Positions 1 to 64,000 of a stretch of 64,000 nucleotides of DNA are shown here, piece after piece. Position numbers and translations under genes: made by a program. Source of the stretch: Pyrococcus yayanosii CH1. Its GTDB lineage: Archaea > Methanobacteriota_B > Thermococci > Thermococcales > Thermococcaceae. The notes beneath the pieces were generated by a model, which was given only the letters and a program-made list of their open reading frames with translations, was not told the origin of the DNA and made no database searches. The number at the start of each line of letters is the position of its first letter. Within the stretch, counting starts at the first letter, position 1. The stretch lies in the NCBI RefSeq assembly GCF_000215995.1, contig NC_015680.1, positions 558,001-622,000 on the forward strand, in the 5' to 3' direction.

Positions 1-335
1 CCAGGCAATGCTAAAATCCCACCTTCACTCACAAAATTTCTTCTCGAACTTCCCACCACTCGCAAAATAAAAAATAAAAAATACTATAACCCACCCCAAC
101 ACTTTGCGTAAAAAACTAACGCAAACCCAACAACCACCACCAAAACAAAAAGAAAAAATACGTAGCTACGTCAAGAACAAGTAATTTTTTGAATATGGTT
201 AACGTAACAATTTGCAGGTTATTCCATAAATTGCAATGTGATGTCTCTTTGTTCTCCCACGATATCAAAGTTGAAGACCTAGCTTGAGCTCGATATAATT
301 TAAAGGGGCTTTGCTCCAGCAAGCAAGATAATAAT
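1..335. other. AT-rich non-coding left edge
   Basis: No convincing gene is seen here. The stretch is rich in A/T runs. A 68-codon minus-strand reading frame at 116-322 lacks a ribosome binding site and ends in a low-complexity hydrophobic run, so it is not called. The first 60 bases, read on the minus strand, have possible GTG starts after GGTGGG (for example near base 33) that could begin a gene continuing left of the window, but too little is visible to call it. Confidence 0.5.
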
Positions 336-366
336 TTAAAAATTAAACCAAAAGTTGAAAAACGGA
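336..366 (-). terminator. T-rich terminator after porB
   Basis: Directly downstream of the porB stop the minus strand reads several T runs (TTTTT, TTTT, TTTTT) separated by a few bases. This is the usual intrinsic stop signal of Thermococcales transcripts. Confidence 0.55.
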
Positions 367-367
367 G

Positions 368-1363
368 TCACTCTTCAGGCTTCGGCAGGATGGCTTCCAC
401 ACCAAGGACCTTCCACATTGCCTTTATCTGCTCGCGGAGCTGGTCGATGGCTTCTGGGCTCTTGAAGAGGTGCTTGAACCTGCCCTGGAGCTTAAGGTAC
501 TCTTCTATGGGCTTCTTAAACTCTATCCTGACTACTCTGCCTCCTTCCCTGTGGACCTTGGCCCCTCCCCCTGGTGGCTGTATCTTGATGTTGTGGAAGT
601 CACCGTTCTCAATCTCGAAGAGCGGCCATATGCCTGTCTCGATTGCAAGGCGGGCTATCTCAATGCCCTTCTCCAGTGGTGTCCTCCAGCCGGTTGGGCA
701 GGTGCAGTGGACCTGGACGAATGCTGGGCCATCAACTTTGGCCGCCTTCTTCATCTTCTTGATGAAGTCGAAGGGATTAGCTATGCTTGCCGTAGCTACG
801 TAGGGTATCTGGTGGGCCGCGGCTATGAGAGCTACCCACTTCTTGGGCTTGTCCTCACCTATTGAGAGCTTGCCCGGTGGTGAGGTGGTCGTCCAGGCTC
901 CGTAGGGGGTGGAGCTTGAGCGCTGAATTCCCGTGTTCATGTAAGCTTCGTTGTCATACATGAGATAGACAACGTTGTGCCACCTTTCGAGCATACCGCT
1001 CAGGGCCTGCATACCTATGTCGGCGGTTCCACCATCACCAGCTATGGCCAATATCTTGCCCTTCCTGCCGAGCTTCTTCCAAGCCGCTTCAATTCCCGAT
1101 GCAACGGCAGCAGCGTTCTCGAAGGCCACGTGAATCCAGGGTGCCTTCCATGATGTGTACGGGAAGACGGCGCTAACAACCTCCATACATCCGGTGGCCT
1201 GGGCTATGGCGAAGGCGTTTGGATCACCATACTTCTCCTCCATGGCCTCGCTAAAAGCCTTGGTTGCAAGCCTGAGAGCGGTGGCACAGCCGCAACCGGC
1301 ACAGGCGGCGTGACCAGGTGCCCAGTACTCGCGAGTGGTAACGGGGGGCTTTCTAACTGCCAT
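368..1363 (-). CDS. porB: Pyruvate:ferredoxin oxidoreductase, beta subunit
   Basis: This is the thiamine-diphosphate-binding subunit of the cytoplasmic four-subunit POR, which oxidises pyruvate to acetyl-CoA and CO2 while reducing ferredoxin. It is 331 residues. Residues 109-112 are GDGG, the start of the TPP/Mg motif, completed by [10 protein letters not shown]. Cys21, Cys24 and Cys59, plus a later CTCP, fit the ligands of the cluster this subunit carries. The start is the third of three nearby candidates (GTG 1372, ATG 1369, ATG 1363): GAGGTGA lies at a proper distance only from 1363, and the protein then starts MAVRKPP as in known PorB. It is the last gene of porDAB. Confidence 0.96.
891..961. 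repeat. 71-base tract in porB identical to vorB 3412-3482
   Basis: Read base by base, this stretch is identical to 3412-3482 in vorB, while the flanks differ at many synonymous sites. It encodes the [11 protein letters not shown]...PYGAWT segment of the TPP-binding site. The pattern suggests gene conversion between the paralogues. Confidence 0.85.
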
Positions 1364-1373
1364 CTCCATCACC

Positions 1374-2561
1374 TCACAGTATCTCCTTCCTAAGTCCTAT
1401 CCAGTTAATAGGCTTCTCAACCTTACCCTCCTCAAGAGCCCTCCTGGTTATGGAGAAGGCCTCGTCAAGTTGCTCGAAGGTAACATCCCTTCCACCAAGT
1501 CCCGCTATGAAGTCCAGCATCAGAGGCTTCTCCTTCTCGTTTATGAGAGTGGCAGAGGCATCCGTGAAGACCGCTCCATAGAGCCCGATTGTGATGTTCT
1601 TCTCGATGAACGCAAGCACCTTGGTCTTCTTCGCAAGGGCCTTGATCTCCTCGACTGGGAACGGCCTGTAAACGGTTATCTTTGCTGCTCCTACCTTGTA
1701 GCCCTCCTCCCTCTTCTTGTCCACCCACTCCTTTAGGGTTCCGGCGAGAGAGCCCATGGTAACGAAGATCATCTCGGCGTCATCTGTGCGGTACTCCTCA
1801 ATCTTCTGGTACTTCCTGCCAAACCTCTTCTCGAACTCGGCGAAGGCCTCGTCAATGACTTCCTTTGCCCTCTCCATAGCCTCCCAAACCTTGTACCTCG
1901 CCTCCATGTAATGGGCTGGGAAGGCAAGTGTGCCCTGGGTTATGGGCCTGGCGGGGTCGAGATAAGCGTGCTTTGGCTCGTACTCGCCTAGGAATTCGTC
2001 CACGACTTCCTGGTCAGGTATCTCAACTGGTTCGACGGTGTGCGTTAGGATGAACGCGTCGAAACCAACCATAGCCGGGAGAAGAACGCGCTCGTCTTCA
2101 GCCACCTTGTAGGCTATCAGGATGAGGTCGAGAGCTTCTTGATTATTCTCGGCATAGAACTGAATCCAGCCCGTGTCTCTCTGGCTTATCGTGTCCTGCC
2201 AGTCGTTCCAGATGTTTATTGGAGCCGATAGAGCTCTGTTGCCTATGGCCATGACTATTGGAAGCCTCATGCCTGCGGCAATGAAGAGTATCTCATGCAT
2301 CAAAGCAAGACCCTGAGAAGCTGTGGCGGTGAACGTCCTAACGCCAGCGGCAGCGGCGCCAACACAGGCCGAGATGGCGGAGTGCTCGCTCTCGACCTTT
2401 ATGAACTCAGCATCGAGCTCTCCGTTGGCCACGAACTCGCTTATCTTCTCGGGCACGAGGGTCGAGGGTGTGATGGGGAACGCGGCTATGACCTTTGGCT
2501 TGGCAAGCTTGGCCGCCCAAGCGGCCGCCTCGTTGGCCTTCATAACCTTCCTAATCGGCAT
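1374..2561 (-). CDS. porA: Pyruvate:ferredoxin oxidoreductase, alpha subunit
   Basis: This is the large subunit of POR (395 residues), which forms the TPP active site together with PorB. The N-terminal part carries the AAFPITPST motif near residue 30 and the ESEHSA segment near 58, both typical of the pyrimidine-binding domain of 2-oxoacid oxidoreductases. The C-terminal half holds the domain II fold ending in [11 protein letters not shown]. An ATG preceded by AGGTGG fixes the start. Its stop lies ten bases before porB and it follows porD by eleven bases, so the three are co-transcribed. Confidence 0.96.
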
Positions 2562-2572
2562 CTTTCACCACC

Positions 2573-2890
2573 TCACTTAACTTCCCTAACCATTTCTATC
2601 GCCTTTGCCGGGCATTCGTTAGCGCAGATGCCACAACCCTTACAGTAGTCGTAGTCGAAGACCGGATAGCCCTCATCGTCAAGATAGATAGACGGCTCCG
2701 GACAGTAGATGTAGCAGAGGTAGCACCTGACACACTTATCCCTGTGGAACTCTGGTCTGAAGACCCTCCAGCTACCTGTCTTGTTTATGACGCTACTTCC
2801 GGGAATGTAGACTATCGCCCCGGGCGTCATCTTCTCGGTGAGTTCCCTCTGGGCCCTCTCTATATCGGCCTTAAACGGACTTTCCGCCAT
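2573..2890 (-). CDS. porD: Pyruvate:ferredoxin oxidoreductase, delta (ferredoxin) subunit
   Basis: A 105-residue ferredoxin-like subunit that passes electrons from the TPP site to external ferredoxin. Two CxxCxxCxxxCP motifs (CVRCYLCYIYCP and CKGCGICANECP) bind two [4Fe-4S] clusters. The start at 2890 is chosen because GGTGGTAGGT precedes the ATG. The longer reading frame to 2998 overlaps vorB and has no homologous N-terminus. It heads its own porDAB transcript (promoter at 2922-2935). Confidence 0.95.
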   Translation of the reverse strand: MAESPFKADIERAQRELTEKMTPGAIVYIPGSSVINKTGSWRVFRPEFHRDKCVRCYLCYIYCPEPSIYLDDEGYPVFDYDYCKGCGICANECPAKAIEMVREVK

Positions 2891-2921
2891 ACCTACCACC
2901 CCAGGCAAGTTATACACTCGG

Positions 2922-2935
2922 CACCTTAAATAGAT
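2922..2935 (-). promoter_or_regulatory. TATA box for porDAB
   Basis: The minus strand reads TCTATTTAAGGT about 38 bases upstream of the porD start, inside the gap after vorB. This suggests porDAB can be transcribed separately from porG-vorDAB. Confidence 0.55.
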
Positions 2936-2951
2936 CTCGAAAAAAGGAAAG

Positions 2952-3887
2952 TCAGCCGAACACTTCAGCAAGTTTCTTGAGCCTCTCCCACTCATCAAGC
3001 ACCCACTTCTGAAGAATTTCCACGTCTTCCTTGGTCATGTACTTGAACCTGCCCTGGAGCTTGAGGAACTCCTCGATTGGCTTGGGCTCCTTCTTGGGAT
3101 TTGGCATGTTTATTTTGTACTTCCCATTCTCGTACTCGAAGAGCGGGAAGTAAGCCGTCTGCACGGCCAAGCGGGCAAGCTCAATTGTCTTGTCGGTCGG
3201 GGCACGCCAACCAGTTGGGCATGGAGCAAAGAGCTGGATGAAACTTGGCCCCGGTATCTTTTGGGCCTTCTTGAGCTTCCTTATTAGATCCTCCGGATAG
3301 GCGATGCTCGCCGTAGCAGCGTAAGGTATGCGGTGAGCTATAACGATGTCTATGACCTTCTTCTTGTGCTTCTTCTCAAGGAAGTGCCTCTTCCCGCCCG
3401 GCGTGTTGGTTGTCCAGGCTCCGTAGGGGGTGGAGCTTGAGCGCTGAATTCCCGTGTTCATGTAAGCTTCGTTGTCATACATAATGTAGACCGCATCATG
3501 TCCCCTCTCAAGCATGCCAGAGAGAGCTTGGAGTCCTATATCAGCAGTCCCACCGTCGCCGGCCCATCCAACGACCATAATGCCATCGTCACCCTTAACC
3601 TTGTAGCCAAGAGCCTTGAGGCCGGCCTCAATGCCGCTTATCACTGCACCAGTGGTCTCGAAGGCGGTATGGAAGAGCGGGACATTGAGGGTAGAGTACG
3701 GCCAGGGGCCAGCGATTATAGTCGAACAGCAGGCGGGAATCGCAATTATCGTCTTCTTGCCGTAGGCCTTAAGCACGTAGCGGAGAGCAAGGGAGGCACC
3801 ACAACCCTGGCAAGCGGTGTGGCCGGCGAAGAAGTGCTCCTCAAAGGGTATCGTGACCTTTTTCTTAACGTTCTCGGGAACCTCCAT
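2952..3887 (-). CDS. vorB: 2-ketoisovalerate:ferredoxin oxidoreductase, beta subunit
   Basis: The TPP-binding subunit of VOR, which oxidises branched-chain 2-oxoacids to acyl-CoAs with ferredoxin as acceptor. It is 311 residues. The GHTACQGCG cysteine motif is near the N-terminus and GDGGTADIG is followed by [10 protein letters not shown]. The ATG at 3887 follows GAGGTGAGAAGG and gives the family N-terminus MEVPENV; an upstream start at 3914 would overlap vorA. It is paralogous to porB, with which it shares a 71-base identical tract. Substrate assignment rests on the known porG-vorDAB-porDAB order of Pyrococcus. Confidence 0.94.
   Translation of the reverse strand: MEVPENVKKKVTIPFEEHFFAGHTACQGCGASLALRYVLKAYGKKTIIAIPACCSTIIAGPWPYSTLNVPLFHTAFETTGAVISGIEAGLKALGYKVKGDDGIMVVGWAGDGGTADIGLQALSGMLERGHDAVYIMYDNEAYMNTGIQRSSSTPYGAWTTNTPGGKRHFLEKKHKKKVIDIVIAHRIPYAATASIAYPEDLIRKLKKAQKIPGPSFIQLFAPCPTGWRAPTDKTIELARLAVQTAYFPLFEYENGKYKINMPNPKKEPKPIEEFLKLQGRFKYMTKEDVEILQKWVLDEWERLKKLAEVFG
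3412..3482. repeat. 71-base tract in vorB identical to porB 891-961
   Basis: This is the second copy of the exact 71-base match in porB. It includes third codon positions that differ freely just outside the tract. Confidence 0.85.
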
Positions 3888-3892
3888 CCTTC

Positions 3893-5077
3893 TCACCTCT
3901 TGAGGTGATACCACTCCACTTCCTTATCCAGCTTGCCCCTCTCGATGAGCTTCCTCATATCATCAGCTATGACCTTCGCGTCCTTCACAGTAAAGTCCCT
4001 TCCTCCAAGGCCAACGATGTAATTCTTCATTATTGGCCTAAGGCCGGTGTTGTAAAGAACACCTTTGGCTTCGTTAAAGAGTATGCCCTCCTGACCGAAG
4101 GAGAAGTTCCTGTCAAGGACGGCTATTCCCTTGACTCTCTCGGCTATCTCGATAAGCTCCTCCCTCGGGAAAGGCCTGAACCAGCGAACCTTGGCGTAGC
4201 CGACCTTGTAACCCTCCCTTCTCAGGATGTCCACAGCCTCCTTAACGGTCCCCATAAGGGAACCCATTCCCATGAAGACGAAGTCCGCATCGTCTATGTA
4301 GGCGGTTTCTATCATCTGACTATAGTCCCTACCAAAGCGTTCCCCAAACTCCCTTCCAACTTCCTTAATGACCTCCTTGGCTTTCTCCATGGCCATCGCT
4401 ATTTTATACCTAAACTCGTAGTAGTCGGCAGGTGTTGCAAGGCCGCCGACGGCGATGGGGTTATCGAAGTCGGTGAGCGTGTAGAGAGGCTTCCTCGGCG
4501 GAAGGAACTCGTCAACGAGCTCCTGGGGAATCATTTCAACGATATCGTAGGTGTGGCTCAGGATGAAAGCACTCTCGATGACCATGGCAGGCAGGTTAAC
4601 GGTCTCGGCGACCCTGAATGCCATCAAAACGCCATCGTAAACCTCCTGATTGTTCTCAGCATAGAACTGCATCCAGCCAGTATCCCTCTGCGACAAGCTA
4701 TCGGTCTGATCATCCCAAACGCTCCAAGGCGGAGCCATAGCCCTGTTAACGTCCACCATGACTATCGGTAGCCTGGCATTGCTAGCCCAGTGAAGCATCT
4801 CGTGCATCAAAGCTAAACCTTGAGCGGACGTGGCCGTGAAAACCCTAGCCCCCGTAGCGGAGGCACCTATACAAGCAGCCATCGCCGAGTGCTCGCTCTC
4901 AACGGGGATATACTGAATATCAGCCTCACCGTTAGCTATAAACTCGGCTATCTTCTCGATAATGCTTGTTTGCGGTGTGATTGGATAGGCGGCGACAACC
5001 TGAACACGAGCGTGGAGAGCCGCATAAGCGGCCGCATAGTTACCACTTATGACCTTCTTAATTGGCTTGTACTCCAT
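3893..5077 (-). CDS. vorA: 2-ketoisovalerate:ferredoxin oxidoreductase, alpha subunit
   Basis: The large subunit of VOR, 394 residues and parallel to PorA in layout. AAYPITPQTS is near residue 30, ESEHSAMAA near 57, and the C-terminal domain ends in VGLGGRDFTVKDA. The ATG at 5077 is preceded by GAGGTGGGTCGT, whereas the alternative at 5086 falls inside that ribosome binding site. The gene sits five bases before vorB and ten after vorD. Confidence 0.94.
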   Translation of the reverse strand: MEYKPIKKVISGNYAAAYAALHARVQVVAAYPITPQTSIIEKIAEFIANGEADIQYIPVESEHSAMAACIGASATGARVFTATSAQGLALMHEMLHWASNARLPIVMVDVNRAMAPPWSVWDDQTDSLSQRDTGWMQFYAENNQEVYDGVLMAFRVAETVNLPAMVIESAFILSHTYDIVEMIPQELVDEFLPPRKPLYTLTDFDNPIAVGGLATPADYYEFRYKIAMAMEKAKEVIKEVGREFGERFGRDYSQMIETAYIDDADFVFMGMGSLMGTVKEAVDILRREGYKVGYAKVRWFRPFPREELIEIAERVKGIAVLDRNFSFGQEGILFNEAKGVLYNTGLRPIMKNYIVGLGGRDFTVKDAKVIADDMRKLIERGKLDKEVEWYHLKR

Positions 5078-5087
5078 ACGACCCACC

Positions 5088-5405
5088 TCACTTCTCCTCT
5101 CTAACCATGGTTATAGCCTTCGTTGGGCACTCGTTCGCACAGATGCCACAACCCTTACAGTAATCGTAGTCCACCTCGACGTAACCATCGGGCTTAATGT
5201 ATATGGCCGGCTCTGGGCAGAACTTCCAGCAGATGTAGCACTTGACACACTTGCTCTTGTCTATGATAGGCATGAAGGTTCTCCAGTCGCCGGTGAAGTT
5301 TATGAGCGTCGTTCCGAGGCTTATTGGGGCCTCGGGATACTCGTCCACAGATTTGAGTGATATCCTCCTAACTTCCTCCTTCGCCCTGCCGAACAGGGTG
5401 TTCAC
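5088..5405 (-). CDS. vorD: 2-ketoisovalerate:ferredoxin oxidoreductase, delta (ferredoxin) subunit
   Basis: A 105-residue two-cluster ferredoxin subunit of VOR. Cysteine motifs are CVKCYICWKFCP and CKGCGICANECP. A GTG start at 5405 is preferred because GGGGTGATAAAC precedes it and the resulting MNTLFGRAK start matches the family; the ATG at 5414 lies within the binding site. Together with vorA and vorB it uses the shared gamma subunit encoded just upstream. Confidence 0.93.
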   Translation of the reverse strand: MNTLFGRAKEEVRRISLKSVDEYPEAPISLGTTLINFTGDWRTFMPIIDKSKCVKCYICWKFCPEPAIYIKPDGYVEVDYDYCKGCGICANECPTKAITMVREEK

Positions 5406-5434
5406 GTTTATCACCCCAAAGTTAAGAAGGAGAC

Positions 5435-5992
5435 TCAGAGCTCAAAGACCTGCGTCTTCTCATAAGCTTCCCTAGCCGCCCTTGCGTTCTTCTCACCGAG
5501 TTCGCCAGAGAAAGTGTCCTTTATGGCTTCCTCAATGCTCTCTATCTTCACAAGACCGGTCGCCTTTGCAACGGCACCGAGGATTGCGGTGTTGGTTATC
5601 GGAAGGCCAAGTATCTCCAGGGCTATTGTCGTGGCATCCACGAGGGCAAGCTTGGCGGGCTTCTTCTTGAGCTTCTCCAGAACCTCATCCTTGCTCTTCT
5701 CTGTGTTAACTATGACTATCCCGCCCTCCCTAAGGCCTGCAGTAACGTCAACGGTATCAAGGAGAGACGGATCAAGAACGACGACAACATCAGGCTCATA
5801 TATCTGAGTCTTTATGCGGATTGGCTTCTCGTCTATCCTCGTGAAGGCCGTAACTGGAGCACCCCTGCGCTCGACACCGAAGAAGGGGAAGGCCTGCACA
5901 TATTTGCCCTCCAAGAACGCTGCTTCGGCAAGAATGTTCGCGGCCGTAACTGCACCTTGTCCACCCCTACCGTGAAAACGAATCTCTATCAT
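5435..5992 (-). CDS. porG: Shared POR/VOR gamma subunit
   Basis: A 185-residue gamma subunit that in Pyrococcus is shared by POR and VOR. It begins [13 protein letters not shown], the hallmark of the family, with the glycine-rich loop at residues 8-12. The reading frame extends upstream to 6076 but the extra residues have no family match, and the TATA box at 6040-6055 lies inside that extension. It is the first gene of the porG-vorDAB transcript. Confidence 0.94.
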
Positions 5993-6039
5993 CCTTTTTG
6001 CCCCCTGAAAGTTTTTTCGGTTTGAATTAAAGGAACCGC

Positions 6040-6055
6040 ATTTATTTAGTTTTCG
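6040..6055 (-). promoter_or_regulatory. BRE/TATA box for porG-vorDAB
   Basis: The minus strand reads CGAAAACTAAATAAAT about 50 bases before the porG start, a purine-rich BRE followed by a TATA-like core. Confidence 0.6.
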
Positions 6056-6069
6056 GTGCAGGAAGAAAG

Positions 6070-6132
6070 CCCTCACGACGATTGCAGATGTGTATAGCTG
6101 AACATCTTATGATAGCGATGAACACGTGAGGG
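6070..6132. repeat. Inverted repeat in the porG/phosphate permease gap
   Basis: CCCTCACG at 6070-6077 is exactly complementary to CGTGAGGG at 6125-6132, with 47 bases between. It lies in the divergent gap between porG and the phosphate permease. It could be an operator pair or the foot of a small structured RNA; nothing else identifies it. Confidence 0.4.
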
Positions 6133-6168
6133 AATAACGTTATTAATGGACCGGGCGGAACTTATAAC

Positions 6169-7125
6169 ATGGACACCGCCCTCGTGGCCGCCCTCGCCGT
6201 TGGCTTTTACATAGCCTGGAACATAGGCGCCAACGATTCAGCCAACGCCATGGGGACAGCAGTCGGTGCAGGAATACTAAACTTCCGACAGGCCACCTTA
6301 ACCATCGGCATCTTCGTTATCCTCGGCGCCTACCTTAGAGGCTACAAGGTCATGAAGACCGTTGGAGAAGGAATAATCAGCTCGATGAGCATGGAATTAG
6401 CGATCCTCATTCTATTCTCAGCAGGCATATGGGTGACCATTGCAACTATAAAAGGACTCCCCGTCTCAACAACGCAGGCGATAGTGGGAGGTGTAATAGG
6501 GGCAGGACTCGCCACGGGCGCGACAATAAACTGGTCCGTAATGGAAAAGGTCGTAGGAGCCTGGGTACTTTCCCCTGTGATAGCAGGGATTTTTGCTGCC
6601 CTCCTATACAAGTTTTACTCACGGATTATTGCATCTATAAAGAGCCTCAGAAGGCTTGAGCTCCTTTATAAGTGGATGGCGATCCTTGGAGGCTCTTATA
6701 TGGCCTTCAACTTCGGGGCTAACGAAGTCGCCAACGCCACGGGACCACTCGTCGGAGCAGACCTCCTCACGCCAAGGTGGGCCGGTCTCTTTGGAGCCAT
6801 CAGCCTAACCTTGGGAAGCCTCACCTTCAGCTACGCCGTTATGCACACAGTTGGAAAAAAGATAACATCCCTCGGCCCAGTATCAGCCTTCTCAGCCCAG
6901 TTCTCCTCGGCAATCGCCGTCAGCCTAGCGAACTACTTCGGCCTCCCTGTGAGCTCGAGTCAGGCAATAGTAGGAGGTGTTGTGGGAGTTGGACTCGCGG
7001 CGGGGGAGAGAGTTGATAAGAGAATCGTGGCTGACGTGCTCTTTGGATGGGTAGCAACACCCACGACGGGCATGGTGATAGCCTTCACCCTATCGAAGCT
7101 CTTCATGGCGGTTGGGCTGCTCTGA
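6169..7125 (+). CDS. Inorganic phosphate transporter, PiT family
   Basis: An integral membrane phosphate permease of 318 residues, the short archaeal form of the PiT family. Each half has the family signature: GANDSANAMG near residue 21 and GANEVANATG near residue 184. Each half also repeats the PVSTTQAIVGG / PVSSSQAIVGG segment, reflecting internal duplication. The rest is mostly hydrophobic helices. It is alone on the plus strand, and its last 23 bases overlap the convergent hflX gene. No PhoU-like partner is adjacent. Confidence 0.93.
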   Translation: MDTALVAALAVGFYIAWNIGANDSANAMGTAVGAGILNFRQATLTIGIFVILGAYLRGYKVMKTVGEGIISSMSMELAILILFSAGIWVTIATIKGLPVSTTQAIVGGVIGAGLATGATINWSVMEKVVGAWVLSPVIAGIFAALLYKFYSRIIASIKSLRRLELLYKWMAILGGSYMAFNFGANEVANATGPLVGADLLTPRWAGLFGAISLTLGSLTFSYAVMHTVGKKITSLGPVSAFSAQFSSAIAVSLANYFGLPVSSSQAIVGGVVGVGLAAGERVDKRIVADVLFGWVATPTTGMVIAFTLSKLFMAVGLL

Positions 7126-8383
7126 GCTCGACACCCAGCTTCGTAAGCTCTCTTATCATTCCCGCCTGGATGTAGGCTCGAATGGTTGTTTCGGGACCGT
7201 ATTCAACGGCAACGAGCTCACCGATTGATCTGACGATTGAAAGGACTTTACCCACCTTCTCAGGTTCCCTTATCTTAATCTCGAAGAGCCTGAACTTCGG
7301 AAGGCTCAATATCGTCCTCTCGAGAACCTCCAACAACTCCTCAACCCTTCCAAGCCTCGCGGATATCTTGGCAGTACCAGATAGCGTCACGCTCCTCCTC
7401 TCAGCAAGCTCCAAGATAAGAGCCTCCTTCTCTCCCGCATCCTCCTCTCCAACCAGATCAACCTTGTTGAGGGCCACGATTATTGGCCTATCAAGAGCCT
7501 TCAGCTCCCTGAGGACATCCAAAGAGGCTAAGAACTTCCTGCGGACCTCGGGCCAGGGTTCGCTGGCATCCACAACCAGAACAACAACATCCGCCTTGAC
7601 AATCTCCTCGAGTGTCGAATGGAAGGCCTCGACTATAAAGGGCGGGAGGTCATCTATGAACCCAACCGTATCGGTGATAAGAACCTTCTTGCCCCTCAGC
7701 CTAAAGCGCCTCGTGGTCGTGTCAAGAGTCGTGAACATCTGATTCTTGGCATCCACATCCTCGTTGGTCAGAATATTGAGAAGAGTTGACTTGCCAGCGT
7801 TCGTGTATCCGGCCAGTGCTATCAGAACGAATCCCTCTTCTTCCCTCTTCTTCCTCCTCACAGCCCTTTCAGCCCTTATCTTCTCCAGCTCCTCCCTAAT
7901 CTTGCCCATCCTGTAGCGGATGTGCTTGAGGTACTGCTGCGTCTGGTATTCACCCATACCCTTGAAACCCGCCCTGTCGCCAAGCCTTATCCTCCTTATC
8001 GCCTCCTTAACGAGCGGCAACTCATACTGAAGATTTGCCAGCTCCACCTGAAGCTTAGCCTCTTTCGAATGGGCCCTCTTCTCGAATATCTCAAGAACGA
8101 GCTGCCACTTATCCATTATCTCAACCCTAAGCTCCCTCCAGAGATTATAAGCTTGGCTTGGAGTAAGGCGGTTAGCAAAGACAACCCTATCAGGCCTAAG
8201 AGCTTTTACGAGCTTCTTCACTTCCTCCAGCTTGCCGGGTCCTATGTTATACCGGGGATGCTCCTCCCTGACCTGCTCGACTATGGCAAGAACCTCGTAG
8301 CCCGCACTCCTCAGGAGCTCCTCGAACTCCTCCCTACTGGCCCTTCTTCTCGGCTCGTGCCTTATCACCCCAACGACCTTCAT
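7103..8383 (-). CDS. hflX: Ribosome-associated GTPase HflX
   Basis: A 426-residue HflX-family GTPase that binds the large ribosomal subunit. The N-terminal HflX domain has the GPGKLEEVK segment near residue 52, followed by a charged coiled linker. The G domain has P-loop GYTNAGKST near residue 196, G3 DTVGF and G4 NKVDL. A C-terminal extension of about 60 residues follows. It ends inside the 3' end of the convergent phosphate permease gene. The ATG sits close to a GA-rich stretch. Confidence 0.93.
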   Translation of the reverse strand: MKVVGVIRHEPRRRASREEFEELLRSAGYEVLAIVEQVREEHPRYNIGPGKLEEVKKLVKALRPDRVVFANRLTPSQAYNLWRELRVEIMDKWQLVLEIFEKRAHSKEAKLQVELANLQYELPLVKEAIRRIRLGDRAGFKGMGEYQTQQYLKHIRYRMGKIREELEKIRAERAVRRKKREEEGFVLIALAGYTNAGKSTLLNILTNEDVDAKNQMFTTLDTTTRRFRLRGKKVLITDTVGFIDDLPPFIVEAFHSTLEEIVKADVVVLVVDASEPWPEVRRKFLASLDVLRELKALDRPIIVALNKVDLVGEEDAGEKEALILELAERRSVTLSGTAKISARLGRVEELLEVLERTILSLPKFRLFEIKIREPEKVGKVLSIVRSIGELVAVEYGPETTIRAYIQAGMIRELTKLGVELRAAQPP

Positions 8384-8421
8384 CGTTCAAAGATCCTCCC
8401 GGAACCTTAATACCTTTCGGC

Positions 8422-8703
8422 TCAAACCTCAGTAAGCGGAGACCTTGACCTCCTGAAGAGAGCCTCGAGTTCCTCTCTCCTCGCCCTAACCTTACCGAGG
8501 AGGGCATCTATTCTCCCATCCTCGTGCCGGATCTTAAGGGTCGTCAAGATACCCTCAAGAAACCCGAGCACAGCGATTTCCACAAACTCATTCCCCCTCT
8601 TCCCTTCCAGCTCCCTGTTAAGGCTAACGAAGGAATCTATGGTGGTTATCAACCCCTCTTCACCCAGCTCCCTACAAAGCTCCTTAACCTCCTCAATGAG
8701 CAT
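8422..8703 (-). CDS. Conserved hypothetical protein, 93 residues
   Basis: A small, charged, probably all-helical protein beginning MLIEEVKELC. I do not recognise a characterised family. The start at 8703 is supported by GGTGGGTAGA directly upstream; an ATG three codons earlier lacks such a site. It lies upstream of hflX on the same strand with a 38-base gap, so it may be co-transcribed with it. It is divergent from the fumarase genes. Confidence 0.7.
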   Translation of the reverse strand: MLIEEVKELCRELGEEGLITTIDSFVSLNRELEGKRGNEFVEIAVLGFLEGILTTLKIRHEDGRIDALLGKVRARREELEALFRRSRSPLTEV

Positions 8704-8731
8704 TCTACCCACCGGACAATCTTAAGCACCA

Positions 8732-8742
8732 AGGTTATAAAG
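8732..8742 (+). promoter_or_regulatory. TATA box for fumarase operon, possibly leaderless
   Basis: AGGTTATAAAG is centred about 26 bases before the ATG at 8764. This would place transcription initiation at or next to the start codon. No Shine-Dalgarno sequence precedes that ATG, so a leaderless message is likely. Confidence 0.5.
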
Positions 8743-8763
8743 GGCTTGCCTCAACCAAATCTC

Positions 8764-9600
8764 ATGGAGCTCGTGGATGCCCTCGTTGAAGCGATTAGGC
8801 TCGCGGTTACCAAAATACCGGACGACGTCGAAAAGGCTCTTACAAGAGCCTACGAGAAAGAGGAAAACGACATTGCGAAGTTCAACATCTCCCTAATACT
8901 AAAGGCCATAAAAATCGGGCAGGAAAAAAGAGTGCCCGTCTGCCAGGACACGGGAACGCCAACCTTCTTCGTGGAGCTCGGCGATTACTCAAACCCGGGT
9001 GAACTCGTAAAGGCAATAAAAGAGGCCGTTAGGATAACAACGGAAGATGTTCCTCTGAGGCCGAACGCCCTGAACGTCCTAACCAACGAGAATCTCGGAA
9101 ATTTGCCAATCATCCACATGGAGACCACGGAAGAAAAGGCGACGAGAATAGCAGTGCTAATGAAGGGGGGAGGAAGCGAGAACTGCTCAGCCCTCGCCAT
9201 GCTAACACCCGCTGAAGGCCTTGATGGATTGAAGAGATTCGTAATCGAGAAGGTAGCGGAGTGCGGTGGCAAGCCCTGTCCCCCCATTATATTAGGGATT
9301 GGAGTCGGGGGCACGGCCGAAAAGGCCATGGAGCTCGCCAAAAGAGCCCTGCTCAGGAGAATTGGGGAAAGGAACCCGAACCCCCAGCTTGCGGCCCTTG
9401 AGGAGGAACTGCTTAAAGCGGTGAACTCCCTGGGAATCGGACCGATGGGCCTGGGCGGAAAGACGACGGCCCTCGACGTGAAGGTAGAGGTTGCCCCCAG
9501 GCACCCTGCGAGCTTTCCAGTTGCCCTTGCCGTTCAGTGTTGGGCCCATAGAAGAGCGTTCGTGGAGATAAAGGGCGGGAGGGTTAGGGTTTGGCAGTGA
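8764..9600 (+). CDS. Class I fumarate hydratase, alpha subunit
   Basis: The catalytic iron-sulfur subunit of the two-subunit fumarase that interconverts fumarate and malate. It is 278 residues. The three cysteines expected to hold the [4Fe-4S] cluster are visible in VCQDTGTP (near residue 60), ENCSALAML (near 140) and GGKPCPP (near 170). The ATG at 8764 is chosen because the upstream in-frame sequence overlaps the divergent neighbour and lacks similarity, and because a TATA box is placed for a leaderless start. Its stop overlaps the start of the beta subunit gene. Confidence 0.92.
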   Translation: MELVDALVEAIRLAVTKIPDDVEKALTRAYEKEENDIAKFNISLILKAIKIGQEKRVPVCQDTGTPTFFVELGDYSNPGELVKAIKEAVRITTEDVPLRPNALNVLTNENLGNLPIIHMETTEEKATRIAVLMKGGGSENCSALAMLTPAEGLDGLKRFVIEKVAECGGKPCPPIILGIGVGGTAEKAMELAKRALLRRIGERNPNPQLAALEEELLKAVNSLGIGPMGLGGKTTALDVKVEVAPRHPASFPVALAVQCWAHRRAFVEIKGGRVRVWQ

Positions 9601-10124
9601 GGCTGAAGACTCCCCTGAGCGCGAGAGATGTCCTTAGGCTAAAAGTCGGTGACAAGGTGCTCCTCTCTGGTATCGTGTACACGGCAAGAGACCTTGCCCA
9701 CAAGAGAATCATAAAGGAAGGACCTCCCTTCAACCCGGAGGGCGCCGTCATATATCACTGCGGACCCCTAATTAAAGATGACAGGGTTATCTCGGCAGGA
9801 CCAACAACGAGCGCCAGGATGAACATCTATCTCGAAGAAGTACTCAGGATGGGCATCCGGGGAATAATCGGGAAAGGAGGCATGATGCCGGAGCCCTTCA
9901 GGGGAAGGGCCGTTTACTTTGCATTTCCCGGCGGAGCTGGAAGTCTCGCGGCCGAGCATGTGAGGAGAATAAAGGGCGTCTTCTGGCCAGAGCTCGGGAT
10001 GCCGGAGGCGGTCTGGGCCCTTGAAGTTGAAGACCTTCCGCTGCTCGTAGCAATAGATGCCCACGGCCGCACGCTCTATCGGAAATTCACTCAAGAGCTA
10101 ACCTCACGGCCCTCTCAGCTATAA
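9591..10124 (+). CDS. Class I fumarate hydratase, beta subunit
   Basis: The C-terminal partner subunit of two-part archaeal fumarase, about 177 residues. Family motifs include [14 protein letters not shown] near the N-terminus, YHCGP, and GPTTSARM followed by GKGGM. Translation probably starts at TTG 9591 (GGGAGG eight bases before), with GTG 9597 as alternative; both overlap the alpha subunit stop, so translation is coupled. Its 3' end overlaps the convergent racemase gene by 38 bases. Confidence 0.9.
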
Positions 10125-10767
10125 CATCCATCGGGTCTACGATGGGAACTGACAGGTCGCCATCGTGGAGGACAAGACTTACTTCCGTGCAACCTGCTAT
10201 CACGCAATCAACCCTCCCCTCAAGGGACCTTGCGACCTCGAGGATTAGCCTCCTGCCAAGTTCGATGTTCCCAGCCTTAACCCCTTCATATATAGCCCTC
10301 ATAACCTTTTCCTGCCCTTCTTCGTCCGGCACGACAACCTCTACGGCCCACCTTGCAAGGGCCCTCTCATAAACGCGGCTGACGACGGTGCCCGTCGTGG
10401 CAAGCAGGCCAGCTCGTTTGACCCCCATCTCAGCTATTTTCCTGGCGGTCTCCTCCACCATGCTCACGACAGGTATCTTGACTGCCCTTTGAATATCCTC
10501 TATGAAGGCGTGGGCCGTATTGCAGGGCATTATTATGAAGTCAGCCCCGCAGGCCTCAAGCCGTTTCGCCGTCTCCACAAGGGCCGGCCTCGGATCCTCC
10601 CCATAGCCTAGAATAAAGGCCGTCCTATCCGGTATCTGGGGATTACTGATCACGATAACTTTCGGATGATCCTGATCCCTCCTTGCAGGAACCTTCTCCA
10701 CTATCCTCCTAAAGAGCTCCGCCGTGGCTAGGGGACCCATACCGCCCAGTATTCCGATAGTCTTCAT
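10087..10767 (-). CDS. Aspartate/glutamate racemase family protein
   Basis: A cofactor-independent amino acid racemase of the Asp/Glu/hydantoin racemase superfamily, 226 residues. The two catalytic cysteines sit in the expected places: MPCNTAH near residue 83 and AGCTEVS near residue 192. The N-terminal [13 protein letters not shown] loop is typical of aspartate racemase. Its ATG overlaps the stop of the upstream adenosyltransferase gene (ATGA), indicating co-translation. The substrate is most likely aspartate, by similarity to the Pyrococcus enzyme. Confidence 0.9.
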
Positions 10768-11282
10768 AGCTTCACCTCCCTAAGCCTCCCCTCCCTAATC
10801 TCAATGACCCTCGCCATAAGGAAGAGCAAGTCACTGAGCCTGTTGAGGTATATAAGGGGCTTCTCACCAATGCCGAACTCCCTCAAAACAGTTGCTACCC
10901 TGCGCTCCGCCCTTCTCGCAACTGCCCTGCAGACGTCAAGCTTCGCGCTTGCAAGTGTTCCTCCGGGCAGAACGAAGCTTCTCAGCTCAACCTGAGGCTC
11001 GTACTTAGCAATAACATTCTCTAGCCATTTTATCTCACCATCACCAACACTCTTCATCCTCCCCTTGCTCCCGAGTTCGGCCATGATGGAGTACAGATGA
11101 CCCTGAACGGTGTCTATGATTACACGCATCTCATCGTCCAAGTAGTGCCTTGCCTCGCCGAGGAAGCTAGTGAGCTCGTCTATCGTCCCATTGGCTTCAA
11201 TTATCGGTGAGTCCTTCCAGACGCGATCCCCTCCGAAGAGAGATGTCGTCCCCCTGTCCCCCGTCTTCGTCGTCACCCTCAT
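10764..11282 (-). CDS. ATP:cob(I)alamin adenosyltransferase, PduO type
   Basis: Makes adenosylcobalamin from reduced corrinoid and ATP. It is 172 residues and begins [18 protein letters not shown], the ATP-binding signature of PduO-type enzymes. [11 protein letters not shown] near residue 125 and [10 protein letters not shown] near residue 148 are further conserved motifs. The start at 11282 follows GGAGGTGGGTGTC. It is coupled to the racemase gene, though no functional link is obvious. A FecCD-type transporter at 20.6-22.3 kb could import its substrate. Confidence 0.92.
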
Positions 11283-11310
11283 GACACCCACCTCCCCCAA
11301 CTTCGCCCAC

Positions 11311-11323
11311 GAGAATATAACGA
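11311..11323 (-). promoter_or_regulatory. TATA box for the adenosyltransferase-racemase pair
   Basis: The minus strand reads CGTTATATTCTCG about 35 bases before the start at 11282. Confidence 0.5.
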
Positions 11324-11338
11324 TTATCGCGGCTGGAC

Positions 11339-11352
11339 AACCTTTTAAAGAG
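11339..11352 (+). promoter_or_regulatory. TATA box for reverse gyrase
   Basis: AACCTTTTAAAGAG is centred about 43 bases before the reverse gyrase ATG, leaving room for a short leader with the GAGGGGAGG binding site. Confidence 0.55.
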
Positions 11353-11388
11353 TCCCGAGCGGTAAGTTATAATTCAGAGGGGAGGCTC

Positions 11389-14300
11389 ATGAAAGCAATT
11401 TACAGAGGCATGTGTCCAAACTGTGAGGGCAGGATAAGCGACGAGAGGCTCTCAATGAAAAACCCTTGTGAATCCTGTCTTGACGAACCCGTCGGCGAGC
11501 AGGTTTACTTTGACCTCATAAAGGCCGTTAGGGACGCCCTCAAGCTCAAAGGGACTCTCAAAGAGTGGGAGGAAATTTATAAGCTCAACAAGGCCGTGAA
11601 GGACGTGGAAAAGTTCTTCGAAAAGGCCACAGGCTTCACCTTCTGGAGCGCCCAGAAGACGTGGGTAAAAAGGCTCGTTAGGGGAAGGAGCTTCTCGATA
11701 ATAGCCCCAACCGGAATGGGCAAGAGCACCTTCGGAGCCTTCATGGCGATATACTTCGCCCAGAAGGGGAAGAAGAGCTACATAGTCGTCCCAACAACCC
11801 CGCTCGTCATCCAAACAGTCAGGAAGATTCGGACAATGGCAGAGAGAGCCGGCGTCGAAGTAAACCTAGCTTACTATCATGGCAACCTCAAGAAAAAGGA
11901 GAAGGAGGATATGCTGGCCAAGATAAGGGACGGGAACTTCGAGATTCTCGTTACGAGCTCTCAGTTCCTCGCCACGCGCTTCGACGAGCTCCTGAAGGAT
12001 AAGAAGTTCGACTTCATCTTCGTGGACGACGTTGACGCCTTCCTCAAAGCGAGCAAGAACATAGACCGCTCCCTAATTCTCCTCGGCTTCACCGAGGATG
12101 TAATAGCGAAGGCCTGGGAGATAATCAAGCTGAAGAAACAACTGGCAAAGCTCCTTCAGAGAGGAAATATCGAAGATATCGAGCGGCTCAACTCTCAAAT
12201 AGAGAGATTAGAGGAAGAAATAGAAGCCTTTAGGCAAAAGAACAATGTAGGTGTCCTAATAGTAGCCTCGGCCACAGGAAGCGCCCGAGGAGACAGGATA
12301 AAGCTCTACCGCGAGCTCCTCGGCTTCGAGGTCGGGAGCGGCAAGTCCGTCCTCAGGAACGTCGTAGATTCCTATCTAATACCCGAAAAGCCCGTAGAGG
12401 ACGTCGTGGCAGAGCTCCTTCAGAAGCTTGGCAAGGGTGGCCTGATATTCGTTCCCATAGACAAGGGCATCGAGTACGCGGAAAAGCTCACCGAGTTCCT
12501 AAAGGAAAGAGGCTTCAGGGTCGAGCTCGTCTCTGCTAGGAGCAAGAAGGGGCTAGAGCTCTTCGAGAGAGGCGAAGTGGACCACCTTGTAGGCGTGGCT
12601 ACTTACTATGGAACAATAGTCAGAGGACTCGACCTGCCACACCTCATACGCTTCGCCCTATTCACAGGCATCCCCAAGTTCCGGTTCAGCCTCGACCTCG
12701 AACAGCCCACAATATACCGAGTCCTCGGACTCATGAGCGAGATAATAGAGTTCCTGCCCGAAGAAGATAGAAGAACCGGAGAGAAGCTCTACTCAAGACT
12801 TAGGAAGATTATCAGGAATGTGCCCCAGTTCGAGCTTATGAAAATAGAAGAGGCCCTCGCCGAGGGACTCCCCCTCGAAGGCTTCCAAAACCACGTCCTT
12901 GAGATATTTAGGGAAGCCGTCGAATTCCTTCGGAGAGTTCTGAAGAACGAGATCGTGCTTAAGAAGATAGCAGAAGATCCGTTCCTCAGCCTGAAAAGAG
13001 AAGGAGACAAGTGGTTCATTGAGATACCGGACGTCAGAACATACATCCAAGCCAGCGGAAGGACGAGCAGGCTTTTCGCCGGCGGAATAACCAAGGGTCT
13101 CAGCGTCCTCATCGTGGACGACGAAAAAGTCTTCAACGGCCTAGTCAGACAGATGCGCTGGCGCTTCACGGAGTTCAAGATGATCCCCTTCGAGGAGCTT
13201 GACCTCGAGGAAGTTCTCAAGGAGATAGACGAGGACAGGGAGAAAGTTAAACTTGTGATGGAGGGCAAGATAAGCGCCAAGGTCAAGGACCTAGTCAAAT
13301 CGGCACTTATGATAGTGGAGAGCCCCAACAAGGCCAGAACAATAGCCAGCTTCTTCGGTCAGCCCAGCAAGAGAAGGATAGGGGACTTAGTGGCCTACGA
13401 GGTAAGCATAGGCGACAGAATGCTTACAATCCTAGCGAGCGGTGGCCACATGTTTGATCTCGTTACGAACGAGGGATATCACGGTGTTCTCATCCAGAAG
13501 AAGGAAGGAAGGCCATTCTTCATACCAGTTTACGACACGATAAAGAGGTGCAGGGACTGCGGCCATCAGTTCGTAGACTGGGAGGAAAAAGGAGCCTGTC
13601 CCCGCTGCGGCTCAAAGAACGTCCACGATGCCCTTGAAAACGTGAAAGCGATGCGCGAGATAGCGCAAGAGGTCGATGAGATCCTCATAGGAACGGACCC
13701 AGACACCGAGGGTGAGAAGATAGCCTGGGACATAAGAAACGTCCTTGCCCCATACGCCCCCGTCATAAAGCGCATAGAGTTCCACGAGGTTACAAGGCCA
13801 GCAATACTGAAGGCCCTCAGGGAGGCGAGGGACGTAAACGAGAACCGCGTCAACGCCCAGCTCGTCAGGCGCATAGAGGATAGATGGATAGGCTTCGAAC
13901 TCAGCCAGAAGCTCTGGGAGGTCTTCGAGAACAGAAACCTCTCCGCCGGTCGCGTTCAAACACCCGTGCTCGGCTGGGTAATCCAGCGCTACAAGGAGTT
14001 CACAGAGAGCGAGACAGACTTCCTCAACATAACCCTAGAGAACGGACTTAGCATTACCCTGGAAGGTGCTAAGGGCAAGGTGGGAGAGGTAATCGTTGAG
14101 GATGTTCAGGTGGAAGAGCGTGACGTCAATCCACTGCCACCCTACACCACGGACACCATGCTCCAAGACGCTTCCCGCATCCTCGGCTTCTCTGCCCCCT
14201 ATGCCATGCAGCTCGCCCAGGACCTCTTCGAGGCCGGACTTACGAGTTACCATAGAACCGACTCCATTCACGTAAGCAACACAGGGATAGAGATAGCCAA

Positions 14301-15027
14301 AGAATACATAACCCAGGAGATAGGCGAGGGCTACTTCCAGCCAAGGCCATGGGGGCAGGAAGGAGCTCATGAGGCCATAAGACCCACGAGACCAATAGAC
14401 ACCGGCAGGCTAATCCAGCTCATTCGCGATGGCATAATAACGCTGCCCAAGAACCTCACGAGGGATCACTTCAGGCTCTACGACCTAATATTCAGGCGCT
14501 TCATCGCGAGTCAGATGAAAGCCGCCCGGGTCCTCTACGAGAAAGCTATAATCAACGCCGGCCTTGGAAAGGCCGAAGTGGAGGGTTACTTGGAGGTGCT
14601 CTTCGACGGATGGTCAAGGATAAAGCCCCTGCCACTCAAGCAGCTTCCGAAGCTGGAGCCAGGTCAGAGGATCAAGGTCAAAGAGCTCAAGCACTGGCGC
14701 GCCCCGAAGGTCTCCCTGTACACGCAAGGCGACCTGATAGCACTTATGAAGGAGAGAAGGATAGGAAGGCCGTCCACTTATGCAAAGATAGTTCAGACCC
14801 TGCTCCAGAGGGGCTACGTCGTTGAGACGAAGGGCAGAAAGAAGCTCGTGCCAACGGAGAAGGGGATAAAGGTCTACCACTACCTAGTGAGCAAGTACAA
14901 GGACCTCGTGAGCGAGGAGAGGACAAGACAGCTGGAAGAACTCATGGATATGGTTGAGGAAGCCAGAGCCGATTATCAAGAGGTTCTCAATGACCTCTAC
15001 AAAGAGATACAAACATATGTTAGGTAG
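11389..15027 (+). CDS. rgy: Reverse gyrase
   Basis: ATP-dependent topoisomerase that introduces positive supercoils, a hallmark of hyperthermophiles. It is 1212 residues, the usual single-chain length. In order: N-terminal zinc finger (Cys9, 12, 27, 30); helicase-like domain with Walker A PTGMGKST near residue 106 and DDVD near 212; type IA topoisomerase domain from MIVESPNKA near 640; second zinc finger CRDC...CPRC near 720; catalytic tyrosine in SYHRTDS near 953. No intein interrupts it. GAGGGGAGG supports the ATG at 11389; the upstream extension overlaps the divergent gene. TrmBL2 follows. Confidence 0.98.
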
Positions 15028-15029
15028 CC

Positions 15030-15062
15030 GAGAACCTTTTTAACCCCTCTTTCTATCTTTGC
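15030..15062 (+). terminator. T-rich terminator after reverse gyrase
   Basis: CCTTTTTTAA followed by two further pyrimidine-rich runs directly after the reverse gyrase stop. Confidence 0.5.
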
Positions 15063-15141
15063 ACATGCATACAACTTTCCTCAAATTCGCCCGAGTATCC
15101 AGCAATTTTGATCATACATCTAATGATTTTTATCTTCAATT

Positions 15142-15159
15142 GAGAAAAACTTATATACT
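15142..15159 (+). promoter_or_regulatory. BRE/TATA box for trmBL2
   Basis: GAGAAAAACTTATATACT is a strong BRE-plus-TATA match about 50 bases before the trmBL2 start. Transcription would begin near 15178, leaving a short leader with a GGTGG binding site. Its strength fits an abundant protein. Confidence 0.75.
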
Positions 15160-15203
15160 AGAAGCTTCCAAAACCTATTGACAAGTATATGGCGGTGGTA
15201 ACC

Positions 15204-15998
15204 ATGAGCAAGGAGAGAATGGTCGAGCTTTTACAAGAACACTTTGAGCTTAACTTATACGAGGCCAGAGCTTACGTTGCCCTCGTGGCGTTTGGAGTCC
15301 TTACCCCCGCCGAATTGGCCAGCGTTTCTGAGGTTCCTGCCCCAAGAACTTACGATGTCCTTAGGAGCCTCGAGAAGAAGGGCTTTGCAATGAGCCAGCC
15401 CGGCAAGACCAACAAGTACAGGCCCGTCCACCCGGCCAACATCCTAGAGAAGTTCATTGAGGAGTGGCAGGAGCGCGTTAAGGAGGAGTTGGAAGCCAAG
15501 AAGAAGGCTAAGGAGGAGCTTCTTGAGCTTATGGCTCCCCTCATAGAGACGGAGGTTCCCAAGTACGGCGTTGAGAGAGTCTGGGTCGTCAGAGGTATCA
15601 AGAACTCCACCCTCAAGACCAAGGAAATGCTGGAGGAAGTTGAAAAGGAAATACTCCTAGCGGATGACGGCTTTATTGCCGTGAACCTTGAGGAGGATAT
15701 ACTCGCGGCCGCTGACAAGGGCGTCAAGATAAAGGTCGTCCTCACGAAGTCCCTCCTACCAAGGCTCAAGGGCTCCAAGCTGATCGAGTATGCCAAGAAG
15801 GGCAAGATAGAGATTAGGGCTATCGAGAAAATCGATATACCAATGCTCATCTGCGACGAGGAGGTATTCTTCGCCCTCGAGGACATTGCAGCAAGATACT
15901 TCAACTACGAGACCCAGGTCTGGATAAAGGACTACCGCATCGTTGAGCTCTTCAAGTCCAAGTTCAACGAATACTGGGACAAGGGAGAGAAGATCTGA
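15204..15998 (+). CDS. trmBL2: TrmB-like chromatin protein TrmBL2
   Basis: A 264-residue TrmB-family protein closely resembling TrmBL2, which in Thermococcus kodakarensis is an abundant DNA-coating chromatin protein and global repressor. The N-terminal winged helix covers about residues 1-75 (VSEVPAPRTYDVLRSLEKKG is the recognition region). A coiled segment follows at about 90-115, then a TrmB C-terminal domain. The start at 15204 is preferred over ATG 15189 because only it has GGCGGTGG at a proper distance. Placement just after reverse gyrase is conserved in the order. Confidence 0.95.
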   Translation: MSKERMVELLQEHFELNLYEARAYVALVAFGVLTPAELASVSEVPAPRTYDVLRSLEKKGFAMSQPGKTNKYRPVHPANILEKFIEEWQERVKEELEAKKKAKEELLELMAPLIETEVPKYGVERVWVVRGIKNSTLKTKEMLEEVEKEILLADDGFIAVNLEEDILAAADKGVKIKVVLTKSLLPRLKGSKLIEYAKKGKIEIRAIEKIDIPMLICDEEVFFALEDIAARYFNYETQVWIKDYRIVELFKSKFNEYWDKGEKI

Positions 15999-16022
15999 TT
16001 CCTCTTTTCCTTTGTTCTTTAT
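15999..16022 (+). terminator. T-rich terminator after trmBL2
   Basis: Pyrimidine-rich run with TTTT, TTT and TTCTTTAT immediately after the stop codon. Confidence 0.45.
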
Positions 16023-16064
16023 GTGCCATTTTGCTACCCTACCTGCGTTAAAAAGAGAGGAGAG

Positions 16065-17108
16065 CTAACGCCTTCTGAGGATTAACGGAATCACTACGAG
16101 CAAACTTATCAGCCCTGGTCCGCAGATGCCCTTTTTGGTTTCTTTTGTGTTGGTTGGTGTTTTCGTTGTATTGGGAGACATCTTTGTTGTGTAGGTTGTG
16201 CCGTTGGTCTCAACGGTCTTGGTAGATGTATCCGCACTGGTCTTGCAGACCGTCACGTTGGCTATCTTGACACTGTCCGGGAACCACTGACCTCCTCCCC
16301 GCCCTGAAGGGCGAGGGTTCCAACGAGTTAACCCCTCGCCAGAGGCGGTTCGGTTCGCGGGCCCATCACCTACCCCCGTTACCAGTTTCGGTTCAGCCCG
16401 CAGGCCGGGTCTTCGGCCCGTTACCCCTACCGGCAAACCCGGATTAGGGTTATCGTTTAGAGGCCACCCCTCAGAGTTTTTGACTGCCAGGAGGCAGTCT
16501 TTTGAAAGGACGCTTAACAACGCCAACCCTCCAACGCTGGAGGGTAACGTGAAACCCCTCATCCTGACATTGACCGGCTCAATGCAGAATTTACTGGGAT
16601 TGAAGCGGTAGATACCATAGACATGAGTCATCGGAGGGTAGAACGTGAGGTCCAGGTACCAGCTTCCGTTTATGAAGCGCGCACCGTTGAGAGAATGTCT
16701 AAGGGTGTAGTGGTAGAGGGCCCTGAACTGGTCAAGGAGGGTGCTATAGTTTGGATAAAGAGCTCTGAACGCAGGCGTGAAGTTGAGAATGTAGAGCTGG
16801 GCGTCATTGAAATAAAAAAGGTACTCATTTCCCCCAAGAACCTCCCCGGTGGTTGCGTTGGCGCAGTTGATTCCTGAGAGGGGAGGACAGTATGGCTCGT
16901 AAGTGAGGATGAGGAGAGGGACAAAAGCGTCGCTTCCGTTGGAGATGACGGAGTACCGAACGTTATAGACGTAACCGCCTGATTCAACTGAAACCACCGC
17001 TCTGGAAAAGAGGGTGAGGGAGAGGAACAGAATGACGATAGTTTTGTTTTCGGCGCATCTGACCGAATATCCGCACGGAATGCCCAGGACTGTCCTGTCT
17101 GCTTCCAT
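16065..17108 (-). pseudogene. CGP-CTERM surface protein gene, damaged by fusion and element insertion
   Basis: The open frame encodes a secreted, Cys- and Asn-rich protein ending in a Thr-rich linker and a CGPGLISLLVV helix plus RRR, the CGP-CTERM anchor of Thermococcales surface proteins. A signal-peptide core (IVILFLSLTLF) lies near residue 27 rather than at the start. The residues before it, MEADRTVLGIP, belong to the neighbouring DUF4855-like gene, so a deletion appears to have replaced the original start. About 85 codons between NVRMRGF and WFPDSV come from an inserted IS605-type element that happens to keep the frame. A functional product is doubtful. The original function is unknown. 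Confidence 0.6.
16287..16545 (-). mobile_element. TnpB-less IS200/IS605-type mini-element resembling a free-standing omega RNA
   Basis: A GC-rich block of about 257 bases with hairpins at both ends. The right end (16291-16318) folds around CGCCCT-GA-AGGGCG; the left end (16526-16545) is a perfect ACCCTCCA-ACGC-TGGAGGGT stem; an inner GACTGCC...GGCAGTC stem sits beside the left one. The minus strand just outside the left hairpin reads GTTAC, like the TTAC target of IS608-type elements. The translated right part (NPRPSGRGGG) resembles the tail of TnpB open frames that overlaps their omega/reRNA. No TnpB or TnpA frame is present, so it would be non-autonomous. No direct repeats flank it, as expected. 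Confidence 0.6.
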
Positions 17109-17876
17109 CTCTATTGAGATTACAGTGTTTGGATTTTGTTTCCTGACTTGTTTTTGCAGCCCATCGTGAATGTACCTGATTTTCTCAACGAGTTTCTTAT
17201 ATGAGTACGGGAACGTTTGTTATGCAGTTTTTGTTCTGATAGTAATTTGGCTGAACGAATACGTAATCAAAGTAGCCGCCAACTTTGAGAATCCCGTCAA
17301 ACGCATCATTGCTCAAATACGACACGCCTCTATCATTAGTTGCCGGAATCCAGATCAACTCCAGCCAATGGTCGTGGATGTAGTCGTACATGTATTGGAT
17401 GAATTCCTTAGAAACGTTCTTGCCATAGTTGCTGGTTTGAAGACAGCTCTCGTAGCTCCAGTAAAAGCCCCGGAGGTTGCCGTTGTTAACGCTCAGAACA
17501 CCATCAATCCAGCCTTTATAGTACGAGTTCACGCCGGAGTATTTAAATGGAATCAGTGTCTGGTCCCTTTGGCCCCCATCAGGACGCTTGAAGGGTATCG
17601 TTGTGTACACCGGAATCTCGCGTATATGGTTTGCTACCCATGTTGCGAATTCTTTCCCATCGTTGCGTCCTGAATCATAATACGGGCCGGTATAGTGGGA
17701 ACCTCCCCCTCCCCATCAAGTGCAACGACTCTATCAAAACCCCTCCCTCTGAAGTCCTCGGGGTGGCCTTCCTGCCTCCAACGGTCATCCTTGACTCGTA
17801 GTCAGAACAATTCCACCTAACCCACCATAGTGCGAACTTTGCCACGAGACATCACCATCATAAGTACTGCTGACAC
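17050..17876 (-). pseudogene. DUF4855-like secreted protein remnant with several frameshifts
   Basis: Four pieces in changing frames read as one protein family: YDGDVSW...VLTTSQG (17875 to about 17790), DDRWRQEGHPEDF...ALDGEG (about 17785-17712), GSHYTGPYYDSG...DYVFVQPNYYQ (about 17705-17215), and TFPYSYKKLVEK...MEADRTVLG (about 17212-17070). Breaks fall near 17788, at a G run near 17708, and near 17215. The N-terminal signal region is missing and the C-terminus runs into the CGP-CTERM gene. The DUF4855 assignment is from memory of Thermococcales homologues. The reading frame at 17197-17610 is only the longest intact piece. Confidence 0.65.
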
Positions 17877-17930
17877 GTATAAAAAACTATTTGAATTTTT
17901 ACTCAAGCTCCAATCCAAATATGAAAGGGC

Positions 17931-18143
17931 TCAAACGTACTTGAACTCCTCCCCGAGCTCGTCCCTCTCCTTCAGCTTCCAGTAGAGCTTTCCGTCCTTC
18001 CGGTAGCTCCCGACCTTTCCGCTCTCTGCGAAGCGAAGTAAGTAGCGCCTCACTTCCATTGGCCCAATTCCGGTTTCCTCAGCTATCTCCTCAACCGTCT
18101 TGGGACCATTCTCAAGTGCCTTGAGAACCTTCAGGTGCTTCAT
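17931..18143 (-). CDS. Small winged-helix DNA-binding protein
   Basis: A 70-residue protein with a winged-helix pattern: helix, turn (EETGIGPMEVRRYLLRF as recognition helix region) and a wing with YRKDGKLYWKL. It is likely a transcription factor or nucleic-acid adaptor; the target is unknown. Its ATG overlaps the stop of the upstream zinc-ribbon gene, so it is the last gene of a five-gene minus-strand run. Confidence 0.75.
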   Translation of the reverse strand: MKHLKVLKALENGPKTVEEIAEETGIGPMEVRRYLLRFAESGKVGSYRKDGKLYWKLKERDELGEEFKYV

Positions 18144-18457
18144 GTCCCTCCCTCCAGACGCCTGTATCTTTCGATGACCGTGATAAGCTTTTCCATGACC
18201 TCAAGGTGCCTCTCCAGCGCCTCAATATCTTTGGGCAGAGAGCTGGCAAGTTCCCTCAGCTTCTCAAGAAGAACTTCCTCAACGCTCCTCATCTCCTCCC
18301 TGCGCTTCTTCTCCCTGTACTCACAGACCGGACAGAAGACCTTTCCATCCTTTTCGAAGAGAGGAGCACCACACTTGGGGCAGTGCTTGTCCAGCATCTT
18401 AGCTCCTGAAAGGAGGAGAGGGGCTATGATCTTCCGAATCTCCTCATCTGTTATCAT
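18140..18457 (-). CDS. UPF0148 / Sjogren autoantigen 1-type zinc-ribbon protein
   Basis: A 105-residue protein with one zinc ribbon, HCPKCGAPLF then FCPVCEYRE (four cysteines near residues 26-45), followed by a long charged helix. This matches the Auto_anti-p27 / UPF0148 family, whose archaeal role is not established. Overlaps of a few bases with the genes on either side point to translational coupling. Confidence 0.82.
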   Translation of the reverse strand: MITDEEIRKIIAPLLLSGAKMLDKHCPKCGAPLFEKDGKVFCPVCEYREKKRREEMRSVEEVLLEKLRELASSLPKDIEALERHLEVMEKLITVIERYRRLEGGT

Positions 18458-19185
18458 TCAATCACCTCCTTCAGGGCCTGAAAGACCTCCAACACGGCTC
18501 TCCTTCCAAGCTGTGATTTCTTCACCCTGTCGGAGATCTCGGCCATGTCAAAGGCCCTAACCGTGAACACCTCCCCAATCGCCTCGATGAGCTCAAGGAG
18601 CTCCTCGAGGCAGAGTTCCCCGTGCTGGAACCTTGCTATCCTATATTCAGGTCTCAGGACGTCAAGATCCACCGTTAAATATATGGCAGGACCAAGGTAT
18701 CGTCTGGCGTCCTCGACCACACCCAAAACACCGTGGCTCCTCAAGTTCACATAAGTCCTCCATCCCCTTCCCGTTTTCCTGCTCCTTGGGATGGCTGGAT
18801 AAATCCTCACCCTCCTCGTCCAGAGCCGAGATTTTTCGGTAGCCGGAATCATGAGGACGGGTCCTATGACGGCGGCCCTCTCAACGACTCTCTCCTCCAG
18901 GGCATAGGCAAGCCATGAACCGTGGTCAAGGTAGTCATGCATAAGATCCGTGTGAGCATCCACACTTATTATCCTCCCCGGCTTCACCCTTTTGAGAATC
19001 CCGTAGGTGGCCAGGTGCTCTCCTACGATGTAGCACTTATCTTCGGGGATTCCGGGAAGCCCTTGGAGGGTGAGAGCCTCCACCAGCCGGAAATCGTCGA
19101 CAAGACCCTCCCTCACCAGGAGCCTCCCGACGTACTTCACACCCTCCCTGTTGGGCGCCTCCCCAAGGGCTATGAGCGTGACCAT
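18454..19185 (-). CDS. Arginase/agmatinase-family (ureohydrolase) protein
   Basis: A 243-residue ureohydrolase-fold protein, shorter than standard agmatinases (about 300). The binuclear manganese ligands are present: GEH near residue 57, DAHTD near 75 and TVDLDVL near 173. It is therefore probably an active metal hydrolase, but the guanidino substrate cannot be read from the sequence. It lies between the tRNA-modification gene taw2 and the UPF0148 gene, with overlap to the latter. Confidence 0.8.
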   Translation of the reverse strand: MVTLIALGEAPNREGVKYVGRLLVREGLVDDFRLVEALTLQGLPGIPEDKCYIVGEHLATYGILKRVKPGRIISVDAHTDLMHDYLDHGSWLAYALEERVVERAAVIGPVLMIPATEKSRLWTRRVRIYPAIPRSRKTGRGWRTYVNLRSHGVLGVVEDARRYLGPAIYLTVDLDVLRPEYRIARFQHGELCLEELLELIEAIGEVFTVRAFDMAEISDRVKKSQLGRRAVLEVFQALKEVIE

Positions 19186-19200
19186 AGGATTTACCCCTTT

Positions 19201-20037
19201 TCAACTCTTGTAAACCTTCACATCAACAACAACGTGCCAAACGCCGGGGGCGTAGCGCTTTATGACAAGTTCATTGAGCTTCTCGACCTCGTACCCGAGC
19301 TCTCCGGCGACCTTCCGGAACGTTCGGAACGGCTCCTCCGGCATGAGCCTCTCGGGAACCGTGTTGTGATAGTGGATTATCGCCTCATCCTTCGCTATGC
19401 TTAGGGCTTTGGGAATAAACTCATGCGTCCTAACGACGTATCCCATCAGAACCCTGTCGGCGATATTCTCGGCTGGAAAGTTGCGGTTGTCCATGTTGTA
19501 TGGCGTGACGAGGTCTTGAACGCCATTCAGCCAGATATTTTCCACTAAAAAGCGAAAGGTGTAGGGATCCTTCTCTATAACTATTACCCTCGCCCGCTTA
19601 TGAACAGCCATGGGGAGGCTCAAGTGGCCTATGCCCGCGAACATATCAACGACCAGCTCCCCTGGTTTTGCCACTTCGGCCATCCTCACCCTCTCCTTGA
19701 CGTTGGCTGGGGAGAACATTATCCTCGCGACATCCAGCTTGTACTTCACGCCGTTCTCAATGTGAACCGTGATCGTGTCATTTCCATATAGAAGCTCGAA
19801 GTCCGGCTTCCTGGTCTCCCCCCTTATGTGACCCTTCCTGAGAACCGTCTTGACACCCAGAACCTGAGCATAAACTTCCGCTATCCGGCGCTTGTAGGGT
19901 TCGAGCTCGGGCCTCAGGGGGAGAAGAAGAACATCCCCTATCCTGACCCAGTGCTTAGGCAGCTTCTCAAGGAGCTCGGGTGGAAGCTCTCTAGATAGTA
20001 TCTCCCTAATTCTTGGCTTAATAACCTGCGTTCTCAT
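19201..20037 (-). CDS. taw2: tRNA wybutosine-derivative aminocarboxypropyltransferase Taw2
   Basis: Transfers the aminocarboxypropyl group of SAM to the tricyclic base at position 37 of tRNA-Phe in archaeal wyosine synthesis. It is 278 residues, the same length as the Pyrococcus horikoshii enzyme. The SAM-binding loop is [14 protein letters not shown] near residue 133, with ENIWLNGV later. [10 protein letters not shown] near residue 206 is the Taw2-type version of the motif, separating it from Trm5 methyltransferases. Its 5' end overlaps the upstream NTPase gene by 20 bases. Confidence 0.85.
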
Positions 20038-20548
20038 TCCCCAGCACCCTCAGTAGTGCCGAAAGAACCTCCATGAAGACTGAGTTCCTGTTCTCGGGCG
20101 TCAGCCAGTAGTACTCGCCGAGCACCCTGTACCTATCCACGTACCTCCTGTGGACGGTTGCGAGTAGGGGCTTCTCTGCCTTTAGAGCCTCCCCAAGAAC
20201 CCTCACGAACTCGTTGCTCTTGAACTCCATTGCCCCGATTTCATCAATTATCACTACGTCAGCGCTTTCAATAGCCCTCCTTATGGCCGGAACGCCGACC
20301 CTCTCAAGGCCCTCAACGTCAACAACGTACTTCCCGACCCGGGGGTATCCCTGACCGACGTAGGCAAGCCTTCCGACTTCACCCGTATCAAGGGCCACCA
20401 CCCGGAAACCAACCCGTCTCCCACCACTCCTCACTTCCTCAGTTATCATCCCACCGACGGAGTATCCCTTCTCCCTCAAAGCCTCCGCTATCCTCTTCGC
20501 GAGGGTTGTCTTGCCGACACCTGGCATCCCCGAGACGAAGAACCTCAT
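20018..20548 (-). CDS. Nucleoside-triphosphatase, THEP1 family
   Basis: A 176-residue P-loop NTPase. Walker A is GMPGVGKTT at residues 7-15. [12 protein letters not shown] near residue 97 is the Walker B segment with the family's DEIG. Members hydrolyse several NTPs in vitro; the biological role is unclear. It heads the run leading into taw2, with 20 bases of overlap. Confidence 0.88.
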
Positions 20549-20579
20549 GGGAGAAAGCTCAGCACACGGCTTATTAAAA

Positions 20580-21296
20580 TTACGGGACGACTACTAGCCT
20601 ACCTTCGACCTCCCTTATCCGCAGAGGTATTCCGTAAACGGCCCCCAGAACATTCTCCTCAAGCTCTTCCCTCCTCCCCTCCCAGAAGACGCGGCCCTCT
20701 CGAAGGATTACGATTCTGTCCGAGTACTGCAGGGCGAGGTTGAGGTCATGGAGAACTGTCACCACGACTTTCTCCTCCTTGAGTTCCTCGAGGAGCTCCA
20801 TAATACTCACGGCATGATTCACGTCGAGGTGTGAGGTGGGCTCATCCAAGAGCAGGACGTCGCTCCCTTGGGCGAGCGCCCTCGCTATTAGGGCGAGCTG
20901 ATATTCACCGCCGCTGAGCCTCGTTATGAGCTCACCCCTCCTTTCCCAGAGCCCTACCCTCTCCAGGGCATCCCTCACGTCTCCGCCCGTTGCATATGTA
21001 CCCATCTCAACGAATTCCTCCACGGTGAAGGCGAACTCGGGGAAGGAGCTTTGAGGGACATAAGCGACGTAGCAGGCCCGCTCCCTAGGCTTAAGGGCCA
21101 ACAAATCAACACCATCGTAGCTCACCCGGCCAGTTGGCCTCAGTATCCCAACGATGCACTTGAGGAGCGTGGACTTACCGGCCCCGTTTGGCCCAATTAT
21201 GGATAGAAGCTCTCCCTTTCTCGCCGAGAACGAGGCGCCCTCAAGTATCCTTTTCCTGCCGTAGGAAAAGGAGACCTCGACACTCAGCTCAGGCAT
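20580..21296 (-). CDS. ABC transporter ATP-binding protein, FecE/BtuD type
   Basis: The ATPase of an importer for iron-siderophore, haem or cobalamin-type substrates, 238 residues. Walker [10 protein letters not shown] is near residue 33, the signature LSGGEYQLA near 130 and Walker [13 protein letters not shown] near 150. The start at 21296 ([10 protein letters not shown]) is inside the 3' end of the permease gene; the extension to 21350 overlaps more deeply and lacks similarity. No substrate-binding protein gene is adjacent. Confidence 0.9.
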
Positions 21297-22290
21297 AGAG
21301 CTCCCCCCTCTTCCTCCTGACGAGGAGGTAAGTGAAGAAGGGTGCCCCAAAGAGTGCCGTAATTATCCCTACGGGGACTTCTGCCGGGGCTATCACCACC
21401 CTCGATATCAGGTCAGAGAGAACCATGAGAACACCACCAAAGAGGGCGGCCGCCGGAAGGAGCCGCCTATGATTGGGCCCCACGATGAGCCTCATAACGT
21501 GAGGACTCACGAGGCCCACGAACCCTATTATCCCGCTGTTTGCGACGGCCACCCCCGTGAGGAGGGATATCGCCGCTATCACCAGCTTCCTGTATAGGTT
21601 AACATCGAGGCCGAGGGCCACGCTCTCCTCTCCCAGGAGAAGGAGGTTGAGCTCCCTCCAGCTAAACATGAGAAGGGAGAAGCCCACTAGAACGGCACCA
21701 ATCATGACGGCGAGCTTCCCCCAGTCGGCCAGGCTGAAGGTCCCCATGAGCCAGAGTATCCCAGCGTGAATCTCTTCCCTGTTCACGTAGAGGATGTAGG
21801 AGGTTAAGGCGTGAGAGAAGAATCCAAGAGCTATTCCTGCTAGGAGTAAGACGTCCACGGGAACGTGCCCATCCACCTTTGCCAGACCATAGACGATGTA
21901 AACAGCCAAGAGGGCACCTACCAGAGCAGCTAAGCCCACGTACTTCGGGGCGTAAACCATGGCAAGGGCCGCCCCAACCGAGGCCCCGCCGCTTATGCCG
22001 AGGATATATGGGTCGGCGAGCGGATTCTTAAAGAGAGCCTGCGAGGCCGTGCCGGCCGATGCCAAGGAGAAGCCCACGATATAGGCAAGTAGAACCCTCG
22101 GCAACCGTATCTTGAGGATTATGTAGGCGTTTGAGCCCACGTTCCCTCCCCGAAGGCACTCGGAGACCATGGAGGGGCTCAGAGATGAGAAAACCTCGGA
22201 AAGGGGTATCCTGACTGAGCCAAGTGAGAGGGCAATAATGAGAGAGGCTATGGATAGCAGGATGAGCGTCGTTGTGACCCTGACCTTCAT
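21289..22290 (-). CDS. FecCD-family ABC transporter permease
   Basis: A polytopic permease of about 333 residues with roughly nine or ten helices. GGASVGAALA and the EESVALGLDVN loop that contacts the ATPase are typical of FecCD/BtuC. The start is uncertain: ATG 22290 (MKVRVTTTLILL) puts the first helix at the N-terminus, and ATG 22308 would add six residues; the frame to 22428 overlaps the divergent gene. It is coupled to the ATPase gene by an eight-base overlap. Substrate could be cobalamin (an adenosyltransferase is nearby) or an iron complex; undetermined. Confidence 0.9.
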   Translation of the reverse strand: MKVRVTTTLILLSIASLIIALSLGSVRIPLSEVFSSLSPSMVSECLRGGNVGSNAYIILKIRLPRVLLAYIVGFSLASAGTASQALFKNPLADPYILGISGGASVGAALAMVYAPKYVGLAALVGALLAVYIVYGLAKVDGHVPVDVLLLAGIALGFFSHALTSYILYVNREEIHAGILWLMGTFSLADWGKLAVMIGAVLVGFSLLMFSWRELNLLLLGEESVALGLDVNLYRKLVIAAISLLTGVAVANSGIIGFVGLVSPHVMRLIVGPNHRRLLPAAALFGGVLMVLSDLISRVVIAPAEVPVGIITALFGAPFFTYLLVRRKRGELYA

Positions 22291-22369
22291 GCTGGACAAA
22301 TCATCCATGAGCTTAAAAGGGTTTTCCACGACTAGGGAACAGTTATTAAATGACCCCGCCCCAATCTTT

Positions 22370-24295
22370 ATGGTGGTTCTGGTGATACTGAGGGGCAAGA
22401 TCGTGGCGGGCAAGGTGCCCCGCTTCAAGCACCGGTGGTTTGGAATCCTTGATGTAGACGTTGGCGGCGAGATATACAGGCTCTACATGAGCGGGATTGC
22501 CCAGTGGCTTGTGGAAGGGGACGAAGTCGAGATACACATTAAGAACCCGCCTAGGACCGTTGACGGAGTTAGGCTCCTCGACTTCGATGATTATGAGCTT
22601 TACAAGTTCTACAAGGGAGAGAAGGTCAAGGTCTGGCCCCTCTGGGTCAAAACGTATAAGGCCAAACGCTTCTCCCCATTGACGGGCGAACTCCTCTACA
22701 CCTACGAGATAAGGGCAAGGGAGGCGACGTACGAGAGTGACTTTGAGGCGATAGCGGAGCTGGAACAGTATCACTACGCCAGCCAGAAGGAGAAGGTCGC
22801 CCTCTGGCGGTGTGAGAAGTGTGGGATGATAATCGAGGCCAACACAAGGCCCCCTTGTCCTAAATGTGGGAGCGAAAAAGTCCACATCCTCGAGATAAAG
22901 GGCTCGACGCCCGCCTCACGCTTCCTGCTCCTGGAGCTCGTCAAGAGGGAGGAGTACGAGCCGAGGGTCCTCGCCTACGTCCGCATCGACCCGCCCATTC
23001 CCCTAATGCACCGACGCCTTCCCGATGGTAGCGTGGACAAAAACATTAGAGAGAAAGTCTTTCCTGAGGACTGGCTCAAACCAAGCTTCTGGCCCGAAAA
23101 AATAATGAAGGAGCTCTACGAGGAGCTCAAGAAAAAGTACCCCAGGAAGATAGCTCGCTCGCTCCTTTGGGAGAAGGCGAAAGAGAGGGCCCTCAGGGAG
23201 AGCGATACCGCAGGGGCTAGAATAGCAAGGGTCGTTGTCCATCCGGACTATCGCTCCGACGGATTAGGCCAATTAAGCGTTAGAGCGGCGCTCGAGTGGA
23301 TTGCCGAGAGAAGAATTCCGGAAATGAGGAAGAAGAAGCACTTCGTCGAGACGATAGCCCAGATGGCCCGCTACAACCCCTTCTTCGAGAAGGTCGGCTT
23401 CAGGTTCGTTTGGGAGACCGCCAGCGGAAGGCCAGTCCTCATATACCCACTCACAGACGAGGCAGCAAAGTATCTAGACCGCTACTTCAGGGAAGACCCC
23501 CACGCCCCCAAGGGGCCCCTCTGGAGGCCAAGCTACGGGAAGGTGGAGCCTCTAAGTGGGCCCATAGTCTTCAGGAACGTCTCAAAGGTCTTCGAGAGCG
23601 AGCTGGACATCAAAGGATTGCCGGATGACATTCAGGAGCTCCTGAAGGCCTTTGGCGTAAGGCACCGTGTAATCCAGAGGCCTGTCTTGAGAAACCTCAA
23701 CTTTGAGATAAGGCCGGGAGAGCTCATAGCCGTCGTTGGGGCGAGCGGGGCCGGTAAGACTACCCTCCTCCGCCTAATACTAGGTGCGGCGAAGGGCTAT
23801 TGGGAAGAGAAGTACAGGCCCACGAGCGGTGAAGTTAAGGTCCCTAGGAACGTGAGGGTGTCAGTCCTAATTCCCGGTGAATTCGAGCCGTCCTTCGGTT
23901 CAGAGAGCATACTGGAGCACGTTTACAGGAAGATTAAGGACCTGAACGCGGCCGTGGAGGTTCTCAACAGGGCCGGACTCAGCGACGCCGTACTCTACAG
24001 GGCCCGTTTCAGTGAGCTCTCGACGGGCCAGAAAGAGAGGGCCAAGATTGCATCCCTGCTTGCCGAGAGGCCAAATCTCCTCCTGATAGACGAGTTTGCG
24101 GCCCACCTCGACACTCTGACGGCAATGAGGGTGGCAAGGAAAGTTGCCGAGATAATCCGTGAGGCTGGCATAACCGCGGTGATAATCACCCACAGACCCG
24201 AGGTCGTGAAGGCCCTTGACCCCGACAGGGTGCTCTTTGTCGGCTATGGCACGGCGGTCATGAAGAAGAGCGAGGAGGTTGTGGACAAACGCTAG
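22370..24295 (+). CDS. Zinc-ribbon / acetyltransferase-like / ABC ATPase fusion (COG2401 type)
   Basis: A 641-residue soluble fusion. An N-terminal beta domain (residues 1-90) is followed by a zinc ribbon WRCEKC...CPKC near 146-170. A GNAT-like domain around 280-345 (VVHPDYRSDGLG is the acyl-CoA loop) comes next. The C-terminal ABC ATPase has Walker A VGASGAGKTT near 458, signature LSTGQKER near 547 and Walker B LLLIDEFAAHLD. It lacks membrane segments. The start may instead be GTG 22382, which has GGTGG upstream; a TATA-like TTATTAAAT at 22343 suits either a leaderless ATG or a short leader. Known as a conserved archaeal fusion; role not established. Confidence 0.85.
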   Translation: MVVLVILRGKIVAGKVPRFKHRWFGILDVDVGGEIYRLYMSGIAQWLVEGDEVEIHIKNPPRTVDGVRLLDFDDYELYKFYKGEKVKVWPLWVKTYKAKRFSPLTGELLYTYEIRAREATYESDFEAIAELEQYHYASQKEKVALWRCEKCGMIIEANTRPPCPKCGSEKVHILEIKGSTPASRFLLLELVKREEYEPRVLAYVRIDPPIPLMHRRLPDGSVDKNIREKVFPEDWLKPSFWPEKIMKELYEELKKKYPRKIARSLLWEKAKERALRESDTAGARIARVVVHPDYRSDGLGQLSVRAALEWIAERRIPEMRKKKHFVETIAQMARYNPFFEKVGFRFVWETASGRPVLIYPLTDEAAKYLDRYFREDPHAPKGPLWRPSYGKVEPLSGPIVFRNVSKVFESELDIKGLPDDIQELLKAFGVRHRVIQRPVLRNLNFEIRPGELIAVVGASGAGKTTLLRLILGAAKGYWEEKYRPTSGEVKVPRNVRVSVLIPGEFEPSFGSESILEHVYRKIKDLNAAVEVLNRAGLSDAVLYRARFSELSTGQKERAKIASLLAERPNLLLIDEFAAHLDTLTAMRVARKVAEIIREAGITAVIITHRPEVVKALDPDRVLFVGYGTAVMKKSEEVVDKR

Positions 24296-24368
24296 TTCCC
24301 CCATCCTCGAGCCTCCTCTTGAAGCGCTCCCACACGAAGTCATAGATCCTCCTCAAAACGTCTGACAT
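24258..24368 (-). CDS. Possible 36-residue small protein
   Basis: A short frame starting MSDVLRRIYDFVWERF with codon choice like neighbouring genes for its first 24 codons. It lies between the COG2401-type gene and the CoA-binding protein gene, downstream of the latter on the same strand. It lacks a well-spaced binding site and its 3' part overlaps the opposite gene. It may be a remnant. Weakly supported. Confidence 0.25.
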   Translation of the reverse strand: MSDVLRRIYDFVWERFKRRLEDGGTSVCPQPPRSSS

Positions 24369-24384
24369 AGTAGAATTTCATCAC

Positions 24385-24777
24385 TCACACCTCCAAGAAC
24401 ATTTTTCTGTCGCTTGTCTCCACCATTATGCACTTCCCGAAGCTGTATTCGACGCCGTGGCTCTCTAAGAGCTCTCTAATCTCCTCGCTCTCGGCGCCGG
24501 GCTGGAACCAAAGCCTCTTAAAGCCCGCCTCGATGGCTTCCTTCGCCACTTGAATGCCGACTTCCGGAGGAACTACGAATACTATTACGTCCACGTCCTT
24601 TGGAAGCTCCTTCACGCTCTTGTAGCACTTCAGCCCCTCGATATCCTCGTGGTTGGGATTAACTGGAAGAACCTCAAACCCTTTGCCAAGCAGATCATGG
24701 AGGATAATGTTCCCATACTTGGCTGGGTTCTTAGATGCTCCGACGAGGGCTATCTTTTTGAACTCCTTCGGGTTCAT
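24385..24777 (-). CDS. CoA-binding domain protein
   Basis: A 130-residue single-domain Rossmann protein of the CoA-binding (YccU-like) family. IALVGASKNPAKYG near residue 8 is the nucleotide loop; VFVVPPEVG and QPGAESEE are also typical. The start at 24777 follows GGTGAAAGAA and gives MNPKEFKK; the longer frame to 24852 has no family match. It resembles the first domain of the ADP-forming acyl-CoA synthetase at 39.6 kb but lacks the rest. Function unknown. Confidence 0.85.
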   Translation of the reverse strand: MNPKEFKKIALVGASKNPAKYGNIILHDLLGKGFEVLPVNPNHEDIEGLKCYKSVKELPKDVDVIVFVVPPEVGIQVAKEAIEAGFKRLWFQPGAESEEIRELLESHGVEYSFGKCIMVETSDRKMFLEV

Positions 24778-24883
24778 TTCTTTCACCAAGTTTGAATAAG
24801 GATTGCCCTTTTTATACGTTGCTGGGCAAAAATGAGTAGGCAAACCGGCCAAATCTTCCTATTTCTGTCGCGATTAAATTCCA

Positions 24884-25105
24884 TCAACCCCCAAAAACTA
24901 CGGGCAGGAGCTTCACGATATCGCCTTCTTTCAGAACGTGGTCCTCACTTACCTTTTTCTCGTTTACTAGTATATGATGCTCCTCCGCACTTATCCCAAG
25001 CTTTCTGAGAAGCTCTCCAATCGTGGTTCCCTCCTCAACCTCCACCTCGCTCCTGGGTGAAAACTTAAGAGCCAGCTCCCCGTAGAGGATAAGCACGACT
25101 TTCAT
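24884..25105 (-). CDS. MoaD/ThiS-like ubiquitin-fold sulfur carrier
   Basis: A 73-residue beta-grasp protein ending in VVFGG, the Gly-Gly tail needed for adenylation and thiocarboxylation. ILVNEKKV and EGDIVKLLP are family features. It lies 25 bases downstream of a tungsten oxidoreductase gene on the same strand, so a role in making the pterin cofactor for that enzyme is a reasonable inference. It could also act as a small archaeal modifier. Confidence 0.85.
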   Translation of the reverse strand: MKVVLILYGELALKFSPRSEVEVEEGTTIGELLRKLGISAEEHHILVNEKKVSEDHVLKEGDIVKLLPVVFGG

Positions 25106-25130
25106 AGGCCCACCTCAAAAAAAAGTAATG

Positions 25131-27002
25131 TCAGAGACCGAGGCGCTTCCTTATCCTCCTGACTTCACGCTTCGCCTCACCGAGGCCTAGCTCCTCAAGA
25201 ACGTCCTCCCTTGGTATGCCGTTCTCGTCGTAGCCGATTTCCGCATAGTACTGCTTGCGCTTTTCCATGATATCCTCCATTGTGGGAGCCTTCCCTTTCA
25301 TGGGGCCGCTCGGCAGAGGTTCGTAGAACCTCTGCGGATTATCGTCATCCTTCCTTGGATCCCAATAAACATCAGGGCCGCCGAGAAGGAGAAGGATTCT
25401 CTGGAGGTGGATTATTCTAAGGCCGACCTCGTTAAACCACTTCTCAGGGGTTAAGTCGAAGCCCGTAACCGCGTTTCCGAACTCGATGATTTTTTCAAAG
25501 CCGGGTTTAGTTGTGAACATGCATATCACCGCAGAGTCATAGAATGCATTCACCAGCTCGCCCTCGTAGCTTTTCGCCGGCAAACCGGCAGTTGCTGTGT
25601 GGTCGCCTCCCTGAACGGAGACGGCGTAGCTTATCTCTTTCGTGTAGTCGAGGCCGCTCCTAACTCCGTGGGCACCAACGCCAATGCCCTTGACGTGGAC
25701 GGCATACTTGAGGACATCAACGCCCTTCATCTCGGAGATTCTAAGCGCGGCCCGGTAGGTGCCTTCGGCCAGTATCTCCCCGATGCCCTTCCTTTCAACT
25801 ATCAGCTCAAGTAGCTTTGCGAAGGCCTTCTCATCTCCCCACTCAAGCTTGAATCCGATGTCCTCCTCCGTGAGGATTCCGCGCTGGTAAAGCTCTGCCG
25901 CAAAGCCGAGGACGTTGCCGGCGTTTATGCCATCCAAGCCGAGTTCGTCAACCAAGTAAGAGAGGTAGATTATCTTCTCGGGCTCGAAGATGCCGAGGTT
26001 TGTTCCCATGTATGCCATCAGCTCGTAGTCGGGCGCGTCCGTTATGGCTCCTTTGTACTCTCCGTAGCGGAGGTAGGATATCTTCATGCAGTTGACCGGA
26101 CAGCCGTAATCGGCCCAGTACTTCTTCACCCAGGCCTTCAGCTCGAAGTTCACCACACTTATCCTCTCGTCGTCGTGGTACTCCTCCTGCCAGTTTTTAA
26201 TCGGTTCGCTTGAGCGGTCCTTTCCAACGCTGTAGCCTCCCGCTCCCGTTCCCCACTGTCTAAAAGTTGTCATTTGGAACAGCTCCCTCCAGAATTCCCT
26301 CAGCATGGCCTTGACTTTATCCCTGTCATGAACAGCTGGGAGAGGTCCGCTTCCCTTAACCAGAATCGCCTTCAGATTCTTACTCCCCATCACGGCACCG
26401 TAACCGCCGTAGCCAGCAGCGTGCATAAGCTTGCTCATTATCGCAGAAAAGCGCACCTTCTTCTCTCCACCCCTTCCGATGTACATCATGGCGGGCTCCT
26501 TGGGAACGCCCCTCAGCCTAGCCTTTTTCCTAAGCTCATCGTGGACTTCCCTGAGGAGGGTCTTGTGGAGCTCTATTCCACCCATTCCCCAGTACTTGGA
26601 CGCGTCGCGGATCTCAACCTCGTCGTCGTTTATGAAAAGATAGACGGGCTCCTTAGCCTTGCCGCGAATTATTATCCCGTCGTAGCCGCTCGCTTTGAGC
26701 TCAAGACCTACCTCACTGCTAAGGACACTGCCAACGACACCGTTGCTCTCGGGCGATTTGGCTACCACAGAAGTCTTTATCCCTGGGTAGTAGCCCGTCA
26801 GCGGCCCGGTGAGGATCAGCAGAAGGTTCTCTTCACCGAGCGGATCAACTTTTTCCCACCTTTCCCCAAGCTCCTTCCACAGGATGTAAGTTCCAAGCCC
26901 CCTGCCGCCGTAGAAGCGGAGCATTTCTTCATCTATTTCAACGGTTTTAACTTTTCCAGTGCCCAAATCAACGTCTATGAGTTTTCCGGTGTAGCCGTGC
27001 AC
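25131..27002 (-). CDS. Tungsten-containing aldehyde ferredoxin oxidoreductase family, WOR5-like
   Basis: A cytoplasmic tungstopterin oxidoreductase of about 623 residues beginning MHGYTGKLIDVDLGTG. GRGLGTYIL and the DELGLDGIN and DSAVIC motifs correspond to pterin-binding DxxGL and DxxGLC motifs of the AOR family. The cluster motif reads DYGCPVNC, with Asp where the first of the usual CxxCxxxC cysteines is expected. GTG 27002 is the start because GGGGTGAT precedes it. The gene follows a four-cluster ferredoxin subunit gene directly, an arrangement like Pyrococcus furiosus WOR5. Aldehyde substrate unknown. Confidence 0.85.
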   Translation of the reverse strand: MHGYTGKLIDVDLGTGKVKTVEIDEEMLRFYGGRGLGTYILWKELGERWEKVDPLGEENLLLILTGPLTGYYPGIKTSVVAKSPESNGVVGSVLSSEVGLELKASGYDGIIIRGKAKEPVYLFINDDEVEIRDASKYWGMGGIELHKTLLREVHDELRKKARLRGVPKEPAMMYIGRGGEKKVRFSAIMSKLMHAAGYGGYGAVMGSKNLKAILVKGSGPLPAVHDRDKVKAMLREFWRELFQMTTFRQWGTGAGGYSVGKDRSSEPIKNWQEEYHDDERISVVNFELKAWVKKYWADYGCPVNCMKISYLRYGEYKGAITDAPDYELMAYMGTNLGIFEPEKIIYLSYLVDELGLDGINAGNVLGFAAELYQRGILTEEDIGFKLEWGDEKAFAKLLELIVERKGIGEILAEGTYRAALRISEMKGVDVLKYAVHVKGIGVGAHGVRSGLDYTKEISYAVSVQGGDHTATAGLPAKSYEGELVNAFYDSAVICMFTTKPGFEKIIEFGNAVTGFDLTPEKWFNEVGLRIIHLQRILLLLGGPDVYWDPRKDDDNPQRFYEPLPSGPMKGKAPTMEDIMEKRKQYYAEIGYDENGIPREDVLEELGLGEAKREVRRIRKRLGL

Positions 27003-27006
27003 GGTA

Positions 27007-27528
27007 TCACCCCAGGAACTCCTCCCCATAGAGCTTCCTCGCAAGCTCGATGCTCTTCTCAACCGGATCCTTCGCGAAGGTTCTGTAGACGGAGCGGTAC
27101 TGGCCTTTTACTAGCGTTAGTGCATCGTGCCCTGCTTCATGACAAACCTCTACGCACTTTGGATTTCCCTCACAAAGGTCACAGATGACGACGCTTCCCT
27201 TGCCCACAGGAATCCTTGGGACGTTGCCTGGACATGCTAAGACGCAGGCTCCACACGTGGTACACTTCTCCTCGTCAACGAGAACTGCTCCCGTTTTCTC
27301 GTCCACGCTCAGAGCATCAAAGTTGCACGCTTTTACGCAGGGATAATCCTGACACTGGACGCATGTGTGGGGGACGTTGACCCCCGGGAGGAGCTCATAT
27401 ATCCTTATGCGCGATGCTTCCGGCCAGATTACCCCCTCGTGCTCCAAGGAACAGGCTACCTCGCACAGCCTGCAGCCACTGCACCTCTCTGGAGTTACCA
27501 GGATCCAAATCCTATCCTCCGTGGACAC
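27007..27528 (-). CDS. Four-cluster [4Fe-4S] electron-transfer subunit of the WOR5-like enzyme
   Basis: A 173-residue polyferredoxin with four cysteine motifs: CSGCRLCEVAC, CVQCQDYPCVKAC, CTTCGACVLACP and CDLCEGNPKCVEVC. It resembles the small subunits of oxidoreductases such as formate dehydrogenase and WOR5. The GTG start at 27528 is preceded by GGAGTGAT. Its stop codon lies within the ribosome binding site of the oxidoreductase gene, so the two are translated together and probably form a heterodimer. Confidence 0.9.
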   Translation of the reverse strand: MSTEDRIWILVTPERCSGCRLCEVACSLEHEGVIWPEASRIRIYELLPGVNVPHTCVQCQDYPCVKACNFDALSVDEKTGAVLVDEEKCTTCGACVLACPGNVPRIPVGKGSVVICDLCEGNPKCVEVCHEAGHDALTLVKGQYRSVYRTFAKDPVEKSIELARKLYGEEFLG

Positions 27529-27534
27529 TGAAAA

Positions 27535-28056
27535 TCACTCCTTATCTTGGATCAAGGTCCCGAGCTTTGCCTGTCTCTGGCCAAGCTCTCTGTCGAGCAT
27601 GAATAAGGCTTGGGGATTGTCGCCGATTATCTTGAGCTTGTCGAGTATCGCCTTTGTCGAGGCCTCCTCCTCTACCTGCTCTTCGACGAACCACTGGAGG
27701 AAGTTGTATGTTGCGTGGTCATTTTCCTCCTGAGCCAGCTCGACGAGCTTGAATATGGACTGTGTGACCCCTACCTCATGGAGATAAACGGCCTCGAAGG
27801 CCTTGAGCGGGCTCTCGAAGTCCTGCTTTGGCTTTTCAATCTCATAAAGCTCGACCTTGCCTCCGCGGTTGAAGACATAGTCGTATATCCTCATCGCGTG
27901 GCCAAGCTCCTCCTCAGCCTGGGCCTCCATCCATTTGGCGAAGCCCTCAAGCCCCTTGTCCTTGAAGTAGGCAGCTATCCCAAGGTAGAAATATGCGGAA
28001 AATAGCTCCTTGTTTATCTGCTCATTGAGTGCCTTAAGCATCCTTTCGCTCAGCAT
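27535..28056 (-). CDS. ftnA: Ferritin
   Basis: A 173-residue ferritin that stores iron in a 24-mer cage. Ferroxidase ligands are visible in [10 protein letters not shown] (Glu near 17), [13 protein letters not shown] (Glu and His near 50) and VEEQVEEEA near 130. The ATG follows GGTGATGCC A-rich spacing. It is just upstream of the iron-sulfur subunit gene on the same strand (six-base gap), so iron storage and an iron-sulfur enzyme may share a transcript. Confidence 0.95.
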
Positions 28057-28093
28057 TTGGCATCACCATCTCTATATTACGAGGCTTGAGTTT

Positions 28094-28894
28094 TTAAGGA
28101 TGTTGACCGTTAACATTTGTGCCAAGGTTTGCGAGTTCAAGGACGAGGTCCGCTTTTTTGCAGTGCCTCCTCAGCCTCTCAATAACCCTTTCATCGCCGC
28201 CAAGAACCGGCCAGAGGATTGAGTCTATGTGAAGTGGCGGAATACCAACGTCCCTCGCTATTCGGCTCCAGAAGGTCGCAGGCGGCTCTCTTGTAAACCG
28301 TCTCGTATAGGCTCTTATCCTAACATCCTCGGGGATTGGGATTTCCATTGGGTAGGGTCGAAACTCCCCAAAGGTTATCCGACAGGCGTAGCCGAACATC
28401 TTAACCGCGAACACAACTGTTTTTGTGCTTTTTCCCGTGCCAAGAACATTGGCCAAGTTGCTCTGAAGGGAGAGCATGTTCCGGTAGTAGTATCTCAGTC
28501 TCCCAAGGTCCAGACGAGCAAGGAAGGGCTCAAGCTTCCGGAGACGGGCTACCTTTCTCCCAACCAGCCTTCGGTTGGTCTTAGATTGGGGAAGAAACCG
28601 GGCGTAGGCTTCGGCTATGCTTCCCCTCGGCGGGTTCTTTGAAAAGTACTGCGAAAACTCCCACCACCAGTCCTCACCCTTCCCGCTCAGCTGATAGCTG
28701 ACGACGGCGTTCGCGATAACGAGCTTGAGAAAAGGTTCCTCGTCCCCAAGGTTCTTCCAGAGGTTCCTCAGGGCGTCAAACTGGAGATCGACCCGCTCCT
28801 CTATCGTCCGGGCACATTCAATGCCAAGCTTTCCGAGTATCCCCTTCAGCCTGGCCACATTATCATCAAGGCCTAAGAAGCGGTCGGGGGTCAT
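28094..28894 (-). CDS. 8-oxoguanine DNA glycosylase/lyase, AGOG type
   Basis: A 266-residue base-excision repair enzyme of the archaeal GO glycosylase family, removing 8-oxoguanine and nicking the strand. ANAVVSYQLSGKGEDWWWEF near residue 65 is diagnostic, followed by PQSKTNRR and the helix-hairpin-helix region. FAVKMFGYA later resembles the segment that carries the catalytic lysine and surrounding residues in the family. The start at 28894 follows GGTGA with proper spacing. Confidence 0.92.
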   Translation of the reverse strand: MTPDRFLGLDDNVARLKGILGKLGIECARTIEERVDLQFDALRNLWKNLGDEEPFLKLVIANAVVSYQLSGKGEDWWWEFSQYFSKNPPRGSIAEAYARFLPQSKTNRRLVGRKVARLRKLEPFLARLDLGRLRYYYRNMLSLQSNLANVLGTGKSTKTVVFAVKMFGYACRITFGEFRPYPMEIPIPEDVRIRAYTRRFTREPPATFWSRIARDVGIPPLHIDSILWPVLGGDERVIERLRRHCKKADLVLELANLGTNVNGQHP

Positions 28895-28914
28895 AGATGC
28901 TTCACCTCGGGCCT

Positions 28915-28980
28915 TCACCTGTCAACACTGAAGTTCCCTACTTTGACCACGGCCATAAGTCTTGCCTTGATGACCTTCAC
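28915..28980 (-). CDS. Possible 21-residue small protein upstream of AGOG
   Basis: A GTG-started frame reading MKVIKARLMAVVKVGNFSVDR, preceded by GGGG and followed closely by the AGOG gene. The sequence is strikingly coding-like (valine/lysine rich, amphipathic), and the frame stays open further upstream. It could be a leader peptide or the end of a lost gene. Weakly supported. Confidence 0.25.
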   Translation of the reverse strand: MKVIKARLMAVVKVGNFSVDR

Positions 28981-29072
28981 GAGCCCCCATATTCCCGAAC
29001 CTCCTCCCAAGGGTGCCTCTCGGGTCTATCTTGGATAATCCCTTTTATAACCCCCTTCCCGACGGCGGCCGG

Positions 29073-29088
29073 CGAAAACTTTATAAGT
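29073..29088 (+). promoter_or_regulatory. BRE/TATA box for tRNA-Leu
   Basis: CGAAAACTTTATAAGT, a strong archaeal promoter core, lies about 50 bases before the mature tRNA end. Confidence 0.6.
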
Positions 29089-29129
29089 GCTTCCCCGTCG
29101 AACTATAACCCGACAACAAGCGGGACGGA

Positions 29130-29214
29130 GCGGGGGTTGCCGAGCCTGGTCAAAGGCGCGGGATTGAGGGTCCCGTCCCGTAGGGGTTCCGGGGTTCAAA
29201 TCCCCGCCCCCGCA
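29130..29214 (+). tRNA. tRNA-Leu (anticodon GAG)
   Basis: An 85-base class II tRNA. Acceptor stem GCGGGGG pairs with CCCCCGC; the anticodon stem CGGGA/TCCCG encloses loop TTGAGGG with anticodon GAG; a long variable arm and a T arm CGGGG-TTCAAAT-CCCCG follow. The discriminator is A, and CCA (29215-29217) is genome-encoded. No intron. Confidence 0.97.
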
Positions 29215-29237
29215 CCATTTACTTCTGAGGGGTTAGT

Positions 29238-29546
29238 ATGTCGGGAAAGGTATACATTAAGGTCTATAGGGTTCAAGGTGAAGTTCTTCTTGCAGCCTGC
29301 GACGAGGAACTCCTTGGGAAAACCTTCAGAGAAGGAGAGCTAAGGTTAGATGTGAAGGAGAGGTTCTACAAGGGGGAGCTCGTGGAGGTCGATGCCCTCG
29401 CCGACTTCCTCAAGGAGGCAACGATAGCGAATCTCGTTGGTGAGAGGTGCGTAGGAAAGGCAATAGAGTTGGGATACGTGGATGAGGAGAGGGTGCTCCG
29501 CATTCAGGGGGTTCCCCACGCCCAGATGGCCAAGATGCTGTGGTGA
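29238..29546 (+). CDS. DUF424 family protein
   Basis: A 102-residue protein of the archaeal DUF424 family, beginning MSGKVYIKVYRVQGEVLLAA and ending with VPHAQMAKMLW. The family is repeatedly found beside translation genes. Here it sits six bases upstream of nmd3, suggesting a shared ribosome-related role (inference). The ATG is near GAGGGGTTAGT. Confidence 0.88.
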   Translation: MSGKVYIKVYRVQGEVLLAACDEELLGKTFREGELRLDVKERFYKGELVEVDALADFLKEATIANLVGERCVGKAIELGYVDEERVLRIQGVPHAQMAKMLW

Positions 29547-29552
29547 TGGACT

Positions 29553-30713
29553 ATGAGGTTCTGTTATCGGTGTGGGATAAGCGAAGAAGAGGGTGGCCCT
29601 CTCATAGACGGCCTCTGTCAGGTGTGTTTCCGCAGGGAGAATCCCATCCTTCTCCTAGAGCCGGAGAAAAACACGGAGCTATGTCAGAACTGCGGGAGCT
29701 ATAAAAAGGGGGGCGTTTGGGTGGACCCCCAGAACTACGAGCTCCCAGCCCTCATATTCGAGGTTGCCGAGAACACCCTTATTGAGAGCCTCGAGGAATG
29801 CCTGGTCCGTGTGAAGGACTTCGAGATAGTTGGGTGGGAGGATATCGAAGAAAGGGAGCCGCCCGTCGGGAGAGCCCTCGTGGCCTTCAGGCCCGTTGAC
29901 TGGCACGTGGACTATTTTCCTGCCATAATTATCTACGAGGTGCGTGCCAAGGCCAGAATCCACGAGCTCCAGGTCGAGCCCCACGACGAGACGAGAAGGG
30001 TCACCGTTTACGTCCGTCAGACGGTCTGCCCGAGATGCCAAAGGTTCCTCGCGGGCTACTACGAGGCCATCCTCCAAGTGAGGGTGGAGGGCAGGGAGTT
30101 CACGAAGGAAGAGAGGGAGGAAATAACGAGGCTCGTCCAGGCTAAGGTCGATGAGATAATGAAGAGGGACAGAATGGGCTTCATCCAAGACACGATAGAG
30201 AAGGAGGAAGGAATTGACTTCTACATGGGTTCAACTTCTAGTGCCAGAAAACTTGCCCAAGCCATAAGGGAGCGCTTCGGCGGGACGATAAGCGAGGCCT
30301 ACGAGCTCGTCGGCCTTGACAGACAGACCAGCAAGGAGATCTACAGGACAAGCGTCACAATCAGGCTACCGAAGTTCAGGAAGGGGGACGTGGTTGGGGA
30401 TAAGCACGGGCGCGTTTACGTTGTCGAGCGTGTGGATGGCAAAGGGCTTAAGCTCAGGAATCTTGAGGACTGGAGCGAGGAGCACAGGGACTGGAGGACC
30501 GTGAAGAGGGATGGGATTGACCTAGTGGAGCACGAGGAGAGGAAGGCCCTCCTCATGAACCTGACGCCGAAGGAGGCTCAGTTTATGGACATGCAGACCT
30601 ACGAGACCTTCGAGATAGAGAGGCCCAAGATGGAGCTCGAAGAGGGAAGGGTTTATAGACTCATAAGGGTAAGGGGCAGATACTACGTGGGGTTTATGGG
30701 GGTGAGTGAATGA
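29553..30713 (+). CDS. nmd3: NMD3-family large-subunit ribosome protein
   Basis: A 386-residue homologue of eukaryotic NMD3, the adaptor for 60S subunit maturation and export. Archaeal members lack the export tail. Zinc-binding pairs are CYRCG, CQVC, CQNCG and, later, CPRC, all within the first 170 residues. The middle alpha/beta part includes DYFP and TRRVTVYVRQT. The C-terminal beta-rich domain has GDVVGDKHGRVYVVERV. It is clustered with DUF424 and overlapped by cutA. Confidence 0.9.
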   Translation: MRFCYRCGISEEEGGPLIDGLCQVCFRRENPILLLEPEKNTELCQNCGSYKKGGVWVDPQNYELPALIFEVAENTLIESLEECLVRVKDFEIVGWEDIEEREPPVGRALVAFRPVDWHVDYFPAIIIYEVRAKARIHELQVEPHDETRRVTVYVRQTVCPRCQRFLAGYYEAILQVRVEGREFTKEEREEITRLVQAKVDEIMKRDRMGFIQDTIEKEEGIDFYMGSTSSARKLAQAIRERFGGTISEAYELVGLDRQTSKEIYRTSVTIRLPKFRKGDVVGDKHGRVYVVERVDGKGLKLRNLEDWSEEHRDWRTVKRDGIDLVEHEERKALLMNLTPKEAQFMDMQTYETFEIERPKMELEEGRVYRLIRVRGRYYVGFMGVSE

Positions 30714-30715
30714 GC

Positions 30716-31021
30716 ATGATACTCGTTTACACGACGTTCCCGGACTGGGAGAGTGCCGAAAGGGTTGTAAAGAAGCTTTTGGAGGAGAGACTCATTGCCT
30801 GTGTCAACCTCAGGGAGCACAAGGCCTTCTATTGGTGGCAGGGGAAGATAGAGGAGGACACTGAGGTAGGGGCGATATTGAAGACGAAGGAGGAGCTGTG
30901 GGAGACCCTAAAGGCGAGGCTGGAGGAAGAACATCCCTACACGGTTCCGGCGATAATAAGGATTGACGCGAGCGATGTGAATGAACCCTACCTCCGGTGG
31001 CTTTTTGAGGAAACCAAGTGA
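30716..31021 (+). CDS. cutA: Divalent-cation tolerance protein CutA
   Basis: A 101-residue trimeric CutA1 protein beginning MILVYTTFPDWESAERV, almost the canonical Pyrococcus sequence. FYWWQGKIEEDTEVGAILKT is the conserved core. ATG 30716 gives the family N-terminus; ATG 30710, which overlaps the nmd3 stop as ATGA, would add two residues and is possible. Role in metal tolerance is inferred from bacterial homologues. Confidence 0.93.
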   Translation: MILVYTTFPDWESAERVVKKLLEERLIACVNLREHKAFYWWQGKIEEDTEVGAILKTKEELWETLKARLEEEHPYTVPAIIRIDASDVNEPYLRWLFEETK

Positions 31022-31028
31022 TGCGTCC

Positions 31029-31044
31029 GAACTTTTATATATTT
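31029..31044 (+). promoter_or_regulatory. TATA box for the mannosylglycerate operon
   Basis: GAACTTTTATATATTT is centred about 38 bases before mpgS. The intervening leader contains GGGGTGG as ribosome binding site. Confidence 0.7.
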
Positions 31045-31074
31045 CCTCGCCGTCTATAAACCCGGGGTGGTTAG

Positions 31075-32259
31075 ATGCTTCTCGAAGCTCCCGTTTACAA
31101 GGAGATATTTGGCGCCGTGAAAATTTATGAGCTCCAGAAAGTCATAAAGATGGACACCGAAACCGAAGAGGTTCCCATATACACCATAACGAACGTTCCA
31201 AGGGAGAAGATATACTCAACGCTGGGTGAGATGGCGATAGTCGTCCCCATGAAGGACGAAAAGCTTCACCTCGTGGATGGCGTCCTTAAGGCGATTCCTC
31301 ATAAGTGTCCGATAATAATCGTCTCTAACAGTAAGCGCGAAGGCCCCAACCAGTACAAGCTGGAGGTCGATTTGGTCAGGCATTTCTACAACCTGACGCA
31401 TTCGAAGGTAATCATGGTTCACCAGAGGGACCCCGGCCTTGCCAAGGCCTTCAAGGAGGTCGGCTATACCGATATACTGGATGAGAAGGGCAACGTGAGG
31501 AGCGGTAAAGGAGAGGGCATGCTCATAGGAATCCTCCTTGCGAAGGCCATCGGTGCTAAGTACGTCGGGTTTGTCGATGCTGACAACTACATTCCGGGTT
31601 CTGTCAACGAATACGTGAAGGACTACGCCGCAGGCTTTCTGATGAGCGAGAGTGACTACACAATGGTGAGGCTTCACTGGAGGCATAAACCTAAGGTTAC
31701 GAAGGGTAGCCTATACTTCAGGAAATGGGGGAGGGTCAGCGAGATAACGAACCACTACCTCAACATGCTCATAAGCGAGCAGACTGCCTTCGAGACAACT
31801 ATAATGGTCACGGGCAACGCGGGAGAGCATGCGATGACGATGAAGCTTGCCGAGATAATGCCATTTTCGACTGGCTACTCCATAGAGCCCTACGAGATAG
31901 TTTACCTCCTTGAGCGCTTTGGTCGCTGGGAGAACGTCGAGGAGTTTCAGGATGTCTTCGACCGGGGCATAGAGATATTCCAGATTGAAACCCTCAACCC
32001 GCACTTCCACGAAGACAAGGGTAAGGAGCATGTGAAGGAGATGATACTCCTAAGCCTAACTACTATCTACCACTCGAAGCTTGCCTCCGAGAACCTTCGG
32101 AAGAGGATACTCGAGGACCTCAGGGAGCACGGGATAATAGGCCCCAACGAGGAGCCGCCGAAACCCACCGTGATGAGGCCCATAAAGGACATCGACGTGA
32201 AGGAGTGGATGGAGGTACTAGAAAACAGCGCAGAGACCCTCCTGAGGTTCGAGGTATGA
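31075..32259 (+). CDS. mpgS: Mannosyl-3-phosphoglycerate synthase
   Basis: A 394-residue GT55 glycosyltransferase that joins GDP-mannose and 3-phosphoglycerate, the first step in mannosylglycerate synthesis. [11 protein letters not shown] near residue 168 carries the metal-binding Dx[19 protein letters not shown] near residue 60 starts the nucleotide-binding fold. It is the first gene of a five-gene operon that supplies its own GDP-mannose; its stop overlaps mpgP (ATGA). Confidence 0.96.
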
Positions 32260-32987
32260 GGGCCATATTCCTAGACCTCGATAAAACCCTCATCGGCGAC
32301 GACTACTCTCCGGAACTAGCACGTCCCGTGGTGAAGGCGCTCAAGAGGAAGGGCTTTATCATCGTCTTCAACACCTCGAAGACCAGGGCCGAGGTCGAGT
32401 ACTACAGGCAGGCACTCGGCGTCGAGGATCCATTCATAGTCGAGAATGGGAGTGCCATCTTCATCCCCAAAGATTACTTTCCCTTCCCAGTTGAGGGCCG
32501 GGAAAAAGGAGAATACATCGTGATAGAGCTGGGAATGAGATACGAAACAATAAGGGAAGCGCTCGATGAGATAGCCCAAGAATACGGCCTAAAATATTAC
32601 GGGAACTCGACCATCGAAGAGGTCGTAGCCTTTACTGGCTTACCGAGGGACTTAGCAAAACTCGCCGTAAAGCGAGAGTACAGCGAGACGGTATTCAGAT
32701 GGACCAGGGATGGATGGGCTGAGCTTTTGAAGGCTCGAGGCCTAAAGGTCACGAGGGGGAGCCGTTTCCACACCGTTACAGGAAATACGGACAAAGGAAG
32801 TGCCGCAAGGGTCCTGCTCGATCTTTACCTCAAGGTGGGCCCCGTCGAGAGCTGGGCCGTTGGGGACGGGGAGAACGACCTTCCCATGTTCGATGTCGTC
32901 GACAGGGCGTTCATAGTTGGAGACCTCAGGCATTCAAAAGCGAAAAATATTCCATCCATTGAAAAGCTCTTGGAGGTGATTGGATGA
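32256..32987 (+). CDS. mpgP: Mannosyl-3-phosphoglycerate phosphatase
   Basis: A 243-residue HAD-superfamily phosphatase that releases mannosylglycerate. DLDKTL at residues 7-12 is the nucleophile motif, [13 protein letters not shown] the second motif, and GDGENDLPM near residue 208 the metal-binding motif. The ATG at 32256 overlaps the mpgS stop; the longer frame starts inside mpgS. It overlaps manC by four bases. Confidence 0.95.
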
Positions 32988-34366
32988 AGACTTTGGTACT
33001 GGCCGGTGGGAAGGGGACAAGGCTCTGGCCCCTCAGCAGGGAGCTTCTTCCTAAGCAGTTCATAAAGCTCTTTGATGACCGCTCTCTTTTCCAGAGCACC
33101 ATTGAGAGGGCCCTTCTCTTCTCGAAGCCCAAGGAGATATTTATAGTGACGAACAGGGAATACAGGTTCCGTGTCTTTGATGAACTCGACGAGCTGGGAA
33201 TCAGGGTTCCGGAGGAGAACGTTCTCCTCGAGCCCGTCGGTAAGAACACGCTACCGGCGATATACTGGGGCCTCAAGGTCATTAGGGAAAACTTTGGCAG
33301 GAGCGTGGTCGCGGTCCTGCCGAGCGATCACAGGATAGAGGTAAACGAGAGCTACATGGAGGCCTTTAAGAGAGCCAAGAAGCTCGCAGAGGAGTACCTC
33401 GTGACCTTCGGCATAAAGCCTACTAAGCCGCACACGGGTTACGGCTACATAAGACCCGGTGAAAAACTGGAGGGTGGCTACCTAGTGGCGGAGTTCAAGG
33501 AGAAGCCCGATTATGAGACCGCCAAGCGCTACGTGGAGAACGGTTACTACTGGAACAGCGGGATGTTCATGTTCAGCACGGAGATCTTCATGGAGGAGGC
33601 AAGGAAGCATGCACCCGAGCTCGTCAGGGCCTTTGAGGAGGCGAAGACCATCGAAGAGGCTTATGAGCTCGCCCCGGAGACGAGCGTAGACTACGGAATA
33701 CTAGAGAAGACGGATAAAGCCGCAGTTGTCCCACTCAACACCTACTGGAATGACCTCGGGAGCTTCGACGCCATCTATGAGGCTATGGAGAAGGATAAGA
33801 ACGGTAATGCCGTTAGGGTGAAGGGCTTCAAGGCCAAGTACATAAACGTCGACTCACGGAACAACCTCATAATGACGGAGCGCCTGACGGCGACGATCGG
33901 CGTCGAGGACCTCGTGATAATAGATACGGGCGATGCCCTCCTTGTTGCGAAGAAGGGCGAGACCCAGAAGGTTAAGGAAGTTTTCAAGAGGCTGAAGGAG
34001 GATGGAGACGAGAGGGCACTAGTTCACAGAACTGCCTACAGGCCTTGGGGCTCCTACACGGTTCTTGAAGAGGGCGACCGGTACAAGATAAAGCGCATAA
34101 CCGTCCTGCCCGGAAAGAAACTCTCCCTCCAGATGCACTACCACCGCTCGGAGCACTGGGTCGTTGTCAGAGGAACCGCCAAGGTTATCGTTGGCGAGAA
34201 GGAGCTCATACTGAGGCCTGGCGAGAGCACCTTTATTCCGGCTGGAGTCAAGCACCGCTTGGAGAATCCGGGCAAAGTCGTTCTTGAGGTCATAGAGACT
34301 CAGATAGGCGAGTACCTTGGCGAGGACGACATAGTCCGCTTCCAAGACGACTACGGAAGGGAGTGA
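32984..34366 (+). CDS. manC: Mannose-1-phosphate guanylyltransferase / mannose-6-phosphate isomerase
   Basis: A 460-residue bifunctional type II enzyme making GDP-mannose. The N-terminal nucleotidyltransferase has [15 protein letters not shown] at residues 6-20, LPSDHRI and EFKEKPDY. The C-terminal cupin domain (about 340-460) has [11 protein letters not shown] and [11 protein letters not shown], the isomerase metal site. It provides the donor for MpgS. ATGA overlap with mpgP. Confidence 0.95.
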
Positions 34367-34368
34367 GC

Positions 34369-34752
34369 ATGGGGGAGCGTGACGGTTGGGAGAGATTCAG
34401 CTCCGGGATATCCTCCCTTTCTATAAACCTCCTCTCCACCCTCCTCTTTATCTTAGTCCTTTCCTACGTGCTCACGTGGGGTCTCAAGGGAGCCGAACTG
34501 AGAATCCCGGTTTCGGGCCAGGTAGTTACTATGAAGCTACCAGACATCGGAGTCCCCATGAACGTCCAAGCAATCAGGAGCTTGGTAATTTATCTCTTCG
34601 GGACGATACTCCTGGGACTTCCCATGCCACTCTTCCCGGAGAAGCTCAAGCCCCTGAAGGCCTTGGTGGCCCTGCTCCAAGCGGGCACCTTCGTATACGC
34701 CCTCTACGTCTTCGTGAGGGCAATCCTTGACTTCGCTGCGATGCTTGCGTGA
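34369..34752 (+). CDS. Hypothetical membrane protein in the mannosylglycerate operon
   Basis: About 127 residues with three hydrophobic segments (roughly 20-42, 70-92 and 98-124) and a short extracytoplasmic beta stretch between the first two. No recognised family. ATG 34369 is preferred to GTG 34363, which overlaps the manC stop. It is embedded between manC and manB with tight spacing, so it is co-expressed with mannosylglycerate synthesis; a part in sensing or moving the solute is only a guess. Confidence 0.75.
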   Translation: MGERDGWERFSSGISSLSINLLSTLLFILVLSYVLTWGLKGAELRIPVSGQVVTMKLPDIGVPMNVQAIRSLVIYLFGTILLGLPMPLFPEKLKPLKALVALLQAGTFVYALYVFVRAILDFAAMLA

Positions 34753-34762
34753 GGTGATGGGA

Positions 34763-36133
34763 ATGGGAAAGTTATTCGGGACATTTGGCGTTAGGGGAAT
34801 AGCGAATGAGGATATAACTCCAGAGTTCGCCCTGAAGCTCGGCATGGCCTTCGGGACGATGCTGAAGAGGGAGAACCCAGCGAAGGAGCTTTGGGTCGTG
34901 GTTGGCAGAGATACGCGCGTGAGTGGGGAGATGCTCAAGAACGCCTTAATAAGCGGCCTCCTGAGTGTTGGAGTCAATGTTATCGACGTTGGAATAGCAC
35001 CAACGCCTGCAGTTCAATTTGCCTGCAAACATTTCAGGGCCGATGGGGGAGCAGTAATCACCGCCAGTCATAACCCTCCGGAATACAACGGAATAAAGCT
35101 CCTCGAGCCCAACGGCATGGGCCTTAAGAAGGAAAGGGAAGCGATTGTAGAGGAGATTTTCCTCAAGGAGGACTTTGACAGGGCAGAGTGGGATGAGATA
35201 GGTAGGGTTAGACGGGAGGATATCATAAGACCGTACATCGACGCGATAAAGAGCAAGGTCGACGTGGATGCAATAAGGAAGAGAAAGCCATTTGTAGTCG
35301 TTGACACCTCCAACGGCGCCGGCTCCCTTACGTTGCCATACCTCCTTCGGGAGCTCGGGTGTAAGGTTGTGAGCGTCAACGCACATCCGGATGGCCACTT
35401 CCCGGCCAGAAACCCAGAACCTAGCGAGGAGAACCTCAAAGGATTAATGAAAATTGTCAAGGCCCTTGGAGCGGACTTTGGAGTTGCTCAGGATGGCGAC
35501 GCAGATAGGGCCGTCTTCATAGATGAAAACGGGCGCTTCATCCAAGGAGACAAGACGTTTGCCCTCGTTGCTGATGCCGTCCTCAGGGAAAGGGGGGGTG
35601 GCCTGCTTGTCACTACTGTGGCTACCTCTAACCTGCTTGATGATATAGCGAAGCGCAATGGGGCTAAGGTTCTCAGGACGAAGGTAGGTGACCTCGTGGT
35701 TGCAAGGGCTCTCCTTGAGCACGCCGGAACAATAGGCGGCGAGGAGAACGGGGGCGTCATCTTCCCGGACCACGTTTTGGGAAGGGACGGCGCGATGACG
35801 GTAGCGAAGGTAGTGGAGATATTCGCGAAGAGCGGCAAGAAGTTCAGTGAGCTCATCGATGAGTTGCCAAAGTATTACCAGATAAAGACCAAGAGGCACG
35901 TTGAGGGCGACAGGAAGGCAGTTGTTGCGAAAGTTGGGGAACTTGCGAGGAGAAGGGGCTACAGGATAGACACCACCGATGGCGTTAAGGTAATCTTCGA
36001 GGAGGGCTGGGTTCTCGTGAGAGCCAGCGGAACGGAGCCGATAATAAGGATTTTCAGCGAGGCCAAGAGTGAGGAGAAGGCCCAAGAATACCTCGAGCTA
36101 GGCCTTGAGCTTCTTGAGAAAGCAATGGAGTAA
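34763..36133 (+). CDS. manB: Phosphomannomutase/phosphoglucomutase
   Basis: A 456-residue alpha-D-phosphohexomutase that interconverts mannose 6- and 1-phosphate. It begins MGKLFGTFGVRG. TASHNPPEYNG near residue 100 carries the phosphoserine; DGDADR near 246 binds magnesium; RASGTEPIIRI near 422 binds phosphate. ATG 34763 has GAGGTGA at the right distance; ATG 34757 falls inside that site. Last gene of the operon. Confidence 0.95.
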   Translation: MGKLFGTFGVRGIANEDITPEFALKLGMAFGTMLKRENPAKELWVVVGRDTRVSGEMLKNALISGLLSVGVNVIDVGIAPTPAVQFACKHFRADGGAVITASHNPPEYNGIKLLEPNGMGLKKEREAIVEEIFLKEDFDRAEWDEIGRVRREDIIRPYIDAIKSKVDVDAIRKRKPFVVVDTSNGAGSLTLPYLLRELGCKVVSVNAHPDGHFPARNPEPSEENLKGLMKIVKALGADFGVAQDGDADRAVFIDENGRFIQGDKTFALVADAVLRERGGGLLVTTVATSNLLDDIAKRNGAKVLRTKVGDLVVARALLEHAGTIGGEENGGVIFPDHVLGRDGAMTVAKVVEIFAKSGKKFSELIDELPKYYQIKTKRHVEGDRKAVVAKVGELARRRGYRIDTTDGVKVIFEEGWVLVRASGTEPIIRIFSEAKSEEKAQEYLELGLELLEKAME

Positions 36134-36135
36134 TT

Positions 36136-36170
36136 TCTTCCTAACTTATTAATTTTATTTTATTTAATCA
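36136..36170 (+). terminator. T-rich terminator after manB
   Basis: Repeated TTTT and TTTATTT tracts immediately after the manB stop. Confidence 0.5.
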
Positions 36171-36248
36171 TTAAACAACTGCGTATTTAAGTGGGAACTT
36201 GGTGAAGCTGTTCATCCTGAATATCTAGAAAGAAAAAGTTAGTGCCTC

Positions 36249-37139
36249 CTATCCCTTGAAAAACGCCTCTAAACTGACATACTCCTTTGGTATCCTCACC
36301 CTGATCGTTTTCGCCGGGTCAACCAGCTGGCTTATCTCGACGTCCATCACGAGGCTCGCGAGCATGTATGCATCGTCCCATTCAAGCCCGTTCGCCTTGG
36401 CGAGCGCCTCAACCCCCAGCTCAACGCCTTCCCTAATGGCATCGTCCAACTTTTCCATCGATACGAGCAAGTAGTAGGCATCCGCCGTTTCAAGGAGGGG
36501 CCACTCGAGGACGCCATCCAAGACGTCTACTTTAACTTTCACCCTTCCCGACACTTCACACGCAGAAACGCAAACTTCCCCGTCCCCCATGACAGCATGC
36601 AGGTCGCCTATCGCTAAAAGTCCTCCTTCCTTGAAGACCGGAAGATACAGGATCGTGCCTTTCGTTATTAAATTCGTGTCCATGTTTCCCCCGTGCCTTC
36701 CCGGTGTTCCCGTTGGGATTTCCTCATCGTAAGCCACACCTATGACCCCTATCATTGGCTTTACCGGTATTTTGAGGTTTCCGAAGTGGACGGTTCCGTC
36801 TTTTATCTCGCATATCCTTGTCCTTGGTTTTTCAACCTTATCTCCCAAAACCCCTGCTTTTGGCGCCGTAACTACAATCCCCCTACCAGCAATCTCGATG
36901 TCGAGGATCTCAACGGCCAAGACCTTGCCACGCTTGGCGTTTTCAACGTAGAGAGGGCCTGTGGCAGGATTCACACGGGAGAAGTCAATTTTCTCTATGG
37001 TGTCGCTTTCGTCTTTTATCTGCCCTCCCAGGGCATCAATGGTCTCAAAGACCACGATATCGCCAGGCTTTGCCCTTGCGACGGGCTTCATATTCGGCCC
37101 AAAAGAATACACGTGCTTCTCCTTCGGTATTAGTATCAT
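36249..37139 (-). CDS. Acetamidase/formamidase family protein
   Basis: A 296-residue amidase of the FmdA/AmdA family, expected to hydrolyse short-chain amides to ammonia and carboxylate. Conserved stretches are NPATGPLYVENAKRGKVLAV near residue 56, GRHGGNMDTN near 148 and GDLHAVMGDGEV near 180. It is downstream of the broken cbi operon on the same strand, with the old cbiO tail running into its first codons. TTTTTAAAC on the minus strand upstream may be its TATA box. Confidence 0.92.
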   Translation of the reverse strand: MILIPKEKHVYSFGPNMKPVARAKPGDIVVFETIDALGGQIKDESDTIEKIDFSRVNPATGPLYVENAKRGKVLAVEILDIEIAGRGIVVTAPKAGVLGDKVEKPRTRICEIKDGTVHFGNLKIPVKPMIGVIGVAYDEEIPTGTPGRHGGNMDTNLITKGTILYLPVFKEGGLLAIGDLHAVMGDGEVCVSACEVSGRVKVKVDVLDGVLEWPLLETADAYYLLVSMEKLDDAIREGVELGVEALAKANGLEWDDAYMLASLVMDVEISQLVDPAKTIRVRIPKEYVSLEAFFKG

Positions 37140-37149
37140 GGGAGCTCAC

Positions 37150-37930
37150 CAACTGTTGAATATGGCTTTGATGTTTAAAAATCATGCTTCTAAGCCTTTC
37201 TCTCGCATCCTCAAGGCTTCTTGGAACGCCGAGCCCTAACCTCAAGAAGATCTCCACGAGCGGAGGAACCGACAGGTTGTGGCTTCTCAAGAGCTCGATA
37301 TTCCCTAAGATCTCCTCGGGGGTGCCAATTTTGACTATTATCCCCCATCCATCGGTGCAATCCTATCGCAAAGCATTAGGTACTCGGCCTCATGGGATGC
37401 GAGGATTACGGTTTTGCCCTCTGTCCTTAGCTCCCTGATGATGTTCTCCACGAGAACCTTTCCCCCAAAGTCAAGGTTTGCAAAGGGCTCGTCGAAGACT
37501 ATAACCTCGGGCCCCATGGCGAGGACGGTCGCTATCGCCACCCGCTTCTTCTCACCAAAGCTGAGCTCCCTAGTTTCCCTGTCTGCATGGATCTCCATGC
37601 CCACCTTTCTCAAGGCCCAGAGAACCCGCTCCCTGAGCTCTTCTCCCCGGAGGCCGAGGTTGTAGGGACCAAGGGCCACGTCCTCAAAAACTGTTGGTAT
37701 GCCAACCTTCCTCCTAACTTCTTTCGGGTTTTCGCTGGATTGAGGCCTTCCACGAGAACCTCTCCCCTCTTCGGCTTTAGTATTCCGTTCAGGTGAAAGA
37801 GGAGCGTGCTCTTCCCTGCCCCATTGGGTCCGAGAAATCCGAACACCTCTCCTCGCTCTATCTTGAGGCTCACACCCCTGAGAACTTCCCTTCCACCGTA
37901 GGAGAAGTGAACGTTCCTGAGCTCTATCAT
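37150..37930 (-). pseudogene. cbiO: Broken cobalt/nickel ABC ATPase, CbiO-like
   Basis: Starts intact with MIELRNVHFSYGG and Walker [10 protein letters not shown]. The frame shifts near 37723; the next frame continues EVRRKVGIPTVFEDVALGPYN. The Q-loop (normally FQNPDDQ between VGI and PT) is absent, near 37700. The signature LSFGEKKR and Walker B VIVFDEP follow, then a second shift at a G run near 37347. The C-terminal part (VKIGTPEEILGN...RSMIFKH) is in another frame with its stop lost. Not functional as read. Confidence 0.8.
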
Positions 37931-38591
37931 AGGAGCAGTCCCCCCAAGGTGAGGGCAGTAAGGAGCAAAATAGAGTATGGCCCCTTCATCAACCTTCGGG
38001 AACTCACCGAAGCCCCTAGAGAGCATAGCCCAATAAACTCTTTCACTTCTCATGTACGCCCTCACGAAGACTTCACCGATAAGGGCACCGAGCTTCCGGT
38101 AATATTCCAGCCGGCCGATTCCGAAAGCCCTTGAGTCAAGGGCCCGCTTCATCCTCATGGCCTCCCCGATGAAGACGTCGAGATAGCGGTATGTGAAAGC
38201 CAATGTGAGCGTTATAATATTGGAGAATTTCAGGGCCTCCATTTCGGCGAGTATTCTCGAAAAGCCCACCGAGTTAACGATGACGACCGTGGCTCCCGAT
38301 GAGAGGAATGCCTTGCCGAGCAGGAGCAGGAATGAACGCACGCCCTCGTGGGTTATTGGCCCAAGCGGGGTGTTGACTATTGGCCTTCCGGGGTTAAAGA
38401 GCGTCAGAGAAAAGACCAACCCCTCAAATCCTAGGAGAAAGCCGAGGTGAAGTAAAGTCCCCTTCTTGGGCCTCATCATAGGCAAGGACTAATCCGAATA
38501 GCAGGGTAAAGTATGCCAGCTCGGCGAGGCTCTTTCTCGTGACGACGCTGATGGCGTAAATAAAGATGAAGGGGAGGTACACCTTAGGCAC
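37929..38591 (-). pseudogene. cbiQ: Broken energy-coupling permease, CbiQ-like
   Basis: The start region (MPKVYLPFIFIYAIS, GTG 38591 or GTG 38582) is in one frame to about 38480, where the frame shifts into MMRPKKGTLLHLGFLL. The main body carries the CbiQ helices and the ALDSRAFG coupling motif. Near 37987 another shift is needed to reach the natural end GPYSILLLTALTLGG, whose stop overlaps the cbiO start. Two frameshifts make it non-functional. Confidence 0.78.
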
Positions 38592-38831
38592 CCTTCGCGA
38601 GCTTTCCGATGCCATAGCCGACGGCGAAAGTCAGGAGAATTCCGAGCAAACCCATCGCGAAGCCCTGTCCCCATGTTTCTCCGTAGTCGAGTGGGGCGTG
38701 GTATATAGGACCCTCCTCGAGGCTAACCTTCTCCATCGTAGCCTCAAGCCATCAGGGTTGCTCGATGCTAAGGGGAGGACGACCGCCAGGATGATCACAA
38801 TTATGAGGATGCCCTTTGCGATCGCCTTCAT
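38584..38831 (-). pseudogene. Broken PDGLE-domain (CbiN-like) subunit
   Basis: A small membrane subunit: first helix ILIIVIILAVVLPLASS, then PDGL, where one base is missing near 38746. The other frame continues EATMEKVSLEEGPIYHAP and a second helix FAMGLLGILLTFAVGYG to a stop at 38584. The ATG overlaps the cbiM stop. One frameshift separates the two helices. Confidence 0.78.
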
Positions 38832-39443
38832 GCCGGCACCCCCTTAACCTCGGGAAGCTTCATTCTAATGGCTTGGGCAATTAGCACGGTCAGGATCGCC
38901 TCACCGATGCCTCTCACTGCGTGGTATCCCGTCATCAGCGTAAGAACCTTAAGGAAGGGCACGCTCTTGCTTACTCCGATTTCTATGGATGCCATCACCG
39001 CCCCGAGAACTACGGAGGTCCATGCTGCAATACCCATTGCGAAGGCCTCATTGATGCCCCTGAGCCTGCTGTAGATAGCGTAGCCGATAAACGCCCCAAT
39101 TAGTCCCATATTGAGGATATTAGCCCCGAGGGCAGTTATCCCGCCGTCGCCGAAGAGCAGGGTCTGGATGAGCAAGACCGCCGTCATTACGATCACGGCC
39201 GCGTATGGACCAAGGAGCACCGCCACGAGCGTCGCGCCGAGGAGGTGTCCGCTAACGCCTCCGATTATCGGAAAGTTGACCATCTGGGCCGCGAAGACTC
39301 CGGCGGCAAAAAGACCGAGGAGCGATATCTTTTCCTCCGGAAGATCCCTGAGCTTCCTGAGAGAGTAGAGTATCCCAAGGATTGCTATCCCGTAAGTGGC
39401 GACTATAGTGGGAGCGCTAAGTAGGCCATCCGGTTATGTGCAC
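38828..39443 (-). pseudogene. cbiM: Broken cobalt/nickel substrate-capture protein, CbiM-like
   Basis: CbiM normally begins MHIPDG, whose His2 coordinates the metal. Here GTG-CAC-ATA at 39443 is followed by one extra A, throwing the frame off. The downstream frame reads PDGLLSAPTIVATYG...FAAQMVNFPIIGG and is intact to 38828, with typical CbiM helices (GGDGGITALGANILNMG). A GGGGGGATT binding site precedes the original start. Without a start in the right frame, at best a truncated form from ATG 39283 could be made, lacking the metal-binding N-terminus. Confidence 0.8.
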
Positions 39444-39566
39444 GTTAATCCCCCCTTGGTGTTATCATTTCCCAAAATAGTAGCATGAAATAAAAGCGTT
39501 TTCATAAGAGAGTGTTACTAACCAAAGGTTTGAGCATCTATGCCAGTTCTTGGCCATTGACGTCGG

Positions 39567-39583
39567 GGAAACCTTATAAAAAC
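39567..39583 (+). promoter_or_regulatory. BRE/TATA box for acdA
   Basis: GGAAACCTTATAAAAAC is centred about 37 bases before the acdA ATG, with GGGGTGCGG as the binding site in the leader. Confidence 0.7.
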
Positions 39584-39612
39584 TTTTATGAACGTAAAAA
39601 GGGGGTGCGGAG

Positions 39613-40980
39613 ATGCTAGACTACTTTTTTAAGCCGAGGAGTGTCGCGGTCATAGGAGCCTCTAATGATCCCAAGAAGCTCGGTTATGAGGTTTTCAAGA
39701 ATCTCCAGAAATACGGGGGCAATGTTTATCCTGTCAACGTCAAGGAGGAGAAAGTTCAGGGAGTTAAAGCGTATAAGAGCGTCAAGGATATCCCGGGCGA
39801 CGTTGACCTGGCGATAATCATTGTTCCCAAGAAGTTCGTCAAGCAGACCCTCATCGAGTGTGGAGAGAAGGGGGTCAAGGGTGTCGTCATAATAACGGCG
39901 GGCTTCGGCGAGACCGGCGCCGAAGGAAAGAGGGAAGAGCGTGAGCTTGTTGAAATCGCCCATAGCTACGGCATGCGCATCATCGGGCCTAACTGTGTCG
40001 GCATAATGAATACCCACAACGACCTCAACGCCACCTTTATAATGGACGCCAAGAAGGGAAGCATAGCCTTCATAAGCCAGAGCGGAGCCCTTGGGGCCGG
40101 GATAGTTTACAAGACCGTGAAGGAGGGCATAGGGTTCTCCAAGTTCATAAGCATAGGCAACATGGCCGACCTGGACTTCGCGGAGCTGATGGAATACTTA
40201 GCGGACACCGAGGAGGATAAGGCGATGGCACTCTACATCGAGGGTCTAAGGGATGGCAGGAAGTTCATGGAGGTCGCTAAGAGGGTTACGAAGAAGAAGC
40301 CCGTCATCGTTCTCAAGGCTGGGAAGAGCGAGAGCGGGGCGAGGGCGGCTTCTTCGCACACGGGTTCCCTCGCTGGAAGCTACAGAATATACGAGGCGGC
40401 GTTCAAGCAGAGCGGTGTTATAGTTGCCGAGACAATAGATGAGATGCTCAGCATGGCGAGGGCTTTTACCCAGCCACTCCCAAGGGGTAGGAGCGTTGCG
40501 ATAATGACCAATGCTGGCGGCCCTGGAGTCCTCACGGCGGACGAGATTGACAAGAGGGGGCTTAAGCTGGCTAACCTGGAGGAGAAGACCATAGAGGAGC
40601 TTCGCTCCTTCCTGCCGCCGATGGCGGCTGTTAAGAATCCTGTGGACATGATAGCTTCGGCGAGAGGTGAGGACTACTACAGAACGGCGAAGCTCCTGCT
40701 CAGCGATGCTAACGTGGACATGCTCATAGCCATATGCGTCGTGCCGACCTTCGCCGGTATGAGTCCCACGGAGCACGCTGAGGGGGTTATAAGGGCAGTT
40801 GAGGAAGTGAACAATGGCAAACCAGTTCTGGCCCTCTTCATGGCCGGCCGGGTAAGCGAACCCGCCAAGGAGCTCCTTGAGAGGTATGGCATCCCAACCT
40901 ACGAGAGGCCCGAGGATGTCGCGGCCGGCGCCCACGCTCTCGTAAGGCAGGCCGAGAACGTGGGGCTTCTGGAGAAGTGA
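39613..40980 (+). CDS. acdA: ADP-forming acyl-CoA synthetase, alpha subunit (isoform II type)
   Basis: A 455-residue subunit that converts acyl-CoA, ADP and phosphate to acid, ATP and CoA, the main substrate-level phosphorylation step of Thermococcales. CoA-binding domain with VIGASNDPKKLG near residue 14. The ligase domains follow, with ISQSGALG near 153 and the phospho-histidine in SSHTGSLAG near 255. Adjacent iorAB suggests the isoform that uses aryl-acyl-CoAs. The beta subunit gene is not in this window. Confidence 0.93.
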   Translation: MLDYFFKPRSVAVIGASNDPKKLGYEVFKNLQKYGGNVYPVNVKEEKVQGVKAYKSVKDIPGDVDLAIIIVPKKFVKQTLIECGEKGVKGVVIITAGFGETGAEGKREERELVEIAHSYGMRIIGPNCVGIMNTHNDLNATFIMDAKKGSIAFISQSGALGAGIVYKTVKEGIGFSKFISIGNMADLDFAELMEYLADTEEDKAMALYIEGLRDGRKFMEVAKRVTKKKPVIVLKAGKSESGARAASSHTGSLAGSYRIYEAAFKQSGVIVAETIDEMLSMARAFTQPLPRGRSVAIMTNAGGPGVLTADEIDKRGLKLANLEEKTIEELRSFLPPMAAVKNPVDMIASARGEDYYRTAKLLLSDANVDMLIAICVVPTFAGMSPTEHAEGVIRAVEEVNNGKPVLALFMAGRVSEPAKELLERYGIPTYERPEDVAAGAHALVRQAENVGLLEK

Positions 40981-41031
40981 ATTTTTGGCCTTTGATATTC
41001 AAATTTCACCAAAGGCTTGGGAGGTGTGTGA

Positions 41032-42966
41032 ATGGCGAAGGTGACGGATATAGTCCTCTGGGATAAGCCCGGGGAGAGGGTTCTCCTCCTCGGGAACCAG
41101 GCGATAGCAAGGGGAGCCCTCGAGGCCAATATAGCCGTCTTCGCCGCCTATCCTGGAACCCCGAGCTCAGAGCTAACCGACACAATGGCGGCCGTCGCCA
41201 AGAGGGCCGGCGTTTACATGGAGTACTCCACAAACGAGAAGATCGCCTTTGAAACTGCCTTAAGTGCCTCTTGGGCTGGCCTCAGGGCTATGACAGCGAT
41301 GAAGCATGTTGGACTGAACGTTGCGATGGACAGCTTCATGACGGTCTCTTACATGGGCGTCAACGGTGGCCTCGTCGTTATGGTTGCGGATGACCCGAGC
41401 ATGTGGAGCAGCCAGAACGAGCAGGATACGAGAGCGATAGGCAAGTTCGCCAACGTGCCAGTTCTTGAGCCCGCGAGCGTTCAAGAGGCAAAGGACATGA
41501 CGAAGTACGCCTTTGAGCTTAGTGAGAAATTTGGCCAAATGGTCATCCTCAGGACGACGACGAGGACCTCCCACATGCGCGGCGATGTAGTACTGGGAGA
41601 GCTTCCCGAGGAAATAAAGCTCGGAAAGAGGAAGTTTGGCGACTTCAAGAAGGATCCGGAGCGTTACGTTGACATTCCAGCCTTCCAGAGGAAGAAGCAC
41701 GCCTGGTTGCTCGAGACGATAGAAAAGATAAGGAAGGAGCTCGAGAATGCTCCCTTCAACCGCATAGAGGGGGACGGGAAGGTCGGAATAATAGCGCCGG
41801 GCCTTGCCTATGCCTACGTAAAGGAGGCCCTTGCCTGGCTCGGCGTCAAGAACGTCAGGATACTCAAGCTTGGCTCCCCGTTCCCGGTCCCATACGGCCT
41901 GCTTGAAAAGTTCTTCGACGGCCTTGAGAAGGTGCTCATCGTCGAGGAGCTGGAGCCCGTCGTGGAGGAGCAGGTGAAAGTCTGGGCCTTTGACAACGGC
42001 GTGGACATACCTATTCACGGCAAGGACCTCGTTCCCAGGGTCCACGAGATGACCACCAGGAGGGCCGTCGAGGCGATAGCAAAGTTTTCTCACCTTAAGA
42101 CGCCGGTGAACTTTGCCGAGATAGACGAGAGGTATAAGAAAGTCCAGGAGATAGTCCCACCGAGACCGCCTTCCCTGTGCCCAGCCTGTCCGCACAGGAA
42201 CACCTTCTACGCCATAAAGAAGGCCGCAACCCCGAGGGCAATATTCCCGAGCGACATCGGCTGTTACACGCTCGGTGTGCTCCCGCCGCTCAAGACGGTT
42301 GACACGACAATCGCAATGGGCGGTTCGGTGGGCGTTGCTCACGGCCTGAGCGTGGCCCTCAACGGCGCCGTAAGCGAGGAGCAGAGGGCCGAAAAGAAGA
42401 AGGTAATCGTCGCGACGATAGGTGACTCAACGTTCTTCCACACAGGACTGCCGGCGTTGGCCAACGCCATCTACAACCGCTCCAACGTCGTCATAGTAGT
42501 ACTTGACAACCTCGTTACGGCGATGACCGGTGACCAGCCGAACCCGGGAACCGGTGAGACCCCACACGGGCCGGGCAAGAGGATACTCATAGAGGAGGTC
42601 GCCAAGGCGATGGGTGCGGACTTTGTAGAGGTCGTTGACCCATACGACATAAAGGCTACCTACGAGACCATAAAGAAGGCCCTTGAAGTTGAGGGCGTCA
42701 GCGTCGTCGTCGCGAGGCAGATGTGTGCCCTCCACAGGATAGGCCAGATGAGGCGCAAGGGCGAAAAGTGGCCCATCTACCAGGTCGTCGAGGAGAAGTG
42801 CACCGGCTGTAAGGTCTGTATCAATGCCTACGGCTGTCCGGCCATCTACTGGGACGCCGAGAAGAAGAAGGCGAGGGTTGATCCGCTCATGTGCTGGGGT
42901 TGTGGCGGATGTGCTCAGGTATGTCCCTTCGATGCCTTCGAGCCCGTGAAGGAGGGAGGAGCATGA
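41032..42966 (+). CDS. iorA: Indolepyruvate:ferredoxin oxidoreductase, alpha subunit
   Basis: A 644-residue large subunit that oxidises aryl pyruvates from Trp, Tyr and Phe to aryl-acetyl-CoAs. [10 protein letters not shown] near residue 39 is in the pyrimidine domain. [10 protein letters not shown] near 385 and the [13 protein letters not shown] segment near 465 belong to the TPP site. Two [4Fe-4S] motifs at the C-terminus are CTGCKVC...CP and [25 protein letters not shown] fixes the ATG. Overlaps iorB by four bases. Confidence 0.96.
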
Positions 42967-43571
42967 GGGAGTATAACATCGTCATCACGGGCGTTGGAGG
43001 CCAAGGAGTGCTTACCGCCGCTAACATTCTTGGCTGGGCTGCCTTAAGGGCTGGTTATAAGGTTAGGGTTGGAGAGGTTCATGGGATGAGCCAGCGCTTT
43101 GGTAGCGTCATCGCCTATGTTCGCTTCGGCGAGGACGTTTACGGCGCTATGGTGCCCGAGGGAAAGGGCGACGTTATCCTCAGCTTCGAACCCGTTGAAG
43201 CTTTGCGCTACATCAACTACCTCAAGAAAGGAGGATTAGTTTTCACGAACGCGAGACCAATTCCACCAGTTCAGGTCTCAATGGGCTTGGCAAAATACCC
43301 CAGCCTCGATGAGATTAGGAGGATAGTCGAGGAGGATTTTGGCGGCAGGTTCCTGGCATTCGATGCCGAGGCCTTGGCGATTAAGGCAGGCAACGTCATC
43401 ACCACGAACGTCGTGTTGATAGGAGCTTTAACGCAAACGCCGGGCTTCCCCCTCTCGGCCGACCACGTCAAGGAAGTCATCAAGGTCAGCGTGCCCCCGA
43501 AGGCGGTCGAAGTCAATATGAAGGCCTTTGACCTCGGTGTCCAGGCCGCTAGGGAGATGCTGGGGCTTTGA
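42963..43571 (+). CDS. iorB: Indolepyruvate:ferredoxin oxidoreductase, beta subunit
   Basis: A 202-residue subunit beginning [17 protein letters not shown], the glycine-rich motif shared with Por[17 protein letters not shown] near residue 42 is also diagnostic. The ATG at 42963 overlaps the iorA stop (ATGA), so subunits are made in step; the longer frame lies within iorA. Together with AcdA it completes aromatic amino acid fermentation. Confidence 0.95.
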
Positions 43572-43611
43572 CTTTTCTTTTTCTCCAAAAAGTTCATTGA
43601 AATAAATCTGT

Positions 43612-44055
43612 TTAACCTTTCCTATCCCCCTCAATGGTTATGTCATCAAGAATGCACTCGCTGATCCTTAACCTGTTCCTCGAGTCCAAGAAGAGCGTGA
43701 AGTCCCTCTTTACAAGCCTGTTCTCAACGGGAGCATGCTCTACGAGGAAAGTTATTATCTCGGCCGTGCTGTATGGAACTTTTATTCCCATTTCGTCTGC
43801 CTTCCTAAAGAGCTTCTCGGGCACCTCAAACACGTCCTCCCCCTTCTTGACCTCGACCCTAATCTTAGAGTTTATCTGCTCCCAGAGTAGGAGGGTGTTT
43901 CTGGCCTTCTCTATTTTTTCGAGAGCCTTCTTTTCAAGGATGCTGACGTTTGCCCTACTAGTACCAAGCATCTCGGCTATCTCGCTCTGTCTAAGCCCTT
44001 TAGCCCTAAGAACAAGGACCTTAATCTGTTGGTCCGTGAGGAAGGTCTTCACCAT
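43612..44055 (-). CDS. Tfx-family DNA-binding protein
   Basis: A 147-residue regulator with an N-terminal helix-turn-helix (LTDQQIKVLVLRAKG, then LGTSRANVSILEKKA) and a Tfx-type C-terminal domain. Tfx in methanogens activates the fmdECB operon. Here it converges on iorAB, so it might regulate fermentation genes, but no target is proved. ATG 44055 follows GGTG; GTG 44061 would add two residues. Confidence 0.85.
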   Translation of the reverse strand: MVKTFLTDQQIKVLVLRAKGLRQSEIAEMLGTSRANVSILEKKALEKIEKARNTLLLWEQINSKIRVEVKKGEDVFEVPEKLFRKADEMGIKVPYSTAEIITFLVEHAPVENRLVKRDFTLFLDSRNRLRISECILDDITIEGDRKG

Positions 44056-44094
44056 AAACACCCTAACTTAATCCTTTGCATAAGTTAAAAAACC

Positions 44095-44154
44095 TTAGTG
44101 GTGCTCGGTCATCGCAGGCTTCCTCATGGATTCGGGGACGCCACCCCTCATCAT
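44095..44154 (-). CDS. Possible 19-residue peptide beside tRNA-Arg
   Basis: A short frame MMRGGVPESMRKPAMTEHH with codon choice like real genes, preceded by GGGTG and followed at once by a T-run terminator (TTTTTT). The frame is open upstream to the tRNA-Arg 3' end (LCSLFLGA before the first Met). It could be a microprotein, or the tail of a gene left after integration at the tRNA. Weakly supported. Confidence 0.3.
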   Translation of the reverse strand: MMRGGVPESMRKPAMTEHH

Positions 44155-44184
44155 CGCACCCAAGAAGAGCGAACAGAGTTTTGG

Positions 44185-44259
44185 CGGACCGGCGGGGATT
44201 TGAACCCCGGACCTGCGGCTTAGGAGGCCGCCGCCCTGTCCTGGCTAGGCTACCGGTCC
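44185..44259 (-). tRNA. tRNA-Arg (anticodon CCT)
   Basis: A 75-base class I tRNA. Acceptor GGACCGG pairs with CCGGTCC; anticodon stem GCGGC/GCCGC encloses CTCCTAA, anticodon CCT for AGG codons; T arm CGGGG-TTCAAAT-CCCCG. Discriminator G, and CCA is encoded at 44182-44184. No intron. Confidence 0.97.
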
Positions 44260-44285
44260 ACGGCCCGGATATTGGTGGAGGGTGA

Positions 44286-44301
44286 GTATTTTTAAACTTT
44301 G
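44286..44301. promoter_or_regulatory. TATA element serving tRNA-Arg and thyX in opposite directions
   Basis: GTATTTTTAAACTTTG is centred about 34 bases from the tRNA 5' end on one side and 35 bases from the thyX ATG on the other. It reads as a TATA box on either strand, and no second candidate lies in the 68-base gap. Confidence 0.5.
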
Positions 44302-44327
44302 CGGTCTATAGCTCATCCGGTGATTCC

Positions 44328-45047
44328 ATGGTCGACGTCAGGCTCATCAACTACACCCCAAGGCCTCTCGAGACAATTACATGGGCGGCCCTGATAAGCT
44401 ATTGGGAGGAGTGGGAGAGCGAGGCCTTTGAAAGAATGAGCAGGGAAGACGTTGAACGGCACCTGCCGAGAATCCTTGGCTATGGCCACGAGAGCATCCT
44501 TGAGCATGCCGTCCTCACCTTTGCCATCGAGGGCTGTTCAAGGGTCTGCACGCACCAGTTGGTGAGGCACAGGATAGCGAGCTACACCCAGAGGAGCCAG
44601 AGGTACATCGTGGAGGACGGTGTTGATTTCGTTATTCCTGAGAGCGTTGGGAGAGCGGAGAGGGAGAAGCTGGGCAAGAAAGTGGAGGAGTTTCTGAAAC
44701 TGGCAGGGGAGCTGTATGAAGAGCTAATCAGGGCGGGAGTTCCGCAGGAGGACGCGAGATACATCCTCCCACAGGCAGTTAAGACTAAAATCGTCGTTAC
44801 CATGAACCTCAGGGAGCTGAAGCACTTCTTCGGCCTGAGGCTGTGCGAGAGAGCCCAGTGGGAGATTAGAGAGGTCGCATGGAAGATGCTGGAAGAGATA
44901 GCTAAGAGAGAGGAGCTGAGGCCAATAATAAGGTGGGCCAAGCTTGGGCCTCGGTGCATTCAGCTCGGCTACTGCCCAGAGGGTGAGCTCATGCCACCCG
45001 GCTGCTGGAAGAGGACGAAAGAGAAGTGGGAGAGGATGACGCGTTAG
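44328..45047 (+). CDS. thyX: FAD-dependent thymidylate synthase ThyX
   Basis: A 239-residue flavin-dependent enzyme making dTMP from dUMP. The ThyX motif RHRIASYTQRSQRY is near residues 83-96, GHESILEHAVLTF near 52 and the C-terminal RELKHFFGLR near 160. GGTGATTCC precedes the ATG. Converges with an MFS gene, overlapping by four bases. Confidence 0.96.
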   Translation: MVDVRLINYTPRPLETITWAALISYWEEWESEAFERMSREDVERHLPRILGYGHESILEHAVLTFAIEGCSRVCTHQLVRHRIASYTQRSQRYIVEDGVDFVIPESVGRAEREKLGKKVEEFLKLAGELYEELIRAGVPQEDARYILPQAVKTKIVVTMNLRELKHFFGLRLCERAQWEIREVAWKMLEEIAKREELRPIIRWAKLGPRCIQLGYCPEGELMPPGCWKRTKEKWERMTR

Positions 45048-46324
45048 GCGAGTTCCTTTCCCATGGTCTCCTCCCCTAGTGCCAGGACGTCTATGGCGCC
45101 GATTATAGACACGATTGCTATGACTAGAACCGCCAGGGCGACACCGCTGACTTCCATGATTTTTCCTGCAACTATGGGGGCCAGTCCCCCGCCTATCCTT
45201 GCCATCGCTCCAGCCCATCCTGTCCCAGTGCCCCTGATGGCAGTCGGATAAAGCTCCGGCGTGTAGGCGTATATCGCCCCCCAGGCACCGAGGTTGAAAA
45301 AGCTGAAGGCTACCGCGCTCGCGACTATTGCAGTTTCGTTTCCTGAGTTGGCCGCGAAGTAGAAGCCCACTCCAGCTATTCCAGAAAGCAGGAGGTAGTA
45401 GGAGAGGGTCTTCTTCCTCCCAATCCTCTCAAGCAGGTAAGCGGCGCTCCAGTAGCCGGGCAGTTGGGCTATGGCGGTGATTATGAAGTACTGAAAGCTC
45501 CTGAAGACGGTGATTCCCAGCGTTGCCGAGAGAAACCTAGGAAGCCATATGAAGAAGCCGTAGTAGGCGAAGGCTATGCTGAACCAGGCTATCGTGAGCA
45601 TGAGAGTCGTTTTACCATAGCGCCTCCAGAGGTCTCCGACCGAGGCTTTCCTTTCCCCTTTCGGGGCCTCAAGCTTAACGCTCACCCCGAGGGCTTTTCT
45701 GATGGTCTCCTCGGCTTCCTTAACGCGCCCCCTGATGAGCAGGTAGCGAGGCGATTCAGGCAGGGTTAGAAGAAGCGGCAAAATAAGTATCACCGCGCCG
45801 CCGAAGAGCAGTATGCCCCTCCAGTCGGCCTTTACGAGAATCGCAACTACGCCTATGATTACCGTGCCTATCGCCCAGAAGCTCTCAAGGACTGAAATCA
45901 TCGCGCCTCTCACGGATTTTGGCATGAACTCGGCGAAGTAGGAGCTTGCGACCGGCAGGGAGCCGCCCAGTCCAAGGCCGACGATGAAGCGCAGGATTAT
46001 GAGGGCGTCGAGGTTTCCGGCGAAGGAGCTGACTGTCGAGGCAAGGGAGAAGGTGGCAACTGCGAGGGTGAGCGTCTTCTTCCTTCCAATCCTGTCCGCG
46101 AGGTAGCCGAAGAGCCACGCGCCGAAGAGCATACCAAAGAGGGCCGCCGAACCGAGGGAGCCGAGCTTTGTAAGGCTCCCCTGGAAGGCCGGGTCGTTCT
46201 TGAGGAGCGCTATGACGAATCCGGCCGAGATGGTATTCACCGCTATAAACGCCCACACCGTTCCGAGGATGACCAAAAGCGTGTAGTGGAACTTATTCAA
46301 CCGGGAGTTTTCGATGGCCTCCAT
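45044..46324 (-). CDS. MFS transporter, sugar-porter-like
   Basis: A 426-residue, 12-helix major facilitator. Motif A GYLADRIGRKKT near residue 80 and its second-half counterpart LERIGRKKT near 305 are present, with PESPRYLLIRGR before the central loop as in sugar and organic-acid porters. ATG 46324 follows GGTGATGGGG. Substrate unknown. No regulator or enzyme gene is attached. Confidence 0.87.
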   Translation of the reverse strand: MEAIENSRLNKFHYTLLVILGTVWAFIAVNTISAGFVIALLKNDPAFQGSLTKLGSLGSAALFGMLFGAWLFGYLADRIGRKKTLTLAVATFSLASTVSSFAGNLDALIILRFIVGLGLGGSLPVASSYFAEFMPKSVRGAMISVLESFWAIGTVIIGVVAILVKADWRGILLFGGAVILILPLLLTLPESPRYLLIRGRVKEAEETIRKALGVSVKLEAPKGERKASVGDLWRRYGKTTLMLTIAWFSIAFAYYGFFIWLPRFLSATLGITVFRSFQYFIITAIAQLPGYWSAAYLLERIGRKKTLSYYLLLSGIAGVGFYFAANSGNETAIVASAVAFSFFNLGAWGAIYAYTPELYPTAIRGTGTGWAGAMARIGGGLAPIVAGKIMEVSGVALAVLVIAIVSIIGAIDVLALGEETMGKELA

Positions 46325-46409
46325 CCCCATCACCGTGACGGATTTTCTTTTGTTTGAAGGAGAAGTTAAGCATTCTCTTCCAGTAAGAAGGGATGGGAAA
46401 AGAGAAGAC

Positions 46410-47732
46410 TCAAATCGTAGCCCTCGTTATTCCCACGTCCTTCACGAGGACGTAGGGTGTCGAAACTGGCGTCCTGACCTCCCACCAGTGGATGTGGTGG
46501 CTCTCCTTTCCGAGGGCCTTGATTCCCTCAAGGATCCTCTGGAAGTTGTCGCTGACGCGAATGTTCCTTATCGGCCTCAGCTCTCCATTTTCCACGAGGA
46601 ATATTCCATCCCTCGGGATGGTCGAGAAGTCTCCAGCTACATAGTTCTGGAATCTTGTATACCAGACGTTGGTTATGTAGATGCCCCGCTTGACTTCCTC
46701 GAAGAGCTCCTCCCTCGTGTAATCACCCGGCTCGAGGAGGATGTTCCAGGCGCGAGGCATTATAAGACCAGCGTTGGCGGTCGTCTCCGTCCCGTACTTC
46801 TTGGCTAAGCTCGTGTTTAGAAGGAACGTCTTGAAGGTTCCGTTCTCGATTATAGTGGTCTCCCTCGTAGGCACACCTTCGTCATCGAACTTTCTGCTAC
46901 CGTAGCCGTTGGGCAGGTTTCCAATGTCCTTGATGGTAACCAGCTCACTCGCGACCTTCTGGTTAAGCTTGTTCACCAGGAAGCTAAAACCGGCCTCTGC
47001 CGCGTAAGCTGAGGTCATAAAGCTCATGTAGCTCAGCAGGTTGGCGAAGGCTAAGGGGTCAAAGATGACGTCGAACTTCCCCTCCGGCCCCTGCTCCGGG
47101 TTCCTCGCCAAAGAAGCTATCTCACCAGCCTTCCTGCCTGCGCTCTCGGGGTCAAACTTCTTGAGAACCCTGACAGAGTTTGTCCCGTGTCCGCTCTCAA
47201 GGTCTCCAATGAATGCCCTAACGCTTATCTCTATCCCGGTGCCTTCGTCAAAAGCTTCAACCCCGTTGCTCGTGGTGAGGTAGAGCCTGTTGTGGTCTGT
47301 GTAGAGAACACCGGCAACTCTTTTGGCTCCCTCCTCAAGGGCCGCATTGATTGCCCTCTCAACGTACTCGCCAAGCTCATCGAGCTCGACTATCGCCTTA
47401 TCAAAGGTCTCCGGGATATCCCTATACTGGAACGGCCCCTCGGCGATGCCGTAGTAGTCCTCCTTGGGAGACATGCCCTTCATGTTGCTCAGGAGCGTTT
47501 TTAGGGTCCGCTCGATGTTTTCCTCGCTCAGCTCGGTTATAGTTGTACCAGCTACCCTCTTCTCCAGCTCCACGAAGAGTTCGACCTTCCTCTCGTGCCA
47601 GTTCTTGGCGACGGTTATCTCGTTGTTGGCGAAGCGAATCTGGCGCCTGTTCATCTCATGGCTCAAAACGACGACGTCGCCGAAGCCGAGCTCTTTGGCC
47701 TTCTTAAGGATGAACTCGTTAACGTCAAACAT
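46410..47732 (-). CDS. tldE: TldE/PmbA-family protein
   Basis: A 440-residue partner of TldD in a heteromeric metalloprotease that processes peptides. It lacks the HExxxH site of TldD, as expected for TldE. NGYGSRKFDDEGVPT near residue 285 and the C-terminal EVRTPVSTPYVLVKDVGIT are family features. ATG 47732 follows GAGGTGGTGGAG. It is ten bases downstream of tldD. Confidence 0.92.
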   Translation of the reverse strand: MFDVNEFILKKAKELGFGDVVVLSHEMNRRQIRFANNEITVAKNWHERKVELFVELEKRVAGTTITELSEENIERTLKTLLSNMKGMSPKEDYYGIAEGPFQYRDIPETFDKAIVELDELGEYVERAINAALEEGAKRVAGVLYTDHNRLYLTTSNGVEAFDEGTGIEISVRAFIGDLESGHGTNSVRVLKKFDPESAGRKAGEIASLARNPEQGPEGKFDVIFDPLAFANLLSYMSFMTSAYAAEAGFSFLVNKLNQKVASELVTIKDIGNLPNGYGSRKFDDEGVPTRETTIIENGTFKTFLLNTSLAKKYGTETTANAGLIMPRAWNILLEPGDYTREELFEEVKRGIYITNVWYTRFQNYVAGDFSTIPRDGIFLVENGELRPIRNIRVSDNFQRILEGIKALGKESHHIHWWEVRTPVSTPYVLVKDVGITRATI

Positions 47733-47742
47733 CTCCACCACC

Positions 47743-49164
47743 TCACGGCCTCCTCAGCGGTATGTTTCTGAGCCTTGCATGCGCCCCGCCCATCCAGACG
47801 GGCACTCCCTGCCCGGGCTCGCCTTTGCCGCAGGTTCCCGGGAAGAATTCGACTTCTTTGCCGACGGCATCGACGCTGCTCCAGAGCGCCCTCGTCGTTA
47901 TCTCAAGGATAGGCCTCCTGACAGGGTGCTTTATCTCGCCGTTCTCGATGAGGTAGGCCTCCCTTCCGATGTACCTCTGCTGGTATCTCCTGTCGTCGAT
48001 GTTCCACTCGTTGAAGGACACCATGTAGACGCCGAGCTTGATGTCCTCAATCAGCTCCTCGAAGGAGTAATCGCCGGGAGCCAAGTAGGTGTTGGCCATC
48101 CTCACTATCGGCTCGCGGTTGTAGTTGATGGCTCTGGCTGAAGCGTTCGACCTCTGGCCCAGCTTTGCCGCGTATTCCCTATTGGTGAGGAACTCTGTGA
48201 TTATTCCGTCCTTGATAAGGTAGCGCGGCCTCGCCTTTACTCCTTCATCGTCGTAGAGGTAGAACCCCCAGCTGTTCGGTATCGTCGGGTCCTCGATGAC
48301 GGTGACGGCTTCACTCCCGATCCTCTCGCCGAGCATGTCCGGCTTTACGAAGCTCTCTCCGGCCTGAGCCGCTTCCCTTCCGAAAATCCTGTCGGCCTCG
48401 TAGGGATGCCCAACGCTCTCGTGAACCGCTATCCCCACAACTTCTGGACTTATTACGAGGTCAACTCTCCCTTCGGGTGGCTTCTGTCCCTCATAGATGA
48501 GCTTTTTCAACGCCAGTACGTCCTTAACCGCCCAGCTCCACGGCTCGTCCTTCTCGATGAGCTCCAGCCCACCGGAGAAGGCCCTCTGAACGAAGGGTGC
48601 CTGCTCCATCTGGCCGTTTTCAAAAACCACGAGGTTGTAGGTTATGGAAACGCGCGGGATTTTGCTCTTGACGTAGGCACCTTCGCTGTTGAGGAAGACC
48701 TTTTTCCAGAGCTGGTCGGAGTAGCTTAGATAGCGCATCGGCACGTTCACGCCCGTTGCCTTAACCTCCTCCTCGACCTTCCTGAGGAGTTCGAGCTTCT
48801 CCTCCGGTGAAAAATCTCTGAAGTCCTTCTTCATCTTGACCTTGTAGGAGACGCGGTGGAAATCCTCTTCGCTGAAAACTATTGGCTCATTTCTCACTTT
48901 GGATGCAGCTCTGGCCAGCTTGACGGCCTTCTTGACGGCTTCACTTATGCTCTCCTTCGTGAGGACGTTTGTTGAAGCGAAGCCCATTCCTCCATCGACC
49001 AGGACCCTAATTCCTATACCTTTGTCCGCCAGGATGCTCAGTCCCTCAGGGACGCCATTCTTCATGGCAATACTAGTTCCGGTCTTCTCCTCGAAGCGGG
49101 CCTCCGCATAGGAAGCGCCGAGTTCAAGGGCCTTTTCAACGGCGAACTCTACAAGATCATGCAT
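47743..49164 (-). CDS. tldD: TldD-family metalloprotease
   Basis: A 473-residue TldD protease subunit. The zinc site HESVGHPYEADR near residue 247 has the HExxxH motif. FFPGTCGKGEPGQGVPV near the C-terminus completes the active site region in this family. ATG 49164 follows GGGGTGGTGTGT. With TldE it forms a protease known in bacteria for microcin and CcdA processing; the archaeal substrate is not known. Confidence 0.93.
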   Translation of the reverse strand: MHDLVEFAVEKALELGASYAEARFEEKTGTSIAMKNGVPEGLSILADKGIGIRVLVDGGMGFASTNVLTKESISEAVKKAVKLARAASKVRNEPIVFSEEDFHRVSYKVKMKKDFRDFSPEEKLELLRKVEEEVKATGVNVPMRYLSYSDQLWKKVFLNSEGAYVKSKIPRVSITYNLVVFENGQMEQAPFVQRAFSGGLELIEKDEPWSWAVKDVLALKKLIYEGQKPPEGRVDLVISPEVVGIAVHESVGHPYEADRIFGREAAQAGESFVKPDMLGERIGSEAVTVIEDPTIPNSWGFYLYDDEGVKARPRYLIKDGIITEFLTNREYAAKLGQRSNASARAINYNREPIVRMANTYLAPGDYSFEELIEDIKLGVYMVSFNEWNIDDRRYQQRYIGREAYLIENGEIKHPVRRPILEITTRALWSSVDAVGKEVEFFPGTCGKGEPGQGVPVWMGGAHARLRNIPLRRP

Positions 49165-49224
49165 ACACACCACCCCAACTTACTACGTCCTGTTAGGGGC
49201 ATGAAAGTATAAAAGCCTTTCCGC

Positions 49225-50457
49225 TCAGATGTGCGTCGAACCATTCAGCAGTACTTCTCTATGCCGGAAGTAGTAGTGGGCAACCACGGCACTCATCAAG
49301 AGCCAAAGGGCAAGGCTAATCTCCCATGCCTCGAATATCTTCATCAGCGTGCCCACAACCGCGAGGCCAACTGGAGCAGATATGTTTATTAGGAGCGCCA
49401 GTGCCGAGAAAACCCTGCCACGAAGCTCGGTTGGTATGGCTCGCTGTATCTTCGCATTGAGGGGGACGTTTATGATTGCGTTGCTGGCACCCCAGAGGAT
49501 TGCCACACCGGCGAGCGTGAAGAACGCGGCCCACTTCGAAAGGTTCGTGTAAGGCGAAATGAGGGCTATGAACACCAGCATCATCGCCCCGTTGAAGGCC
49601 AAAGCCTTGAAGAACAGCCTTCCCGGGTTCTTCAGTTTAACCGCTATCAGCAGGTTGCCAAGGAGCATCCCACCCATGAATGCGCTCTGGAGGAGGCCAA
49701 ACTGCCGACTTGAGAACTTTAGCACTTCTCTAAATGCGTAAGGCATCAGCACCATGCCAAACGGCTGGCCGAGGGCGTTCATAAAGAGCGCGAAGCTCAT
49801 AAGAACCATGAGATATCTGCTGGAGCGCAGGAAGGTGATGCCCTCGCGTATGTCTTCAATGACCTGCCGAATACTTTCAAGCTGCCTTGTCTTCCACTCG
49901 TACCTTATGAACGCTTCGAACAGCCCCGAACCGAAGAAGCTGACGGCGTTTATGAGGAGGGCAAGTCTTATTCCGCCGATTGCATAAATAACACCGCCGA
50001 GGGCCGGACCGACGAGCCTCGCTACAATTGAAAAGGACGAAACGACCGAGTTGGCCCTCTCGAGTTCCCTCTCTTCGACGAGGTCTGGAAACATGGCACC
50101 CGTCGCGGCTCCAAAGAACGTTCCCATAATGGCCATGACTACCTGAACAGCCAGCAGTTCGTAGATGTCGAGCAAATCAAAGGTTATGACCCCAAACAGC
50201 AGGACGCCCCTGAGTAGGTCGAGGCCAACCATCAACGTCTTCCTATTGTACCTATCACCGATTACGCCGGCGAAGGGCATGAATATTAGGGAGGGGATTA
50301 CATCGGCCAAAACAAAGAGGCTCATCATGGCACCGCTGTGCGTCTTATCGAGGACGTATAAGGGTAGGGCAACTTCCTGAACAGCCCAGCCAAGCTGGGA
50401 GATGAACCTTCCGATAGCGAAGAGCCAGAAGTTCCGGCCCAACTTAGCGCCGAGCAT
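49225..50457 (-). CDS. MFS transporter, macrolide-efflux-like
   Basis: A 410-residue, 12-helix permease of the MFS_3 type (like EntS and macrolide exporters). It starts MLGAKLGRNFWLFAIGRFIS. GVIGDRYNRKTLMVGLDLLRG near residue 60 is motif A. Substrate is likely a hydrophobic compound leaving the cell, by family. It lies downstream of the DUF4097 operon with a 63-base AT-rich gap that may hold its own promoter. Confidence 0.87.
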   Translation of the reverse strand: MLGAKLGRNFWLFAIGRFISQLGWAVQEVALPLYVLDKTHSGAMMSLFVLADVIPSLIFMPFAGVIGDRYNRKTLMVGLDLLRGVLLFGVITFDLLDIYELLAVQVVMAIMGTFFGAATGAMFPDLVEERELERANSVVSSFSIVARLVGPALGGVIYAIGGIRLALLINAVSFFGSGLFEAFIRYEWKTRQLESIRQVIEDIREGITFLRSSRYLMVLMSFALFMNALGQPFGMVLMPYAFREVLKFSSRQFGLLQSAFMGGMLLGNLLIAVKLKNPGRLFFKALAFNGAMMLVFIALISPYTNLSKWAAFFTLAGVAILWGASNAIINVPLNAKIQRAIPTELRGRVFSALALLINISAPVGLAVVGTLMKIFEAWEISLALWLLMSAVVAHYYFRHREVLLNGSTHI

Positions 50458-50520
50458 CTCCCCTAACCCCCGTGATCCTCTAACTTAATTACCGAATTAA
50501 TTAATTGAAGAATTAAAGAA

Positions 50521-51183
50521 TTAAATCAGTTCAACCCTTACATCACCATTCACAGTGCTGACCTTAACCCTGAATTCCCCCGTTCCTATAACCGGCTCGT
50601 CCGGGTCTATGCCGACAAACTTGACGTCTCCGCTGACTCTCTTGATGATTATCCTGGCATCGCAGAACTCGGTCAAGCGAAGCGTTATGTCTCCGTTAAC
50701 GCAGCTTACCTCGACATCCCCCTCAAGCTCCTCAATGGTAAGCTCGATTTCCCCGTTCACGGTTTTTACTTGAAGCGGTCCGGCGACCGTTAGATGGGCC
50801 CTTATCCCACCGTTCACGGAGCTGAGCTTTTCGGCCTCGCAGTTCTCTATGCTTATTTCACCGTTTACCGTCGTGACGTCCCCAAAGCACGCGCCTCTAG
50901 CCTTGAGCTCTCCGTTCACATTTCTGGCCCTTACCAAAACGCTCCGTGGAATCCTCATCTCTATTTCGGCCCAGCCGCCTAATGACTTCTCGAACAGGCC
51001 TAGCACCCTTCTCTTCTTCGGTTCCTCCCTGATTATGAGTTTACTTCCCTTCTGCTCGACTTCAACGTTTGCCTCGCCGTGGACGGTGTAGTTCACCTCG
51101 ACGTGGTCGTTTTCCCAGCCCTCTATCTCAATCCGACCATTGGTGGCCCTTATCTCAACTTCCCGGACGTTTTCAAACTTCAT
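50521..51183 (-). CDS. DUF4097-type beta-repeat protein A
   Basis: A 220-residue protein beginning MKFENVREVEIRATNGRIEIEGW. It has repeated VNGE/VNGD turns (NVNGELK, TVNGEISI, SVNGGIRA, TVNGEIEL, CVNGDITL, TVNGDVRV), the pattern of a right-handed beta-helix as in DUF4097/DUF2807 proteins. No signal peptide or membrane segment is visible, so it is probably cytoplasmic. ATG 51183 follows GGGGTGAGC and overlaps the stop region of the next gene upstream. Confidence 0.82.
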   Translation of the reverse strand: MKFENVREVEIRATNGRIEIEGWENDHVEVNYTVHGEANVEVEQKGSKLIIREEPKKRRVLGLFEKSLGGWAEIEMRIPRSVLVRARNVNGELKARGACFGDVTTVNGEISIENCEAEKLSSVNGGIRAHLTVAGPLQVKTVNGEIELTIEELEGDVEVSCVNGDITLRLTEFCDARIIIKRVSGDVKFVGIDPDEPVIGTGEFRVKVSTVNGDVRVELI

Positions 51184-51829
51184 CAAGCTCACCCCACGTG
51201 TCAACGATAACAACGCCTTTCACGCTGGAAATTTTAACTCTATGATCACCGCTCCCGAGGAGCCTTCCGGAGTTTACAACCACCCCTCCGCCCTGCTGGA
51301 CAGTTTCTATCACGGCATCGCAATCCTCGGGAAGTTTCAGGGTTATTGAGCCCATCACAGCTAAGACTTCAAGGTCTCCCCCAAGCTCCAGTATCTTAAG
51401 CTCAAGGTTCCCCATAGAAACGGTTACCTCTGCCTCCTCCCGGATGTACATGGACCCTTTAACCTTGGACGGGCCTACGGAGGGGCTTTTGACTTCGCAT
51501 TCCTCAAGCTCTGCGGTGGCTTCGCCGATTGCAATGGAATCAAATCTTGTTCTCTTAGCTTTAAGCGAGCCTCTCTTCATGCTTCCTTCGATACAGAAGT
51601 CATCTGGAATCCTCATGCTGAGCCTCGCGCGTTCCTTCTCTTTCTTTAACAGGTTCTTGAGCTTCCAGCCGGTAGAGGTCAGCACCTTAAGGGTACTCCC
51701 ATCTCGTTTTAATGTAAACGCATCTTCGGGCTCGACATAAACGTGAACCGTTCCATCTTCAGAGGGCAGTATTTGCACGTCCGTATCAATGAGCTTTATC
51801 CAGACCTTCTCGATGCCTTCAAATCTCAC
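51173..51829 (-). CDS. DUF4097-like beta-repeat protein B
   Basis: A 218-residue paralogue of the neighbouring DUF4097 protein. It begins MRFEGIEKVWIK, matching the MKFE start of its partner, and has beta repeats with shorter turns (SMKRGSLKA, KVKGSMYI, VMGSITLK, SVKGVVIV). GTG 51829 is preferred because GGAGG lies seven bases before it; GTG 51835 abuts that site. It overlaps the partner gene by 11 bases. Confidence 0.75.
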   Translation of the reverse strand: MRFEGIEKVWIKLIDTDVQILPSEDGTVHVYVEPEDAFTLKRDGSTLKVLTSTGWKLKNLLKKEKERARLSMRIPDDFCIEGSMKRGSLKAKRTRFDSIAIGEATAELEECEVKSPSVGPSKVKGSMYIREEAEVTVSMGNLELKILELGGDLEVLAVMGSITLKLPEDCDAVIETVQQGGGVVVNSGRLLGSGDHRVKISSVKGVVIVDTWGELDEV

Positions 51830-51860
51830 GGCCACCCCTCCGAATAACAGGGAGACCCCA

Positions 51861-53147
51861 CTAGATATGACCCATCAACTCCTCGAGGAGCTCCTTCACG
51901 CGTTTGTTGAGCCTTGCCCTGTCCACACCGAGGCCCTCTATGAGCTCGGCGCTTTGCTCCTCCACTATCTCCTTCGCCTTCTCGATGACGAGCTGGCATG
52001 CTTCGGCATCTTCTATAGTGTGGATTTTGCCACCCACCCTTATGCGAACCTTTCCATCCTTAGCCGAAATCACAACATCTTCAATGCGTATCTTCGCCCT
52101 GCCTCTCCCCACGGTAATTGAAACGTCACCGGCTTTCAAGGATACGTGGTCCTTACCAAGGGACAGGCTCTCTCCCCCGCTCCTGTAGGTTACCCTCTCA
52201 CCGCTGACCTCTATGGAGTAATCTTCCGTCTGAATCCTCAACCTGTCGCCGATCTTCGTGAGCTGGAAGCCGTTGGTGAGCTCCCTAATCGTGAGCATTT
52301 CGCTTGGTGGCCTCTCCGGATGTCCTTCGCGTATCCTTATTGGCCCAATTCTGACTTCCTCCCCACTTGGTGTCTCGATGACCTCAAGGAAGGGTAGCTT
52401 AACGTACTCGAAGTCTTCCCCCTCGTAAACCTTTAGGAAGCCCAAGTCGACAACGGTGTCTGCTTTGTTCTTCTTGTAGAGCCTATCATGATGCATGAGG
52501 CGGTTGGCCATCTCCACGAAGGCTGGATCCGGAGAAGTTTTCTTTCCGACGATGCTGAGTGAAGTCCAGACCGCGATAGGTGGTATTAGCTTCTTCCTCA
52601 CCGTGCCAAGTGGGGTCTCGGCCACAACCTCAACCGAGCCATCTATTACCCATCCCACCATCCTCCGACCGAACTTCACGGGATACGCCTTTCCTCTGCC
52701 TACTAGCTCCACATTCCCAAAGTGCGCCCCGGTGAACTCGTATGCCTTGCTCTCGACCTTGGCCTTTATTTCACCCTTATCGAACTTGGCCACCAGCAGA
52801 GCTGCTATGGCAAGCACGACGGCATAGGCGAAGGCCGTTCCCGCGGTTATCGGGAAGCCCTCTGGGAGACCGAGCCACTTTCCGAAGAACAGGAAGACCG
52901 CTATTAAGAATGCGGCCTTCGCGAGGGCGAAGATTACACCACTAACGGTTACGCCGAACCACCTGCCGACGCCGAGCAACTCGATGATGACTATGAGCGC
53001 GATTATCGCCCATACCATGTACTCGTTGTAGGCTTCGAGCCTGAGCCATCCCTTGAACAGCCAGAGGACTATCAAGAGAGCTGTCAAACCTTTCAGGTAG
53101 TCCCTAATCCTAAACCTCAAAAAACTCTCCTCATAATAGAGGCTCAT
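51861..53147 (-). CDS. Membrane protein with C-terminal beta-repeat domain
   Basis: A 428-residue protein with four or five helices in the first 130 residues, then a soluble part. Residues about 285-390 show regular short beta strands (GDRLRIQTEDYSIEVSGERV, then VSLKAGDVSITVG, KIRIEDVVISAKDG), similar in style to the DUF4097 partners. A helical tail (about 395-428) follows. No known family recognised. Its ATG overlaps the regulator stop (ATGA), so it is translated with the ArsR-type gene. Confidence 0.8.
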   Translation of the reverse strand: MSLYYEESFLRFRIRDYLKGLTALLIVLWLFKGWLRLEAYNEYMVWAIIALIVIIELLGVGRWFGVTVSGVIFALAKAAFLIAVFLFFGKWLGLPEGFPITAGTAFAYAVVLAIAALLVAKFDKGEIKAKVESKAYEFTGAHFGNVELVGRGKAYPVKFGRRMVGWVIDGSVEVVAETPLGTVRKKLIPPIAVWTSLSIVGKKTSPDPAFVEMANRLMHHDRLYKKNKADTVVDLGFLKVYEGEDFEYVKLPFLEVIETPSGEEVRIGPIRIREGHPERPPSEMLTIRELTNGFQLTKIGDRLRIQTEDYSIEVSGERVTYRSGGESLSLGKDHVSLKAGDVSITVGRGRAKIRIEDVVISAKDGKVRIRVGGKIHTIEDAEACQLVIEKAKEIVEEQSAELIEGLGVDRARLNKRVKELLEELMGHI

Positions 53148-53548
53148 TCTTCCACCTCCCCGAGGGCGGTTATTATGGTGAGCAGGCGGAGGAGCAGGCG
53201 GCCGTTCTCCGTTATCACGTACTTATCCTCACTCCTAACCATCCCAGTTCTTTTAAGGAGCTTGAGATGGTGCGAAACCGTGGGGCTCTCAACCCCTAAG
53301 GCCTCCTTTATCTCCTTGAAGCCCATCGGCCTTTCCGAGAGCATCTTTAGTATCCTAATCCTGTCCGGGTTTGCGAGCGCCTTTAAGGTCTTGGCGGATT
53401 TCTCCTCGTCGAGCTCGGGCAAGGTTTCGAGTCTCTTCCTTAGTAGGGCTTTTATGGAGAGCATAATTTCGTCAACTGGGTCTATGCTCTTCTCAAGGAG
53501 CTCCAGCCGCCTCTTGAGTTCCTCCAGCTGTGCCCTGAGATCCTCCAT
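53144..53548 (-). CDS. ArsR-type winged-helix regulator with N-terminal coil
   Basis: A 134-residue regulator. Residues 1-25 form a charged coil (LRAQLEELKRRLELLEKS); the winged helix starts at LKALANPDRIRILKML near 60, with recognition helix SPTVSHHLKLLKRTG. No metal-binding cysteine motif is visible, so the signal is not obviously a metal. It heads the operon of the membrane and DUF4097 genes. GGTGGTAAC precedes the ATG. Repeats around its own promoter suggest autoregulation. Confidence 0.87.
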   Translation of the reverse strand: MEDLRAQLEELKRRLELLEKSIDPVDEIMLSIKALLRKRLETLPELDEEKSAKTLKALANPDRIRILKMLSERPMGFKEIKEALGVESPTVSHHLKLLKRTGMVRSEDKYVITENGRLLLRLLTIITALGEVEE

Positions 53549-53553
53549 GTTAC

Positions 53554-53648
53554 CACCTGGTACAGACTTTTGTAGTATGATTTTCTGTACCTATATGGGG
53601 TCGAAGGTATATAAAAAATTTACCCATCACCTGGTACTACATACTACA
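53554..53648. promoter_or_regulatory. Repeated operator-like sites around the regulator promoter
   Basis: CACCTGGTAC occurs twice in the same direction (53554-53563 and 53628-53637). TGTAGTATG (53571-53579) is exactly complementary to CATACTACA (53640-53648). GGTACAG (53559-53565) pairs with CTGTACC (53585-53591). These lie on both sides of the TATA box at 53607-53620. Confidence 0.6.
53605..53622 (-). promoter_or_regulatory. TATA box for the ArsR/membrane/DUF4097 operon
   Basis: The minus strand reads TTTTTTATATACC about 65 bases upstream of the regulator start, between the two copies of the CACCTGGTAC repeat. Confidence 0.6.
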
Positions 53649-54001
53649 TTCGATTATAGTTCCCCTAATTCTAATCAAGCAATATCATACTTTTTGATTG
53701 ATATTTTGTCTTTGTCATTTTTGTCATATTACCATTTGGCAATGCTATTTTGGTAGTAAGAATTCATCCAAATTTCGGTTTAATGAGCCAAACTGAGACT
53801 ATAGGAAAAGGAGATAAGTTAAGTGTTACTTATTATACCCCCAATTTTGACAATTCGCCTTTAAATTTTTCACATTAACTTTTCTACTAGACTTGGTATT
53901 TTTACTTGATAGAAATGTTTTGTTTTTCTTTTAATTCTTAACTTTCTGTCTCTATATCATGCCCCAACTCTTCTGAAGCTAATTTAGTATTAAATTCTTT
54001 T
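53649..54001. other. AT-rich non-coding edge of the restriction island
   Basis: About 350 bases with no credible gene on either strand. Long T runs on the plus strand and stop codons in all frames are seen. It marks a sharp change from the near-even composition to the left and may contain decayed island sequence. No direct repeat or tRNA target was found here. Confidence 0.5.
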
Positions 54002-54676
54002 TCATAATCTCGGGCACATGTTTATTATTTCATAATAATCTGTATTAAATTCAATCTTAGTTCTCAGCTCTAAGTAATATAAGTCATATAAATTCCACCA
54101 TGTTACTCGCCAGCATATACACTCCGGTGGAATTTCGGGGGGCCGTGGGCACTTTTCAGCCCTTTCAATCTTAACTAACACCATGATATGTGGAGCGTCA
54201 TTTCGTATTTTATAGCGAGTAAGCCTTGGACGGACTCGGACATTAAATTTAACATCTCCATTGGCTTCCCTAATTGGAACAACAGAAATTACTTTGCCGG
54301 GACTTACATAGAAATCTCTCGGGGAACGCATGTCTTCTCGGGCAGTTGCTTTTACTTCGATATATCCTATGGGATTTCCTGTAGATGAGTCTATAATTTC
54401 AATATCCGGATATCCTGAGCTGGATAACCACTTGGCTTGCAATCTCGACGAAACTGTATTAAATTGTCTAACAATACTCTCCTCTAGACATGGAGTACTT
54501 GGACAAGTATTATTACTAACATCATTTGGACGTTTAGCATAGAATATCATATTCCTGATATTATCCAAACTACATTTGAGATATGAAATCATATCACGAT
54601 GGAGAGGATCGTTCTTAGTATCTATTGGGATAATTCTATGTCCCGTTATGCTATAAATTACATCCCGTAGGTACAT
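54002..54676 (-). CDS. Predicted type II restriction endonuclease, PD-(D/E)xK fold
   Basis: A 224-residue AT-rich gene. The nuclease core is clear: PD at residues 90-91 and EVK at 107-109, separated by a 15-residue beta hairpin (PD...GYIEVKA). A helical N-terminal part and a Cys/Trp-rich tail (CICWRVTWWN) may recognise DNA. GGTGGTTCAAG precedes the ATG. It is divergent from a gene pair encoding an AbrB-type protein and a DNA methylase, so it is very likely the cognate restriction enzyme. Target sequence unknown. Confidence 0.78.
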   Translation of the reverse strand: MYLRDVIYSITGHRIIPIDTKNDPLHRDMISYLKCSLDNIRNMIFYAKRPNDVSNNTCPSTPCLEESIVRQFNTVSSRLQAKWLSSSGYPDIEIIDSSTGNPIGYIEVKATAREDMRSPRDFYVSPGKVISVVPIREANGDVKFNVRVRPRLTRYKIRNDAPHIMVLVKIERAEKCPRPPEIPPECICWRVTWWNLYDLYYLELRTKIEFNTDYYEIINMCPRL

Positions 54677-54723
54677 CTTGAACCACCGAATTGTACATTT
54701 AATTATAATGGGTTTTTAAGGCC

Positions 54724-54743
54724 TTTCTGAAAAATTTCAGAAA
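54724..54743. promoter_or_regulatory. Operator palindrome 1 of the restriction island
   Basis: A perfect palindrome TTTCTGAAA-AA-TTTCAGAAA in the divergent promoter region, directly upstream of the TATA box for the AbrB-methylase pair and close to the likely promoter of the nuclease gene. Confidence 0.65.
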
Positions 54744-54744
54744 A

Positions 54745-54754
54745 GTTTAAATAT
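54745..54754 (+). promoter_or_regulatory. TATA box for the AbrB-methylase pair
   Basis: GTTTAAATAT is centred about 35 bases before the AbrB ATG and is flanked on both sides by palindromes of the same design. Confidence 0.6.
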
Positions 54755-54769
54755 TCTAAAAATTTAGAA
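54754..54769. promoter_or_regulatory. Operator palindrome 2 of the restriction island
   Basis: A perfect TTCTAAA-AA-TTTAGAA palindrome with the same TTCT...AGAA edges and AA centre as palindrome 1. The centres are 28 bases apart. It overlaps the region where transcription of the AbrB gene should begin. Confidence 0.65.
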
Positions 54770-54784
54770 AATCTGGGTGATAGA

Positions 54785-54946
54785 ATGGGAAAAATTTTGG
54801 GAGTTTCGGTTCTCTCAAGTAAAGGCACTGTAACCATTCCTAAAAAGGTAAGAGAGTTCCTAAGGTTATCAAGAGGCGATTTAGTTGTTTTCAAACTTAC
54901 AGATAATGGAGAGATCGTAATAAAAAGAGGTGATAATGTTGAGTGA
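54785..54946 (+). CDS. AbrB/SpoVT-type DNA-binding protein, putative controller of the restriction system
   Basis: A 53-residue protein ([12 protein letters not shown], then [16 protein letters not shown] and a GDLVVFKLT strand) with the swapped-hairpin AbrB fold pattern. GGGTGAT precedes the ATG. Its last codons overlap the start of the methylase gene, so the two are co-translated. In classical systems a small HTH controller occupies this position; here an AbrB-type protein seems to take that place, with twin palindromes as likely binding sites. The regulatory role is inference. Confidence 0.75.
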
Positions 54947-55847
54947 GAAATATAACAAAATATATCACATGGATTGTCTTAAGGGAATGCGCGAATTATT
55001 GGAGGATAAAGAAGTTGACGTTGTAGTGACGTCGCCTCCATATAACATAGGGATTAAATACAACAAGTATAAAGACAACATCCCACGAGAAAAATATTTA
55101 AAATGGATCGAGAAAGTTGGAAAGGAAATAAAACGAGTTCTAAAAGACGATGGTTCATTCTTTTTAAATATAGGATATACAAACAAAGATCCATGGATTG
55201 CATGGGAAGTAGTATTCAAGTTAAGAAAGCATTTTGTTCTTCAAAATGTTATTCATTGGGTAAAATCTATTGCTATTCAGAAAGAAGATGTTGGGAATTA
55301 TCCAAATATTCTGGGAGACATTGCAGTTGGACATTATAAGCCAGTTAATAGTAAAAGATATTTAAGCATAATGCATGAATACGTATTTCACTTTACAAAA
55401 AATGGTGATGTTGAACTTGATAAATTAGCCATTGGCGTTCCTTATCAGGATAAAAGCAATATAGGGAGATGGAAGAGCGCAAAAAAAGATCTTCGAGATA
55501 GAGGTAATGTATGGTTTATACCTTATGAAACAATAAAGTCTAAAGAAAAAGAGAGGCCCCATCCAGCAACGTTTCCTACAAAACTTCCCGAAATGTGTAT
55601 TAAGTTGCATGGATTACATAGAACAAACTTAGTATTAGATCCGTTTATGGGTCTTGGAAGTACTGCAATTGCCGCGATTAGGCTTGGAGTAAACTACATA
55701 GGATTCGAAATTGATGAATATTATATAAAAATCGCCGAAGAGAGGATAAAAAGAGAAATTGAAAAAATTAAAGCTGCTGGCCATAACATTAAGGATAGGA
55801 GAGTAACATTGGATAAATATCTTAACGCGTTGAAATATATGAAGTGA
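54936..55847 (+). CDS. DNA methyltransferase, beta class, probably cytosine-N4
   Basis: A 303-residue methylase. Catalytic motif TSPPY at residues 32-36 comes first and the SAM-binding motif DPFMGLGST near 234 last, the beta-class order. TSPPY favours cytosine-N4 methylation, though adenine-N6 cannot be excluded. Start is ATG 54936; GTG 54930 and TTG 54939 are alternatives around the same GGTGAT site. Codons are AT-rich, unlike the flanking genes, suggesting recent acquisition. It protects against the divergent nuclease. Confidence 0.85.
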
Positions 55848-55903
55848 CAAAAGCAGAAGTAATTATGTTCTCAAGACATTATCATACAACATGAGCTGAA
55901 ACT

Positions 55904-57352
55904 TCACGCGGTCGAGCGCTGAAAGGTTTCCGAAAAGAGCATCTCAGCAAGCCCCCTGAGCGTCGTTCCTCTTGCCTTCGCGATCTTTTCTAGAAGCTTC
56001 TGGGACCTACTTCCATACTGGCACGCCTTCTTCTCCTTCCAGGCGACCTCCCTTGGAAGCCCGAGCTGCTCCGCAGCCCTTCTCAGGATGAGCTTCCTGA
56101 TGCCTTCCTTGATTTTCAGCTCCAATGGGGTTCTTATGGCAACCCTAACAACCGCCGGGTCAAGGTAGGGGTACCTAACCTCCACGCCATTGAGCATCGA
56201 GACCTTGTCATCCCTAGCGAGGTTTCTCTCGCCCATCTCTAGAATGTCCCTCTCCATGAGCTCTGGCCTCTGAAGGTATTTCGCATAGCCCCCGAAGAGC
56301 TCGTCCGCACCTTGCCCGCTTAGGAGAACCTTCACACCATCTTCTCTCGCCAGAAGGGTGGCGAAATATATGGGAATGGCAATGGCAAGGTTCACCGCGT
56401 TGGGCTCCTCTATAGCGAAGGCCACCTTTGGAAGGGCCTCCTCGACGTCCTCCCGCGTGAATATGAACTCTTTAAGGGGAAGGCCAAGCTCGTCCGCGAC
56501 CCTCCTTGCCCCTTCTATATCAGGACTGTCCTCCGTGCCGGCGGCGTATAGCGTGATGTCCGAGTATCTCGCCGCGAGGAGAGCTATGAGGGAGCTGTCG
56601 AGGCCACCTGAGAACAGGACACCCGTCCTCTTCGTAGTCCTTATCCGGGTGGCGTGAGGGAGGACGTTTAAAATACCCTTAAGGGCCCGCTCCTCCGTGA
56701 AGAGCTTTCCCGAAAAGGAGAGCGGGTTGACTAGCTGGAACCTCTTTATTCCCCCCTCGGCCACCTCTACGAGCTCCCCCGGCCTCACGGGAATTGCTTC
56801 TTCACCAATGGCCCAGAGGACCTTCTTCTCGGAGGCGAAAAATCCGTTGGGCGAGTAGTAGAGCGGCCTTATGCCGAGAGGGTCGCGGAAGAGGTATATC
56901 CTCTGCCCGTCGAAGAAGGCCACCGCGTAGTCACCGTTGAGCATTAGCATAGCCTTCCTCACGGCCTCTTCTACAGAAAGGCCCTTATCGAAAAGGAGAT
57001 GTTCGAGCAACTTCAGGATTACCTCGCTGTCCACGTCACTCTCGAAGGAGTGCCCCCTTTCCACTAAATATGCCCTCAGCTGGATGTGGTTGTAGATTTC
57101 GCCGTTGTGGACAAGGACGAGGTCATTATAGAACGGCTGGGTGAAATCCTTCGAGCCCGTCATGGCTAGCCTGCATTGAGCGAGAACTATTTTGCCAGAT
57201 GGGACATCATCTAAGTCGGAGAAGTTGGAGGACTTGAACACGCTTCCGTCGGCCCACACTCCGAAAGAATCAGGCCCCCTGTGCTTTCCCGTGAGCATCA
57301 TCCTCACGAGCTTCTCTCGCCCAAGATGTAATCCTCCCACCACGAGGCACAT
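55904..57352 (-). CDS. asnB: Glutamine-hydrolysing asparagine synthetase
   Basis: A 482-residue enzyme making asparagine from aspartate, ATP and glutamine. The glutaminase domain begins with Cys2 (MCLVVGG), the nucleophile exposed after Met removal, which fixes the start at 57352 rather than 57367. HNGEIYNH near residue 70 completes that site. The synthetase domain has the PP-loop LFSGGLDSS near 248. It is shorter than bacterial AsnB, as in other archaea. It borders the restriction island but has normal composition. Confidence 0.93.
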   Translation of the reverse strand: MCLVVGGLHLGREKLVRMMLTGKHRGPDSFGVWADGSVFKSSNFSDLDDVPSGKIVLAQCRLAMTGSKDFTQPFYNDLVLVHNGEIYNHIQLRAYLVERGHSFESDVDSEVILKLLEHLLFDKGLSVEEAVRKAMLMLNGDYAVAFFDGQRIYLFRDPLGIRPLYYSPNGFFASEKKVLWAIGEEAIPVRPGELVEVAEGGIKRFQLVNPLSFSGKLFTEERALKGILNVLPHATRIRTTKRTGVLFSGGLDSSLIALLAARYSDITLYAAGTEDSPDIEGARRVADELGLPLKEFIFTREDVEEALPKVAFAIEEPNAVNLAIAIPIYFATLLAREDGVKVLLSGQGADELFGGYAKYLQRPELMERDILEMGERNLARDDKVSMLNGVEVRYPYLDPAVVRVAIRTPLELKIKEGIRKLILRRAAEQLGLPREVAWKEKKACQYGSRSQKLLEKIAKARGTTLRGLAEMLFSETFQRSTA

Positions 57353-57461
57353 GCCTTCTCCCCTCATCCCGAATTGTCAAACCTCACGAAAAGCCTTTTC
57401 CTTTCCCTCTTGGGTTAGTTTTCTGTTTGGAATGACTTATCCTGAACTGCCGTTCACGGAT

Positions 57462-57476
57462 AACCCTTTTAAGTGG
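57462..57476 (+). promoter_or_regulatory. TATA box for methionine aminopeptidase
   Basis: AACCCTTTTAAGTGG is centred about 34 bases before the map start, which is preceded by GGTGG. Confidence 0.55.
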
Positions 57477-57493
57477 ACGCCTGATTTAATTAG

Positions 57494-58390
<897 letters not shown>

Positions 58391-58404
58391 GGCTCGGCAG
58401 GTGG

Positions 58405-58487
58405 CGCCGGGGCGGGGATTTGAACCCCGGTGGGCAACGCCCACGGGATCTCGAGTCCCGCGCCTTCCCTGGCTAGGCTACCCCGGC
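58405..58487 (-). tRNA. tRNA-Ser (anticodon CGA)
   Basis: An 83-base class II tRNA. Acceptor GCCGGGG pairs with CCCCGGC; anticodon stem CGGGA/TCCCG encloses CTCGAGA, anticodon CGA for TCG codons; the variable arm TGGGCGTTGCCCA is a stable hairpin; T arm CGGGG-TTCAAAT-CCCCG. Discriminator G, CCA encoded at 58402-58404. Confidence 0.97.
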
Positions 58488-58520
58488 CTGCGAGATACTA
58501 CCTCGTCCATTTTATAAACT

Positions 58521-59852
58521 TCACGGTGCCTCCAGGTTCTCCAGAAGCCTTCTTCCCTTCTCCGTGAGCCTGTAATAGACTCTCCTACCACGTTTGAAGG
58601 CGACCTCGACCAGACCAAGGGCCTCAAGCTCCCTCATGTGCTGATAAACGGCCTGATACTTCAGGGGCCTCTCCAGAGAGGCCCAAATTTCGTAGCCGTA
58701 CATCTCCTTCTCGGCAAGGAGTCGTAATATCTCCAGCTTCGTGCCCCCTATGGAGAACCTTTCCCTCTCCCCAGACCATCCCTTAAGGCCAGAGCCCGTC
58801 ACGACGAGGACGACCCTGTCCCCCCTCTCGAAGTACCCGTCCTCGGCTAGCTTCAGGAGGGCGGGCATGACGACCGCGGAGGCGTACTCGGCGAATATCC
58901 CCTCGGCCGCAAGCATCCTCTCGCCCAGGTCGAGTTCATCCTCACCCACGATGACGGCGGTTCCCTCGCTCTTCTTCACGGCCTCAACTGCCCCCTCCTT
59001 CATTACGGGCTCCTTTACGAAGAGGCCGAGGGCCTTGGTTAGCCCACAGTTCTTTTTGAGACCAAGGATCTCGGCCGCTATCGGGTTGCACCTGTCAACC
59101 TGAACTGCTATGAGCCTCGGGAGCTCTCCTATGAGATCGAGCTCGAAGAGCTCCCTAAACCCCTTGTAGATGGAGTAGATGTTGCTCCCGCTCCCCGTCG
59201 GAACGATAACGTGCGTCGGGTTTACCTCTTCCCAGAGCTCAAAGGCTATGGTCTTCTGGCCCTCCAGTCCGATCACGTTGTTCTCGGGAGTAACATCATA
59301 GAGGCCGTTGAGCTTTGCCAGCTCCTTCGCGTACTCTATGCACTCGTCTACGCTCTCTCCGTACCGGATGATCCTCGCCCCGAAGGCTATCATTTGAGCG
59401 AGCTTGCCCTTGTCAACCTTCTTAGGGACGACGACGAAGGCCTCTCTCCCAGCCCTTGCGGCATAAGCGGCAAGGGATGCAGCCGCGTTGCCATCGCTAG
59501 CCACTATGAAGCCGTTTCCCGCATATGGGAGGCCATAGGAAACTGAAACTGTGGCCAGCCTGTCCCTGAAGGAACCCGTGGGGTTCCTTGTCTCATCCTT
59601 TATGAAGACGTCGAATCCCAGTTTCTCGCCTATTTTCGCCTTTATAAAGGGGGTCCCACCCTCTCTTAGGCTAACGATCCTTCTTACGGGGGGCAGCAAT
59701 TCTTTATAGCGCCATACTCCTTTCTCTCTCCTCCTCCATTTCCGCACGTCCACGGCCGAGTAGTCGTACCTAATCTCAAGGGACTCGCCGCAGACGCAAA
59801 AGGGAGGAATTACAGAGGAATATTCCCTGCCGCACCTCGGGCAGGTGAACAT
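58521..59852 (-). CDS. Threonine-synthase-like PLP-fold protein with Arg at the PLP lysine and a C-terminal wHTH
   Basis: A 443-residue fusion. An N-terminal zinc ribbon (CPRC...CVC, residues 4-21) as in archaeal threonine synthases is followed by a fold-type II PLP domain. The Schiff-base motif, normally NPTGSFKDR, reads NPTGSFRDR with Arg96 (codon AGG). The phosphate-binding SSGNTA reads SDGNAA, and the Gly-rich loop reads PTGSGSN. From about 370 a PadR-like winged helix follows (EILRLLAEKEMYGYEIW...YRLTEKGRRLL). A regulator that senses a ligand with the old enzyme fold is plausible; an enzyme with altered chemistry is the alternative. Confidence 0.8.
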   Translation of the reverse strand: MFTCPRCGREYSSVIPPFCVCGESLEIRYDYSAVDVRKWRRREKGVWRYKELLPPVRRIVSLREGGTPFIKAKIGEKLGFDVFIKDETRNPTGSFRDRLATVSVSYGLPYAGNGFIVASDGNAAASLAAYAARAGREAFVVVPKKVDKGKLAQMIAFGARIIRYGESVDECIEYAKELAKLNGLYDVTPENNVIGLEGQKTIAFELWEEVNPTHVIVPTGSGSNIYSIYKGFRELFELDLIGELPRLIAVQVDRCNPIAAEILGLKKNCGLTKALGLFVKEPVMKEGAVEAVKKSEGTAVIVGEDELDLGERMLAAEGIFAEYASAVVMPALLKLAEDGYFERGDRVVLVVTGSGLKGWSGERERFSIGGTKLEILRLLAEKEMYGYEIWASLERPLKYQAVYQHMRELEALGLVEVAFKRGRRVYYRLTEKGRRLLENLEAP

Positions 59853-59856
59853 GGCT

Positions 59857-61812
59857 TCACCTCAGCCTTATGGTATCCAAGTTGTTTGGTGCCCTCGTCG
59901 ATAGGCCAAACTTCTTGTGAATGCTCGTGGCAAGATCGAGACACTTCTGGGGCTCCCCGTGAACCGTTATAACGCGCTCGGGCCTAGGCTTCACGCGTGC
60001 CACGTAGTTCATAAGCTCCCTTCTGTCCGCATGGCCAGAGAAGCCGTCTATCGTGTATACCTCCATGTTCACCTTTATGACCTCGGTCTTTCCGCCCTCG
60101 CCAACCATCGGTATCTCTCTCGCACCATTCTGTACCTGCCTTCCCAAAGTTCCCTCGGCCTGATAGCTGACGAATATCATGCTGTTCTTTGGATCTGGGG
60201 CCAACTGCTTGAAGTACTCGACGCTTGGCCCTCCCACGAGCATGCCCGATGAGGCTATTATTATCGCGGGCTCATTGCTGTCTATTATATCCTGCCTCTC
60301 CCTGCTGTTGGCGACGGGCTTAAAGACCTCGTTGAGGAACGGGTTGTAACCCTCGTGGAATATCTGCTCCCTAAGCCTCTTGCTGAGGTACTCGGGGTAG
60401 GCCGTATGAATTGCGGTTGCCTCCCAGATCATGCCATCGAGGTATATGGGGACGTCTATGCCGCCAATGCGGGCGTACTCCTCGAGAACCATCATGACCT
60501 CCTGGGCCCTTCCGACGGCCATCGCTGGGATGAGAACCTTTCCGCCGCGCTTTATTGTTCTGTGAATGACCTCAATTAGCCTCTTCTCGGCCTCCTCGCG
60601 GGGCATCTGGATGTCATTGCTTCCTCCATAGGTAGCCTCCATCACGAGCGTCTCTAGGCGGGGAAATCTCGCATTTGCTGGCTCAAGAAGCCTCGTGGGG
60701 ATAAACTTGAAGTCGCCCGTAACCGCTATGTTGTGGAGCCCGTTCCCTATGTGGAGGTGGACTATTGCAGAACCGAGAATGTGGCCAGCGTTGTGGAGCG
60801 TGAGCCTTATGTCGGGCGAAATGTCACGGACCTCGCCGTAGTCGAGGGTTATGGTGTGCTTTATGACTTCCTTTATATCCCTTGGCCTGTAGAGGGGCTC
60901 CTGGCCGTTGCTCTGCTGTATCTCTATGAAGTCCTTCTGGAGAAGCACCATCAAGTCCCTCGTCGGTGGCGTCGTGTATATCGGCCCATCAAAGAGGTTG
61001 TAGCGGAAGAGATAAGGTAGCATGCCGCTGTGGTCGAGATGGGCATGTGTTATGATTATCGCATCGAGCAGACCCTCCTTGAGGACGTACTGGAACTCGG
61101 GGGCGTCGAAGTGGGGGAAGGCCTTGTAGGGGTCGTTCATCGCCGCAACGTTTACACCGAAGTCGACTAAGACATAGCTCTCGTCGGTCTGGACAAGGAG
61201 GGCGCTCCTTCCGACTTCCCTGAAACCGCCGAGCCCGGTTATTCTTATCCAGCGGCTTTTGTACTCCGGCTTTCTGTATATGTTCCTGCCCACCTGCCTG
61301 AGGAACTTCCTCCTGTCCTTGCTCTCGGTCTGGAGTAGTTGTCTAATTGAGTAGATGGTCTGGCTCTGGAGAGGCGGCGTCCTAACGACGCGGGGTGCCC
61401 AATGAACCTTCTGCGTTATTAGGCGAAGAGTCTCGCCGTTCTTTCCTATGACTAGACCAGGTTTCTTCGCCTCTATTAAGACTTCACCGACGGAGGGGTC
61501 AAAGCTTACGCTCGTTATCTCGGCCTCCTTTGGCACTATCTCCATTATGAGCTTCTCAGCCTCCTCAGGAGGTAGGAGAACCTCTGGGTCAGGTCTAATG
61601 CTTATCCTCTTCTTGAGCACCTTGGCGAGGTCTCTGATGAGTTCCCCGTCCTTCATTATGGCCTCGGGGTTCTTCACGTAGATGACGAGCTCCGGCCCCT
61701 CGAACTCTATGTCCGTTATCTTCGCCTCTTTTGGGACCATTTGACTGACGATTTCCCTAATCTCCTTGAGTATCTCGTCAACCCTGGTCTCTCTCTTAAT
61801 CACCAGCACCAC
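59857..61812 (-). CDS. fttA: Archaeal CPSF-type ribonuclease and termination factor
   Basis: A 651-residue aCPSF1/FttA protein that cuts nascent RNA 5' to 3' and drives transcription termination. The N-terminal KH-like domains (about 1-145) have VIGKNGETLR near 122. The metallo-beta-lactamase core has HAHLDHSGM near 242, and the beta-CASP domain follows. HGEP near 620 and the conserved tail APNNLDTIRLR, needed for dimerisation, are present. Its stop and the next gene's start are close; psmB lies just upstream. Confidence 0.96.
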   Translation of the reverse strand: MVLVIKRETRVDEILKEIREIVSQMVPKEAKITDIEFEGPELVIYVKNPEAIMKDGELIRDLAKVLKKRISIRPDPEVLLPPEEAEKLIMEIVPKEAEITSVSFDPSVGEVLIEAKKPGLVIGKNGETLRLITQKVHWAPRVVRTPPLQSQTIYSIRQLLQTESKDRRKFLRQVGRNIYRKPEYKSRWIRITGLGGFREVGRSALLVQTDESYVLVDFGVNVAAMNDPYKAFPHFDAPEFQYVLKEGLLDAIIITHAHLDHSGMLPYLFRYNLFDGPIYTTPPTRDLMVLLQKDFIEIQQSNGQEPLYRPRDIKEVIKHTITLDYGEVRDISPDIRLTLHNAGHILGSAIVHLHIGNGLHNIAVTGDFKFIPTRLLEPANARFPRLETLVMEATYGGSNDIQMPREEAEKRLIEVIHRTIKRGGKVLIPAMAVGRAQEVMMVLEEYARIGGIDVPIYLDGMIWEATAIHTAYPEYLSKRLREQIFHEGYNPFLNEVFKPVANSRERQDIIDSNEPAIIIASSGMLVGGPSVEYFKQLAPDPKNSMIFVSYQAEGTLGRQVQNGAREIPMVGEGGKTEVIKVNMEVYTIDGFSGHADRRELMNYVARVKPRPERVITVHGEPQKCLDLATSIHKKFGLSTRAPNNLDTIRLR

Positions 61813-61813
61813 C

Positions 61814-62437
61814 TCAGCCCTTCAGAATGGTATTTACTTCCTCCTCGCTTAACTCGCGATAGCCCTTCTCGGTAATCGTGACCACGGTTATGCCCTCACC
61901 CGTGAAAACATCCCTCTTTATGGCGGAGTTTATGGCCCTCACGGCGAGCTTCACACCCTCTTCCACGCTCATCTCAGGCTTGTATTGGGAGTCAAGTATC
62001 GAGAAGGCGAACTCCATACCGGAGCCAGCCGCCACGTATTTATCCTCCGTAATCCCACCGGCCATATCCACCGAATAAAGCCGGGGGGCGTCGTCGTAAC
62101 CTCCCACGAGGAACCACACAAGGTAAGGGAAATAGCGAGTGCCGTTCAGTATGTTGGCCAGAAGCGTTGCGAGGGCCTTGGCACTCATACTCCTCCCGAC
62201 TCTGGATCTGTAGAGCCTAACCTCTGCCCTGAGGAGCCTGACGAGGCTGAGGATGTCTCCAACGTTCCCTGCCCCAGCTATAGCCAGACGCTCGTCTATC
62301 TGGTATATCTTAGTGACGTTTTTTGCATAGACCATGTTGCCAAGGCTAGCCCTCCTGTCTGCCGCCAGAACCACGCCGTCCCTACATACAATGCCCACCG
62401 TGGTTGTGCCCTTAAACTTTTCTGTCAAGTGCAACAC
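61814..62437 (-). CDS. psmB: Proteasome beta subunit
   Basis: A 207-residue catalytic subunit of the 20S proteasome. A short propeptide ([10 protein letters not shown]) precedes Thr11, the nucleophile after processing (TTTVGIV). Lys and Asp partners lie in AADRRAS near 27 and the GSGMEFA segment near 140. Thermococcales carry two beta subunits; the location beside aCPSF1 fits the one often named PsmB1. A TATA box lies about 55 bases upstream. Confidence 0.95.
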
Positions 62438-62487
62438 CCCTTTGAGTTGCTTAGAACAGAAGAAACTCTCATGGAAAGGTTAGCGAG

Positions 62488-62505
62488 CAGTTATATAAAG
62501 TTTTC
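62488..62505 (-). promoter_or_regulatory. BRE/TATA box for psmB
   Basis: The minus strand reads GCGAAAACTTTATATAAC, a strong core promoter, about 55 bases before the psmB start. It touches the 3' end of trmY. Confidence 0.65.
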
Positions 62506-62506
62506 G

Positions 62507-63115
62507 CTATAGTACTCCGAGCCTGTCGAGGTGTATGTTCACGTAGGCGATAACGTGGGAAGTGAGATAGGAACGGGGTCCGACGCTGACCCTCTTAGCT
62601 ATAGGCCGGAGAAATGTCTCGTCCTCTGGCGGAAGCCCTATATGGTCTCCCAGGACAAAGGCTACGTTGCCTGAAAACTTCACCTTTGATATATCCTCCC
62701 CCTCCTCGTGGAGGTAGTAGAGGGTGGCCCCCTTAATTGTCCTCCTTACGATGTCCTCGAACGTCATGTTACTCACGTAAATCCCGGGTAGAACTTCCAG
62801 TTCCTTCGAAGGCTCCCTAAGTCCCTTCGCCCCCTTCAGGGCTCTTGCGATGAGCTTCGCGGTACTTAGCTCATCGGGGTTCAAGGTCTTGGGCTTCATT
62901 ATCTGCCCCTCGAACCTTATGGCTTTGGGGGGATTTGGAGGTCCGTAAAGGGAGAGCCAGACCCTTACGTTCTTTCTGAAGCCATGGGAGATATGGAACG
63001 CGGCGTTCAACGCCCTGCAGAGGAGATCTATGCGGCCGCTCGTCCCGGGCAGGTCTTTGAAGCTGAAGGTGGCATCCGTGCGGGCCTCATTTGCCTTAAT
63101 TATGAACACCCTCAT
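62507..63115 (-). CDS. trmY: tRNA pseudouridine(54)-N1 methyltransferase
   Basis: A 202-residue SPOUT methyltransferase that converts pseudouridine 54 of the T loop to its N1-methyl form. It begins [35 protein letters not shown] near residue 155 belongs to the knotted SAM site, and [15 protein letters not shown] near 180 closes it. ATG 63115 overlaps the stop of the upstream membrane protein gene; a longer frame to 63130 lies inside that gene. Confidence 0.92.
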
Positions 63116-63702
63116 CACATCACCCCACACATCACGTCGAATATCATGGAGCCCAGCCAGTGAAGAAGGAAGCTCGGAAAGATGCTCTCAGCCCTTAGGT
63201 CGAGGTCCGCAAAAATTATGCCGGCTACGAAGGCATAGGGAATCTCAACGGCCGGTTTACCGATATGGACAAGCGTATAGGGAACGTTCTGAGCCAGTAT
63301 CGTGCCCCACTTGTTCCGCCTGGCTAGGGGAAAGAGAAGGACACCCCTGTAAAAGAACTCGTGGGCGAACATAAAAAGGGCCATTTTCAGTTCCCCTGCG
63401 ATGAACTCAATCGGCGTCTCGTAAGGAAAGATTGGATAGTAGGAGCGCATCTCAGGAATTAACGTACCGGCAAGGCTCAAGGGGATGGAGAGGAGAAGAA
63501 GGATGAGGGCTAGCTTATATCCTTCCCTTTTTCCTCGTGAAAGCCCCAAATCCTTCGGATGGAAGCCTAGGATGAGCGCCGCGAGGAAGGGCACGAGAAC
63601 GTAAAGGAACAAGTAACCTAAGGGAAAAGGAAGGAAGTTCCCGTGGAAATAAGCGACATATGGTATCGGAAGGAGGAGCAAGAAGAGCAGGAGGGTCTTC
63701 AT
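63115..63702 (-). CDS. CPBP-family intramembrane protein
   Basis: A 195-residue polytopic protein of the CPBP (Rce1/CAAX protease) family. Motif 1 reads HEFFYRG, with His where the first Glu of EExxxR is usual; motif 2 is YTLVH and a third His lies in HWLGSM. Whether it is an active protease is therefore open. ATG 63702 is used; it is coupled to trmY by overlap. Confidence 0.78.
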
Positions 63703-63707
63703 TTCAA

Positions 63708-64000
63708 TCACACCAGCAGGTTTATCTGTGATCTCTTCACCCTGTCCCTGACCTCCACCTTTCCTTCCCTGAACACTATCGCGAGCTCAAGGGGTCTGTC
63801 GGGCCTCGAACGTCGTCTGATGATTATTCCAACTTCGTTCCCTATTCTGTCGAGGTTTATCCTTGAGAGGTGGAAGTAAAGGAGCTGGAGGAAGTTCCTG
63901 TAGTCGTGCATCTCTTCGAGGAACTCCCTGTGCTCGAGGGGGAGCTTCGGATATACATGCCTCATGAAGAACTCGTAGAAGTGGCCAAAGGTATCGAGAG
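63708..64000 (-). CDS. Hypothetical protein, 5' end beyond the window
   Basis: Open on the minus strand from the window edge, so the visible 97 residues are a C-terminal part. An internal ATG at 63965 exists, but the frame upstream (LDTFGHFYEFF) is coding-like, suggesting a longer protein. It is charged, with a helical first half and a beta C-terminus (LELAIVFREGKVEVRDRV). I do not recognise it. Its stop nearly touches the CPBP gene, so the two are likely co-transcribed. Confidence 0.65.
   Translation of the reverse strand, partial: LDTFGHFYEFFMRHVYPKLPLEHREFLEEMHDYRNFLQLLYFHLSRINLDRIGNEVGIIIRRRSRPDRPLELAIVFREGKVEVRDRVKRSQINLLV

Follow-up and report, generated by a model that had tools for sequence, protein, structure and literature searches.

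The window analysed here is a stretch of 64,000 nucleotides from the genome of Pyrococcus yayanosii CH1 (NC_015680.1, positions 558,001 to 622,000), and the locus described below lies on its reverse strand. The genes and promoter elements are listed in the order in which they would be transcribed, with coordinates relative to the window and the basis of each assignment in brackets.

53608..53617, minus strand: promoter TATA box (TATA-like motif, TTTATATAY or close to it, in the same position in 49 upstream regions)
53560..53590, minus strand: putative ArsR operator, a 31-bp nested palindrome (consensus scan, shuffles and profile R1)
53144..53548, minus strand: ArsR-type winged-helix regulator, 134 aa (Pfam HTH_5, NCBIfam NF033788)
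51861..53147, minus strand: membrane protein MP, 428 aa (homologues in the order; AlphaFold2 model)
51836..51860, minus strand: spacer with a short micro-ORF relic (sequence reading and the micro-ORF of relatives)
51173..51835, minus strand: DB, a divergent DUF4097/Toastrack protein, 220 aa (hhalign to DA)
50521..51183, minus strand: DA, a DUF4097/Toastrack protein, 220 aa from its ATG (Pfam DUF4097)
49225..50457, minus strand: MFS exporter, 410 aa, TIGR00900 family (TIGR00900 score above the cut-off)

The tight coupling of four genes reported in an initial annotation of the window was found again, with a 4-nt ATGA overlap between the ArsR and MP genes, a gap of 25 nt from MP to DB and an 11-nt overlap between the DB and DA genes. 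The MFS exporter gene, which starts 63 nt behind DA, and the palindromic operator had been missed there.

The MP gene is carried by 70 of 94 genomes of the order Thermococcales, including 60 of the 74 well-complete ones, and 49 of the 70 loci, from Thermococcaceae, were fetched and surveyed. In all 49, MP is immediately preceded by an ArsR gene and followed by one or more MFS genes, and this linkage, which is far beyond chance, shows that the homologues are not scattered over the genomes. As an MFS gene is found behind in every locus, the operon unit is ArsR-MP-DUF4097 (0-2)-MFS (1-2), and the single regulated module first proposed is both upheld and extended by the MFS gene and the operator. 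Between MP and MFS, one DUF4097 gene is found in 35 loci, two in 13 (L085 among them, with a broken second copy) and none in L072 only; DUF4097 is therefore dispensable in the operon. Two MFS genes are present in 12 of the 49 loci. The best MFS identity falls below 65% in 16 of the 128 locus pairs in which MP is more than 80% identical, indicating that the exporter varies faster than the sensor part and is exchanged while the latter is kept. A divergent AEC transporter was considered as a fixed partner and rejected, as it is present in just 18 of the 49 loci.

A DUF4097 query matched 85 of the 94 genomes of the order, not always in this operon, and all 74 well-complete ones, whereas the Toastrack domain is described as sporadic in archaea in the covered part of PMC11237479. 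The only DUF4097 gene in genera g4 and g6, and in the greater part of g5, is a distant copy in another setting. Assignment of the DUF4097 genes of these three genera to the same system was rejected, since no ArsR, MP or MFS homologue was found in 11 loci (L111-L121, which include one locus of G002, a genus g2 genome; neighbours read in 8 of the 11). A scan of 84,980 species genomes with two short peptide patterns, which would miss distant members, returned 17 loci, all in Thermococcaceae or Thermococci MAGs.

The regulator matches Pfam HTH_5 (6e-14, 52.1 bits) and the metalloregulator model NCBIfam NF033788 (1.2e-17, 63.4 bits against a cut-off of 55), and has the winged helix of the ArsR/SmtB family. 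It is preceded by an N-terminal extension of ~50 aa that is coiled-coil-like, with a heptad-like pattern rich in Leu, Glu and Lys. Cys is absent from the gene proper in all 49 aligned ArsR sequences (three rows show Cys in an upstream over-extension only), hence no Cys-based metal site is present, and no His was seen when the C-terminal helix was read. The lack of a visible metal site pointed out in the initial annotation is thereby confirmed. Like the ArsR/SmtB metalloregulators, it combines a winged-helix fold with an operator before its own operon and an exporter gene; however, it differs from them in having no Cys, a long N-terminal extension and a permanent membrane partner gene.

The palindrome in the window reads GTACAGA...TGTACTACA...TCTGTAC and is separated by 11 nt from the start codon of ArsR. 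A nested palindrome, GTACAGAAAAnTGTACTACAAAAnTCTGTAC, is nearly invariant upstream of ArsR in the 49 loci, where the elements follow in the order TATA-like box, palindrome, ribosome-binding site. The window site has two mismatches to the consensus, and 100 shuffles of the window gave 0 matches. With up to three mismatches, the palindrome was found in 69 of the 94 genomes and a reversed control in none. A profile (R1) was then built from 36 distinct sites of the 49 loci, such that recovery of those sites is by construction; it identified 74 sites at E <= 1.8e-8 in 70 of the 94 genomes, the next best match having an E value of 0.02. The R1-positive genomes are exactly the 70 carriers of MP and include none of the other 24, and 21 of the 70 took no part in building the profile. 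As the palindrome sits at the expected start site, bound ArsR would block the polymerase, as this position suggests.

Three strong R1 sites lie beyond the operon among the 94 genomes, all of them before exporters. In G017 and in G045 the extra site precedes an ABC exporter (the G045 gene is truncated at the end of its contig and was identified by reading), and in G037 it precedes a small gene, a TIGR00900-type MFS gene and a gene for an RDD protein. Two further sites (G060:C41 and G057:C20) belong to fragments of the same locus at contig ends. With only these three strong sites outside the operon, a wide regulon in each genome was rejected.

MP has no Pfam match at the cut-off and constitutes a family that appears unrelated to DA and DB, comparison with their profiles giving hhalign probabilities of 2.5% and 0.7%. 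In the AlphaFold2 model (mean pLDDT 73), 3-4 transmembrane helices are followed by a beta domain, a single-layer beta meander (residues 284-378; pLDDT about 80-93) and C-terminal helices (381-425); the first helices span residues 3-34, 42-58, 68-92 and 102-122, ahead of the beta region, and the stretch 220-281 is poorly modelled. In the hydropathy profile three membrane segments stand out clearly and TM1 is weak (maximum 1.28), and the topology is based on the model and this profile together; charge counts would fit a cytoplasmic location of both ends. The structural neighbours are single-layer sheets, among them the CPAP G-box (Z 8.2, rmsd 4.5, 139 aligned) and OspA (about 6), a likeness of the model that is middling and not proof of kinship. 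A Foldseek search with the model gave nothing at E <= 0.001, and no Toastrack entry was among the structural neighbours displayed for MP, which in itself excludes nothing. A short homologue match to nfeD was not significant (E 0.16). No Pfam match to PspC or LiaI-LiaF-TM was found in 21 MP members at E 0.1, an absent HMM match being weak evidence. MP likewise has no DUF1700/HAAS match in Pfam, and with a regulator of the ArsR type the two genes are not a HAAS-PadR pair.

DA was assigned to DUF4097 (PF13349; 2.5e-16, 60.2 bits against a cut-off of 22.9), and its model, with a mean pLDDT of 94.7, matches Toastrack structures in Foldseek (best 4qrk, E 1.1e-8; 4opw, E 2.8e-4) and also the similar adhesin-like 3pet. 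The VIA Z score is 12.4 for both 4qrk and 4opw and 12.4 to 13.2 across the seven top-ranking rows; a sequence search of the PDB with DA gave no match, whereas the fold search did. DB scores just under the cut-off for DUF4097 (4.7e-4, 20.0 bits against 22.9) and matches DA over its length with an hhalign probability of 99.9% (E 1.2e-36); DB is therefore classified only as a homologue of DA. No signal peptide was seen in DA or DB by reading. The initial annotation had grouped MP, DB and DA as three products with the same beta-repeat pattern. This stands for DA and DB, which form one fold family, but not for MP, so that the folds appear unrelated as far as MP is concerned and are related between the other two. 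MP as a third DUF4097 protein was accordingly rejected, the profile comparison and the model with its single-layer-sheet neighbours in the PDB both speaking against it.

The product of the last gene matches TIGR00900 (5.3e-100, 335.3 bits against a cut-off of 319.6), and is predicted from this match to be an exporter of the H+ antiporter family, drug type. Expression data that may bear on it are available for Thermococcus gammatolerans (G018). SurR, designated tg1303 in that species (PMC3407056), is located at 1,228,539, and counting genes from it puts the MFS gene of the operon at 1357. An anchor acetyltransferase, identified by reading and expected at tg1315, counts to 1314 and is thus off by one; for this reason the MFS gene of the operon is most likely tg1358, matched by position. 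The gene tg1358 is annotated as 'drug antiporter, MFS' in PMC3407056, and Table 4 of that paper gives +41.38 for Cd, +32.05 for Zn and +9.10 for Ni, with -1.50 for heat shock and 1.11 for gamma. Through the positional match, the literature thus supports a pump that is induced by Cd, Zn and Ni. The Cd-regulated ArsR genes named in the covered text of PMC3407056 are tg0841, tg0849 and tg1583, and tg1359 to tg1361 do not appear in its main text.

A profile search of the phylum (115 genomes) revealed relatives of MP in 11 genomes, which belong to three other families of the class; these proteins are about 515-560 aa long, and comparison of the profiles of the two groups gave an hhalign probability of 98.6% (E 8.6e-16) along most of their length. 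The 11 loci were fetched, and in 10 of the 10 that could be checked (L159 was left out, as its contig starts inside MP) an ArsR gene with an N-terminal extension is located just upstream, adjoining MP directly or one small zinc-ribbon gene away. Neither a DUF4097 nor an MFS gene was recognised by reading beside the pair in the nine loci with neighbours listed. As the pair is kept in three other families with neither of them seen beside it, ArsR and MP look like the older core, to which Toastrack and exporter genes would have been added later. The suggestion in the initial annotation that the signal reaches the regulator through its partner proteins is indirectly favoured by this retention and by the absence of Cys, and a relay from MP to ArsR is the part of it that we infer.

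Taken together, these features make it probable, if not assured, that the locus is an exporter operon under autorepression, with a sensor in the membrane as its gate. ArsR would bind the 31-bp palindrome over the start-site region downstream of the TATA box and keep RNA polymerase off; binding at this site and the resulting repression are inferred. MP would sense membrane stress, caused by toxic metal ions or by membrane-active or drug-like compounds, and its cytoplasmic beta meander and C-terminal helices would serve as a docking site for the N-terminal coiled coil of ArsR; the Toastrack proteins, also cytoplasmic, would act as a scaffold or tuner. Release of ArsR from the DNA would then yield more of the sensor parts and of the MFS pump, which would remove the agent.

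Many small autorepressors of pump genes sense their own ligand directly, and ArsR could recognise a toxic compound itself, in the manner of the MarR- or PadR-type multidrug regulators, leaving MP and the Toastrack proteins as co-regulated membrane protection outside the signal path. The operator is indeed placed where a plain repressor would bind. However, ArsR and MP are paired in three other families without a pump or Toastrack seen beside them, and direct sensing is considered a serious but rather unlikely explanation.

A response of the PSP/Lia type, in which MP and Toastrack would repair the membrane and the MFS protein would be a secondary helper, comes close to the envelope-response module of the initial annotation. 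Toastrack proteins are partners of PSP/Lia systems (PMC11237479), the lltR operon of Listeria is likewise laid out as PadR, membrane protein and DUF4097 (PMC6624303), and the LiaG and LiaX models match DA weakly, LiaG also matching DB (6.1e-10, below the cut-off). However, no PspC or LiaF-type Pfam domain was found in MP, the extra operators precede exporters, and tg1358 is not induced by heat (PMC3407056, Table 4). An envelope response is thus possible as a general description, but the evidence points first to export, as a drug-type MFS gene is always the last gene, the extra operators stand before exporters and the one published induction identified is a response to Cd, Zn and Ni, heat having no such effect; repair of the membrane as the primary function appears improbable. 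The least probable reading is a metal-resistance operon in which the MFS protein would export Cd, Zn or Ni and ArsR would be a metal sensor with an unusual site, since the induction of tg1358 by these metals (PMC3407056) is set against the absence of Cys from all 49 ArsR sequences and of a visible His in the C-terminal helix, the drug-type TIGR00900 family of the pump and the extra site before an ABC exporter of the multidrug/peptide type.

The layout regulator, membrane protein, DUF4097 protein is already known from bacteria. In Listeria, the lltR operon encodes the PadR regulator lmo0599, the DUF1700 membrane protein lmo0600 and the DUF4097 protein lmo0601; the regulator represses its own operon, and the overexpression phenotype comes from the membrane protein, not the DUF4097 protein (PMC6624303). 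The gene order regulator, multi-spanning membrane protein, DUF4097 protein is shared, but the operon described here is archaeal, its regulator is ArsR instead of PadR, MP is of a family other than DUF1700, and the last gene encodes an exporter, which is not described for lltR in the covered text of PMC6624303. Bacterial Toastrack proteins are coupled to HTH proteins and transport, with HAAS-PadR systems among the PSP partners, and the neighbourhoods of a DNA-binding protein, a membrane protein and sometimes a transporter, for which a submembrane scaffold has been proposed, resemble the present one (PMC11237479). The words 'ArsR' and 'MFS' do not occur in that paper, and PSP systems of archaea were surveyed in PMC9239133. 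Departures from the known layout are the type of regulator, the family of MP, the exporter fixed as the last gene, the operator and the spread in archaea. Phr and SurR are ArsR-like winged-helix-turn-helix regulators of Thermococcales, and to our knowledge neither is paired with a membrane protein. The domain layout and motif described here differ from theirs, the SurR motif being GTTn3AAC (PMC12162507, PMC8595942). No published account of this operon was recognised among the papers listed by searches on DUF4097/Toastrack, archaeal ArsR and P. yayanosii transcriptomes, and the covered parts of the pressure-response literature on P. yayanosii, T. piezophilus and T. barophilus hold nothing on it.

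Taken by itself, the ArsR-MP pair may go beyond a variant of the known layout. One tentative view, which we hold as possible, is that it constitutes a signal system of archaea that has not been described before and that was ancestral in the class to which Thermococcales belong. In it, a polytopic MP with a single-layer beta meander would hold or release a coiled-coil ArsR repressor, and the Toastracks and an interchangeable exporter would have been recruited into it, as would, in many Thermococcus, a conserved GHERPLFDF micro-protein. Few archaea are known to have bacterial-style kinases or PSP circuits. How archaea convert membrane trouble into gene expression is nearly unknown, and this compact operon offers an entry: over most of an order it supplies a defined operator, a regulator with no metal site, a sensor-like family of membrane proteins that has no name yet, and a pump, by which heat-loving archaea may sense and expel harmful substances. 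Thermococcus hosts are genetically tractable, opening archaeal envelope and xenobiotic sensing to short experiments.

The micro-ORF is located between MP and the first DUF4097 gene and ends in a (GHE)RPLFDF-like sequence in 24 of the 49 loci, a count that includes one PLDF variant and from which one chance match (L063) was dropped. Across its PLFDF codons, pairwise changes were 203 synonymous to 39 non-synonymous (site numbers 130 to 500), against 13:202 and 22:223 in the other two frames, for 14 distinct sequences from 23 loci whose pairs are not independent; it is therefore likely to be coding. In the window the micro-ORF in the spacer has decayed, and the end of the relic, SEGW, matches the end of the ORF that is intact in relatives.

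The window sequence immediately upstream of the operon (53549-55900) is AT-rich, with a GC content of 0.339 versus 0.53 for the window, and includes the following gene:

54930-55847, N4/N6 DNA methyltransferase gene

A 224-aa ORF in the same stretch had no Pfam match. This stretch looks like a foreign, restriction-modification-like island. Of 49 loci, 18 have a divergent AEC-type transporter gene upstream of the operon; in one of them, L150, it lies around genome position 1280624.

Within the operon, the interval between the membrane protein gene and the first DUF4097 gene contains a conserved micro-ORF of ~25-45 codons with a GHERPLFDF-like end (loci L073, L077, L088, L095 and others), which is located near the next start codon or overlaps it. 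Reading of the sequences also showed, at the same position in many loci, a GC-rich hairpin with trailing T residues. In two of the other families with relatives of the membrane protein, a small zinc-ribbon-like gene (CPxCGxK...CxCG) lies between arsR and the gene for the relative (loci L151-L155).

An additional copy of the putative ArsR operator was found in locus L123:

L123:5995-8373, additional operator copy and downstream genes

This copy precedes a small ORF whose product starts with MFDFEALKF, together with genes for a small membrane protein, for an MFS exporter and for a protein of the RDD family.

The DUF4097 genes of loci L111-L121 form a distinct stand-alone lineage, found in genera g4, g5 and g6 and in genome G002, and in several of the loci read these genes adjoin a conserved gene with a RGKVVGSEIPRFKHRWFG-like start.

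Follow-up and report, generated by a model that had tools for sequence, protein, structure and literature searches.

What does a protein do that has the fold of threonine synthase, carries an arginine where the enzyme has its PLP-binding lysine, and ends in a winged helix (wHTH)? Such a protein is encoded in the window, the 64,000-nucleotide stretch of DNA analyzed here, which comprises bases 558001-622000 of the Pyrococcus yayanosii CH1 genome (one contig, 1,716,818 bases). Sequence comparisons across two archaeal phyla suggest that it is most probably a transcription repressor of an archaeal vitamin B6 regulon, descended from a threonine synthase in which catalysis was lost and a C-terminal wHTH acquired.

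The coding frame lies on the minus strand (Table 1); the plus strand of 58521-59852 is interrupted by stops. The initial annotation described a threonine-synthase fold in which the PLP lysine is replaced by Arg96 (AGG), with a PadR-like wHTH at the C-terminus, and this description is borne out by residues 90-98 (NPTGSFRDR) and by the Pfam matches to PALP and PadR. Among solved structures, threonine synthases come closest (E 2e-51), and the PadR match (PF03551, residues 375-438) reaches 40.8 bits against a cut-off of 27. Members of the PadR family have a helical dimerisation domain C-terminal to the wHTH, which is missing here, the protein stopping 5 residues past the PadR match. The AlphaFold2 model of the protein, obtained with four homologues, was poor (pLDDT 55). 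Over its whole length the protein matches the NCBIfam model NF004170/PRK05638 (773.6 bits, model positions 2-441 of 442; curated cut-off 421 bits). Since the 442 positions of this model already span the wHTH, the family is known to databases, under the name of the enzyme.

Table 1. Features of the regulator gene, its product and associated genes (window positions, except pdxS, which is in genome positions)
Feature	Position	Strand	Evidence
Regulator gene, threonine-synthase-fold pseudoenzyme with C-terminal wHTH, 443 aa	58521..59852	minus	open frame; full-length NF004170 match, 774 bits
Cys-rich N-terminal stretch CPRCG...CVCG, zinc-ribbon-like, residues 1-25	59778..59852	minus	sequence reading; stretch shared by orthologues
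Fold-type II PLP domain PF00291 (PALP), residues 60-353, proposed PLP-sensing domain	58794..59675	minus	Pfam E 8e-69; threonine synthase structures E 2e-51
Arg96 codon AGG, Schiff-base lysine position	59565..59567	minus	Arg in 101/105 family members; six Arg codons used
SDGN, residues 119-122; Asn122 is the PLP-contact Asn	59487..59498	minus	Asn 105/105; preceding position Asn/Asp, not Thr
GSGSN, residues 220-224, PLP-phosphate loop	59181..59195	minus	Gly 104/105 and 105/105 at two positions
Thr352, equivalent of PLP ring-nitrogen contact	58797..58799	minus	Thr in 102/105
PadR/AspA-like winged helix, residues 371-440, proposed DNA-binding domain	58533..58742	minus	PF03551 E 2e-10; AspA and PadR structures E 3e-4
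arCPSF1-like gene, upstream of regulator gene	59857-61812	minus	same order in nearly all Thermococcus and Pyrococcus loci
psmB-like gene, upstream of regulator gene	61814-62437	minus	same order in nearly all Thermococcus and Pyrococcus loci
pdxS (PLP synthase), window genome	951,557-952,159	minus	downstream of single palindrome

Only 4 bases separate the arCPSF1-like gene from the regulator gene, and the latter is probably co-transcribed with the psmB-like and arCPSF1-like genes, which have no part in the mechanism proposed below. Elsewhere in the window, a DNA-methyltransferase-like ORF with the motif TSPPYN (54930-55847) adjoins an asparagine-synthetase-like gene (55904-57367).

The loss of the lysine is shared by nearly the whole family. 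When 105 distinct sequences of the regulator family were aligned with Thermus thermophilus threonine synthase, the Schiff-base position was Arg in 101, with Lys, Met, Phe and Ile occurring once each. All six arginine codons (AGG, AGA, CGC, CGA, CGT and CGG) are in use at position 96, and the arginine is therefore under purifying selection; a local mutation or a pseudogene is ruled out by this codon turnover together with the conservation. Orthologues at 67-77% identity are present in about two-thirds of 94 Thermococcales genomes and have Arg96 in all except Palaeococcus G002 and the partial G003, both of which have Lys. One orthologue (G077) is broken by a frameshift or a sequencing error into a pair of overlapping frames that cover residues 17-148 and 144-441; its genome still has the palindrome described below at the S gene. 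The arginine and the wHTH are conserved together among the Thermococcales homologues, a point that the initial annotation had wished to see checked, and the pairing extends further. Every family member read at full length ends in the wHTH, and searching with NF004170 added four genomes from a second taxonomic family of the same class, whose proteins have both Arg and wHTH at 43% identity. The same model matched in 56 of 398 genomes of a Thermoproteota sample, a designation that rests on one Bathyarchaeota record, with the sub-labels Bathyarchaeia and Desulfurococcales inferred. Forty of the Thermoproteota loci were read, and Arg occupies the position in 37, Met, Phe and Ile in the remainder and Lys in none.

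A tree restricted to the PALP domain, built by a quick method with the Lys/Arg residue masked and containing some long branches, has one branch that parts 64 regulator-type from 25 threonine synthase (TS)-type proteins (SH-aLRT 88). The regulator family is monophyletic and extends to Thermoproteota. Lys-bearing paralogues without a wHTH fall into three groups in the 94 Thermococcales genomes; the group that adjoins thrB in several of them is the real ThrC.

We compared the pocket with that of the enzyme, counting residues in the family alignment and assigning their roles in PLP or substrate contact from threonine synthase structures. The Asn that contacts PLP O3' is present in 105/105 members, the Thr at the ring nitrogen in 102/105, and the two glycines of the PLP-phosphate loop in 104/105 and 105/105, whereas the Schiff-base Lys is found in 1/105. 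The arginine that binds the substrate phosphate, Arg160 of the T. thermophilus enzyme, is retained in 0/105 family members versus 23/25 TS-type proteins, and the Asn and Ser next to it are also replaced. The initial annotation had listed SDGN and TGSGSN (residues 219-224) as altered PLP-site motifs. Both strings read as quoted, but judged from the alignment they keep the PLP contacts, and the residues lost are those on the substrate side. With PLP contacts kept and substrate contacts lost, the pocket may hold PLP and not homoserine phosphate, and family proteins named threonine synthase very probably do not make threonine.

Genomic context links the family to a transporter. In 32 of the 40 Thermoproteota loci the regulator gene is followed, mostly as an immediate neighbor on the same strand, by a gene for a PF07155 ECF S component, and in nine of these 32 an ATPase and a further membrane protein come next, which by gene order makes them whole ECF transporter operons. 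PdxU and PdxU2/HmpT, both B6 transporters, belong to PF07155 (PMC9997740). The linked S components score 105.7, 115.2 and 86.9 bits against it and the one encoded by the window genome 116.7 bits; the sole PDB match of the S component is an ECF structure, 4hzu. In 15 Thermoproteota loci the S component is followed by a protein of about 340 aa that resembles AIR-synthase/HypE/ThiL.

In Thermococcales the S gene sits elsewhere in the genome, away from the regulator. Among near-complete genomes, 52 with the regulator have the S gene and none lacks it, versus 12 with and 11 without among those that lack the regulator (p = 3e-7, which overstates independence). Complementarity between the S component and pdxS is weak: no near-complete genome is without both (p = 0.058). 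The S component is thus named here as a candidate B6 transporter, its substrate suggested by family and regulon; PF07155 also covers riboflavin-type S components. Riboflavin, after which Pfam names the family, was not adopted as the substrate, given that PF07155 includes PdxU and HmpT and that a palindrome shared with the S gene lies at pdxS. In Thermococcus a class III aminotransferase-like gene usually precedes the S gene in the same orientation, which may be a further link to PLP.

This palindrome reads TCAAGTTTTAACTTGA in Thermococcales and AGTATAGTTATAACTATACT in Bathyarchaeia, with the common core AGTTnnAACT, and at both pdxS and S promoters it lies directly downstream of a TATA-like box. 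Thermococcales that have the regulator carry TTTCAAGTTTTAACTTGAAA or a variant upstream of the S gene, directly behind that box, and the S-gene palindrome is absent in three Thermococcales genomes without the regulator. The Thermoproteota S promoter, between the regulator and the S gene, contains TAGTATAGTTATAACTATACTA or TTCTTAAAGTTTAAACTTTAATA. Of 31 such promoters, 15 hold a near-perfect dyad, defined as 8 or more matches over 9 arm positions, compared with a mean of 0.9 and a maximum of 4 in shuffled controls. Allowing up to two mismatches, the core is found in 25/31 of these promoters versus 2/31 stretches upstream of the regulator, and no palindrome was found upstream of the regulator gene itself in the 40 Thermoproteota loci or in the window.

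Genome-wide searches returned the same genes. Exact copies of TCAAGTTNNAACTTGA occur at 30 places in 23 of the 94 Thermococcales genomes, all of them regulator-bearing, with 1 for the reversed control. By coordinates and loci read, 22 of these places are at the S gene, 6 at pdxS (one at the edge of a contig, which truncates the gene, assigned to pdxS from its promoter) and 2 elsewhere. The latter two are one locus in two relatives (G078:C1:1250070 and G082:C88:361), where a moeA-like ORF ends close to a serS-like gene, and may be chance or a further target. With up to three mismatches allowed, the pdxS promoters of 55 genomes have the palindrome in 33/33 cases with the regulator versus 1/22 without it (p = 2.6e-14, again with independence overstated). 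Regulator and palindrome were lost in Thermococcales in only one or two events on a 20-genome tree, and co-occurrence p-values therefore overstate independence. In the window genome CAAGTTNNAACTTGA occurs once, at 952,231-952,245, upstream of pdxS and immediately after CCTTATAT. Palindromes at Pyrococcus S promoters are weak, and the S promoter of P. yayanosii itself has no clear one. In the Thermoproteota sample, AGTATAGTNNNNACTATACT with up to one mismatch was found at 21 places in 20 of 40 genomes, and by coordinates all 21 fall immediately after the regulator, upstream of a PF07155 gene or (in G115) of pdxS-pdxT. The palindromes differ in the two phyla yet mark pdxS and the S gene in both, and thus the same two targets.

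Given a PLP fold that lacks the lysine, a wHTH, and a palindrome at genes for PLP synthesis and B6-type transport, a PLP-responsive regulator is by far the simplest reading. The earlier suggestion that an enzyme fold was turned into a transcription regulator gains from the co-conservation of Arg and wHTH and from the palindrome at the putative target promoters. Because this palindrome lies at pdxS and the PF07155 gene, PLP or vitamin B6 is the likely ligand. We propose that the fold-type II pocket would bind PLP without a Schiff base, Arg replacing Lys, and that the PLP-loaded dimer would bind TCAAGTTnnAACTTGA in Thermococcales. The bound site would lie just behind the TATA box of pdxS and of the ECF-type B6 transporter gene, such that plentiful PLP would block transcription of both. 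That the protein binds the palindrome, that PLP is its ligand and that PLP acts as a co-repressor are all read from sequence patterns. The sign is favored by position: a palindrome behind the TATA box argues for repression and hence for PLP as co-repressor.

The same regulon and palindrome could also be served by an activator, or by an apo form that binds DNA, activates and is released by PLP, like bacterial PdxR. PdxR activates without PLP. It also controls similar genes, its reconstructed regulon comprising pdxST, pdxK and pdxU (PMC5320631). A protein bound directly downstream of a TATA-like box would, however, be expected to hinder initiation, and we consider activation unlikely.

It is quite improbable that the palindrome belongs to another transcription factor and that the protein serves, for example, as a PLP store or as an enzyme of another reaction. 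The binding of protein to palindrome is itself inferred, and the independent losses are few, both of which leave room for this explanation. Against it stand the distribution of the palindrome, found in regulator-bearing genomes and absent from others, its place immediately after the regulator gene in Thermoproteota, and the wHTH of the protein.

A role in controlling threonine metabolism, with threonine or homoserine phosphate as the sensed ligand as the initial annotation suggested, would suit the threonine synthase fold and the five Bathyarchaeal loci in which a real ThrC gene lies divergent beside the regulator. Yet the substrate-phosphate Arg is lost in 105/105 members; the residues that bind homoserine phosphate being gone, that ligand is probably wrong. 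Moreover, occurrence of the regulator shows no association with thrB (p = 0.12), a co-occurrence result that led us to reject a threonine regulon as its main role, and palindromes lie at pdxS and the S gene, with none seen at thrC. The window genome itself has the regulator, yet neither a plain ThrC nor a thrB above cut-off was found in it. We regard threonine sensing as very improbable, and the organism, which has homoserine dehydrogenase despite the missing ThrC and thrB, is probably a threonine auxotroph. At the five divergent loci the intergenic gap ahead of the regulator showed no palindrome, so the adjacent ThrC may be a trace of tandem duplication and not of regulation. An active threonine synthase with a regulatory domain, as the database name would have it, is hardly credible, since the Schiff-base Lys and substrate-phosphate Arg are lost throughout and a different protein, which has the Lys and is encoded beside thrB in several genomes, is the real ThrC.

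A PLP-responsive repressor resembles several known systems in part. Bacterial PdxR keeps the PLP lysine. The best reading of the sequences is a functional analogue of PdxR on an unrelated PLP fold: both join a PLP-enzyme fold to a winged helix, and the PdxR regulon likewise covers PLP synthesis (pdxST) and B6 transport (pdxU) (PMC5320631). In our case the palindrome, a putative binding site, is found at pdxS and a PF07155 gene in two phyla. PdxR is a fold-type I aminotransferase with an N-terminal wHTH, whereas the window family has fold type II, Arg for Lys and a C-terminal wHTH; with PALP and a PadR-like wHTH, it does not belong to the MocR/PdxR (GntR) proteins, which are reported not to occur in Archaea (PMC5320631). 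To T. thermophilus ThrC (PDB 1uim) the family is similar in fold and PLP-contact residues, but it has lost the Schiff-base Lys and the phosphohomoserine residues, gained a wHTH and acquired other genomic partners. NF004170/PRK05638 'threonine synthase' is the same family at full length, wHTH included, with the active-site features of threonine synthase missing. The archaeal thiamine regulator ThiR, whose wHTH is attached to a ThiN-like enzyme domain, also joins a biosynthetic enzyme fold to a DNA-binding domain for control of a vitamin, but it differs in fold and vitamin, and its sensor derives from a vitamin-making enzyme, that of the window family from a cofactor-using one.

Our literature search, which covered a minority of subscription journals, found no prior description of the protein or of an archaeal B6 regulator. 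It seems fairly likely that the family represents an archaeal B6 repressor without prior description in that search, possibly the first transcription factor with a fold-type II PLP pseudoenzyme as sensor, with PLP as co-repressor without a Schiff base, in a lineage older than the split of Thermococci and Thermoproteota or passed between both, and hidden under the name threonine synthase. This would represent a second, independent route from PLP enzyme to PLP sensor and would correct a database name spread over many genomes. Candidate regulator, operator, regulon and B6 transporter form one testable set.

The Palaeococcus proteins bear on the role of the arginine. The initial annotation had reasoned that homologues keeping Lys beside the same wHTH would make Arg a local mutation. 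Such homologues exist, but only as one clade (codons AAA and AAG in G002 and G003; relatives carry Arg). In the PALP tree this clade is nested within Arg lineages and is sister to an Arg-bearing Palaeococcus, and its Lys is therefore most simply a reversion. Both genomes retain the palindrome at the S gene and at pdxS, and the regulator therefore tolerates Lys; here it may bind PLP covalently. Arg would then mark the loss of catalysis and not a strict need for regulation, and the Palaeococcus proteins offer a natural test of PLP binding with versus without a Schiff base.
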